A stretch of DNA of 29,087 nucleotides, taken from IMG/VR virus record IMGVR_UViG_3300034073_003589, positions 1 to 29,087 of that record; one strand, given 5' to 3'. The translations under genes and the position numbers were made by a program. Origin of the DNA: a virus. Each line of letters starts with the position of its first letter. Within the stretch, counting starts at the first letter, position 1. Below are positions 1 to 29,087 of the stretch, one piece after another. The notes under the pieces were generated by a model. That model searched no databases. It was not told where the DNA came from and was given only the letters and a program-made list of their open reading frames with translations.

Positions 1-2418
1 AAAATGAACCCCGCCAGCCGAAAGATTTATTAAAGTTTGTGCGTGAGTTATCTCGTAAAAACCTGGTTCTTTACAGGTAAAGGTTGTTCCATCCCATGAT
101 CCATGAGTGTCGTAAGTTTTTGTCGGGAATGAGACAGTCGTTAAAGTATTATGCGGAAAACTCGACGCTAAAGATGTCGAAGCCCTCACGCCGATAAATT
201 CACTCGCGGCGATTGTAGCGGGGCCTGAGAGTCTACTTATACTTATATGGAGAGCAGAATCGCTTGCAATCGTTGGCGACGCATTGGTAGACCTTAGCGA
301 AATAATATCCCCAGCTTTTAAGTTGGGAGCAATTACCGAACCACCACCGCCAGCGTTTTGCGGATGATAAGCAACATATTTTAAAAGGGAACCGTTAATA
401 TAAACGCCAGATGTAAATGTTGTTCCTATCGAATAAATAAAGCTAGAAATCACATAATCACCAGAAACTGGAACAACATAAGTCGAGCCAGTCCATGCGC
501 CGTAACTATCTTTAATTGCTGTCGCTGCAATGTTGGTCACTGCAACTGTAAGGGCCTGTGTTGTCACTGTGCCAGTAAAGTCAACAACCCGCGTGTCAGT
601 GTCACTAGACATGACTGTGTTGGATGACCAGCCGAGGATTGGAACTTTTGCATAAAACATAACAATATTGTTAGCCAAAAACTCACTGCCAACAAAAGTA
701 GTGTTATCATTTTGACTGAAAGCAAATCTTGAAGCGGAGCTATCCCAATTCACAATAAGTTCGGTGTTTGTGCCAACTGGGTAAAATAAGCCAGAACCAA
801 CGGCTTGTAGTGTTGCACTTGCTAGTTTTGTTGTGTCTACCGAGTATCCACTTGGAATAGATGCTTGGACGGCTCCCGCACCCGTTCCGGCAGAACCATC
901 TTTAGTTACGGAAACTGTAATTTCCATAGAGTCGCCAACTCTTCGCCAGCGTCCATTGGCAGAAGCAAGTGCCCCAGTTCCTAAGTTAAAAAAGGTCGGC
1001 GTAAAGCTTTGCCAATCACTAACGGCAGCGCCTTGAGGGATAATCTGAGGACCTAAAAAGAAATCATCAAGTGTTACGCTAATTGCTCCACTTGTCGCAT
1101 TGGCGTTATACCAAACAATGCGCACATTAGCCATATCAACAGGCGTTTGAAACGTGCCAGTCGCAAGACCAACACCACTGCTTTGAACAATGTTAAAAAC
1201 TCCACTCGGCTGAATCCATTGAGAATTGGTCACATCATAGAAGGCAATCCCGAAAGAATTGGCCGATGACCCTGAAAAATTCCCGTTAGATGCACCCGAT
1301 GCAATTTTATAAGCAATCGAAAATTGTAAAACCCGAGCTCTGAAAATCTCGTCAACAGGCAATGAATCACTCGCTAAAAAATCCCCTGCCGTTGTGGCTG
1401 AGCTTGAAGCGTAGGAAAGTGAGTAATCACCTTCAATCTGACCAGAAGAAATTGTGGCAATTGAAAGGTTAGCATTGGCACCACTTCCGAATGAAGGAAC
1501 ACCACTCGGGAAATTGTTCGTTAGGGTTGCAGTGCCTAAAGACCAACTAGTTGTTAGGTTGTCTTCAAAGTCATTTTTCTCAATTAAATTTTTAAGCCCC
1601 TGACCAGCTCCACCACCAACACCTGGAACCCAGTTAGATCCATCCCATTTCAAAACGTCATTCACAATCGGAGCAACTGTTGAAGTGTCAACATCGCTTA
1701 AATCATCAATTGAAGCCGCAGCAATCCTTGAATCAGCTCTTGCGTCTGTAAAATAAAGATTTGTAGAACCTTCTGAAACGTCATCGGTATCTAAGACCAC
1801 GACACCAGATTGACCATTGACTGAAGTCACAGGGCTTGCGGCGATCTCAACGTAAATACTTCCAGACCATCGATAAAGTTTTTGGGTATCAAGTGCGACG
1901 TAGAGTTTTCCCGTCTCGCCAGTTACCGGAAAGGCTGCCAAGTTTGCGTATTCTTCAACGTCATCAACGTAGGAAGGAAGCTGAGATGCTGGAACCTTAC
2001 CACCGCTATCAAGCTCGGCCACTCCATTAGCCGCACCTTTTTCCGAAGCATCAAGCTTTGACTCAACTTCGGTTTCAAGTGCTTGCAAAGCTTGAGTCAC
2101 GTCTGAATTGTCTGGAATTGTTGAACCTGAAAAAGTACCTAGATCCGTTTGACCGTCAACCGTTCCGGTCAGAGTCCTGATATCAGCAATGTCCGAAGTA
2201 TTAGCCGAAATATTTGTTGTGTTGGTCGCAATATCCGATGCGTTTTGAGCAATATCATCGGAGTTGTCATTTACCTTTTGCTGAAGGTTTGAAATGTTTG
2301 GACCAGATCCAGAATTGTTAAGCGACTGAACACCGAGAAGAGTATTGTCTTGCTGCTTTGAAGCAAAAGCATTGTTGAAGGTGGTTTCGTTAGCGTTTTG
2401 ACCATTTGATACAGCGAT
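1..2418 (-). CDS. Large tail fibre / receptor-binding protein (partial, 3' end beyond the left edge)
   Basis: 806 codons are visible and the frame is open through base 1. From the N-terminus: a short conserved head (AVSNGQNANETTFNNAF); a heptad-like stretch (about residues 40-80) with repeated SDIA/NTS units that should form a trimeric coiled coil; a fibre segment with NGVAELDSGGKVPASQLPSY and TGKLYVALDTQKLYRW, motifs common in phage tail fibres; a jelly-roll carbohydrate-binding-like region starting NLIEKNDFED; a SDWQSFTPTF...GRWRRVGD domain; and two C1q/TNF-like C-terminal domains. The protein probably trimerises and binds the host surface. No ATG, GTG or TTG occurs in frame before codon 107 (position 2100), and the upstream frame is closed by a stop. 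The only start fitting the protein and the ribosome binding site is ATC at 2418, six bases after GGAGG. The family call is strong; the start is inferred. Confidence 0.88.
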   Translation of the reverse strand, partial: MAVSNGQNANETTFNNAFASKQQDNTLLGVQSLNNSGSGPNISNLQQKVNDNSDDIAQNASDIATNTTNISANTSDIADIRTLTGTVDGQTDLGTFSGSTIPDNSDVTQALQALETEVESKLDASEKGAANGVAELDSGGKVPASQLPSYVDDVEEYANLAAFPVTGETGKLYVALDTQKLYRWSGSIYVEIAASPVTSVNGQSGVVVLDTDDVSEGSTNLYFTDARADSRIAAASIDDLSDVDTSTVAPIVNDVLKWDGSNWVPGVGGGAGQGLKNLIEKNDFEDNLTTSWSLGTATLTNNFPSGVPSFGSGANANLSIATISSGQIEGDYSLSYASSSATTAGDFLASDSLPVDEIFRARVLQFSIAYKIASGASNGNFSGSSANSFGIAFYDVTNSQWIQPSGVFNIVQSSGVGLATGTFQTPVDMANVRIVWYNANATSGAISVTLDDFFLGPQIIPQGAAVSDWQSFTPTFFNLGTGALASANGRWRRVGDSMEITVSVTKDGSAGTGAGAVQASIPSGYSVDTTKLASATLQAVGSGLFYPVGTNTELIVNWDSSASRFAFSQNDNTTFVGSEFLANNIVMFYAKVPILGWSSNTVMSSDTDTRVVDFTGTVTTQALTVAVTNIAATAIKDSYGAWTGSTYVVPVSGDYVISSFIYSIGTTFTSGVYINGSLLKYVAYHPQNAGGGGSVIAPNLKAGDIISLRSTNASPTIASDSALHISISRLSGPATIAASEFIGVRASTSLASSFPHNTLTTVSFPTKTYDTHGSWDGTTFTCKEPGFYEITHAQTLINLSAGGVHF

Positions 2419-2419
2419 T

Positions 2420-3025
2420 TTACACCTCCGCCGTAAAAAGATATTTTAAACAGCGACCACGCTTTACGGCGCTAATCCAAGTCGTGAATTTATATCCATA
2501 AATACTAGCTACGGACTTATAGCCCTGATGCGTCCCAAGTATTTCACCAGTTTCCCTACAAACAACATTATAAAATGGAAGCCTTGAAATTCTGGCTTTG
2601 ACAGACTTTTGGCTTTTCGCTTTTTGATTTTCAGAGGTATGAAAGTTCTTCCACATTTTTTCTAAAACTGGACGACGGGCCTCGCTAGAAGCAAAATGTA
2701 TATGCTTTTGTCTCGTAGACTCAAGATAAAATATTTTTCTATTCTCTTTGCCTCCGAGACTTCCATTTAGACCATTGGCACAAGAATCATATTTTTTAAT
2801 AAAATATTTTTCCATTTGATCTAATTCTTCCAAGCTCATACATTCTAATAAAATCTCGAAATGAAAATAATCAAAACCATTTTTTCTAATTAAGTCGTAA
2901 AACTTCCCAGATTTGCATTGTTTAATTGCGTGGCACTTGTGCTCGCTTATTCTGGTTTTTAATGTTCGACAGGTTGCCCCAATATAAACCTCTTTATTTT
3001 TCCCCTCGGCTTTATAAACGATCAC
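2420..3025 (-). CDS. GIY-YIG homing endonuclease (free-standing)
   Basis: A 201-residue protein whose N-terminal domain fits the GIY-YIG nuclease fold: VY near residue 3, VYIGAT at 13-18, R25 and H29 in the following helix, an LDQMEKYFI helix with the likely catalytic Glu, and NGLNGSLGG. The C-terminus (FYNVVCRETGEILGTHQGYKSVASIYG) resembles a NUMOD1/helix-turn-helix DNA-binding module. Such proteins are selfish: they cut alleles lacking the gene so that repair copies it in. The GTG start overlaps the stop of the upstream tail gene (GTGA), and its last codons (GCG GAG GTG TAA) supply the ribosome binding site of the tail fibre gene. It sits between two tail genes and is not in an intron that I can see. 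It is richer in Lys and Asn than its neighbours, consistent with transfer. Confidence 0.85.
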   Translation of the reverse strand: MIVYKAEGKNKEVYIGATCRTLKTRISEHKCHAIKQCKSGKFYDLIRKNGFDYFHFEILLECMSLEELDQMEKYFIKKYDSCANGLNGSLGGKENRKIFYLESTRQKHIHFASSEARRPVLEKMWKNFHTSENQKAKSQKSVKARISRLPFYNVVCRETGEILGTHQGYKSVASIYGYKFTTWISAVKRGRCLKYLFTAEV

Positions 3026-3795
3026 GTTAAAACCCTCAAAGTAATAAGACCAATATCGTAGATGTCCGTTAGGTTTTGATCAATTAGCTCGCGAAGCTTA
3101 AAGCCCGTCCCATTTGAAAAACCTGGTGTGCTTTCTAATAAAACCTTTGAAAATGAACTTGGATTGGCGGTGTCTGGAACAAACTCAAAAGGAGCTTTTG
3201 ATATTCCATACCTCAAAAAATCAAGAGCATCCTCAACACCAGTTGGATTATTGTAAATAACTCGACCATCCATTGGAAGGTTTGTTACAAATTTAATTTC
3301 AAGCTCAATGAATTTTTCGCGACCAAATGTCACAACTTCCACTCGGCCACTTGCTGCTTTATTGACAGTAGCATCCGCAAGCTGTTCAAAATGCTCTTTC
3401 GGAATATATCGCTGTAACCAAAATTGGGGAAAGTATTCCGAGCCTGATCCAAAATTCCCCACATAAGTCGATGCGCCTGTCAAATCTGTTCCAGTTGAAA
3501 AGCCCATCAAATCAAAAGCACTGCTCGACAGTGTCGTGCCTGTTCCAGTTAATAAACTAAAATTTGATGACGCTGAAACTGTAATGACATTCGTTGATCG
3601 ATTAACCGTGACTGTGTAAGTCAATGCGCCTTCAGTCTCAAGAGCTGTTTTGATTGCCACTAAAAACTCAGACAAAGAGTAACTTCCTGGCTCAATCACT
3701 GCGTTAAGCTCTGAACCACCTTCATCAAAAGGAATGTTTTGATTTGTTAAATCAACCGTGTGTCCATAGTTGAATTTTGATCTTGAATAAATCAT
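3022..3795 (-). CDS. Tail protein, probably distal tail/tip component
   Basis: 257 residues, not recognised as a named family. The N-terminal half has a beta-rich pattern (EPGSYSLSEFLVAIKTALE, then TYTVTVNRSTNVITVSASSNFSLL) seen in phage tail and fibre proteins, where a position/ansatz-like segment is followed by an immunoglobulin-like fold. The second half (PQFWLQRYIPKEHFEQLADATVNKAASGRVEVV) probably interacts with the tube or tip. It follows the tape measure gene with an ATGA overlap, the usual place for a distal tail (Dit-like) protein in siphoviruses. The role is inferred from position; the sequence alone only supports a structural beta-rich protein. Confidence 0.6.
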   Translation of the reverse strand: MIYSRSKFNYGHTVDLTNQNIPFDEGGSELNAVIEPGSYSLSEFLVAIKTALETEGALTYTVTVNRSTNVITVSASSNFSLLTGTGTTLSSSAFDLMGFSTGTDLTGASTYVGNFGSGSEYFPQFWLQRYIPKEHFEQLADATVNKAASGRVEVVTFGREKFIELEIKFVTNLPMDGRVIYNNPTGVEDALDFLRYGISKAPFEFVPDTANPSSFSKVLLESTPGFSNGTGFKLRELIDQNLTDIYDIGLITLRVLT

Positions 3796-5735
3796 GCAAA
3801 GCTCACATTCGCACCTTGAAGATCAACAGCCTCTTTAATTAACTCCACAATCCTAATCCCTGATTCTTGGGTATCAAGCACGTCACCTTGGATGTTTACC
3901 GTGACTCGTGATCTTGATTCTTCATCCAAATCATCGCCTGGCGCAGTCGGGGTTTCAATATCAGGCGAAGTGCCAACAAACCCGCCAGATCCAACCGTGG
4001 AAGCCGGAGCAGACGCGCCGCCAGCCGAAGCTTGAAGCGCACCACCTAACGCAATCAAGGCAATACCTAAAGGAATCGCACCCGCCGTGGCTTGAAGCCC
4101 TGGGACAAACTGCGCAGCTAAACCAGTCAGCAAATAATACTGACCCCACTGAATCGCAATGTCACCTAAAGCACCAAGGACCGCACCACCGAAAGCCTCA
4201 AAAGCATTTTCACCTTTAACCAAAGCCGCTCCAACAGAAGCAAACCCCCGCGAAATACCGCCAACCAATGTTTGCGTGGCGGTGCGACCCAATTGTTCAA
4301 AAGTAGGAATTAAACTTTTTAAATTCTGACCAAATGAGCTAATCGATGTCTGATTTATTTCAGCGATCTTATTTGAAGCTTGCAGCAAAATCTCTGCTTG
4401 AAGCTGAGCAAATTCAACTTGATTGACTAATCCTGTTTCTAAAAACTGCCTTCGAGCTGCATCAATTCTTTGCTCGGATTGAGCATTGATGAGAGCGGTT
4501 TGTTCTAAAATCAGCCTTCGATTTGCTTCCCTTGCGTCTTCGCCTTCTAAAAATGTCTGATTGTAAGCTCTTTGCGATTCTAATGCAGCTGCTTGCTCTT
4601 GCAAAAGCGTTTGAGAAAAGCTTTGTCTACCTTCAGACCTTCGGCGAAGCTCTTCAGCTGTGGGTCCTATTACCTGTGGCGCAGACTGAGCCTCGACACC
4701 ACGAGCCCGATCACTGGCTAATTGAGCTTTTCTTAAATCATCTAAAGCTATTTTTTGAAGCTCGATTGCATTGGTTAGCTCTTTGGTGAAGGCAAGCCTT
4801 TCATCGGATCCACCAAGAAAGTTTGCGTCCGTTAGCCTTTGATTGACTCGCTCTAAATCAGCCTCAAGCCTTGCAAGGTTTTCCGATGCTTGCTCGATCC
4901 CAATGTTAAATCCAGCAGTTGAATCTTTTCCGCTGTTTCTAAATCTTTCAATTGATGTAGCAAGACCAGCAAAAGCATTTGAAATCAAATTCAATCCCGA
5001 AACAGTCGGAGGTGATGTGGTCACTAAAAGACCAAGCTGCTTTACAACATCGCCAAGGTTATTCGATAACTGAGCAGATGCTCCGCTAAATGTTTGGGTT
5101 TGAGCCGCCGCAGCTCCCCTAAATCGATCAGCGACTAAAGTTACAGCGTCGCCAGCTTTTAACTGCTCGGCTGTTAATGTTCTAACCGAAGGTAAAACTT
5201 CCGCAATTCTTCCCGCTGTGCCATCTAAAGTCTGACCGAGTGTCCTAACTGCAGTCGTGGCATCGATTCCAGTAGCAACGGAAAAGTCAATCGCTGCTTT
5301 TGTAAGTGCAATCGCGTCTTCATTTGTTTGGGTAAAATTTCTTGATAAAGCTGAAAGTTCTAAAACTAAATCATCACCGAAAGTTGTGGTTTTTTGAATC
5401 TCTGATGAAAAATCTAAAAAGCTTTGGCTTGCTTGCTCCGAAAAAGACCCTGCAAGTTTTAAGGATGTGTTGAGCTTATTGACCGATGCTTCAAACTGAC
5501 CAGCTTGTGAAATGGCCTCTCGAAAAGTAAACGCACCGCCAATGGCAACACCGAGAGGACCTAAAAGCCTAGCTGCTCCACTGACAACACCGCTAAGCCC
5601 TCGACTAATTCCGCCAGCTAAAAGATCACCGCCAGCGTTTCCACCCTGTCCTAAAAGTCCTTTAATCTTATTGACTGTGTTTTTGACGTCGGCTGTGTCA
5701 GCTTCCGTTCCGACTTTTAACTCAATATCAGCCAC
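3792..5735 (-). CDS. Tail tape measure protein
   Basis: 647 residues, the longest gene between tail tube and tip. The N-terminus (residues 1-80) is Gly/Ala-rich with a hydrophobic segment. It is followed by a helical region with the tape-measure core pattern (FREAISQAGQFEASVNKLNTSLKLAG; TGIDATTAVRTLGQTLDGT...LPSVRTLTAEQL). The middle (about 290-460) is a charged, Ala/Gln-rich coiled coil. Two hydrophobic stretches near the C-terminus (YYLLTGLAAQF, IPLGIALIALGGAL) fit membrane insertion during DNA ejection. By the usual rule of about 0.15 nm per residue, the tail would be near 100 nm. Its start overlaps the chaperone T ORF by 8 bases. The tail should be assembled around this protein with the G/GT chaperones. 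Confidence 0.92.
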   Translation of the reverse strand: MADIELKVGTEADTADVKNTVNKIKGLLGQGGNAGGDLLAGGISRGLSGVVSGAARLLGPLGVAIGGAFTFREAISQAGQFEASVNKLNTSLKLAGSFSEQASQSFLDFSSEIQKTTTFGDDLVLELSALSRNFTQTNEDAIALTKAAIDFSVATGIDATTAVRTLGQTLDGTAGRIAEVLPSVRTLTAEQLKAGDAVTLVADRFRGAAAAQTQTFSGASAQLSNNLGDVVKQLGLLVTTSPPTVSGLNLISNAFAGLATSIERFRNSGKDSTAGFNIGIEQASENLARLEADLERVNQRLTDANFLGGSDERLAFTKELTNAIELQKIALDDLRKAQLASDRARGVEAQSAPQVIGPTAEELRRRSEGRQSFSQTLLQEQAAALESQRAYNQTFLEGEDAREANRRLILEQTALINAQSEQRIDAARRQFLETGLVNQVEFAQLQAEILLQASNKIAEINQTSISSFGQNLKSLIPTFEQLGRTATQTLVGGISRGFASVGAALVKGENAFEAFGGAVLGALGDIAIQWGQYYLLTGLAAQFVPGLQATAGAIPLGIALIALGGALQASAGGASAPASTVGSGGFVGTSPDIETPTAPGDDLDEESRSRVTVNIQGDVLDTQESGIRIVELIKEAVDLQGANVSFA

Positions 5736-6006
5736 GATTTTCTTCCTTCATCATCTTGGCCATCTTGACCAACTTTTCAAGGTTTGGCTTCTCGGCTGAA
5801 CCAGATCCCTCAATGGTCTTTAATTCTTGCCGCTGCCTTTTATCATAACGTGATCTGGCTTCCTTTTTTAAGTCCGAATAACTGGAAACTGTGCAGCTAT
5901 TTAAATTTTCCTCGGCCTGAATCACATTCATTGCCTGATAAAGCTCGTTAAAAAGAGTCACTGGCAATTCTTCGACTTCTAGAAAGCCCATGCCATAAAA
6001 GCGCAT
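5728..6006 (-). CDS. Tail assembly chaperone, T-like part (C-terminal part of the GT frameshift product)
   Basis: This 92-residue frame begins with an in-frame ATG at 6006, but the same frame is open back to the slippery site at 6039-6045. A -1 shift there joins it to the upstream G-like protein to give a 187-residue GT fusion (84 residues of G, then 103). The region is rich in Lys, Glu and Arg and ends in a basic/acidic helix (LVKMAKMMKEENRG). In lambda-like tails the GT form coats the tape measure and recruits the tube protein. I see no good ribosome binding site before ATG 6006, which favours expression by frameshifting over independent initiation. Confidence 0.8.
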   Translation of the reverse strand: MRFYGMGFLEVEELPVTLFNELYQAMNVIQAEENLNSCTVSSYSDLKKEARSRYDKRQRQELKTIEGSGSAEKPNLEKLVKMAKMMKEENRG

Positions 6007-6029
6007 GAGCTTTGCCTTGGTGTATGTTT

Positions 6030-6290
6030 TTACTCTAACTTTTTTTTAAAGCTTAGAGCGTCAAAAATCGCTTCCATGATCTTGTTTTTAGCAGCAACCC
6101 CAAGCGCATCAATCTCAGACTCAGGAATTCCAACCGTCTTTAACAAAGTATCAAACGCAGCCAAAGGATTAACTTTGACTGCATCGTCGTAAGCTTCGAT
6201 CTCTTTTTTGGTCAGGTCCCTGATTTTGTAAGATCCGCTTTTGAGCTTCAATTCAAAAAGAGCGCCTTCACTAAGATCAAGAGTTTTCAA
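6030..6290 (-). CDS. Tail assembly chaperone, G-like
   Basis: 86 residues between the tail tube protein and the tape measure, the classical place of lambda G. The sequence is short and acidic/helical (LTKKEIEAYDDAVKVNPLAAFDTLLKTVGIPESEIDAL) and ends FKKKLE, where the KKK codons form the slippery run. It starts one base after the tail tube stop. G is made in excess and GT in a few percent of translation events in lambda; the same relation is inferred here from the heptamer and the open -1 frame. Confidence 0.82.
   Translation of the reverse strand: MKTLDLSEGALFELKLKSGSYKIRDLTKKEIEAYDDAVKVNPLAAFDTLLKTVGIPESEIDALGVAAKNKIMEAIFDALSFKKKLE
6039..6045 (-). promoter_or_regulatory. Programmed -1 ribosomal frameshift site (A AAA AAG)
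   Basis: On the minus strand the end of the G-like gene reads TTT AAA AAA AAG TTA GAG TAA. The zero-frame codons AAA AAG preceded by A make the heptamer A AAA AAG, the same one used by E. coli dnaX. After a one-base backward slip, reading continues GTT AGA GTA AAA and so on without a stop into the T-like frame ending at 5728. The zero-frame stop lies only two codons downstream. Confidence 0.88.
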
Positions 6291-7184
6291 TTAAAGCCCC
6301 GCTTGGAAAATATCGCCAAATGCAAAAAAGTTAAACTTAGTGTCAAACTCAGTGTCAGCTAGACATTGAAAAGTAACAGTGAGTTTTCTAGGATTCTCAC
6401 CGCTTAAGGTCAATGTCGAAGGCACTGGAAGAGCCGCCAAATAGTTGAAATTGGTCTGATCATTTGTTGCGTTGACTGGTTTAAAAACCAATCGAGCCGA
6501 TTCGGTAAGCATCGCTTTACCAAGGAAAGATGTGCCCATTCCAAAAACTTCGCTACCACCTGATGGAGTCTCTGATCCACCATAAACACGGTAAAGCTCT
6601 TCAAGCTTTGCAGCATCGGTTTCTAGCATTGTGAGTTCAACTTCTGTTTCGCCAAACCCGTTACCCAAAACCGCAACAGGAGTGACGCCAAATTGATGAG
6701 CGCTAATAGTTAGTGTTTCGGGAGCTGCAGGAAGCTCGATGTCGCCTTCCAAAAGACCAAGATCAAAGTCTTTTCCTTTTCGCTCAGTGCCAATGATGAT
6801 CGACACCGCTGTTCCACTTGAAAGGGTAACTTCGCCAACGCTTGTTCGAGTCACTCGGACTTGAGTTGTTGAACCAGTCACAAGCACTGCATTTAGGCCA
6901 GTGATCGCATCAACTTCAGCAATAAAAGCTGTGGCAATTTGAGCCGCTGTTGCAGAGGCAGCATAATCAACTTCAACAAGTGTTCCACCGCCGGCGCTTG
7001 GAGCTGTGTCTGTGTCGTTTTCATCAAACCACACGCGAGAAAAAGTTCCGTCGGGCAAATAAATATCAACGTATTGACCGCCGATACCAGCAGCAGTTAC
7101 GTTTTTGAATTCAAAGGTTTCTCTAGCTTCGATTTTCCAGAGCACATTGACAGGCGAGCTCAAAATATTTGCAGCGTTTCCCAT
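6291..7184 (-). CDS. Major tail tube protein
   Basis: About 297 residues, beta-rich, immediately upstream of the chaperone pair and downstream of the tail terminator, the standard place of the tube protein. A repeat-like insert (GGGTLVEVDYAASATAAQIATAFIAEVDAITGLNAVLV) resembles an added domain seen in phage structural proteins. The C-terminal half (LPAAPETLTISAHQFGVTPVAVLGNG...RKLTVTFQCLADTEFDTKFNFFAFGD) looks like the tube fold ending in a strand. I chose ATG 7184: the GGGGG ribosome binding site lies ten bases before it but only one base before the alternative ATG at 7193. The protein should polymerise into the tail tube through which DNA passes. Confidence 0.75.
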   Translation of the reverse strand: MGNAANILSSPVNVLWKIEARETFEFKNVTAAGIGGQYVDIYLPDGTFSRVWFDENDTDTAPSAGGGTLVEVDYAASATAAQIATAFIAEVDAITGLNAVLVTGSTTQVRVTRTSVGEVTLSSGTAVSIIIGTERKGKDFDLGLLEGDIELPAAPETLTISAHQFGVTPVAVLGNGFGETEVELTMLETDAAKLEELYRVYGGSETPSGGSEVFGMGTSFLGKAMLTESARLVFKPVNATNDQTNFNYLAALPVPSTLTLSGENPRKLTVTFQCLADTEFDTKFNFFAFGDIFQAGL

Positions 7185-7206
7185 TTTAGTCATTCCCCCT
7201 TTAAGG

Positions 7207-7635
7207 TCAGTTAAAATAACAGATCAAATTCACATTATAAGTCAAGGTCACTATTACATCGTTATCGTTAGAGTCAGCCAAAGGATCAATGGCCGTGGTC
7301 AGAGGCTTTACATCCAAAATGCCATCGGTCCTGCCAACTCGATTCGCAAGCTTTAAAACTTCCGCATGGATGTTTTCTGATAAAGACATGGCATCGTTAA
7401 TGGCTGACTTTGGGTCTTGATATCCTTTTAAAAATACCCGGACCTCAACTGGAACCTGAAAAGCATGGGTCTGCTGATTCGCTGGCTGTGAATCAATTAA
7501 CCCGACCCTTAAATGATACGCTCGGTCAATGATCGTAGCTGGAATGTTGTCCACCGCAAAGCCATCATCCCATTCATTAAGATTTAATGAATCAAGCCTG
7601 GCTCTAAAGTAAGGCAGAACATTAACGAAGCTCAT
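7207..7635 (-). CDS. Tail terminator / tail completion protein (gpU-like)
   Basis: 142 residues. The pattern (FVNVLPYFRARLDSL..., a central RAYHLRVGL, then VPVEVRVFLKGYQDPKSAINDAMSLSENIHAEVLKL and a final strand VIVTLTYNVNLICYFN) matches the size and alpha/beta layout of tail terminator proteins, which cap the tube and join it to the head. It overlaps the upstream connector gene by ATGA and precedes the tube protein, as expected. The assignment rests on length, secondary-structure pattern and gene order. Confidence 0.65.
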   Translation of the reverse strand: MSFVNVLPYFRARLDSLNLNEWDDGFAVDNIPATIIDRAYHLRVGLIDSQPANQQTHAFQVPVEVRVFLKGYQDPKSAINDAMSLSENIHAEVLKLANRVGRTDGILDVKPLTTAIDPLADSNDNDVIVTLTYNVNLICYFN

Positions 7636-8339
7636 TCCCTAATCAGCTCCCGAGTTCTCATGACAATTCCTTCATGCTTATCCAAAATTCCATCTTTATT
7701 GGAATCAAAAGCTAGGACCACACGATCAGCCCTGTTTTCAGCTTCCTTTTTGTAATGCTTCGACTTTTCGAAAAAGATGTCATCCACCTGATTTGAAAAC
7801 CCATTGAATATCAAATGAAGCGTTAAATCCCTAGACCATGGCCTAACTTCGGAAATATCTAAAAGCTCATCCTCAGTCACTTTTGTATTGTCAGTGTTTC
7901 GGATGCCAGCTTCATCAAGGTATTCAAGGATTTTGGTTTGAGCCATCCGGTGAATATCTAAAAACGATGAACGGCCAGGCTTTACCCTTTTAAGAATATC
8001 TGGCTCAAGAGAAATAAGATCAGCGTCAGAGCTAAAAAGTTTATCGTCACTTGCCGTGATAACTTCAATCTCTTTTGTGGTCGTGACTGGTAATCCATCG
8101 GTGGTAACCCTTGCGCTCACAACTACGGTTCTAGACGCTCCCGAATACTGCCAATCTAAAAACCACTGCTTTTGATCGACAGCAAAAACAGAGATAAAAC
8201 CTGCGCCAGCTTCAGGCTCAATTTCAACTTCCTCAACCGCAGCCTCGCCTTTTGAAATAAAAGTTTTAGACACATCAATTCTGGTTTTATCGTTTATCTG
8301 GATAATGCTTTCAGATTCAATGACCGGAAAAATTGCCAT
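7632..8339 (-). CDS. Head-tail connector / neck protein with an EF-hand loop
   Basis: 235 residues from ATG 8339, chosen because GGGG lies seven bases upstream and the ATG follows the previous stop directly; an in-frame ATG at 8387 would overlap the upstream gene by 47 bases. The N-terminal half is beta-rich, with an Ig-like strand set (VEEVEIEPEAGAGFISVF...SARVTTDGLPVTTT). The second half is helical (DIHRMAQTKILEYLDEAGI), as in adaptor proteins that contact the portal. Near the C-terminus (residues 212-223) is DSNKDGILDKHE, a textbook 12-residue EF-hand loop with Asp, Asn and Asp at positions 1, 3 and 5, Gly at 6 and Glu at 12. Calcium binding may stabilise the neck. The connector role is inferred from its place before the tail terminator. 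Confidence 0.55.
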   Translation of the reverse strand: MAIFPVIESESIIQINDKTRIDVSKTFISKGEAAVEEVEIEPEAGAGFISVFAVDQKQWFLDWQYSGASRTVVVSARVTTDGLPVTTTKEIEVITASDDKLFSSDADLISLEPDILKRVKPGRSSFLDIHRMAQTKILEYLDEAGIRNTDNTKVTEDELLDISEVRPWSRDLTLHLIFNGFSNQVDDIFFEKSKHYKKEAENRADRVVLAFDSNKDGILDKHEGIVMRTRELIRE

Positions 8340-8340
8340 T

Positions 8341-8595
8341 TTATTTTCCCCAATCCCAAATGGTTTTACCTTGAGAAGGCCTACCACTAATTGAGTTTTT
8401 AACGTGATTTAGTTCACCAATTAAAAGCCAGAAAAACCAATCAATCAAAGGCTCTAAAATCCAAACACACCACCACTTATTAGCCAAAACACCACGGGCC
8501 GTGGCTTGAGATAAAGTCTCAGCACCATTGCCGCCAATGAAAGCTCTTAAAAGTTTCGATGAGGCTAAAATGATATTTTTAAGATACTGAAACAT
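8341..8595 (-). CDS. Small membrane protein of unknown function
   Basis: 84 residues with an amphipathic N-terminus (MFQYLKNIILASSKLLRAF), a GGNGAETLSQATARG segment and a Trp-rich hydrophobic stretch (WWCVWILEPLIDWFFWLLIGEL) that could cross the membrane once. The G-G-x-x-x-E-T-L-S pattern followed by a hydrophobic region and a conserved His is something I recall from small phage proteins of unknown role. It overlaps its neighbours by TAATG upstream and lies one base before the connector start, so it is translationally coupled in the head-tail operon. It might be holin-like, but the position among connectors argues against a firm call. Confidence 0.5.
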   Translation of the reverse strand: MFQYLKNIILASSKLLRAFIGGNGAETLSQATARGVLANKWWCVWILEPLIDWFFWLLIGELNHVKNSISGRPSQGKTIWDWGK

Positions 8596-9116
8596 TATTC
8601 ATCAATCTTTGTAATGTTTAAAAAATCAAAACCTTGTCTGAGTCTATTTATACTATCAAAACAACCCAAATGATTAAAATAAACCTTTTTCCTAAATGTT
8701 TTGTTCCTTCTAGTGGCAGTGCAATCTATCAAGTATGTTTCAGCACCTGATAATTCATTTAATCCCAGCATAGATTGATCAATATAAGCGGTAAAAACTC
8801 CGTTTGATTCAACTGGAACAACTGAAGTCACAAAAGTCTCAACCCAATTAGTTGAAACGTAAAACAAGGAAATACTAGATATAATACAAGATGATATTTT
8901 TTTATCATTTGACATAAATGCTATGACTCTAATTCCATTCATTAAATCAGAATCAAATTGTGCGTGTAGTTTTAAAACTAAAGGAGTTTGAAAACTTGTC
9001 CTTGTTGTCTTTTGCAGTGTCGATTGATATTTGCCAGACAAAGAAATCAACTGGCCTGTTTTCTGACCAATCGGCGAGATATATTCGCATGATTCTAAAT
9101 GCCTAACTTTTCTCAC
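8595..9116 (-). CDS. Hypothetical virion-associated protein
   Basis: 173 residues, GTG start at 9116 with CAGGAG seven bases upstream and a GTGA overlap with the preceding gene. I do not recognise the family. Predicted strands dominate (LVLKLHAQFDSDLMNGIRVIAFMSNDKKISSCIISSISLFYVSTNWVETFV), followed by an ATRRNKTFRKKVYFNHLG segment, giving a compact beta-sandwich impression. It has no signal peptide or clear membrane segment. It closes the fibre/decoration cassette and probably decorates the head or neck, but that is inference from neighbours only. Confidence 0.45.
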   Translation of the reverse strand: MRKVRHLESCEYISPIGQKTGQLISLSGKYQSTLQKTTRTSFQTPLVLKLHAQFDSDLMNGIRVIAFMSNDKKISSCIISSISLFYVSTNWVETFVTSVVPVESNGVFTAYIDQSMLGLNELSGAETYLIDCTATRRNKTFRKKVYFNHLGCFDSINRLRQGFDFLNITKIDE

Positions 9117-10201
9117 AGCTCTCCTGTAACAATCGCCAAACGACCTTCTCTAACAACACCGTCAGCATTTATTGTAACGTCGATTGTATAATGCTCAAAG
9201 TCCGTAATCGCTACGGCTAAAGACGGAGTGATAATGTAAAGACCATTTGCGTTTGGTAAAATTCCAGACTGACTTATGCCAATTAAATTTCCACTCGAAT
9301 CTCTCACCTGATAAGAGGCAGCACCTAAATTTGCCACATCAATTTTTAAACCGTTTTTAACAATCCAAATGCTACCCTCTAACTGATTAGCAGCATTCAC
9401 GGAAAACGCACCCCTTGGCTCATAAACAGGTCCAGCCGATGCGTAAGTGATCGGTAAATTGTAAATGATGTTAACACCATCTAAAAGCACGTTCACTTTG
9501 GCCGTATAAAAGTTGTTATCAAGATCCAGCACACTCGTAATAGGAGTGATTTCAAAATAACCCTCACTATCCGCTACAATGCCAGTCTCGCTCATACCTG
9601 AGACTAAATTCCCGAACCGATCATAAATGACATAGCTTGCAGTTCCTAATCGAATTGGATTTGAAACCACACCGTCGTTGTCTGTCACCCAGAAATTGCC
9701 GATGAAATCATTGTCTAGATCAACTGCAAAAATACCTGTGATTTGAGCGTTTGTAGCTCCTGTAATCCCAGGCGTTGTTCTATTTAGTTGCGCAATGTTG
9801 TTGTCTCTATTACCAACCCCATCAACAGCCCTCACGCCAACATAGTAATTCACACCTGCTTGAAGAAGTGAACCGTCACTTAGAGCGAAAATGTCTGCGT
9901 TTAAACTTCTTGTGACAAGTGCAATGTTTACCGTGTTAAACAACGTCACAGAATTTGTTGAGACATAAACTTCATAAGAAATCGGCGCTGTCGGGTCCAC
10001 AGCCACAGGCCAAATGGCTTGTAGCTGACCCAAAGAACCCACAGTCAACACTCCAATTCCTGAAAACACAGGAGGAATCAAATCAACAATACAAGCTTGT
10101 GATGACTGTTGTTTTGCTCCACCAGTTACAAGCTGATTGGGTTGTATCGGCCCTAACGTCGTACTTTGAACAATAGGACCTTCTATGAATTGGTTACTCA
10201 T
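9113..10201 (-). CDS. Head or neck fibre protein with an FN3-like domain and two tandem repeats
   Basis: 362 residues. After a low-complexity start there is a fibronectin type III-like domain (about residues 41-147; ISYEVYVSTNSV...AGVNYYVGVRAVDGVGNRD). Two copies of a roughly 100-residue unit follow (about 155-255 and 262-355) sharing the order F-x-V-D, N-x-W/I, LG-x-ASY, D-x-x-GNL, S-x-x-GI, G-x-Y/F-x-ITP and D-GV. This is clear tandem duplication. Such domains on phage surfaces usually make weak contacts with host glycans or mucus. The start overlaps the stop of the 786-residue gene (TAATG) behind an AAAGGA site. Its place on the capsid side of the connectors suggests a head or neck appendage rather than a tail fibre. 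Confidence 0.55.
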   Translation of the reverse strand: MSNQFIEGPIVQSTTLGPIQPNQLVTGGAKQQSSQACIVDLIPPVFSGIGVLTVGSLGQLQAIWPVAVDPTAPISYEVYVSTNSVTLFNTVNIALVTRSLNADIFALSDGSLLQAGVNYYVGVRAVDGVGNRDNNIAQLNRTTPGITGATNAQITGIFAVDLDNDFIGNFWVTDNDGVVSNPIRLGTASYVIYDRFGNLVSGMSETGIVADSEGYFEITPITSVLDLDNNFYTAKVNVLLDGVNIIYNLPITYASAGPVYEPRGAFSVNAANQLEGSIWIVKNGLKIDVANLGAASYQVRDSSGNLIGISQSGILPNANGLYIITPSLAVAITDFEHYTIDVTINADGVVREGRLAIVTGEL

Positions 10202-12561
10202 TAGCTATCCTTTAACGAAGGCCTAATGTCTGTTCCTGGAGGAGATACAAAAGTATATCTAACAAGCGTTCCCACTACATTCGGGATTGTTCCAAGAGCT
10301 AACCAAGTAGTACCACCATCGGTTGAGTATTGAAAATTAGCAGGATTAGAAGTGATCGACTGATCTACTAACAGCACCCCTGTTAAATCATAAGCTCTAA
10401 AGGTTAGCGTTAAAGGTACAGCACTTGCGTAGGCTTGTTTAAGTCTGAAACCTGAACGAGTAGGGCTTGCACTTGACGAGTCATCAAGACTGTACTCCCA
10501 ATTATCCGACAACTCTGATTGAGCTTCATAGCCCACATTCATTTCAGCAACTTGAAGTGGTAGAGTTTTATCAACGCACTGGATTTTAAAAGCGATTTTA
10601 AATTGAATTTGCTCAACACCTACAAGGCTTAACTCATCATAGCTTGCAAGCTGAATCCAACCACCGGAAATTGAACCAAAACCACTTGTGCGGTAATAAA
10701 CATCAAGCTGCCCGCCGCCAATTTCGCGTTCAAGATCAAAAAGCAAGTTTTTTACAACTGAATTTTGAGGAAGCGATACAACTTTGCTGACAATAAAAGC
10801 TGTCCCAATAAGCGTGTCACCAGTTAGGTCTACCGCTAAAACTCCACGCTGTCCGACTGTCGAGCACGCATTAAAAAGCCATCCAAATTCGTTTTGAATT
10901 ACAAGAGGAGCAAGAGCTAGTCTTAGCTCAAGGTTTTCATTTGTGAATGTCTCATAAGCCTGAAATCCAACATCACCAAAAATTGAATGAAACTCATTGT
11001 TTTTGACTTCTTTTGAAATGAGCTTTGGGAAACCAGTAGGAATGAATAAACCTTTATCAAGCACCTTAGAATATGTTGCGTGAATAGTGGCACCCAAAGT
11101 CGCATATTGTCCTGTTTGACCGATGTAATTAAACTGTGTCAAAGAAGACCAAAAAGGACTATCTGCTACTAGATCGCTAATTTTGCCAATGTTCATAGTC
11201 GAGTTAGTAGCAAAGAAAATACATTTTTCTCCATTAAGAGCAGGATTTAATTCCGCACTTGTTGGAGTTGTCACCATCATTGCGTCGGTTAGCAAGAAAG
11301 CAGTACCTAGAGGCACAGGTAATTGCTGAGTTTTAAACTGCCATCCGGCATCGGTTCTTCCAAATGGACGACCAATGTCAATCGTGCCGCTTGAAGTAAA
11401 TGCAATCGAAGCACCGCCTGGAGTAGTCGCAAGTTCTAAAGTGGTAGAGGTCACGTTTCTTGCGTAGTAAATTGTTTTGAACAAAACACCACCAGGCAAA
11501 GACCCGTTTAGAAGCTGAATTGTATCATCGTTATTAAATCCATGCGGAGCCGATGTGGTAATAACACCGGGAGTACCACTTGCTGCCGAAGCATTAGCAA
11601 TAAATGAATATGTAGGAGTGAGTGCCGATAAGTCTCGAACCCAAATTTCATAAGAAGTTGGCAATCCTTCAAGTGTATAAAGCATTCCGTTTGAGTCATC
11701 TAGGGCCATTCCTACTGGGATAAACTCCTCAAGCATTGGCTTAATATTGACGTTTGTTGGTGAAGCGGTAGATCCCTGAGGAGCACCGTTAAAAGTTCTG
11801 GATAACTGAAAATCATCAGTAGTCGCACCGACAACATAATATTTTGTTAATGCTGCAAAGGTAGAAGAAGACCATACACCACCGCTAAATGAGGACATAT
11901 ACACAATGTTTCCGTTTACAAGTCCATGCGCTAAACTTGTAAACGTAGTAGCAGTTGAGGTTGAAACAATTGTGCAATCCAAAGTTTTAGATGCAGTTGA
12001 TCTAACTAATTGATAAACAGCTTTCTGATTGTTGCCTGTAGCAAAATCAATCGGAGTTGGAGCACCAGCAAAAGTGAAGTCAGAGGCATCCACGTTATTG
12101 ACTAAATAAGTCCCACCGACAAGTGCTGAAATAGTGCTACAAATAACAATCTTCCAACCAGTCGTGCCTGGATTATCATAAACCTTTATAGACCTAAATG
12201 AATGTGCAGTGGTCGATACTGAAGGAAGCTGTACAACGCATCGACCCTGATAAGATGTCTCGCCAGTTTCAGGATTGAAGTCGTATCTTGCAATGTAATG
12301 CTGCTGAGTAAGTGGTGTTGTGCTTGATACCGATTGAAGAATTACAAACAACCGATTGTTCTGCGTTAAATACATCGCTGTAGTAGCAGGAAAAGTTAAA
12401 CCAGCCGTGTCGGTATGGATATCGATAAATTTAGGTTCATTTGGACCTAACACTTGCTTAGCGTTAACAGTCTTTTGCCTAACTCGCCCTTGAATGGTGG
12501 TGCGCGTTTGGTCGTATGATGTGCCTACCGATGCGAGTAAGTTTAGATCTACTTGTTTCAT
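10201..12561 (-). CDS. Large virion surface protein with propeller-like and FCCH-like repeats
   Basis: 786 residues with a good GGGGAAG ribosome binding site. The N-terminal part (about 50-330) carries repeated strand-turn units with short aromatic/hydrophobic strands (NNRLFVILQSV, HYIARYDFNPETGE, NGMLYTLEGL), suggesting a beta-propeller-like fold. Two internal copies of an HG-[LF]-x-N-x-D/N-x-V/I ... YY-V/A ... T-x-x-F/L-x-L ... G-x-S pattern (about 208-272 and 335-400) resemble the small FCCH-type module repeated in many phage fibres. The C-terminus ends in an FRAYDLTGVLL...FQYSTDGGTTWLAL segment typical of sandwich domains. Function is unknown; capsid- or neck-attached fibre is the best inference from position. 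Confidence 0.5.
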   Translation of the reverse strand: MKQVDLNLLASVGTSYDQTRTTIQGRVRQKTVNAKQVLGPNEPKFIDIHTDTAGLTFPATTAMYLTQNNRLFVILQSVSSTTPLTQQHYIARYDFNPETGETSYQGRCVVQLPSVSTTAHSFRSIKVYDNPGTTGWKIVICSTISALVGGTYLVNNVDASDFTFAGAPTPIDFATGNNQKAVYQLVRSTASKTLDCTIVSTSTATTFTSLAHGLVNGNIVYMSSFSGGVWSSSTFAALTKYYVVGATTDDFQLSRTFNGAPQGSTASPTNVNIKPMLEEFIPVGMALDDSNGMLYTLEGLPTSYEIWVRDLSALTPTYSFIANASAASGTPGVITTSAPHGFNNDDTIQLLNGSLPGGVLFKTIYYARNVTSTTLELATTPGGASIAFTSSGTIDIGRPFGRTDAGWQFKTQQLPVPLGTAFLLTDAMMVTTPTSAELNPALNGEKCIFFATNSTMNIGKISDLVADSPFWSSLTQFNYIGQTGQYATLGATIHATYSKVLDKGLFIPTGFPKLISKEVKNNEFHSIFGDVGFQAYETFTNENLELRLALAPLVIQNEFGWLFNACSTVGQRGVLAVDLTGDTLIGTAFIVSKVVSLPQNSVVKNLLFDLEREIGGGQLDVYYRTSGFGSISGGWIQLASYDELSLVGVEQIQFKIAFKIQCVDKTLPLQVAEMNVGYEAQSELSDNWEYSLDDSSSASPTRSGFRLKQAYASAVPLTLTFRAYDLTGVLLVDQSITSNPANFQYSTDGGTTWLALGTIPNVVGTLVRYTFVSPPGTDIRPSLKDS

Positions 12562-12577
12562 TTCTTCCCCTTTTTAT

Positions 12578-12970
12578 CTAAAATAATTCAAAACTAAAAT
12601 CACTTACAGCATAACCTGTGCCGCTTACCAAATAAAAAAACACTTTTCTCAGTGCCTGAATACCAAAAACGCTAGAAACAAATTCTATTTTATCTATTCT
12701 TTGATTTTTAGATCCAACATCTAACCAAAAAACATTTTTTTCTAAATTAGAACTGGGATAAACTAAACTACTGCAAACCATTTTTTTGATTCTCTGATTT
12801 CTTAAACCAAAATCATAATAATCAATCGACACAACCCTATCAAAAGCAGCTAAAGCATCTATATGATAATTTAGCTTTGTGCTTTCAGGAGAAACTAGAC
12901 CAAAAATAGTATCACCAACAGGCAATTGACTAATTTTTCCGTTATTTAAAACCAAAGGTCTTTGCTTCAT
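12578..12970 (-). CDS. Hypothetical fibre/decoration protein
   Basis: 130 residues beginning MKQRPLVLNNGKISQLPVGDTI. The R-P-L-V-L-x-N-G-x-I-x-Q-L-P-x-G-D-T pattern is a recurrent start of phage fibre and decoration proteins. The rest is beta-rich with paired R-N-Q-R-I-K-K / K-N-Q-R-I-D-K segments, which hint at an internal duplication of about 35 residues (VCSSLVYPSSNLEK...; FVSSVFGIQALRK...). The ribosome binding site is weak. It stands among the decoration genes behind the capsid gene. Confidence 0.5.
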   Translation of the reverse strand: MKQRPLVLNNGKISQLPVGDTIFGLVSPESTKLNYHIDALAAFDRVVSIDYYDFGLRNQRIKKMVCSSLVYPSSNLEKNVFWLDVGSKNQRIDKIEFVSSVFGIQALRKVFFYLVSGTGYAVSDFSFELF

Positions 12971-12986
12971 TTATTCTTAATCACCT

Positions 12987-13424
12987 TCATAAAACTATTG
13001 GTTGCTCTATGTTTAAAAATAACTCGTCCACAGCTATTGCCTTACCAATCCTTACAAAATGCGAACTTGTTAGCAATACCGGAATTGATTGAGTCACTAA
13101 ACCGTTAACACCTAAAAAAACTGGCTCATTTAACGTAAAACTAAAAGAATTGTCCTGAACGGCGCCAAAAATTAAAATATCAACAAATTGACCAATATTA
13201 GCCGAACCTAAAGCAAGTCCCAATACTTCAGAATCTTCAAAGCTTCCATTACTGGTGCTCAAACTTACGTGAGTTGAATTATCACTTTTTACTAACTGCA
13301 TTGCAGAAATGGTTTCTGAAGCAACCCGACTAATGACAAGCCTTACGGCATCTTGAGATGGTCCGCTCCCGGCTTGTCCACTTATATCAAGCTGGCCGGT
13401 AATGGGATTCCATACAAAACCCAT
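12987..13424 (-). CDS. Probable capsid decoration / head fibre protein
   Basis: 145 residues. After an N-terminal leader (MGFVWNPITGQLDIS) there is a beta-rich domain in which the NEPVFLGVNGLVTQSIPVL strand-turn and IGKAIAVDELFLNIEQPIVL end match the C-terminal pattern of DUF2190-like decoration proteins and head fibre proteins. These bind hexamers and stabilise the expanded shell. It starts directly after the stop of the previous gene behind GAGGG. Position three genes after the major capsid protein supports the call. Confidence 0.6.
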   Translation of the reverse strand: MGFVWNPITGQLDISGQAGSGPSQDAVRLVISRVASETISAMQLVKSDNSTHVSLSTSNGSFEDSEVLGLALGSANIGQFVDILIFGAVQDNSFSFTLNEPVFLGVNGLVTQSIPVLLTSSHFVRIGKAIAVDELFLNIEQPIVL

Positions 13425-13697
13425 TTAAACCCTCGTCACACTTAAAACATTATTTTTTGAACCCGAAGTGTAAACAACCGTAACAGTGGCAACAGTTGCT
13501 CCACCTGATCCACCAGTCTTGTAGCTATAAACTTCAGTCACAGAATTAGGATAGCTTGCAGAGATATGATCATAACTAACGCCTGCCAATAAAGTGCCTA
13601 GGCCTCCAGTTACAGTGACCAACCTTGATGTTGTGCCATCCCCGTTGTCGGCAAAATTTAAATAATCTCTTGTATCCCTATTGTGAGGCAGAGACAT
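13425..13697 (-). CDS. Conserved hypothetical virion protein
   Basis: 90 residues, start ATG 13697 with AAGGTG upstream. The core (GVSYDHISASYPNSVTEVYSYKTGGSGGATVATVTVVYTSGSK) is a pattern I recall from small proteins of many phages and marine viral contigs, where it accompanies fibre and decoration genes. It looks like a single beta-sandwich or hairpin repeat domain. The start lies inside the end of the preceding gene (20-base overlap). A small head or fibre accessory is the likeliest role. Confidence 0.5.
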   Translation of the reverse strand: MSLPHNRDTRDYLNFADNGDGTTSRLVTVTGGLGTLLAGVSYDHISASYPNSVTEVYSYKTGGSGGATVATVTVVYTSGSKNNVLSVTRV

Positions 13698-13899
13698 TTT
13701 TCACCTTTTTTGTGAACACTTTAGTTTCAGAAGCTTCATCATAAAACCAGGCAACCCAATTGGTTCCATCATGAACAATCTGATATCTAAATTCTCTTAG
13801 CCTTGACACGTTATTCGCAAGCATCAATTGGCGAAGACCCTCAGGGGTCTCCGCTGATAAGAAATGTGGAATATTAAAAAGATTAGCTGGCTTGGCCAT
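13678..13899 (-). CDS. Hypothetical protein
   Basis: 73 residues, beginning four bases after the major capsid stop. No recognised family. The first part (LFNIPHFLSAETPEGLRQLMLANNVSRL) is helical; the second (REFRYQIVHDGTNWVAWFYDEA) has strands with several aromatics; the end is basic. The ribosome binding site is weak, so translation is probably coupled to the capsid gene. Its place next to the capsid gene suggests a minor head component. Confidence 0.45.
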   Translation of the reverse strand: MAKPANLFNIPHFLSAETPEGLRQLMLANNVSRLREFRYQIVHDGTNWVAWFYDEASETKVFTKKVKNVSASQ

Positions 13900-13903
13900 C
13901 TAA

Positions 13904-14749
13904 TTAGCTAGCAGATCCCAATCGTACAATGCCTTTACCAGACTGGAGCACCTTCACGCCGTAGAGCTGGTCAAGGCTGTATCGGATGCCGAGATTTGCC
14001 AAATCTTTATCTTGATCAAATTCAGGGTTTAGCTGAAATCCGATGCAAGCAGCTTCCATGTGGTAAACCAAAGGACGACCTGCAGTCACAACAGTTGTTT
14101 TGATTACAGGCACGCCATAGATTCGGCCGATTTCACCATTTTGGATTGGCTCAGCAGATCCATATTTAGACGCATCGATAAAAGAATCGATAGCCAAAAG
14201 AGTTTTGTGCTCGGCTGGGTTTACTGCCAAAAAGCGATTTTCTGAGGGCCATTCTTGAATGTCCAAAAGCTCAAGAGCTTTCAAAACATCTTCCTTATCA
14301 AAAGAAGCACCAGCATAAGCAATGATATGGTCAGGCGCAGAAGCCGACACATCAGCGATAAGAGCAGCGTGAATATCCACGTCTACTTGCTTGGCGTGAG
14401 CTGATACAGCGCGCTCAAGGTTTGCAGATTCAAGATTCACAACGGCTTGTTTGTTGGCTTTCTTTTCAACAAGCCATTGAACAACTGCGTGTTGGTTTAG
14501 CAAAAGCTTATCTGTTCCGTAGGTGAGCGCGGCTGCGTCAACCGCGGTTCCAGATATCTTTTTGGTTACAGAAAAAGAGCCAAGCTTCGGGAACTCGATT
14601 TCATCAAGTCCATCTACCGCAAATTGCGATACGTCCATGATAGTTCCAAGAAGCTTTGATTGCGCGATTAGTTCGCGCTGGACTAGCGCCGATACTACCG
14701 TCTGCTTTACTGCATCGGTAGCCGTATCACCTGTTAGTACGTCAGCCAT
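13904..14749 (-). CDS. Major capsid protein (HK97-fold)
   Basis: 281 residues with a very strong GGGGGA ribosome binding site, as expected for the most abundant virion protein. The N-terminus is helical (AVKQTVVSALVQRELIAQSKLLG). Next comes an extended segment (EIEFPKLGSFSVTKKISGTAVDAAALTYGTDKLLLNQHAVVQWLVEKK), then a spine helix (NLERAVSAHAKQVDVDIHAALIAD) and an A-domain (FDKEDVLKALELLDIQEWPSENRFLAVNPAEHKTLL...GRIYGVPVIKTT). The IYGVPVI strand-turn is a frequent signature of HK97-fold coats. It follows the scaffold gene, as in most phages. The gene is slightly richer in Ala and less AT-rich than its neighbours. Confidence 0.9.
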   Translation of the reverse strand: MADVLTGDTATDAVKQTVVSALVQRELIAQSKLLGTIMDVSQFAVDGLDEIEFPKLGSFSVTKKISGTAVDAAALTYGTDKLLLNQHAVVQWLVEKKANKQAVVNLESANLERAVSAHAKQVDVDIHAALIADVSASAPDHIIAYAGASFDKEDVLKALELLDIQEWPSENRFLAVNPAEHKTLLAIDSFIDASKYGSAEPIQNGEIGRIYGVPVIKTTVVTAGRPLVYHMEAACIGFQLNPEFDQDKDLANLGIRYSLDQLYGVKVLQSGKGIVRLGSAS

Positions 14750-14762
14750 TTATTCCCCCTGG

Positions 14763-15386
14763 TTACGACTGTTTTTCTAAATCTCTCATCGCTACATTCT
14801 TGTAGAGATTTAAGAGTTCATTTTTTGACATCTTTTTTAAATCAAGAGGTTCATTTTTTTGCTGATTTGGATTCGGATTTCTCGTGTCAAACTTAGGAGC
14901 TACCTTCTGAAACAAGTAAGGCTTTTCCTTTTTAAACTTTTCCACAAGATCCGTGACTGAAGATTCATCGGCTTGAAAGCTTTGATCATCGACTTCAAAC
15001 TGAGAAAGATCAGTCAGATTCACAATCACGTCAGCATCAACACACCCAGCTTTAATCGCTACGGTTTTGATCTGAGCTTCAAGCTGCCTTTTCGCGAAAG
15101 ATCCAAAGACTTGGTTAAGCTTCTCGTCTTTCTCTTTTAGCTGCTTTTGCAAGGTCGTTAGGAGTTCATCCTTTTTCCCCTCGGCTTTAAGCTTATCTTG
15201 TTCGATAGCTTCAAGCCTTGCTTGCAAATCGCTCATTTCTTTTTTGTAACGCTTGTTAGCTGCCAAAAGTTCATCACGCTTTTTGAGCAGACCCTCTAGG
15301 TCTTTGACGTCTTTCGGTTCTTGATTCTGATTTTCGACGTTGTCGAAATCAGCCGCGCCTTTGGCGCTTTGGTTTTCTTCTGACAT
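14763..15386 (-). CDS. Capsid scaffolding protein
   Basis: 207 residues from ATG 15386, which has GGGGGA upstream; a longer frame begins at 15485 but reads through a structured leader and is unlikely. Charged N-terminus, then a long coiled coil (about residues 25-100; LEGLLKKRDELLAANKRYKKEMSDLQARLEAIEQDKLKAEGKK), then a more compact acidic/basic C-terminal part ending KKMSKNELLNLYKNVAMRDLEKQ. Coiled-coil, Lys/Glu-rich proteins immediately before the capsid gene are scaffolds that direct procapsid assembly and later leave the shell. No protease domain is visible, so it is a pure scaffold. Confidence 0.85.
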   Translation of the reverse strand: MSEENQSAKGAADFDNVENQNQEPKDVKDLEGLLKKRDELLAANKRYKKEMSDLQARLEAIEQDKLKAEGKKDELLTTLQKQLKEKDEKLNQVFGSFAKRQLEAQIKTVAIKAGCVDADVIVNLTDLSQFEVDDQSFQADESSVTDLVEKFKKEKPYLFQKVAPKFDTRNPNPNQQKNEPLDLKKMSKNELLNLYKNVAMRDLEKQS

Positions 15387-15419
15387 TATTTCCCCCTTTT
15401 TTTGGTTTTGGCAAGTCTG

Positions 15420-15449
15420 TTGACTTTCATCCCGTTTTTGCGTGATGAT
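15420..15449 (+). promoter_or_regulatory. Weak sigma70-like promoter, plus strand
   Basis: TTGACT (15420-15425; 5 of 6 to TTGACA) lies 18 bases before GATGAT (15444-15449; 4 of 6 to TATAAT). The predicted start is near 15456. It is the only reason to expect a plus-strand transcript here, and either box could be chance. Confidence 0.3.
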
Positions 15450-15455
15450 TTGCCT

Positions 15456-15535
15456 ACCTTTGTTGGAGAGGGGAAGACTCGCCACCGCACAGTGGGTCTT
15501 ACACGGGTTGGTTAATAGCCAGCCCGTTTTTTTTT
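15456..15535 (+). ncRNA. Candidate small RNA antisense to the scaffold/capsid leader
   Basis: About 80 bases between a plausible start near 15456 and a T-run. It contains two hairpins. The first pairs 15474-15478 with 15496-15500 and 15482-15485 with 15492-15495, with a three-base bulge (15479-15481) and loop 15486-15491. The second is the terminator stem 15503-15527. There is no plus-strand ORF. The element lies in the 147-base gap between the scaffold gene and the gene upstream of it, on the opposite strand, so an RNA from here would pair with the leader of the scaffold/capsid mRNA. The structure is seen in the sequence; transcription is inferred. Confidence 0.4.
15503..15535 (+). terminator. 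Rho-independent terminator, plus strand
   Basis: Stem ACGGGTTGGT / GCCAGCCCGT (10 pairs, two of them G-U) with loop TAATA, followed by nine T. Read on the minus strand, the two wobbles become C-A mismatches and no T-run follows, so the element is oriented for plus-strand transcripts. Confidence 0.75.
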
Positions 15536-16094
15536 AATCATCACCTAAATTTGGTTTCAAATTTCTTCTGATGAATCGCTTAATTATAGTATTGATTCGC
15601 TTTTTAAAATTCTGATCTTGACCTACAACTAAGGGATTAAAAACAACAAAACCCTTATCTTTGAGAGTTGATGCAAGGGCTGCATTTGTGCGGTTATACC
15701 TACTGATTTTTGCCTGAGACTTTGGGCCTGTTTTATATGGTTTTCTCACTCCATCGAGAAAGACAATCACCTGATTAGCGGTCTGTTTTAACCGATAAGT
15801 GATCGAATCTAAAAGCTGGCCCGTGAATGATAAGTTAGACCTTTTCGGTGAAAACACGTTAGTCGTTTCGTTAAATTGCTTAAGCCTTTGACGTCGTGCA
15901 ATTGTGGAATCTGCAAGCTCGGGAAATGATCGATTTGCGTTATAAGGCTTTCTAGTCTTTGCTTTTCTCTTAATATCTTCGGATGCAAATTGACCAATTT
16001 CTTCTAAAAGCTTGCTGTTTGATATGATTTTATCAATTTTGCCAACGATTCTTTTTTGAAGGTTTTTAGGAATGATGACCTTTATCTCAGCCAT
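15534..16094 (-). CDS. Virion morphogenesis protein (Mu gpG / tail completion-like)
   Basis: 186 residues, very basic. After an N-terminal helical part there is a segment (DIKRKAKTRKPYNANRSFPELADSTIARRQRLKQF) and then LSFTGQLLDSITYRLKQTANQVIVFL. The S-F-T-G-Q-L-L-D-S-I motif followed by a beta strand is typical of the phage virion morphogenesis / HK97 gp10-like group, which act at the head-tail junction or tail completion. It overlaps the next upstream gene by 8 bases and sits between portal and scaffold, which is early for a tail completion protein. A neighbouring gene shares the G-x-[LM]-L-x-S-I motif, so the two may be diverged paralogues. Confidence 0.55.
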   Translation of the reverse strand: MAEIKVIIPKNLQKRIVGKIDKIISNSKLLEEIGQFASEDIKRKAKTRKPYNANRSFPELADSTIARRQRLKQFNETTNVFSPKRSNLSFTGQLLDSITYRLKQTANQVIVFLDGVRKPYKTGPKSQAKISRYNRTNAALASTLKDKGFVVFNPLVVGQDQNFKKRINTIIKRFIRRNLKPNLGDD

Positions 16095-16635
16095 TTTCTA
16101 AATCCTCAAGGACATCCAAAAGGGCTTCATCCCTATCTGATGCCCTGGCTTTTTTAATCTTTGGCAAAGCGTCTTTTACTGGCTCAAGGATTTCTTTGAT
16201 CTCGCTTTTTGATATTCCAAAAAATGGCCTTTTAGGTAACGTGTCGCCAGTGTTGTGGTTGAACGCTTTTAAGATTTGCTCTTCATCGTCAATTTCTAAA
16301 ATGATTTGATTCCCTTTAATCCTAAAATCGATGCTTGAGAGCATATCCCCATTGAGCGTCAAATTGACTTTACCCTTTGATTTCCCTGCTGCTTTAAATT
16401 CAAGGCTTTCCACATATTCTTTTTTGTAAGGACCTTTTAAGGTGCCAAACTTCGCATTTCCATCATCCCCGATTTCAATACTTTGACCGCTTTGAGTTCT
16501 TTCAACAATTCTATCAATAATTTTTTGACCAATGCTTTGCATTAAATCATCACGAGAAGAAAAGTCAAAATCCAGGAACTCTTTAAGGTTGATCGTTTGA
16601 CTGATCTGGCTCTTGGTTATCTTCGGTGGCTTCAT
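16087..16635 (-). CDS. Phage morphogenesis protein (gpG-like)
   Basis: 182 residues, no signal peptide. The central part (LEFKAAGKSKGKVNLTLNGDMLSSIDFRIKGNQIILEIDD) has the motif G-D-M-L-S-S-I followed by a beta strand. Near the C-terminus FNHNTGDTLPKRPFFGISKSEI resembles the end of virion morphogenesis proteins, where an H-x-x-G-x-x-x-P-x-R-P-F-F-G-I loop recurs. It overlaps the portal gene by 53 bases and the next gene by 8. Roles proposed for this group are head completion or joining; the precise role here is not evident. Confidence 0.55.
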   Translation of the reverse strand: MKPPKITKSQISQTINLKEFLDFDFSSRDDLMQSIGQKIIDRIVERTQSGQSIEIGDDGNAKFGTLKGPYKKEYVESLEFKAAGKSKGKVNLTLNGDMLSSIDFRIKGNQIILEIDDEEQILKAFNHNTGDTLPKRPFFGISKSEIKEILEPVKDALPKIKKARASDRDEALLDVLEDLENG

Positions 16636-18142
16636 TGTTTTCTCTCATCTCGTTTAGCAATCGATCAGCTTTAGCCTTCAATTCCATTTGGCCTTGCTCG
16701 ATTTCTTCTAAAATCTGTTGGGCTTTTTCTTCATCAGCTCCATAGAGTTTTTGAATCGCCATGTTTTTAGTCATAAGTCCATTATCTAAAAGCTTGATGA
16801 CTGAATCTTCGAGCTCCGATTGAGTCCTAACATTAGTTGGCTCATGATATTTGATCATGATGTCAACCTTATCCGAAATCAGACCATTTCTTAATGGGTC
16901 GATCAGTGCATTGTCACCAGTGAATTGCTGCATGAAATTTGACCAAGACTTAATGATTTCAAACTGATCATGCTCTCCAAACCGAAAAAGCTCCATGTCT
17001 TGCTGAGAGGCTTGGAATTTATCAAGGTTAGTTAAAAGATGATCAATTCCTGAAGTGAAAGCTCGTTGCTGATCTCGGCCCGATACTGTGGCGGGATCAA
17101 GGCCAAGGGATGAAAGGAACATCTTTAATTGAGTGTTTAGGATTTCAAGTGAGCCATTAAGATCGGGCGAAGGGGTCGCAAATTCAAATTTAGGGTCTGA
17201 TCCTTGCCCTGATTCTTCTTGCTTAATCCATAAGACTTTATTTACACCAATCACGATATCTTTTGGCTCTTCCCGAGAGTACACAACCGCTTGAGAATAT
17301 CCTTGAAGCCTTGATATTGTGGCCAAATCAGAAAGCTGTGCTAATAGTTCAATGACAAACTCTGTCAGGCTTGATCCTCTGCGAACAAAAAATTGAAAGT
17401 CCTTTTCTAAAGCCAGATCAACAAAAGGCAAAACTCCAAGCTCGTGCTCAACTGGCTCACCTGTTAGGTTTCCATGCTCATCGCAAGTGATTTGAAATTG
17501 ATCAGTCCAAAAGACAAAATTACCGACTTGCTTTCGATCCGAATCATCAGCAATTGTCTGATTTCTTTTATCGTTTAGTGAATAGTTTTTGCTATAACCG
17601 GATGTGGGATGTCCGTAAGTGGCGTGGGTATCTAAATCCCACACACTTAAAACATAAGCAAAGGCGCGCTCTGGATCATTCACATCAGGAATCACATCAT
17701 ACATATGAGGCGCAAGAGCTCTGGCGCAGATTTTCCCGTATTTAGGGACTAAATAAAGAGCCGCTTGATCGTGGAGTTTGTAATAGATATTGGCCAGTCT
17801 CATTTGAGAATTCACTTGGCCGTAGTGGTAAAGGTTATCTAGCTGAAGCTGTTCTGATTCGCTGGCGTTTGAGAACAATCGAGTGGGTGCATGGCGATAA
17901 AGTGAGGCCATTTCCTCAACGATTCTTTTCGCTGGGTTAATTGATAAAACCTTACGCATTGACCTGACTGTTTTATCTGAAAACTCTTCTTTTAGTTTTT
18001 CAATTACATATCGATCTTGCCTGTTGCGATAGACATCGAACTTTCTTTGCTCGGCGCGTTTTCTAGACAGGTTTTCGCCTTGTTTAATTTCATCGATGAT
18101 TAGTTTTCTGATTTTTACATCAAACAGATCAGGGTTTTGCAT
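16583..18142 (-). CDS. Portal protein
   Basis: 519 residues, AAAGGA ribosome binding site. The N-terminus has the typical portal opening: helical, basic, with a conserved INPAKRIVEEMASLYRHAPTRLF stretch that binds DNA or contacts the coat. The middle (VIGVNKVLWIKQEESGQGSDPKFEFATPSPDLNGSLEILNTQLKMFLSSLGLDPATVSG) is the stem/clip region. The C-terminus is a long Glu/Gln-rich helix (ENNEATEDNQEPDQSNDQP), seen in SPP1 gp6-like portals. It directly follows the terminase large subunit. Twelve copies should form the DNA gate at one capsid vertex. Confidence 0.9.
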   Translation of the reverse strand: MQNPDLFDVKIRKLIIDEIKQGENLSRKRAEQRKFDVYRNRQDRYVIEKLKEEFSDKTVRSMRKVLSINPAKRIVEEMASLYRHAPTRLFSNASESEQLQLDNLYHYGQVNSQMRLANIYYKLHDQAALYLVPKYGKICARALAPHMYDVIPDVNDPERAFAYVLSVWDLDTHATYGHPTSGYSKNYSLNDKRNQTIADDSDRKQVGNFVFWTDQFQITCDEHGNLTGEPVEHELGVLPFVDLALEKDFQFFVRRGSSLTEFVIELLAQLSDLATISRLQGYSQAVVYSREEPKDIVIGVNKVLWIKQEESGQGSDPKFEFATPSPDLNGSLEILNTQLKMFLSSLGLDPATVSGRDQQRAFTSGIDHLLTNLDKFQASQQDMELFRFGEHDQFEIIKSWSNFMQQFTGDNALIDPLRNGLISDKVDIMIKYHEPTNVRTQSELEDSVIKLLDNGLMTKNMAIQKLYGADEEKAQQILEEIEQGQMELKAKADRLLNEMRENNEATEDNQEPDQSNDQP

Positions 18143-18155
18143 TTGATTAATCCTT

Positions 18156-19376
18156 TTATGTGTCTAGCTGGTAAACGCCACCAGATGGTCTAACAATTGG
18201 AAAGTGAAACCAAGCCAGATATCCGAGAGCATCGGAAATGTGGGATAAGAGTTTATCTTCCCCTAAATCTAACTGGCTTGACCCCTCTTTGAACCTAAGT
18301 TTTTCCAAGTCTTTAATCAAGCGGGTGCATTTTTTATTGATTTTAAGCCTTCCTTTTTCCAGAAGGTTATTAACCACGTTGTATCGATCCATCCTGGCTG
18401 GGTTTTTGTTGTATTGAACATTGAGGCCGTATTGTCTTAGGATTTCATGATCAGAATAACCCCTTGCAGAGGTCACAATCCTTTTACCCGTGGAGTCAGG
18501 GATAACCGAGATTTTGCCGTATCTTTTAAGAATCTCTTTTGCCATTTCATCGGTATTGGAATTGTGAATCACAATCTCGTCAATGATATTTAAAGTCTCA
18601 CCATCCAAAAATCCAATGGCGGCGCTCATTGGTACGACGTTAAAGTCAATGCCAGCAAATATCCTAGCATTTTGAGGCACTGAAAGGTCAAAAAGATGTT
18701 TACTCCGATTAAAAACATAATAGACACTGCCAGTGCCAATTGAGACGTATTCACCGAGAACTTCTTGTTGATAGACTTTTTCATCGTACACATCCCGTAG
18801 TGATTCGGCGTAGCCTTCGGGCAAGTACGGGTTATCAAAAGTTGTGGCCACGACGGTTTTAAATTCAGGGGTTTTTCTTTCCCCCTCAAAGTAATCATAA
18901 AGCCAGTTAAAGCCAAAAGCTGAGGTGGTAAGCCTTAATTCTAGACGTTTGGCCTTGGAATCTCGAAGCCGACCGATTAAAACCCTAAAAGCAGCCTCTT
19001 TGGCAAAAGCTGCTTCATCAATCCAACCCCAGCCGATTTCAATCCCTCGGATATGTTCGTAATTATCAAGCGAGTAGGCATAAATTTTTCGACCAGCCAC
19101 ATCGATGATATTTCTTTGCTGGTTATAAGAGTAAGGAACCCCAACACTATCAAGTGTTTCAAAGAATCTAGAAAGCGTTGCGTTTCTTAATTGGTTATAG
19201 GTATTTGCACCGATAAACCCTTTAGATAAGGGATCGGAGCACAGTTTTTGATAAGCCCACCAAGAGCCCACAAAAGTTTTACCTGTTCCGATTCCAGCTC
19301 TAAAAAGTCCAAACTTAGAATTTAAGTTTAAAAAATCATGCTGCTGGGTCGTTAGATTTATTTCCAGAGATGACAT
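18156..19376 (-). CDS. terL: Terminase large subunit (TerL)
   Basis: 406 residues. ATPase domain: Walker A GIGTGKT at 28-34; Walker B WGWIDE with catalytic Asp120-Glu121; coupling motif around TTSAFG at 150-155. Nuclease domain (RNase H-like): Asp244 in GIDFN, Asp294 in IPDS, and Asp382 in SHISDALGYL, the expected three acidic residues. It drives DNA into the procapsid and cuts the concatemer. Gene order terS-terL-portal is canonical. The start overlaps terS by 41 bases. Packaging type (cos or pac) cannot be decided from the window. Confidence 0.95.
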   Translation of the reverse strand: MSSLEINLTTQQHDFLNLNSKFGLFRAGIGTGKTFVGSWWAYQKLCSDPLSKGFIGANTYNQLRNATLSRFFETLDSVGVPYSYNQQRNIIDVAGRKIYAYSLDNYEHIRGIEIGWGWIDEAAFAKEAAFRVLIGRLRDSKAKRLELRLTTSAFGFNWLYDYFEGERKTPEFKTVVATTFDNPYLPEGYAESLRDVYDEKVYQQEVLGEYVSIGTGSVYYVFNRSKHLFDLSVPQNARIFAGIDFNVVPMSAAIGFLDGETLNIIDEIVIHNSNTDEMAKEILKRYGKISVIPDSTGKRIVTSARGYSDHEILRQYGLNVQYNKNPARMDRYNVVNNLLEKGRLKINKKCTRLIKDLEKLRFKEGSSQLDLGEDKLLSHISDALGYLAWFHFPIVRPSGGVYQLDT

Positions 19377-19695
19377 TAAACACCGGCTGTTTCAGTTCGG
19401 AGAGTTCCATTTCAGACTTATCGCGCCATCCACAAAGGTTTTTAAGACAGAAAATAAGCATCACGTTATCGCCTCTTTCTGCCTTTTCAATTGCTTTTCT
19501 AACGATGCTTAACCGCGTGTGAACCATGTTTTGCTCACGAAACTCGACAAATGTAAGATCAAAAGTGTCTCTGATATGACGCTCTATTGTGCGCTCTGCG
19601 CATTCAAAAAACGCTGCCGTGTCTGCAAGTGTTGGCTTAAGCCTCATCAAAGCTTTTAGTTGTTTTTCGTCGATAGCCTTTGGCTGTCTAGACAT
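19336..19695 (-). CDS. terS: Terminase small subunit (TerS)
   Basis: 119 residues with an AAGGGG ribosome binding site. The N-terminal part (DEKQLKALMRLKPTLADTAAFFECAERTIERHIRDTF) is a helix-turn-helix of the kind used by small terminases to bind the packaging site. The second half (FVEFREQNMVHTRLSIVRKAIEKAERGDNVMLIFCLKNLCGWRDKSE) is the helical oligomerisation part, with the LKNLCGWRDK pattern common in the family. It lies immediately upstream of terL. Confidence 0.88.
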   Translation of the reverse strand: MSRQPKAIDEKQLKALMRLKPTLADTAAFFECAERTIERHIRDTFDLTFVEFREQNMVHTRLSIVRKAIEKAERGDNVMLIFCLKNLCGWRDKSEMELSELKQPVFNVISGNKSNDPAA

Positions 19696-19697
19696 CT

Positions 19698-19796
19698 TTA
19701 CCCCTTGGGTTTTGTTTTTAACCTAGCTTCTTGAATGATATCAAAGGCAATTTGGTTTCCATAAAGACGCTCAATAACAGGAATGTTTTTTACCAC
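19698..19796 (-). CDS. Possible 32-residue small ORF
   Basis: Reads VVKNIPVIERLYGN...KTKPKG from a GTG at 19796 to the stop just before the terS start, filling most of the 113-base gap between terS and the ParB-like gene. It is in the same frame as the ParB-like gene after that gene's stop. No good ribosome binding site is visible, so it could be an uncoupled remnant as well as a gene. The composition looks protein-like. Confidence 0.3.
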   Translation of the reverse strand: MVKNIPVIERLYGNQIAFDIIQEARLKTKPKG

Positions 19797-19808
19797 TGCG
19801 CTTTAAAA

Positions 19809-20309
19809 TCACAGCGCCTCACCGCAGTGCGGACAAACTTTGTGCTTAACATCGGCTTCGATGTCTAAGGATGGATCAAAACCTTTTTCTGATACATCTA
19901 GGACAAAGTTTTTAATCCCAAGTAAATCAAGATCAAAGTCAGGTCCTAGGTTTTCTAAGTCTTTATTGATCGATGAAATATCAAGCTCTGACCATGTTGC
20001 AATTGCATTATCAGATTGAATGAAAGCGTATTCCATTTCTGGTGATTCAAAGTCCTGATACACGACAGGCATGGCTTCAATGCCAGCTCTAATGGCTGCA
20101 AGTTTTCTCCCATGCCCTGCCACGATAAATCCAGTTTTATTTGAAACAATAATTGGGTGTCTGATCCCGTGGCCTTTATAGAGTTCTGCCAGGCGCTCAA
20201 TCTGGTCTTGCCCGTGTTTGTTTCTGTTTTGTGGGTGATCTTTTAATTCTTTCGGATTTTTTAGCTCGTCGTATTTGCAATGTATGATCATGGTTTTGAA
20301 TGCTAACAC
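19809..20309 (-). CDS. ParB/Srx-fold N-terminal domain protein
   Basis: 166 residues from GTG 20309; ATG 20291 is an alternative start that removes six residues. Neither has a strong ribosome binding site. The core (KELKDHPQNRNKHGQDQIERLAELYKGHGIRHPIIVSNKTGFIVAGHGRKLAAIRAGIEAMPVVYQDF) carries the ParB/Srx pattern with N-x-R-x-H, R-H-P-I-I-V and A-G-H-G-R. The C-terminus ends in CPHCGEAL, a zinc-knuckle-like tail. In phages this domain occurs alone or fused to an adenine methyltransferase; here it stands alone, upstream of terS, and may bind or nick DNA. ParB domains also hydrolyse CTP, but I see no way to tell whether this one does. Confidence 0.75.
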   Translation of the reverse strand: MLAFKTMIIHCKYDELKNPKELKDHPQNRNKHGQDQIERLAELYKGHGIRHPIIVSNKTGFIVAGHGRKLAAIRAGIEAMPVVYQDFESPEMEYAFIQSDNAIATWSELDISSINKDLENLGPDFDLDLLGIKNFVLDVSEKGFDPSLDIEADVKHKVCPHCGEAL

Positions 20310-20318
20310 TTTGTGTTA
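20304..20318. promoter_or_regulatory. Perfect palindrome TAACAC-TTT-GTGTTA upstream of the ParB-like gene
   Basis: Two six-base arms around a three-base centre. It spans the GTG start and lies just before the alternative ATG at 20291, in a short AT-rich gap (20319-20362). The size fits an operator half-site pair. If it is an operator, the ATG start is more likely. No promoter boxes are convincing. Confidence 0.4.
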
Positions 20319-20362
20319 ATTAAAATCAAGCAAGTCATTTTTTAAGATTTATTTGATCCCAT

Positions 20363-20602
20363 TTAATGAACCGAAACGTCTTCATCCATTTGAAGTCCGC
20401 TGAATAAATCCTTATTTTCTTCGATGCAGTCATCTAGAAACACATCAAGGGTGTAAAGATACTCGAAAAATTCAAGTGGTCTAGATGCCTTAACAGTTAG
20501 CATAATTTGGGTGAAGTCATCACTTCGCTGGATGAAGTAGCTGACCTCATCTTCGGCTTGAAGTTCTTTAACTTTCTGTGGCTTTGAGCTCTTTTTCGAC
20601 AT
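20363..20602 (-). CDS. Hypothetical protein
   Basis: About 79 residues from ATG 20602 (TTG 20608 is a less likely start). Lys-rich N-terminus (MSKKSSKPQKVKEL), a central beta pattern (VSYFIQRSDDFTQIMLTVKASRPLEFFEYLYTLDVF) and an acidic C-terminus. No family recognised. It overlaps the end of the upstream gene by 35 bases, so expression is coupled. It lies in the late operon head with the metallophosphoesterase and ParB-like genes. Confidence 0.45.
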   Translation of the reverse strand: MSKKSSKPQKVKELQAEDEVSYFIQRSDDFTQIMLTVKASRPLEFFEYLYTLDVFLDDCIEENKDLFSGLQMDEDVSVH

Positions 20603-20843
20603 AGCCAATCACTTTCATGCTTTTGATTGTTTTTTTAAGGATGATCATACTAACGGAGCATTGATCAGCTTCTAGGTCCCAGTTTAAAGTAAGCGCTATT
20701 CTTTCAGGATCTTCAGCGACTAACATTCCGACAGCTTGAATCACTGGAATATCGTAAGTCATTAAGTCTTTTGAATCTCCCCAGTCATCGATTGAGAAAT
20801 GATCAGCCCATTTAACATGATAAACAGGGATTTTATTTTCCAT
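20568..20843 (-). CDS. Hypothetical protein
   Basis: 91 residues from ATG 20843, chosen because GGGA lies eight bases upstream and the longer frame would overlap the metallophosphoesterase much further. The sequence (MENKIPVYHVKWADHFSIDDWGDSK...NWDLEADQCSVSMIILKK) looks like a small alpha/beta protein with an acidic N-terminal half and a Lys-rich end. No family recognised. It overlaps the metallophosphoesterase end by 11 bases. Confidence 0.45.
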   Translation of the reverse strand: MENKIPVYHVKWADHFSIDDWGDSKDLMTYDIPVIQAVGMLVAEDPERIALTLNWDLEADQCSVSMIILKKTIKSMKVIGYVEKELKATES

Positions 20844-21594
20844 AGCGTTGTCCCATGAAATCAAAGGTAATATCGTCATGTATGCGAATGATTTGATGCC
20901 TAAAGAAATGCTGGTCTAGTTTTTCAACAATGGCAAAGCCAGTTTCCCATGACGGCACTGTTTTTGTGTAAGAAAAGACGTGACTCTTCCGTGAGTCGCC
21001 CATCCATCCTGGACTAAAATTAAATATTTTAACACCATCAGGGCGTCTTGTGACCGCTTCCTCGATTCGGTGAATATGGCCATAGACCAAATTGACATTA
21101 GATTTTGAAAGTGATGCTTTCGCTGAGGACATTGAATAGGGTTCATGTCTTGCGAAAAGATCAGTGCCTAGAACTTTATAGCTTTGTGTCGGGCCATAGG
21201 GGATTGCGACCCAATTTGGTCTTTGATTAAGTCTAAATAATAAATCCCACTGCGTGACGCCGAAAAGAGCTGGAGCTTGATTTATTAAAAACCTTTCAAG
21301 TCTGAATTCGTGATTGCCTTCTAAATATATTTTTTTAGTGAGCGGAAAATGCTCATCAATTACATCAAGGACTGAGTTTATTTCTTCAATTTCTTCTCTT
21401 AGCGACTGAAGCATTGAAGGATGCTTGCCATGGGAGTTGACTGCGTAGAAATCTGCAAAATCTCCAAGGATCACGATTTCTTTTAAAGACTGTCCGAGAG
21501 ATCGTAAGGCGTTGAGCATAAGCTCCATTGCTTTCACGTTGTGATAAGGGATATGAGCATCGGGAATGATTGCTGCGTATTCCACCTTGAGCAA
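20833..21594 (-). CDS. Metallophosphoesterase (calcineurin-like)
   Basis: 253 residues from TTG 21594; GTG 21585 is an alternative start and neither has a clear ribosome binding site. Metal-binding motifs occur in order: D12-x-H14 (IPDAHIPYH), GDFADF with D45, GNHE at 93-96 and GHIH at 172-175. These are the classical ligands of two-metal phosphoesterases that hydrolyse phosphate esters of nucleotides, DNA ends or proteins. Phage members are widespread but their substrates are mostly unknown. It is the first gene of the late operon as read from the divergent region, before ParB-like protein and terminase, so a role in DNA end processing or host takeover is possible but unproven. Confidence 0.85.
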   Translation of the reverse strand: MLKVEYAAIIPDAHIPYHNVKAMELMLNALRSLGQSLKEIVILGDFADFYAVNSHGKHPSMLQSLREEIEEINSVLDVIDEHFPLTKKIYLEGNHEFRLERFLINQAPALFGVTQWDLLFRLNQRPNWVAIPYGPTQSYKVLGTDLFARHEPYSMSSAKASLSKSNVNLVYGHIHRIEEAVTRRPDGVKIFNFSPGWMGDSRKSHVFSYTKTVPSWETGFAIVEKLDQHFFRHQIIRIHDDITFDFMGQRYGK

Positions 21595-21647
21595 AGGCTA
21601 ACAGTAAAACCCTTTAAATGTTTTATGTTTTTTGATGTCTGGACCTA

Positions 21648-21677
21648 AAGATAGGAAGGAACCCCGAAGCCTGTCGA
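21648..21677 (-). promoter_or_regulatory. Possible minus-strand promoter for the late operon
   Basis: TCGACA (21672-21677; 5 of 6 to the -35 consensus) lies 18 bases before TATCTT (21648-21653; 4 of 6 to the -10). Transcription would start near 21641, about 50 bases before the metallophosphoesterase. It overlaps the base-paired region 21659-21706, so the two readings compete. No other good promoter is visible in the gap. Confidence 0.3.
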
Positions 21678-21706
21678 GAACATCGGAGCCGATGACTTCA
21701 GGGCCC
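21659..21706 (-). ncRNA. Structured leader or regulatory RNA candidate
   Basis: On the minus-strand RNA GGGCCCUGAAG (21706-21696) pairs with CUUCGGGGUUC (21669-21659): 11 continuous pairs with three G-U. Inside is a hairpin with stem 21690-21694/21681-21685 and loop GCUC. In the plus-strand RNA the three G-U pairs become mismatches, so the structure favours minus-strand RNA. It lies in the 208-base gap that opens the late operon. No known riboswitch class fits. Confidence 0.4.
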
Positions 21707-21775
21707 AAAGAACGTGTCAGAGGCAAAACCGACTAATCAAGATCAAATCAGATTTTTAGTTTATTTTGCAAGTCC

Positions 21776-21802
21776 AGCCTGTTTACTGATAGGCTTTTTT
21801 TT
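21776..21802 (+). terminator. Rho-independent terminator or attenuator, plus strand
   Basis: Stem AGCCTGTT / GATAGGCT (8 pairs, two G-U) with loop TACT and a run of eight T ending right before the GTG of the plus-strand gene at 21803. It would stop transcripts arriving from the left, so it could end a plus-strand RNA or attenuate the 21803 gene. No plus-strand promoter upstream is convincing. Confidence 0.6.
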
Positions 21803-22060
21803 GTGAGATCGTTTTCTGAAAAGACTTTAATTCCTGTCTCTTTAGTGATCGTCCTTTTAGGCGGCTCGGGTTGGCTGACACAGCTTTATTTTACACAAGT
21901 GGCACAAGCTCAAGTCTTATCAGAGGTTAAAGATTCGTTAAATGAGCTTCAAAAAACCTATTCGAGTGACCGTTATTCTCAACAAACTGAGATTTTAGAA
22001 AAGCTTCATGGGATTGAAAGAAGGCTCACTAGGATTGAAAGCCGTCTTGGGATTGATTAG
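21803..22060 (+). CDS. Small membrane-anchored coiled-coil protein
   Basis: 85 residues, GTG start directly after a T-run, so the ribosome binding site is poor and the start is uncertain. One transmembrane segment (about 9-30; LIPVSLVIVLLGGSGWLTQLYF) is followed by a heptad coiled coil (LSEVKDSLNELQKT... and IERRLTRIESRLG). This TM-plus-coiled-coil layout, ending R-L-x-R-I-E-x-R-L-G, recurs in many phage proteins of unknown function and resembles holin-accessory or inner-membrane spanin-like proteins. It is the only convincing plus-strand gene in the window and converges with the 22057 gene (4-base overlap). A lysis role is possible; no lysin lies beside it. Confidence 0.65.
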   Translation: MRSFSEKTLIPVSLVIVLLGGSGWLTQLYFTQVAQAQVLSEVKDSLNELQKTYSSDRYSQQTEILEKLHGIERRLTRIESRLGID

Positions 22061-22245
22061 CTTTTTTTATTAAGGCTTACACTCATTGAGTAAGCTATAA
22101 ACATTGCCCGAAATTCTGCATCGTTTTCTAAAAGTGTAGCAAAAACTTTGACTGCTTTTCTCGCCACTCCGGCGTTGAATTCTTTTTTCCCGCTTTCAGC
22201 TTTGCAGATTGCTTTTATTAATTTGTTAAGAATTGTTTTGTTCAT
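22057..22245 (-). CDS. Hypothetical small helical protein
   Basis: 62 residues from ATG 22245 behind GGGAG; a 24-base longer frame has no such site. Fully helical and basic (NKTILNKLIKAICKAESGKKEFNAGVARKAVKVFATLLEND). No family recognised. It is the last gene of the early minus-strand operon and converges with the plus-strand gene 21803-22060, overlapping by 4 bases. Confidence 0.5.
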   Translation of the reverse strand: MNKTILNKLIKAICKAESGKKEFNAGVARKAVKVFATLLENDAEFRAMFIAYSMSVSLNKKS

Positions 22246-22291
22246 TGTTTTTCTCCCTGTTTTTATCACTTCCTAAACCGGAAAGATTCGG

Positions 22292-22633
22292 TCACCCTTT
22301 TATCATGCTGATCAACCTTTGATTTTCGGCTTTGAGTTCGGCGAGTTCTTTTTGCGCCATTTTAAAGTCATTCAACAATTGTGTGTAAGCCCATTCACTA
22401 GGTCGCCCCTCACCAGTTAATTGAAGGGCATTTTTTGTTTGCTTCAACTCTTTTAGTAAGTATTGAAGGTCGGATGGGGCGTGGGCCGCTTGCTCTTTGA
22501 GGGTGTAGTCTCTTGCCCAACGGGCTCCTTCGAGCCAAGACTTATGAGCGCCACATCTGAAACCTTCGCACTCAGTTCTAAAATGTAAGTCCTCTGGTTT
22601 CTCAGCCTCCAAAGCCTTCTCAAAATCGGTCAT
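22292..22633 (-). CDS. Hypothetical coiled-coil protein
   Basis: 113 residues from ATG 22633, chosen over the longer frame at 22690 because GGGGGAAAG lies seven bases upstream. The N-terminus is acidic; the middle has a Cys pair (ECEGFRCGAHKSWLEGARWARDY) that could bind metal; the C-terminus is a leucine zipper (LKELKQTKNALQL and KMAQKELAELKAENQRLISMI). Likely oligomeric. It begins five bases after the stop of a methyltransferase stub, whose codons form its ribosome binding site. A role is not evident. Confidence 0.55.
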   Translation of the reverse strand: MTDFEKALEAEKPEDLHFRTECEGFRCGAHKSWLEGARWARDYTLKEQAAHAPSDLQYLLKELKQTKNALQLTGEGRPSEWAYTQLLNDFKMAQKELAELKAENQRLISMIKG

Positions 22634-22637
22634 ATCT

Positions 22638-22694
22638 TTACTTTCCCCCATGCCAGCGAAGCAAGGGTCTTGAAGGTTTCTCCTGTTCACTCAC
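22638..22694 (-). pseudogene. Stub of a D12-class DNA adenine methyltransferase N-terminus (18 codons)
   Basis: GTG 22694 has a near-perfect ribosome binding site (GGAGG, eight bases upstream) and encodes MSEQEKPSRPLLRWHGGK, then TAA at 22640-22638. R-P-L-L-R-W-H-G-G-K is the start of Dam/D12-class N6-adenine methyltransferases; the HGGK loop contributes to S-adenosylmethionine binding, and the family normally continues W-x-L-A-P-W. Here the stop replaces that and nothing similar follows. The family match is from memory of the motif, but is distinctive. Either the gene was truncated by deletion, or this is a leader peptide that only looks like the motif. Confidence 0.6.
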
Positions 22695-22716
22695 GGCCTT
22701 TCCTCCAGTGGGTTTT

Positions 22717-22917
22717 TCATTTTTCATCCCCAGTTTTTTGATTCACATCCATGCCAGCCAGAATACTTTCGGCGCGTTTTTTATGATCCAAGCCCAAATG
22801 TCCAATCGCATAAGTGACAGCTTTTAAAAGTCTGATGTTTTGCGTTTGTTGTTTTTCAAGCTCTTTTAACAAAATCCTGGTTTCGATTGTGCTTGATGGG
22901 TCCATTTGTGGATTCAT
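22717..22917 (-). CDS. Hypothetical protein
   Basis: 66 residues, ATG 22917 overlapping the resolvase stop (ATGA) with AAGGTAA upstream. Helical and charged (IETRILLKELEKQQTQNIRLLKAVTYAIGHLGLDHKKRAESILAGM), consistent with a coiled coil plus a short helical domain. No family recognised. Part of the early operon between the resolvase and the methyltransferase stub. Confidence 0.5.
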   Translation of the reverse strand: MNPQMDPSSTIETRILLKELEKQQTQNIRLLKAVTYAIGHLGLDHKKRAESILAGMDVNQKTGDEK

Positions 22918-23312
22918 GCGCTTACCTTTTTTGTTTTAATTTTGGTTAAAGTGATTTCAGCTCGTTCATTTGCATCGCCAAAATGCTTTTCGGCAAACAC
23001 CGAAACTATTTGCTTGTCGTTGTGGATGACCCCAGATTTTTGCAGCACGTCAAACGGTCCACCAAGGCAGTTGTCGATATCGAGTTCATTTTGATGATTT
23101 TTGAAAAAAAAGTGCATTTCTGCATGGATCAGATCAGACTTATTAAATAACGCGGTGTCTGGCGCTCTAATCGCCGCAAGGTGCGCTTCAGATTGCCTGG
23201 CCCATAGCACGTACTGGGTTGATGGCAAAACGATTGTGCGGCCAAATTTGGAGCGAATTACCTTCTTGCTGTTTTTTTTAGCAACAACGCGCCCAGGCAA
23301 AATCAGCTTCAT
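22914..23312 (-). CDS. RusA-type Holliday junction resolvase
   Basis: 132 residues from ATG 23312, which overlaps the upstream stop (ATGA) and has GAAGG nine bases before it; a longer frame from 23366 is disfavoured. The core ELDIDNCLGGPFDVLQKSGVIHNDKQIV has the RusA pattern, with the D-x-D-N pair and the second Asp in N-D-K-Q, the metal-binding acidic residues of the family. The N-terminus (MKLILPGRVVAKKNSKKVIRS) is basic for DNA binding. RusA enzymes cut four-way junctions made during recombination or replication. A neighbour of the replication genes, as usual. Confidence 0.8.
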   Translation of the reverse strand: MKLILPGRVVAKKNSKKVIRSKFGRTIVLPSTQYVLWARQSEAHLAAIRAPDTALFNKSDLIHAEMHFFFKNHQNELDIDNCLGGPFDVLQKSGVIHNDKQIVSVFAEKHFGDANERAEITLTKIKTKKVSA

Positions 23313-23932
23313 GGGTTTTGGCCTTCGCTCAAACTTTTTTCTAGGTCCTGGTAAAAATCTCGCCAATAACCTTCGCTAAATTTTCTGGTTCGCTCCCATT
23401 TCATCACAAGTTCCCAGACTTCGCCTTTTTTTTCCTGAATCTGATTAAGCACTGGGGTTTTGTTTTTTTTCGGAACCCATTCTTTGTGCTCACTTTCATC
23501 AAACGACAAACGCTCAAAAATGTTTGAAAGCGAGTAATTCCACATCGGAAATTTTTCCCATCTTATTCCTCTGAAGATTTTTTGACCGATTTCGCAATGA
23601 CACCGAATAAAAGCTTTTTGACCGCCAATTTTTTTCTTCAAGGTATTCACGCCAGAATCGCCGCACCAGTGACACTCATTTTCTGGCCGCACAAATTTGT
23701 CATCGATCCCCACGTTGCGGTAATACTCGCGCATACCAGCTTCAATGATGTCTTTTGGTAGCGGAGCGGTTTTAAAGCTGATTAGAAAATGCGTGATGAT
23801 CGACGCAAATTGTTTTGCAGAAAGCTTAACAAGCGCGTTGTAAATCAATTTTGTCCGCTCGTTTGAATAAGCCTTTTCCCCAAAAGTGGCATGAAGCCTG
23901 GACATTTGAGTTTGAAATTCTTCAAGGTTCAT
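23309..23932 (-). CDS. Replication protein with a zinc-finger-like motif (helicase-loader-like)
   Basis: 207 residues. After a helical N-terminal third (LEEFQTQMSRLHATFGEKAYSNERTKLIYNALVKL) there is ECHWCGDSG ... FIRCHCEIG, a C-x2-C plus C-x-C arrangement that should bind zinc. The rest is helical and charged, with no P-loop. It follows the initiator gene with an ATGA overlap, the usual place of a helicase loader or its partner, and the N-terminus recalls loader proteins that lost or never had the ATPase part. The function is inferred from position and the zinc motif. Confidence 0.55.
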   Translation of the reverse strand: MNLEEFQTQMSRLHATFGEKAYSNERTKLIYNALVKLSAKQFASIITHFLISFKTAPLPKDIIEAGMREYYRNVGIDDKFVRPENECHWCGDSGVNTLKKKIGGQKAFIRCHCEIGQKIFRGIRWEKFPMWNYSLSNIFERLSFDESEHKEWVPKKNKTPVLNQIQEKKGEVWELVMKWERTRKFSEGYWRDFYQDLEKSLSEGQNP

Positions 23933-24684
23933 TTGTTTTTCTCGCTTTCGATTTCATTCCAAAAAGATTTCCAATCGAAACCTTTTTTTTCTTCGATCAA
24001 TTCGGGTTTTAACCAATCTTCAAAATCTTCAAGCCAGTTGTGCAGGAAAGGAATGTATTTACGCTCGGTGCCTTCTCGCTGGTGGTAATCAGCAAAGTTT
24101 TTGACCGCAACCTTTAGGTTTTCAAATTCTTCTTGGGTTTTTATTTTTTCCGACAGCGCAATCATGGCTCGGTTTTTTTTCTGAAAATTCGGGTAGTCGT
24201 TAATTACCGAAAGGTAATTAAACCTAAACCTGTTTTCCTGTCGCTGTGCGTCTGAAATTTGGTTTTGGTGCTTATAATTATCTTTATCCTTTTCCTTTTC
24301 CTTATCTTTATCCTTAGCACCTTGCAAGGGGCTTGGATACCCCTTGGATACCCCATATTTTTTAAGAAGATTCATCACCGAAAGATGTACTTTGTTGTTC
24401 GGGTTTAAATCCGACACTCCGCATCCATACTGAAATTCGATGAACCCCGAAATCCAAATTTTATCGCTTTTCACAAAAAATAGACGATCCCCGAAGTTTG
24501 ATTTAAGATCATCGACCGTCACTTTTTGGTTAACGAAATGGGACAGCGTTTCCATATCTAAATCCCAAAAACCTGCGTGATCGCATTTATCGCAAAGATA
24601 CCGCCAGGTTTCCTTCATGGTTGGGTTTAGTTTTCTAAACCACCCCTTTTCCCATATACAGGTATCCGTAAAGCGTTTCGCCAT
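23929..24684 (-). CDS. Replication initiator / replisome organiser with internal repeats
   Basis: 251 residues. The N-terminus (KRFTDTCIWEKGWFRKLNPTMKETWRYLCDKCDHAGFWDLD) is the winged-helix opening seen in phage initiator proteins, where F-x-D-T-x-I-W-E-K-x-W-F-R-K-L is recurrent. A Lys/Asp/Glu linker (about residues 123-138, KDKDKEKEKDKD) follows, then a helical C-terminal part (NYLSVINDYPNFQKKNRAMIALSEKIKTQEEFENLKVAVKNF) that resembles DnaD/helicase-loading regions. The gene itself carries two GGGGTATCCAA repeats beside a purine tract, so it may contain the origin, as lambda O does. It ends with an ATGA overlap to the loader-like gene. Confidence 0.7.
   Translation of the reverse strand: MAKRFTDTCIWEKGWFRKLNPTMKETWRYLCDKCDHAGFWDLDMETLSHFVNQKVTVDDLKSNFGDRLFFVKSDKIWISGFIEFQYGCGVSDLNPNNKVHLSVMNLLKKYGVSKGYPSPLQGAKDKDKEKEKDKDNYKHQNQISDAQRQENRFRFNYLSVINDYPNFQKKNRAMIALSEKIKTQEEFENLKVAVKNFADYHQREGTERKYIPFLHNWLEDFEDWLKPELIEEKKGFDWKSFWNEIESEKNK
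24278..24316. repeat. Purine-rich (minus) / pyrimidine-rich (plus) tract with 12-base direct repeats
   Basis: TTATCTTTATCC occurs at 24278-24289 and 24302-24313, separated by TTTTCCTTTTCC. It encodes the K/D/E linker. The spacing (24, a multiple of 3) is consistent with protein-driven repetition, but the low melting energy beside the tandem GGGGTATCCAA copies fits an unwinding element. Confidence 0.45.
24333..24354 (-). repeat. Two tandem GGGGTATCCAA repeats inside the initiator gene (iteron candidates)
   Basis: TTGGATACCCC occurs twice on the plus strand (24333-24343, 24344-24354), adjacent and 11 bases apart, about one helical turn. Eleven is not a multiple of three, so the copies encode different residues (GVSK versus GYPS) and the repetition is at DNA level. 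The same motif GGGGTAT-N-CAA is found twice in the control region at 26931-26963. Confidence 0.65.
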
Positions 24685-24761
24685 CAGTTTTTATCCTCGA
24701 TGAAAAAACTCGATATCCGATAAAAAACAAAAACCAAAATCAAAACCCAAACCCAGATCAT
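24684..24761 (-). CDS. 25-residue single-TM peptide
   Basis: Reads MIWVWVLILVFVFYRISS..., a hydrophobic stretch long enough for one membrane span followed by a short charged tail (EDKN). AGGA lies nine bases before the ATG and its stop overlaps the initiator ATG (TGATG), so translation of the two is coupled. Function unknown; it could be a regulator or only a coupling peptide. The gene is small enough that chance cannot be excluded. Confidence 0.4.
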   Translation of the reverse strand: MIWVWVLILVFVFYRISSFFIEDKN

Positions 24762-24763
24762 CT

Positions 24764-25012
24764 TTACATCCTGACTTGAAAAGTTTTTGGCTTTCTAATC
24801 AGAAAAAACCCACGCTCTTGGCAAAAGTTTGATTTCTGATTTAAGCCTGATTGATCCGATCTTAAATCAAACCAATCGGGTTTTTCGCAAGCCTTCCAAA
24901 TCTCAAAGCAAACTTGATCGGGATTTATTGAACGACTCTCCACTCGCAAGCACTGATCAAATGATCTGGCCTGGGCGTGAAGGCCAAGTAAAAAACTAAA
25001 AAGGAATATCAT
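24764..25012 (-). CDS. Small secreted Cys-containing protein
   Basis: 82 residues, overlapping the end of the SSB-like gene by 17 bases. The N-terminus (MIFLFSFLLGLHAQA) is a signal peptide with a likely cleavage after AQA at residue 15, and the mature part has four Cys (21, 35, 42, 64), suggesting disulfides in the periplasm. A secreted product is unusual in an early replication block. No lipobox, so not an Rz1-type spanin. Function is not recognised; host-envelope interference or superinfection exclusion are possibilities. Confidence 0.5.
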   Translation of the reverse strand: MIFLFSFLLGLHAQARSFDQCLRVESRSINPDQVCFEIWKACEKPDWFDLRSDQSGLNQKSNFCQERGFFLIRKPKTFQVRM

Positions 25013-25502
25013 CGTCAGCCCCCGGAGCTAGGTTTTTAACACCTTCTGGACGCTGATAACCTTCGCCATTGTGTTTTTGCTTTGTCAGCTCGTTAAGCTT
25101 CACTGATTTTATTTTTTGCAAATCCTTATAAGTGAGGGCTTGCTTTAACAAAGGCAAAACCGAGTAAGTGGTATCGGTTCCGGTTCCGGTTCGAGTAATT
25201 TTCACAACCGTGGATTCAAGCGGATATTCTTCATTGATTTCTGATAAAAGCCTGTAAACCGTAACCCCTTGCTCGAAAACCATTGCGATAAAATCTTGGT
25301 TTTCTTTTTTCAAAAAATTCACTCGAAACCTAAAGCTTGCACCTTCTGTCCCCTCGGCGACCTCACTTGATTTTCCATTCTCCCATTTAATGAAAAATTC
25401 TTTTATATCCCCTCGAAAAACCCCTTGAACTGATTCCCCATCCTTAAGCTTTAAAAAAAGCTTTGATCCCCCTGTTTCCAAAACATCTTTTCTAAAATTC
25501 AT
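24996..25502 (-). CDS. Single-stranded DNA-binding protein (SSB-like)
   Basis: 168 residues from ATG 25502 (AAGGG upstream); ATG 25517 is an alternative adding five residues. The body is beta-rich and OB-fold-like (KLFLKLKDGESVQGVFRGDIKEFFIKW; FRFRVNFLKKENQDFIAMVFEQGVTVY). The C-terminus ends GADDDIPF, the acidic tip by which bacterial and many phage SSBs dock replication and repair partners. The rest does not look like bacterial SSB, so it is a divergent phage type. It lies between the RecB-like nuclease and the initiator genes. Confidence 0.8.
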   Translation of the reverse strand: MNFRKDVLETGGSKLFLKLKDGESVQGVFRGDIKEFFIKWENGKSSEVAEGTEGASFRFRVNFLKKENQDFIAMVFEQGVTVYRLLSEINEEYPLESTVVKITRTGTGTDTTYSVLPLLKQALTYKDLQKIKSVKLNELTKQKHNGEGYQRPEGVKNLAPGADDDIPF

Positions 25503-25519
25503 TTGATACCCTTTCATGG

Positions 25520-26227
25520 TTATTTAGTTATTTCTTGTAAAACTCTGTGCAAATTCAGTGCTGCTTTAAAGCCCTCAAAATCAAGCTCAAAGTCGGTGAA
25601 TGTTTTAAATTCAAATTGTCCTGATTTTTTATCAAAGCGAATAATAAACCGAGCTGGAAATCTAAAGCCTTTTTCTTCTTCTAAAGCCTGCTGATAAGCA
25701 GCAGTCTGAAATCTCATCTCAGGGTAAATCCCGCTTGATGTTTTAATATCACCAACTCCCAAAACCCCATCGATTTTAGCTACAAAATCACAAGTGCCAG
25801 CATAATAAAATTCTTTTGAGAAAACCCTACGCTCACTTGCAATGACTTTGACATCATGAGCATCAAGCCATTTGTGAAATGCCTCGACACCTTTTTTTGC
25901 TTCATCGGTTTCTAAAATAGGTAGCGTTTGTTTTTTAAAATAACTTTCTGCGTATTGATGAACGTTGGTTCCACTATCGCCTGAAGCTTCCATTTTTCTT
26001 CGATGAGCGGTTTTTGATTCTTTTGCGATAACTTCTAAATCACTCCTTCCGGATTTTAATTGATCAAAAAAATAAGCGCTTGCCATGTTTGCAGACCATT
26101 GAATCAGCATCGGCTTACTAATCACCTGAAGAATTGTCGTGACTCCTGGGACATAGTTCCCATTCCAAGTGTATGCGTCATGAGATTCATCAAATAAAAG
26201 CTCCCCACCATGAATGATTTGACTCAT
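25520..26227 (-). CDS. PD-(D/E)XK exonuclease (RecB/Cas4-like)
   Basis: 235 residues. The N-terminal V-P-G-V-T-T-I-L and helical part are followed by the family's catalytic set: H90 in GTNVHQYAE, E132 in ASERR, D147 in AGTCDF, D160-x-K162 in GDIKTS, and the Q-x-x-A-Y-Q helix after. Such enzymes degrade DNA ends or process recombination intermediates; with the SSB-like protein and RusA they suggest a phage recombination-dependent replication set. No annealing protein (Red beta-like) is recognised nearby. The start overlaps the 45-residue gene (ATGA). Confidence 0.8.
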   Translation of the reverse strand: MSQIIHGGELLFDESHDAYTWNGNYVPGVTTILQVISKPMLIQWSANMASAYFFDQLKSGRSDLEVIAKESKTAHRRKMEASGDSGTNVHQYAESYFKKQTLPILETDEAKKGVEAFHKWLDAHDVKVIASERRVFSKEFYYAGTCDFVAKIDGVLGVGDIKTSSGIYPEMRFQTAAYQQALEEEKGFRFPARFIIRFDKKSGQFEFKTFTDFELDFEGFKAALNLHRVLQEITK

Positions 26228-26361
26228 TCTTCATCCCCTTTATTATTCATTTCCTCTTGATACTGAATGACATTCATCTGCATCACTTCATCAAATGTCG
26301 TGACTTCAACTTTCGCCACATTGGGATGAAGCCTTAAAAGCCACACTAAAAAATCAATCAT
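26224..26361 (-). CDS. 45-residue hypothetical protein
   Basis: MIDFLVWLLRLHPNVAKVEV..., ending in an acidic tail (NNKGDEE), with GGAG eight bases before ATG 26361. The start follows the upstream stop closely and the stop overlaps the exonuclease ATG. The helical first segment is amphipathic. No family recognised. Spacing and a good ribosome binding site support translation. Confidence 0.5.
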   Translation of the reverse strand: MIDFLVWLLRLHPNVAKVEVTTFDEVMQMNVIQYQEEMNNKGDEE

Positions 26362-26371
26362 TTAAAATCTC

Positions 26372-26611
26372 CTAATGAGCCTTTTCTTCAGCCCATTCGG
26401 TAATCTCAAAAAGTAAGGGCTTTGCGATCACATCGGTCACATCAATAAGGTCTGGCATTCCAGGCACATCAAGTTTTAAATAAACTTTTAAAGATTCTGT
26501 CTCGGCGCCAAAGGATTTTTTAGTCCCAAATTCATGATCAAATGAACAATCGACTTTTTTAAAATCAATCTCCACGTCGTAGAACTCGTCGTAATTAAGA
26601 ATGAGATTCAA
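26372..26611 (-). CDS. Hypothetical protein
   Basis: 79 residues from TTG 26611 with GGGGG six bases upstream. Acidic, with beta strands (ILNYDEFYDVEIDFKKVD; SLKVYLKLDVPGMPDLIDVTDVI) and a C-terminal helix (LLFEITEWAEEKAH). No family recognised. Second gene of the early operon, downstream of the putative regulator. Confidence 0.5.
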   Translation of the reverse strand: MNLILNYDEFYDVEIDFKKVDCSFDHEFGTKKSFGAETESLKVYLKLDVPGMPDLIDVTDVIAKPLLFEITEWAEEKAH

Positions 26612-26636
26612 TTTTTACCCCCAGTTCAATTTTGTT

Positions 26637-26855
26637 TTAGTCGATTAAAAACCCGTCTTTTTGAATTTCTTCTAACAAGATGCTGGCAAAAATCTGCTTT
26701 GGAGTTGAAACATACCGATTTTTGATGATGAGTTGCGCCGCTGTCGCTGAAACCCCTCGGCTCACAAGCCTGATAAAAGCTTGCTTTTCACCTATGGTTT
26801 TCGCCCACTGCACAACACTGGATTTTAAATCCCGCTCACTGATTTGGTTTTGCAT
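26637..26855 (-). CDS. Putative HTH transcription regulator, likely leaderless
   Basis: 72 residues. The central part (EKQAFIRLVSRGVSATAAQLIIKNRYVSTPKQIFASILLEEI) has the A-x5-G-V-S-x-x-x-A layout of a helix-turn-helix, followed by a R-Y-x-S-x-P-K turn as in small Cro/repressor-like proteins. No ribosome binding site precedes ATG 26855. A promoter -10 (TATAAA) ends seven bases before it, so transcription should start at or next to the A of ATG, giving a leaderless mRNA, as for lambda cI. First gene of the early operon, beside the tandem repeats, which it may bind. Confidence 0.6.
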   Translation of the reverse strand: MQNQISERDLKSSVVQWAKTIGEKQAFIRLVSRGVSATAAQLIIKNRYVSTPKQIFASILLEEIQKDGFLID

Positions 26856-26862
26856 GCTGTTG

Positions 26863-26890
26863 TTTATATCTATGTTTTATTTAAAGTAAA
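26863..26890 (-). promoter_or_regulatory. Early promoter, minus strand
   Basis: -35 TTTACT (26885-26890; 4 of 6), 16-base spacer, -10 TATAAA (26863-26868; 5 of 6). The start would coincide with ATG 26855, giving a leaderless message. The boxes are in an AT-rich segment, so some chance similarity is expected. Confidence 0.5.
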
Positions 26891-26918
26891 GAAATAAAAC
26901 AATAAAAGTCATTTTGTG

Positions 26919-26959
26919 CAAATTTGAAATGGGGTATTCAAATTTGAAAATGGGGTATA
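26919..26959. repeat. Two tandem repeats containing CAAATTTG and GGGGTAT
   Basis: Unit CAAATTTGAAATGGGGTATT (20 bases) then CAAATTTGAAAATGGGGTATA (21 bases), followed by CAAAAC, which continues the pattern. CAAATTTG is a palindrome. The GGGGTAT-N-CAA core recurs in the initiator gene at 24333-24354. Lies 29 bases upstream of the -35, a position for activator, repressor or initiator binding. Confidence 0.7.
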
Positions 26960-27034
26960 CAAAACCTACAAAAACCCCCATTTAGTACGACTTAAACAAA
27001 TCAGAACCAAAAAAAGAACAAATAAGTCTTAAAT

Positions 27035-27068
27035 AAAAAAAACCCTGCAAAGAGATTCCTTGCAGGGT
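27035..27068 (-). terminator. Rho-independent terminator, minus strand
   Basis: Stem ACCCTGCAA (27042-27050) / TTGCAGGGT (27060-27068), nine perfect pairs, nine-base loop, followed on the minus strand by eight T (27042-27035). It ends the tail transcript coming from the right and insulates the early operon. Confidence 0.88.
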
Positions 27069-27157
27069 CTATGAAACTGGTGGTTTTAAATCCTTACGCT
27101 TGTGGAGCTGTCTCGTCAACTGCAACTCGCTCTTAAACGACACTTGGTCCGTTATTT

Positions 27158-27844
27158 TTACCAGTAAACGATAAGTTTACCAGATCCACCAGCACCTGAA
27201 GATGGGGTATCCCCTAAAGCACCGCCACCGCCTGCTCCCGAGTTAGCCGCTGCGCTACCGCCTGGCGCATCTCCACCGTTACCGCCTGGTCCGGCTTGCC
27301 CACCACCTGAGTTAGCCCCTTTTTGATATAACACTGTACCATTGCCAAACCTTCTAATAACACTAGCCTCGTAAGGTTCATTTACAAGAGGTGTCCCTAG
27401 CCCCGCCGGGACCCAAGCTCTTCCACCTATAAATTCAACAAAATTGCCAAAATTTGTTGGCTGTCCTAAATTAGCTCCGTCAATAGACCTTGCTGCGCCA
27501 CCGCTTCCAATAACCACAGAAATGCTAGTCCCTGGCGTAACTGGGACCGCCACAAGAGACGCAGGAGCACTGCCTCCTTGATAGTAGTCTGGAACAACTC
27601 CTGAACCACTAGTGGCCTTATAACCACTACTGCCACCACCATATCCAAGGACAAAAACAGAAAAAATATTTTCAGGAACTAAAAATGTTCCATTAGATAA
27701 AAATTCTTGAGAGTTTAAACCAGCTAGGTCGATCAGAGCGTTAATGTTTGCGCCTATTTTGTTAAACAACGCCTCCGTTAGAGGCGCATCGCTTGCAATT
27801 TCAGCGTCATTCATTTTTGCAATGTTACTTGGAATATCAGCCAT
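27158..27844 (-). CDS. Glycine-rich tail tip adhesin
   Basis: 228 residues. N-terminal helical part (MADIPSNIAKMNDAEIASDAPLTEALFNKIGANINALIDL) typical of fibre attachment. From about residue 50 a glycine-rich beta repeat (NGTFLVPENIFSVFVLGYGGGSSG; PVTPGTSISVVIGSGG; FGNFVEFIGG) ends in GAGGSGKLIVYW. The P-x-x-[IV]-x-x-V-F-V-L-G-x-G-G-G start and K-L-I-V-Y-W end match the glycine-rich phage tail fibre/adhesin family, related in style to T4-type gp38 adhesins that bind outer-membrane proteins. It is the last gene before a strong terminator. Confidence 0.8.
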   Translation of the reverse strand: MADIPSNIAKMNDAEIASDAPLTEALFNKIGANINALIDLAGLNSQEFLSNGTFLVPENIFSVFVLGYGGGSSGYKATSGSGVVPDYYQGGSAPASLVAVPVTPGTSISVVIGSGGAARSIDGANLGQPTNFGNFVEFIGGRAWVPAGLGTPLVNEPYEASVIRRFGNGTVLYQKGANSGGGQAGPGGNGGDAPGGSAAANSGAGGGGALGDTPSSGAGGSGKLIVYW

Positions 27845-27855
27845 ATAAAATCCCC

Positions 27856-29087
27856 TTAGAGCATTTTGTAAGTTGACCCGCCATCGGCAAAGTCTGTGTT
27901 TCTCATATAACCATAGACAAGCTTTTGCGAGGCAGTTGTGTCAACATCATCATAGTGAGAAAACTCTAAAACATCTCCAACCGCAGGAGTTGAGCTCAAA
28001 GCTGGATCAACTGTGACTGAGTTTGAACTTGGAGTTGTTAGCACTGAATCTTCGCTTAAGCTAAAATCATTTTTTCTGACAACCACTGACGGGCTTTCAA
28101 TGTTGATCCACTTTCGATACTCTTGCGCATCAAACTTTGCAGAAAAGCTTTCTTCAATAACAAAAGATGACCCGCTTGATGCTGATCGAATTTTTGAAGA
28201 TGGAGAAATCAAAGCATAACGAGCGGTAGGATCATCTTGCGTATCGACTAATTCAAGCTCAATATCGCCAGTTTTAAAATTGATACTTTTATTTTGAATC
28301 TCGTAAAACCTTGGACCAAAGCTTTTTTGACCTGATTTGGTGTCAGGCAAAGGGATGTCGCTTGAATCGACAATAATAATATCGCCAATCTCAGAGCTAA
28401 AACCTGCGTCAAACAATGTCGATAGAGTTAAAACTTCGGCCGCAAATTTGTAGCGTTTAAGCTTTCGATTGGATTGCTGAAGGGCTATGTTATCCCCTGA
28501 CAAGAAATCTCTCATACCAAGGGATTCAATTGTTAAAGTCTTATTTCCAGCTTTAATCTGATTTTTAGAGTCTTGTGCAATGTTAATGACAGCACTTTTA
28601 AATTTTTCAGGATTTAAAATATCTTGCTCATATTTGTAAACAACCTCGTTAAAAAACTGAGCTGAGATGGATCTTCTGATTTTAGCCCTTGATGCTTTTT
28701 TGATGTTGTTTGAATTTAATGTTGTGATGTTCTCGCCAGGAATTGGGCCGATTGTGTAACCAACTGACGCCTTGGTTTGTCTTGGGATACTAAAACAAGC
28801 AATCGGCAAATATATTTGTCGATCTAAAAACTCTCTTGCGTTTTCAATTGTTTCCACAAGCCTAAAGTCATACTCTTCATTGGATAAAAACCTTGAAAGT
28901 AAAAGCTCATGTTCATCAACATCAATTTCATCGGCTCCCATTTGGCACCCATCGGGAAGGGTGTCATAGCGTGACCTAAACGACGCCACGGCTGACGTCA
29001 TCGTTTCATCGGCAAGAGCCGATCCACCGACCACCAAATAAGTCCCTTGATCGATGACTTGAATATCTTCAATTTCTCTTAATGTGA
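27856..29087 (-). CDS. Tail hub / baseplate-like protein (partial, 5' end beyond the right edge)
   Basis: 410 codons visible; the frame is open to the right edge, so the TTG at 29037 is internal and not a start. The sequence begins in mid-domain (LREIEDIQVIDQGTYLVVGGSALAD). It has acidic and helical segments (DEHELLLSRFLSNEEYDFRLVETIENAREFLDRQIYLPIACFSI) and a C-terminal beta-rich part (FSHYDDVDTTASQKLVYGYMRNTDFADGGSTYKML). The size and place before a tail adhesin fit a tail hub or central tip protein. I could not recognise a specific family. Confidence 0.55.
   Translation of the reverse strand, partial: TLREIEDIQVIDQGTYLVVGGSALADETMTSAVASFRSRYDTLPDGCQMGADEIDVDEHELLLSRFLSNEEYDFRLVETIENAREFLDRQIYLPIACFSIPRQTKASVGYTIGPIPGENITTLNSNNIKKASRAKIRRSISAQFFNEVVYKYEQDILNPEKFKSAVINIAQDSKNQIKAGNKTLTIESLGMRDFLSGDNIALQQSNRKLKRYKFAAEVLTLSTLFDAGFSSEIGDIIIVDSSDIPLPDTKSGQKSFGPRFYEIQNKSINFKTGDIELELVDTQDDPTARYALISPSSKIRSASSGSSFVIEESFSAKFDAQEYRKWINIESPSVVVRKNDFSLSEDSVLTTPSSNSVTVDPALSSTPAVGDVLEFSHYDDVDTTASQKLVYGYMRNTDFADGGSTYKML

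Follow-up and report, generated by a model that had tools for sequence, protein, structure and literature searches.

A putative replication origin made of 11-bp units and a purine tract inside a viral initiator gene

Results

The initiator gene and its neighbourhood

The window analyzed here is a viral record of 29,087 bases. On its minus strand, a gene at 23929-24684 encodes a 251-aa initiator that consists of a winged-helix N-domain (residues 1-112), a charged linker with a repetitive peptide (KDKDKEKE) and a weakly conserved C-terminal part. The AlphaFold model of the N-domain, built from 62 sequences (pLDDT 94.3), shows the helix-strand order of a winged helix. Its best VIA matches are the winged helices of CRP/FNR, MCM8, ORC/Cdc6 and RepA_N (Z 4.6-6.0), scores that are indicative of a common fold only; the first named match among viral models (BFVD) is a 'Replisome organizer' (E 5e-4, TM 0.60), and a Foldseek comparison of the N-domain with the PDB yielded no significant match. 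Individual family members match the PHROG replisome organizer, DnaD-like loader and O-like families, and the C-terminal half of the initiator has a weak match to a PHROG replication initiation protein (E 1e-4). In Pfam, the initiator matched neither Phage_rep_O nor the RepA_N domain; a match to 'HIN' (E 0.003) was below the cut-off and was taken as chance.

Directly downstream, and overlapping the end of the initiator gene, lies a candidate helicase loader gene (23309-23932, minus strand), so designated by position. Its product has no family match in Pfam and PHROG profile searches; in several relatives, the downstream neighbour gives weak matches to phrog_10105/9804 and to phrog_2289 'helicase loader'. 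The same operon, also on the minus strand, encodes an SSB-like protein (24996-25517; phrog_1192, E 1.7e-5) and an exonuclease (25520-26227; phrog_298, E 1e-35), and a RusA-like resolvase (22914-23366, minus strand; PF05866, E 8e-10) is encoded downstream. Elsewhere in the window, the product of a minus-strand ORF at 2420-3025 starts with MIVYKAEGKNKEVYIGATCRTLKTRISEHK and resembles a GIY-YIG endonuclease, as judged by eye only.

Four 11-bp units and a purine tract in the linker

A previous reading of this DNA, made from the sequence only, had pointed to two tandem 11-base repeats in the initiator linker, out of codon phase and 17 bases from an easily melted, purine-rich tract. The repeats are exact copies of GGGGTATCCAA on the coding (minus) strand of the linker, at 24344-24354 (unit 1) and 24333-24343 (unit 2), and, 11 not being divisible by 3, they are indeed out of codon phase. 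The count of two holds for the exact copies; two additional minus-strand units had been missed, namely, GCCCCTTGCAA at 24322-24332 (unit 3, direct reading), in the orientation opposite to that of units 1 and 2, and the degenerate GGTGCTAAGGA at 24311-24321 (unit 4, direct reading), which runs into the purine tract. Units 3 and 4 share the 11-bp register of the exact pair, and the array therefore comprises four units rather than two. Together, units 3 and 4 form a palindrome at 24316-24333. The segment 24332-24354 was identified by TRF as an 11-bp array with 100% matches, and the GGGGTATCCAA pair provides the single occurrence, in the whole window, of a 12-base identity run at lag 11; no such run was found in 60 first-order Markov sequences. 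In tandem form, the window unit itself is present at 4 loci in viral contigs, 0 of which come from the window's initiator family, and at the nucleotide level the window region had no match in phage genomes.

The tract occupies 24278-24316 on the minus strand, is composed of A+T-rich, purine-rich hexamers (AAGGAT/AAAGAT/AAGGAA), codes for KDKDKEKEKDKD and is the proposed duplex-unwinding element. Its coding strand is 87% purine and 74% A+T; it belongs to the least stable 1% of the 39-mers of the window, and its purine asymmetry is equalled at about 0.007% of the window positions. The tract is close to the repeats, as had been claimed, although the spacer that separates it from the exact copies is 16 bases long, not 17.

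Conservation at the DNA level among relatives

Protein similarity was the sole basis for gathering relatives: the window protein gave 23 and small family alignments many more, resulting in 186 genes (window included) and 73 representatives with less than 80% identity in the N-domain. An exact repeat of at least 7 bases at lag 11 was detected in the linker DNA of 40 of the 72 diverged relatives, compared to 2.5 expected under synonymous recoding (maximum 6). The excess extends to lag 22 (13 of 72 genes vs. 1.0 in the recodings, maximum 4) and lag 33 (12 of 72 vs. 3.0, maximum 8), whereas two control segments from the same genes contained 1 and 0 lag-11 repeats. When 62 genes were aligned at the tract, G+C content peaked at −39..−36, −28..−24, −17..−13 and −6..−2 relative to the tract start, with profile autocorrelations of 0.79 at 11 and 0.56 at 22; in the window, units 3 and 4 fall on the lattice positions of the −17..−13 and −6..−2 peaks, respectively. 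At conserved degenerate residues, codon identity was 0.78 over the 12 codons that lead up to the tract vs. 0.535 in the N-domain (59 independent gene pairs; Fisher P 1e-21, Wilcoxon P 5e-9). Both the lag-11 excess over the recodings and the elevated codon identity before the tract agree with the proposal of the sequence-only reading that the repeats are preserved as DNA rather than as protein.

These comparisons bear on the alternative that the repeats are a by-product of coding for a low-complexity, charged linker or arose by chance. The peptide of the linker does have a repetitive sequence, and a short repeat in two copies frequently arises by chance; against this stand the absence of the 12-base run from all 50,000 synonymous recodings of the window linker peptide, the family-wide excess at lags 11, 22 and 33, and the conservation of codons before the tract, so that we consider a coding by-product or chance extremely improbable.

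The relatives with the same protein, in which conservation of the repeats had been named as a test, retain in most cases the layout of array and tract but not the repeat sequence itself. The units vary between phages (AAGCCCCTTAC, AAGGGGCTTAT, ATACCCTATCG, GGGGTCAA and AAGGACCTAAT), whereas the unit spacing and the distance to the tract are constant. Three relatives (L128, L136 and L179) have units and lack the tract, and three others (L105, L116 and L160) have neither. The L128 linker (initiator start 10001) contains about nine 11-bp units in a row, of the AAGGACCTTAC and AAGCCCCTAAT types, which are not followed by a purine tract. In the phage collection, a search by protein similarity to the window initiator led to a single record, Pseudanabaena phage Pan5 (L187; UXO94092.1, annotated as a hypothetical protein), in the linker of which GGGGCATCTATCCCCCATAAATGGGGG precedes a KEKDKDKDKD tract. 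Genes with GGGGC-type units and those with GGGTA-type units differ at positions 57-61 of the predicted recognition helix; most of the T-type genes belong to one clade, and the link between unit type and initiator residues was therefore set aside as confounded.

A second initiator family recovered by a protein-blind scan

Viral contigs were scanned for AAGCCCCTTNNAAGCCCCTT, i.e. AAGCCCCTT twice at 11-bp spacing, without reference to any protein. The scan yielded at least 120 viral loci, and about 117 of the 120 listed are located in initiator-like genes of at least two families. Among the matches listed, 35 belong to the first family, that of the window, by HMM (34 were assigned by script, and L038 was already known to be a member). 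A second family (HMM), with the sequence MRDYxKVSPxFW..., accounts for 77; the other eight include five that, judged by eye, resemble truncated or further initiators (L211, L251, L254, L279 and L306) and three that do not (L225, L245 and L259). The second family is found in phages of Acinetobacter, Escherichia and Klebsiella. Its N-domain has no detectable homology to that of the first family (hhalign E 0.008, probability 4.8); like the first family, it combines the 11-bp AAGCCCCTT lattice with a purine-rich hexamer tract, there coding for QEQEQE, and a DnaC-like or primase/helicase gene is next to the initiator. Unlike the first family, it has additional arrays, both close to the start codon and within the codons of the recognition helix. 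Some of the second-family matches lie in the EGASKGL codons, where protein conservation contributes, and this family was therefore left out of the statistics.

Cultured members of the second family were found by protein similarity, independently of the motif. In Fraca, PhiR5_2 and ST846-OXA48phi9.2, a lag-11 array is located ahead of a QEQE-type tract; the 30%-identical relative ST13-OXA48phi12.4 has a lag-11 array with a different unit, AAAGGGTTC, and Psychrobacillus phage PVJ1 one with ATACAGTATC. For several of these cultured-phage genes, the annotation reads replication protein O or replication protein, and the adjoining gene encodes DnaC or an ATPase.

Loci of the Acinetobacter-type family have up to three AAGCCCCTT lattices (L200:105-140, 320-360 and 585-660, and relatives), situated just upstream of the start codon, in the predicted recognition-helix codons (EGASKGL) and ahead of the QEQE tract. 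Both the helix-codon and the pre-tract arrays have switched to AAAGGGTT-type units in Klebsiella phage ST13-OXA48phi12.4 (L316). Two lattices with inverted copies of AAGCCCCTT, about 435 bp apart and with no long ORF, are present at L259:3270-3330 and 3705-3765, and may represent an origin or operator of this type in an intergenic position. Finally, at the contig end of L189 (reverse strand, 60-150), GGGGTATCCCA occurs twice at 11-bp spacing, followed by ACCATAA repeats, which looks like the same plan with another tract.

A hexamer tract that persists across reading frames

Family-wide, the tract is 81% purine and 71% A+T, and its 6-base period, mostly purine-rich, persists under different peptides. 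The tract peptide is KD/KE in 55 of the 73 first-family genes and QE in 26 of 39 second-family genes; the hexamer AAGGAC is read as KD or, in L043 and L046, as QG, and CAGGAA is read as QE or TG (L227; also L306). The tract DNA is thus retained across a change of frame, and this points to selection at the DNA level. The DnaD recognition element, TnnT repeated on one strand (PMC10201434), was considered as a general rule for the tract: TnnT is present on the pyrimidine strand of the KD, QE, QG and TG hexamers but not in the MD (ATGGAT) and QI (CAGATA) hexamers, and it was rejected in that role. The frame-independent hexamer poses the question of which factor recognizes a purine repeat of 6 bp at an origin.

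Selection on the nucleic acid could also act on the mRNA, through a hairpin or through Shine-Dalgarno-like AGGA repeats that pause ribosomes between the protein domains. Units of opposite orientation are able to pair, as at 24316-24333, and AGGA is found in many tracts. However, unit orientations vary freely among the relatives (>>>>, >><>, <<<> and <<<><), so that there is no common hairpin; furthermore, it is hard to see what a helical phasing of 11 bp would mean in RNA, and many tract hexamers (AAAGAT, CAGATA and AAGAAT) do not resemble a Shine-Dalgarno sequence. We therefore regard an element that works in mRNA as very improbable. At the level of DNA, the layout is one of four G/C-cored 11-bp units that are spaced by one helical turn, may point either way and end at the hexamer tract.

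A possible second site and the operator alternative

A possible second site, GGGGTATTCAA and GGGGTATACAA, with starts 21 bp apart, is located on the plus strand at 26931-26962, between genes and upstream of the replication operon, which runs leftward. It lies within a 21-bp tandem repeat (window 26919-26963, plus strand), each of its two elements has one mismatch from the in-gene unit, and about 0.5 matches of this quality are expected by chance. A promoter-type cluster of this kind was seen in the window only and in none of the relatives; the second site could be a chance occurrence, and an extra regulatory role of the units is possible.

The array might instead be an operator, not an origin, at which the initiator or some other regulator controls transcription. 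The possible pair of units upstream of the operon would suit this role, and so would the added array of Acinetobacter-type relatives, which overlaps the region immediately preceding the initiator start codon (L200, about 105-140). From an operator, however, one would not expect a position in mid-gene that is exact to the base with respect to a purine-rich hexamer tract, nor a tract kept across reading frames. An operator in place of an origin thus appears unlikely, and the roles of operator and origin can coexist.

Discussion

Origins located inside phage genes are known from a few model systems. In the window, the components of such a system are present in one gene: a DNA-binding N-domain, origin-like DNA that codes for the linker, and a separate C-terminal part. 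Lambda O, SPP1 gp38 and pSK41 Rep bind sites within their own genes, and an in-gene origin is therefore the natural reading of the array and tract. In our assessment, these elements are likely to be a replication origin of the phage, placed inside its own initiator gene and bound by its own initiator, a function that we infer by analogy with those systems. GC skew, a check suggested by the sequence-only reading, runs monotonically along the window and shows neither a turn nor a sign change at the site; it proved uninformative.

Under the proposed mechanism, the winged-helix N-domain would bind the units along one face of the helix and oligomerise; strain from the bound initiator complex would open the purine tract; one exposed strand would then take up the replicative helicase via the C-terminal part of the initiator and the small protein encoded by the neighbouring gene, such that replication would begin within the initiator gene.

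A broader proposition, on which we consider the evidence to be evenly balanced, is that the 11-bp G/C-cored lattice joined to a 6-bp-periodic purine tract is a widespread module, kept as DNA in several initiator families without detectable homology between their N-domains. The linker peptide (KDKD, QEQE, QGQG, TGTG or VTET) would then be largely a by-product of the origin DNA, and tandem AAGCCCCTT by itself would be a near-specific origin marker in uncharacterised viral genomes. The predicted origin is placed to the base in well over a hundred phages, mostly uncultured and some annotated with a hypothetical protein only, and the protein-blind DNA signature can be used to find further origins. 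The same phages form a natural comparison set, in which unit sequence, number and orientation vary while the spacing and tract distance are fixed, making the rules of initiator specificity and duplex opening directly testable.

No description of the 11-bp layout was found in the literature searched, with most subscription journals outside the reach of the search. Among the known systems, phage lambda places the repeats to which its initiator binds, and behind them a purine-rich A+T tract, midway through gene O (PMC7466680, PMC5043065). Like the window, lambda ori has repeats, built on C/G runs as are the window units, and then a strand-asymmetric, purine-rich A+T tract inside the initiator gene, with gene P next. 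The lambda iterons are 18 bp long with starts 20-24 bp apart, compared to 11 bp for the window units, and lambda ori has repeats at lags 20, 23 and 44 but none at 11. Lambda O shows no detectable sequence similarity to the 62-member N-domain alignment (hhalign probability 0.2, E 0.29). The lambda-O style ascribed to the locus by the sequence-only reading is thus apt for the layout, from in-gene sites to the purine tract to a candidate loader gene, and does not extend to homology detectable in the sequence or to iteron type; given the 11-bp units and the lack of detectable similarity to O, we describe the site as lambda-like in its presumed working and do not file it as a lambda ori.

In SPP1, oriL within gene 38, which encodes the origin-binding protein, contains direct repeats and an A+T-rich unwinding element; the helicase loader gp39 is required, and a second site, oriR, lies elsewhere (PMC6316719). 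By its published description, oriL is like the window in having repeats and an A+T-rich element in the initiator gene. The winged-helix N-domain of pSK41 Rep, of about 120 residues, binds four Rep boxes in the central part of rep, and the ori DNA encodes the Rep linker (PMC5703833). With a winged-helix N-domain, four mid-gene boxes and ori DNA coding for the linker, pSK41 rep is the nearest in plan, the resemblance of the window N-domain to RepA_N winged helices (Z 4.6-5.0) being that of a common fold only. Set beside these systems, the putative origin in the window would be a variant of the in-gene iteron type, set apart by its one-turn units and by a hexamer tract that does not depend on the frame.
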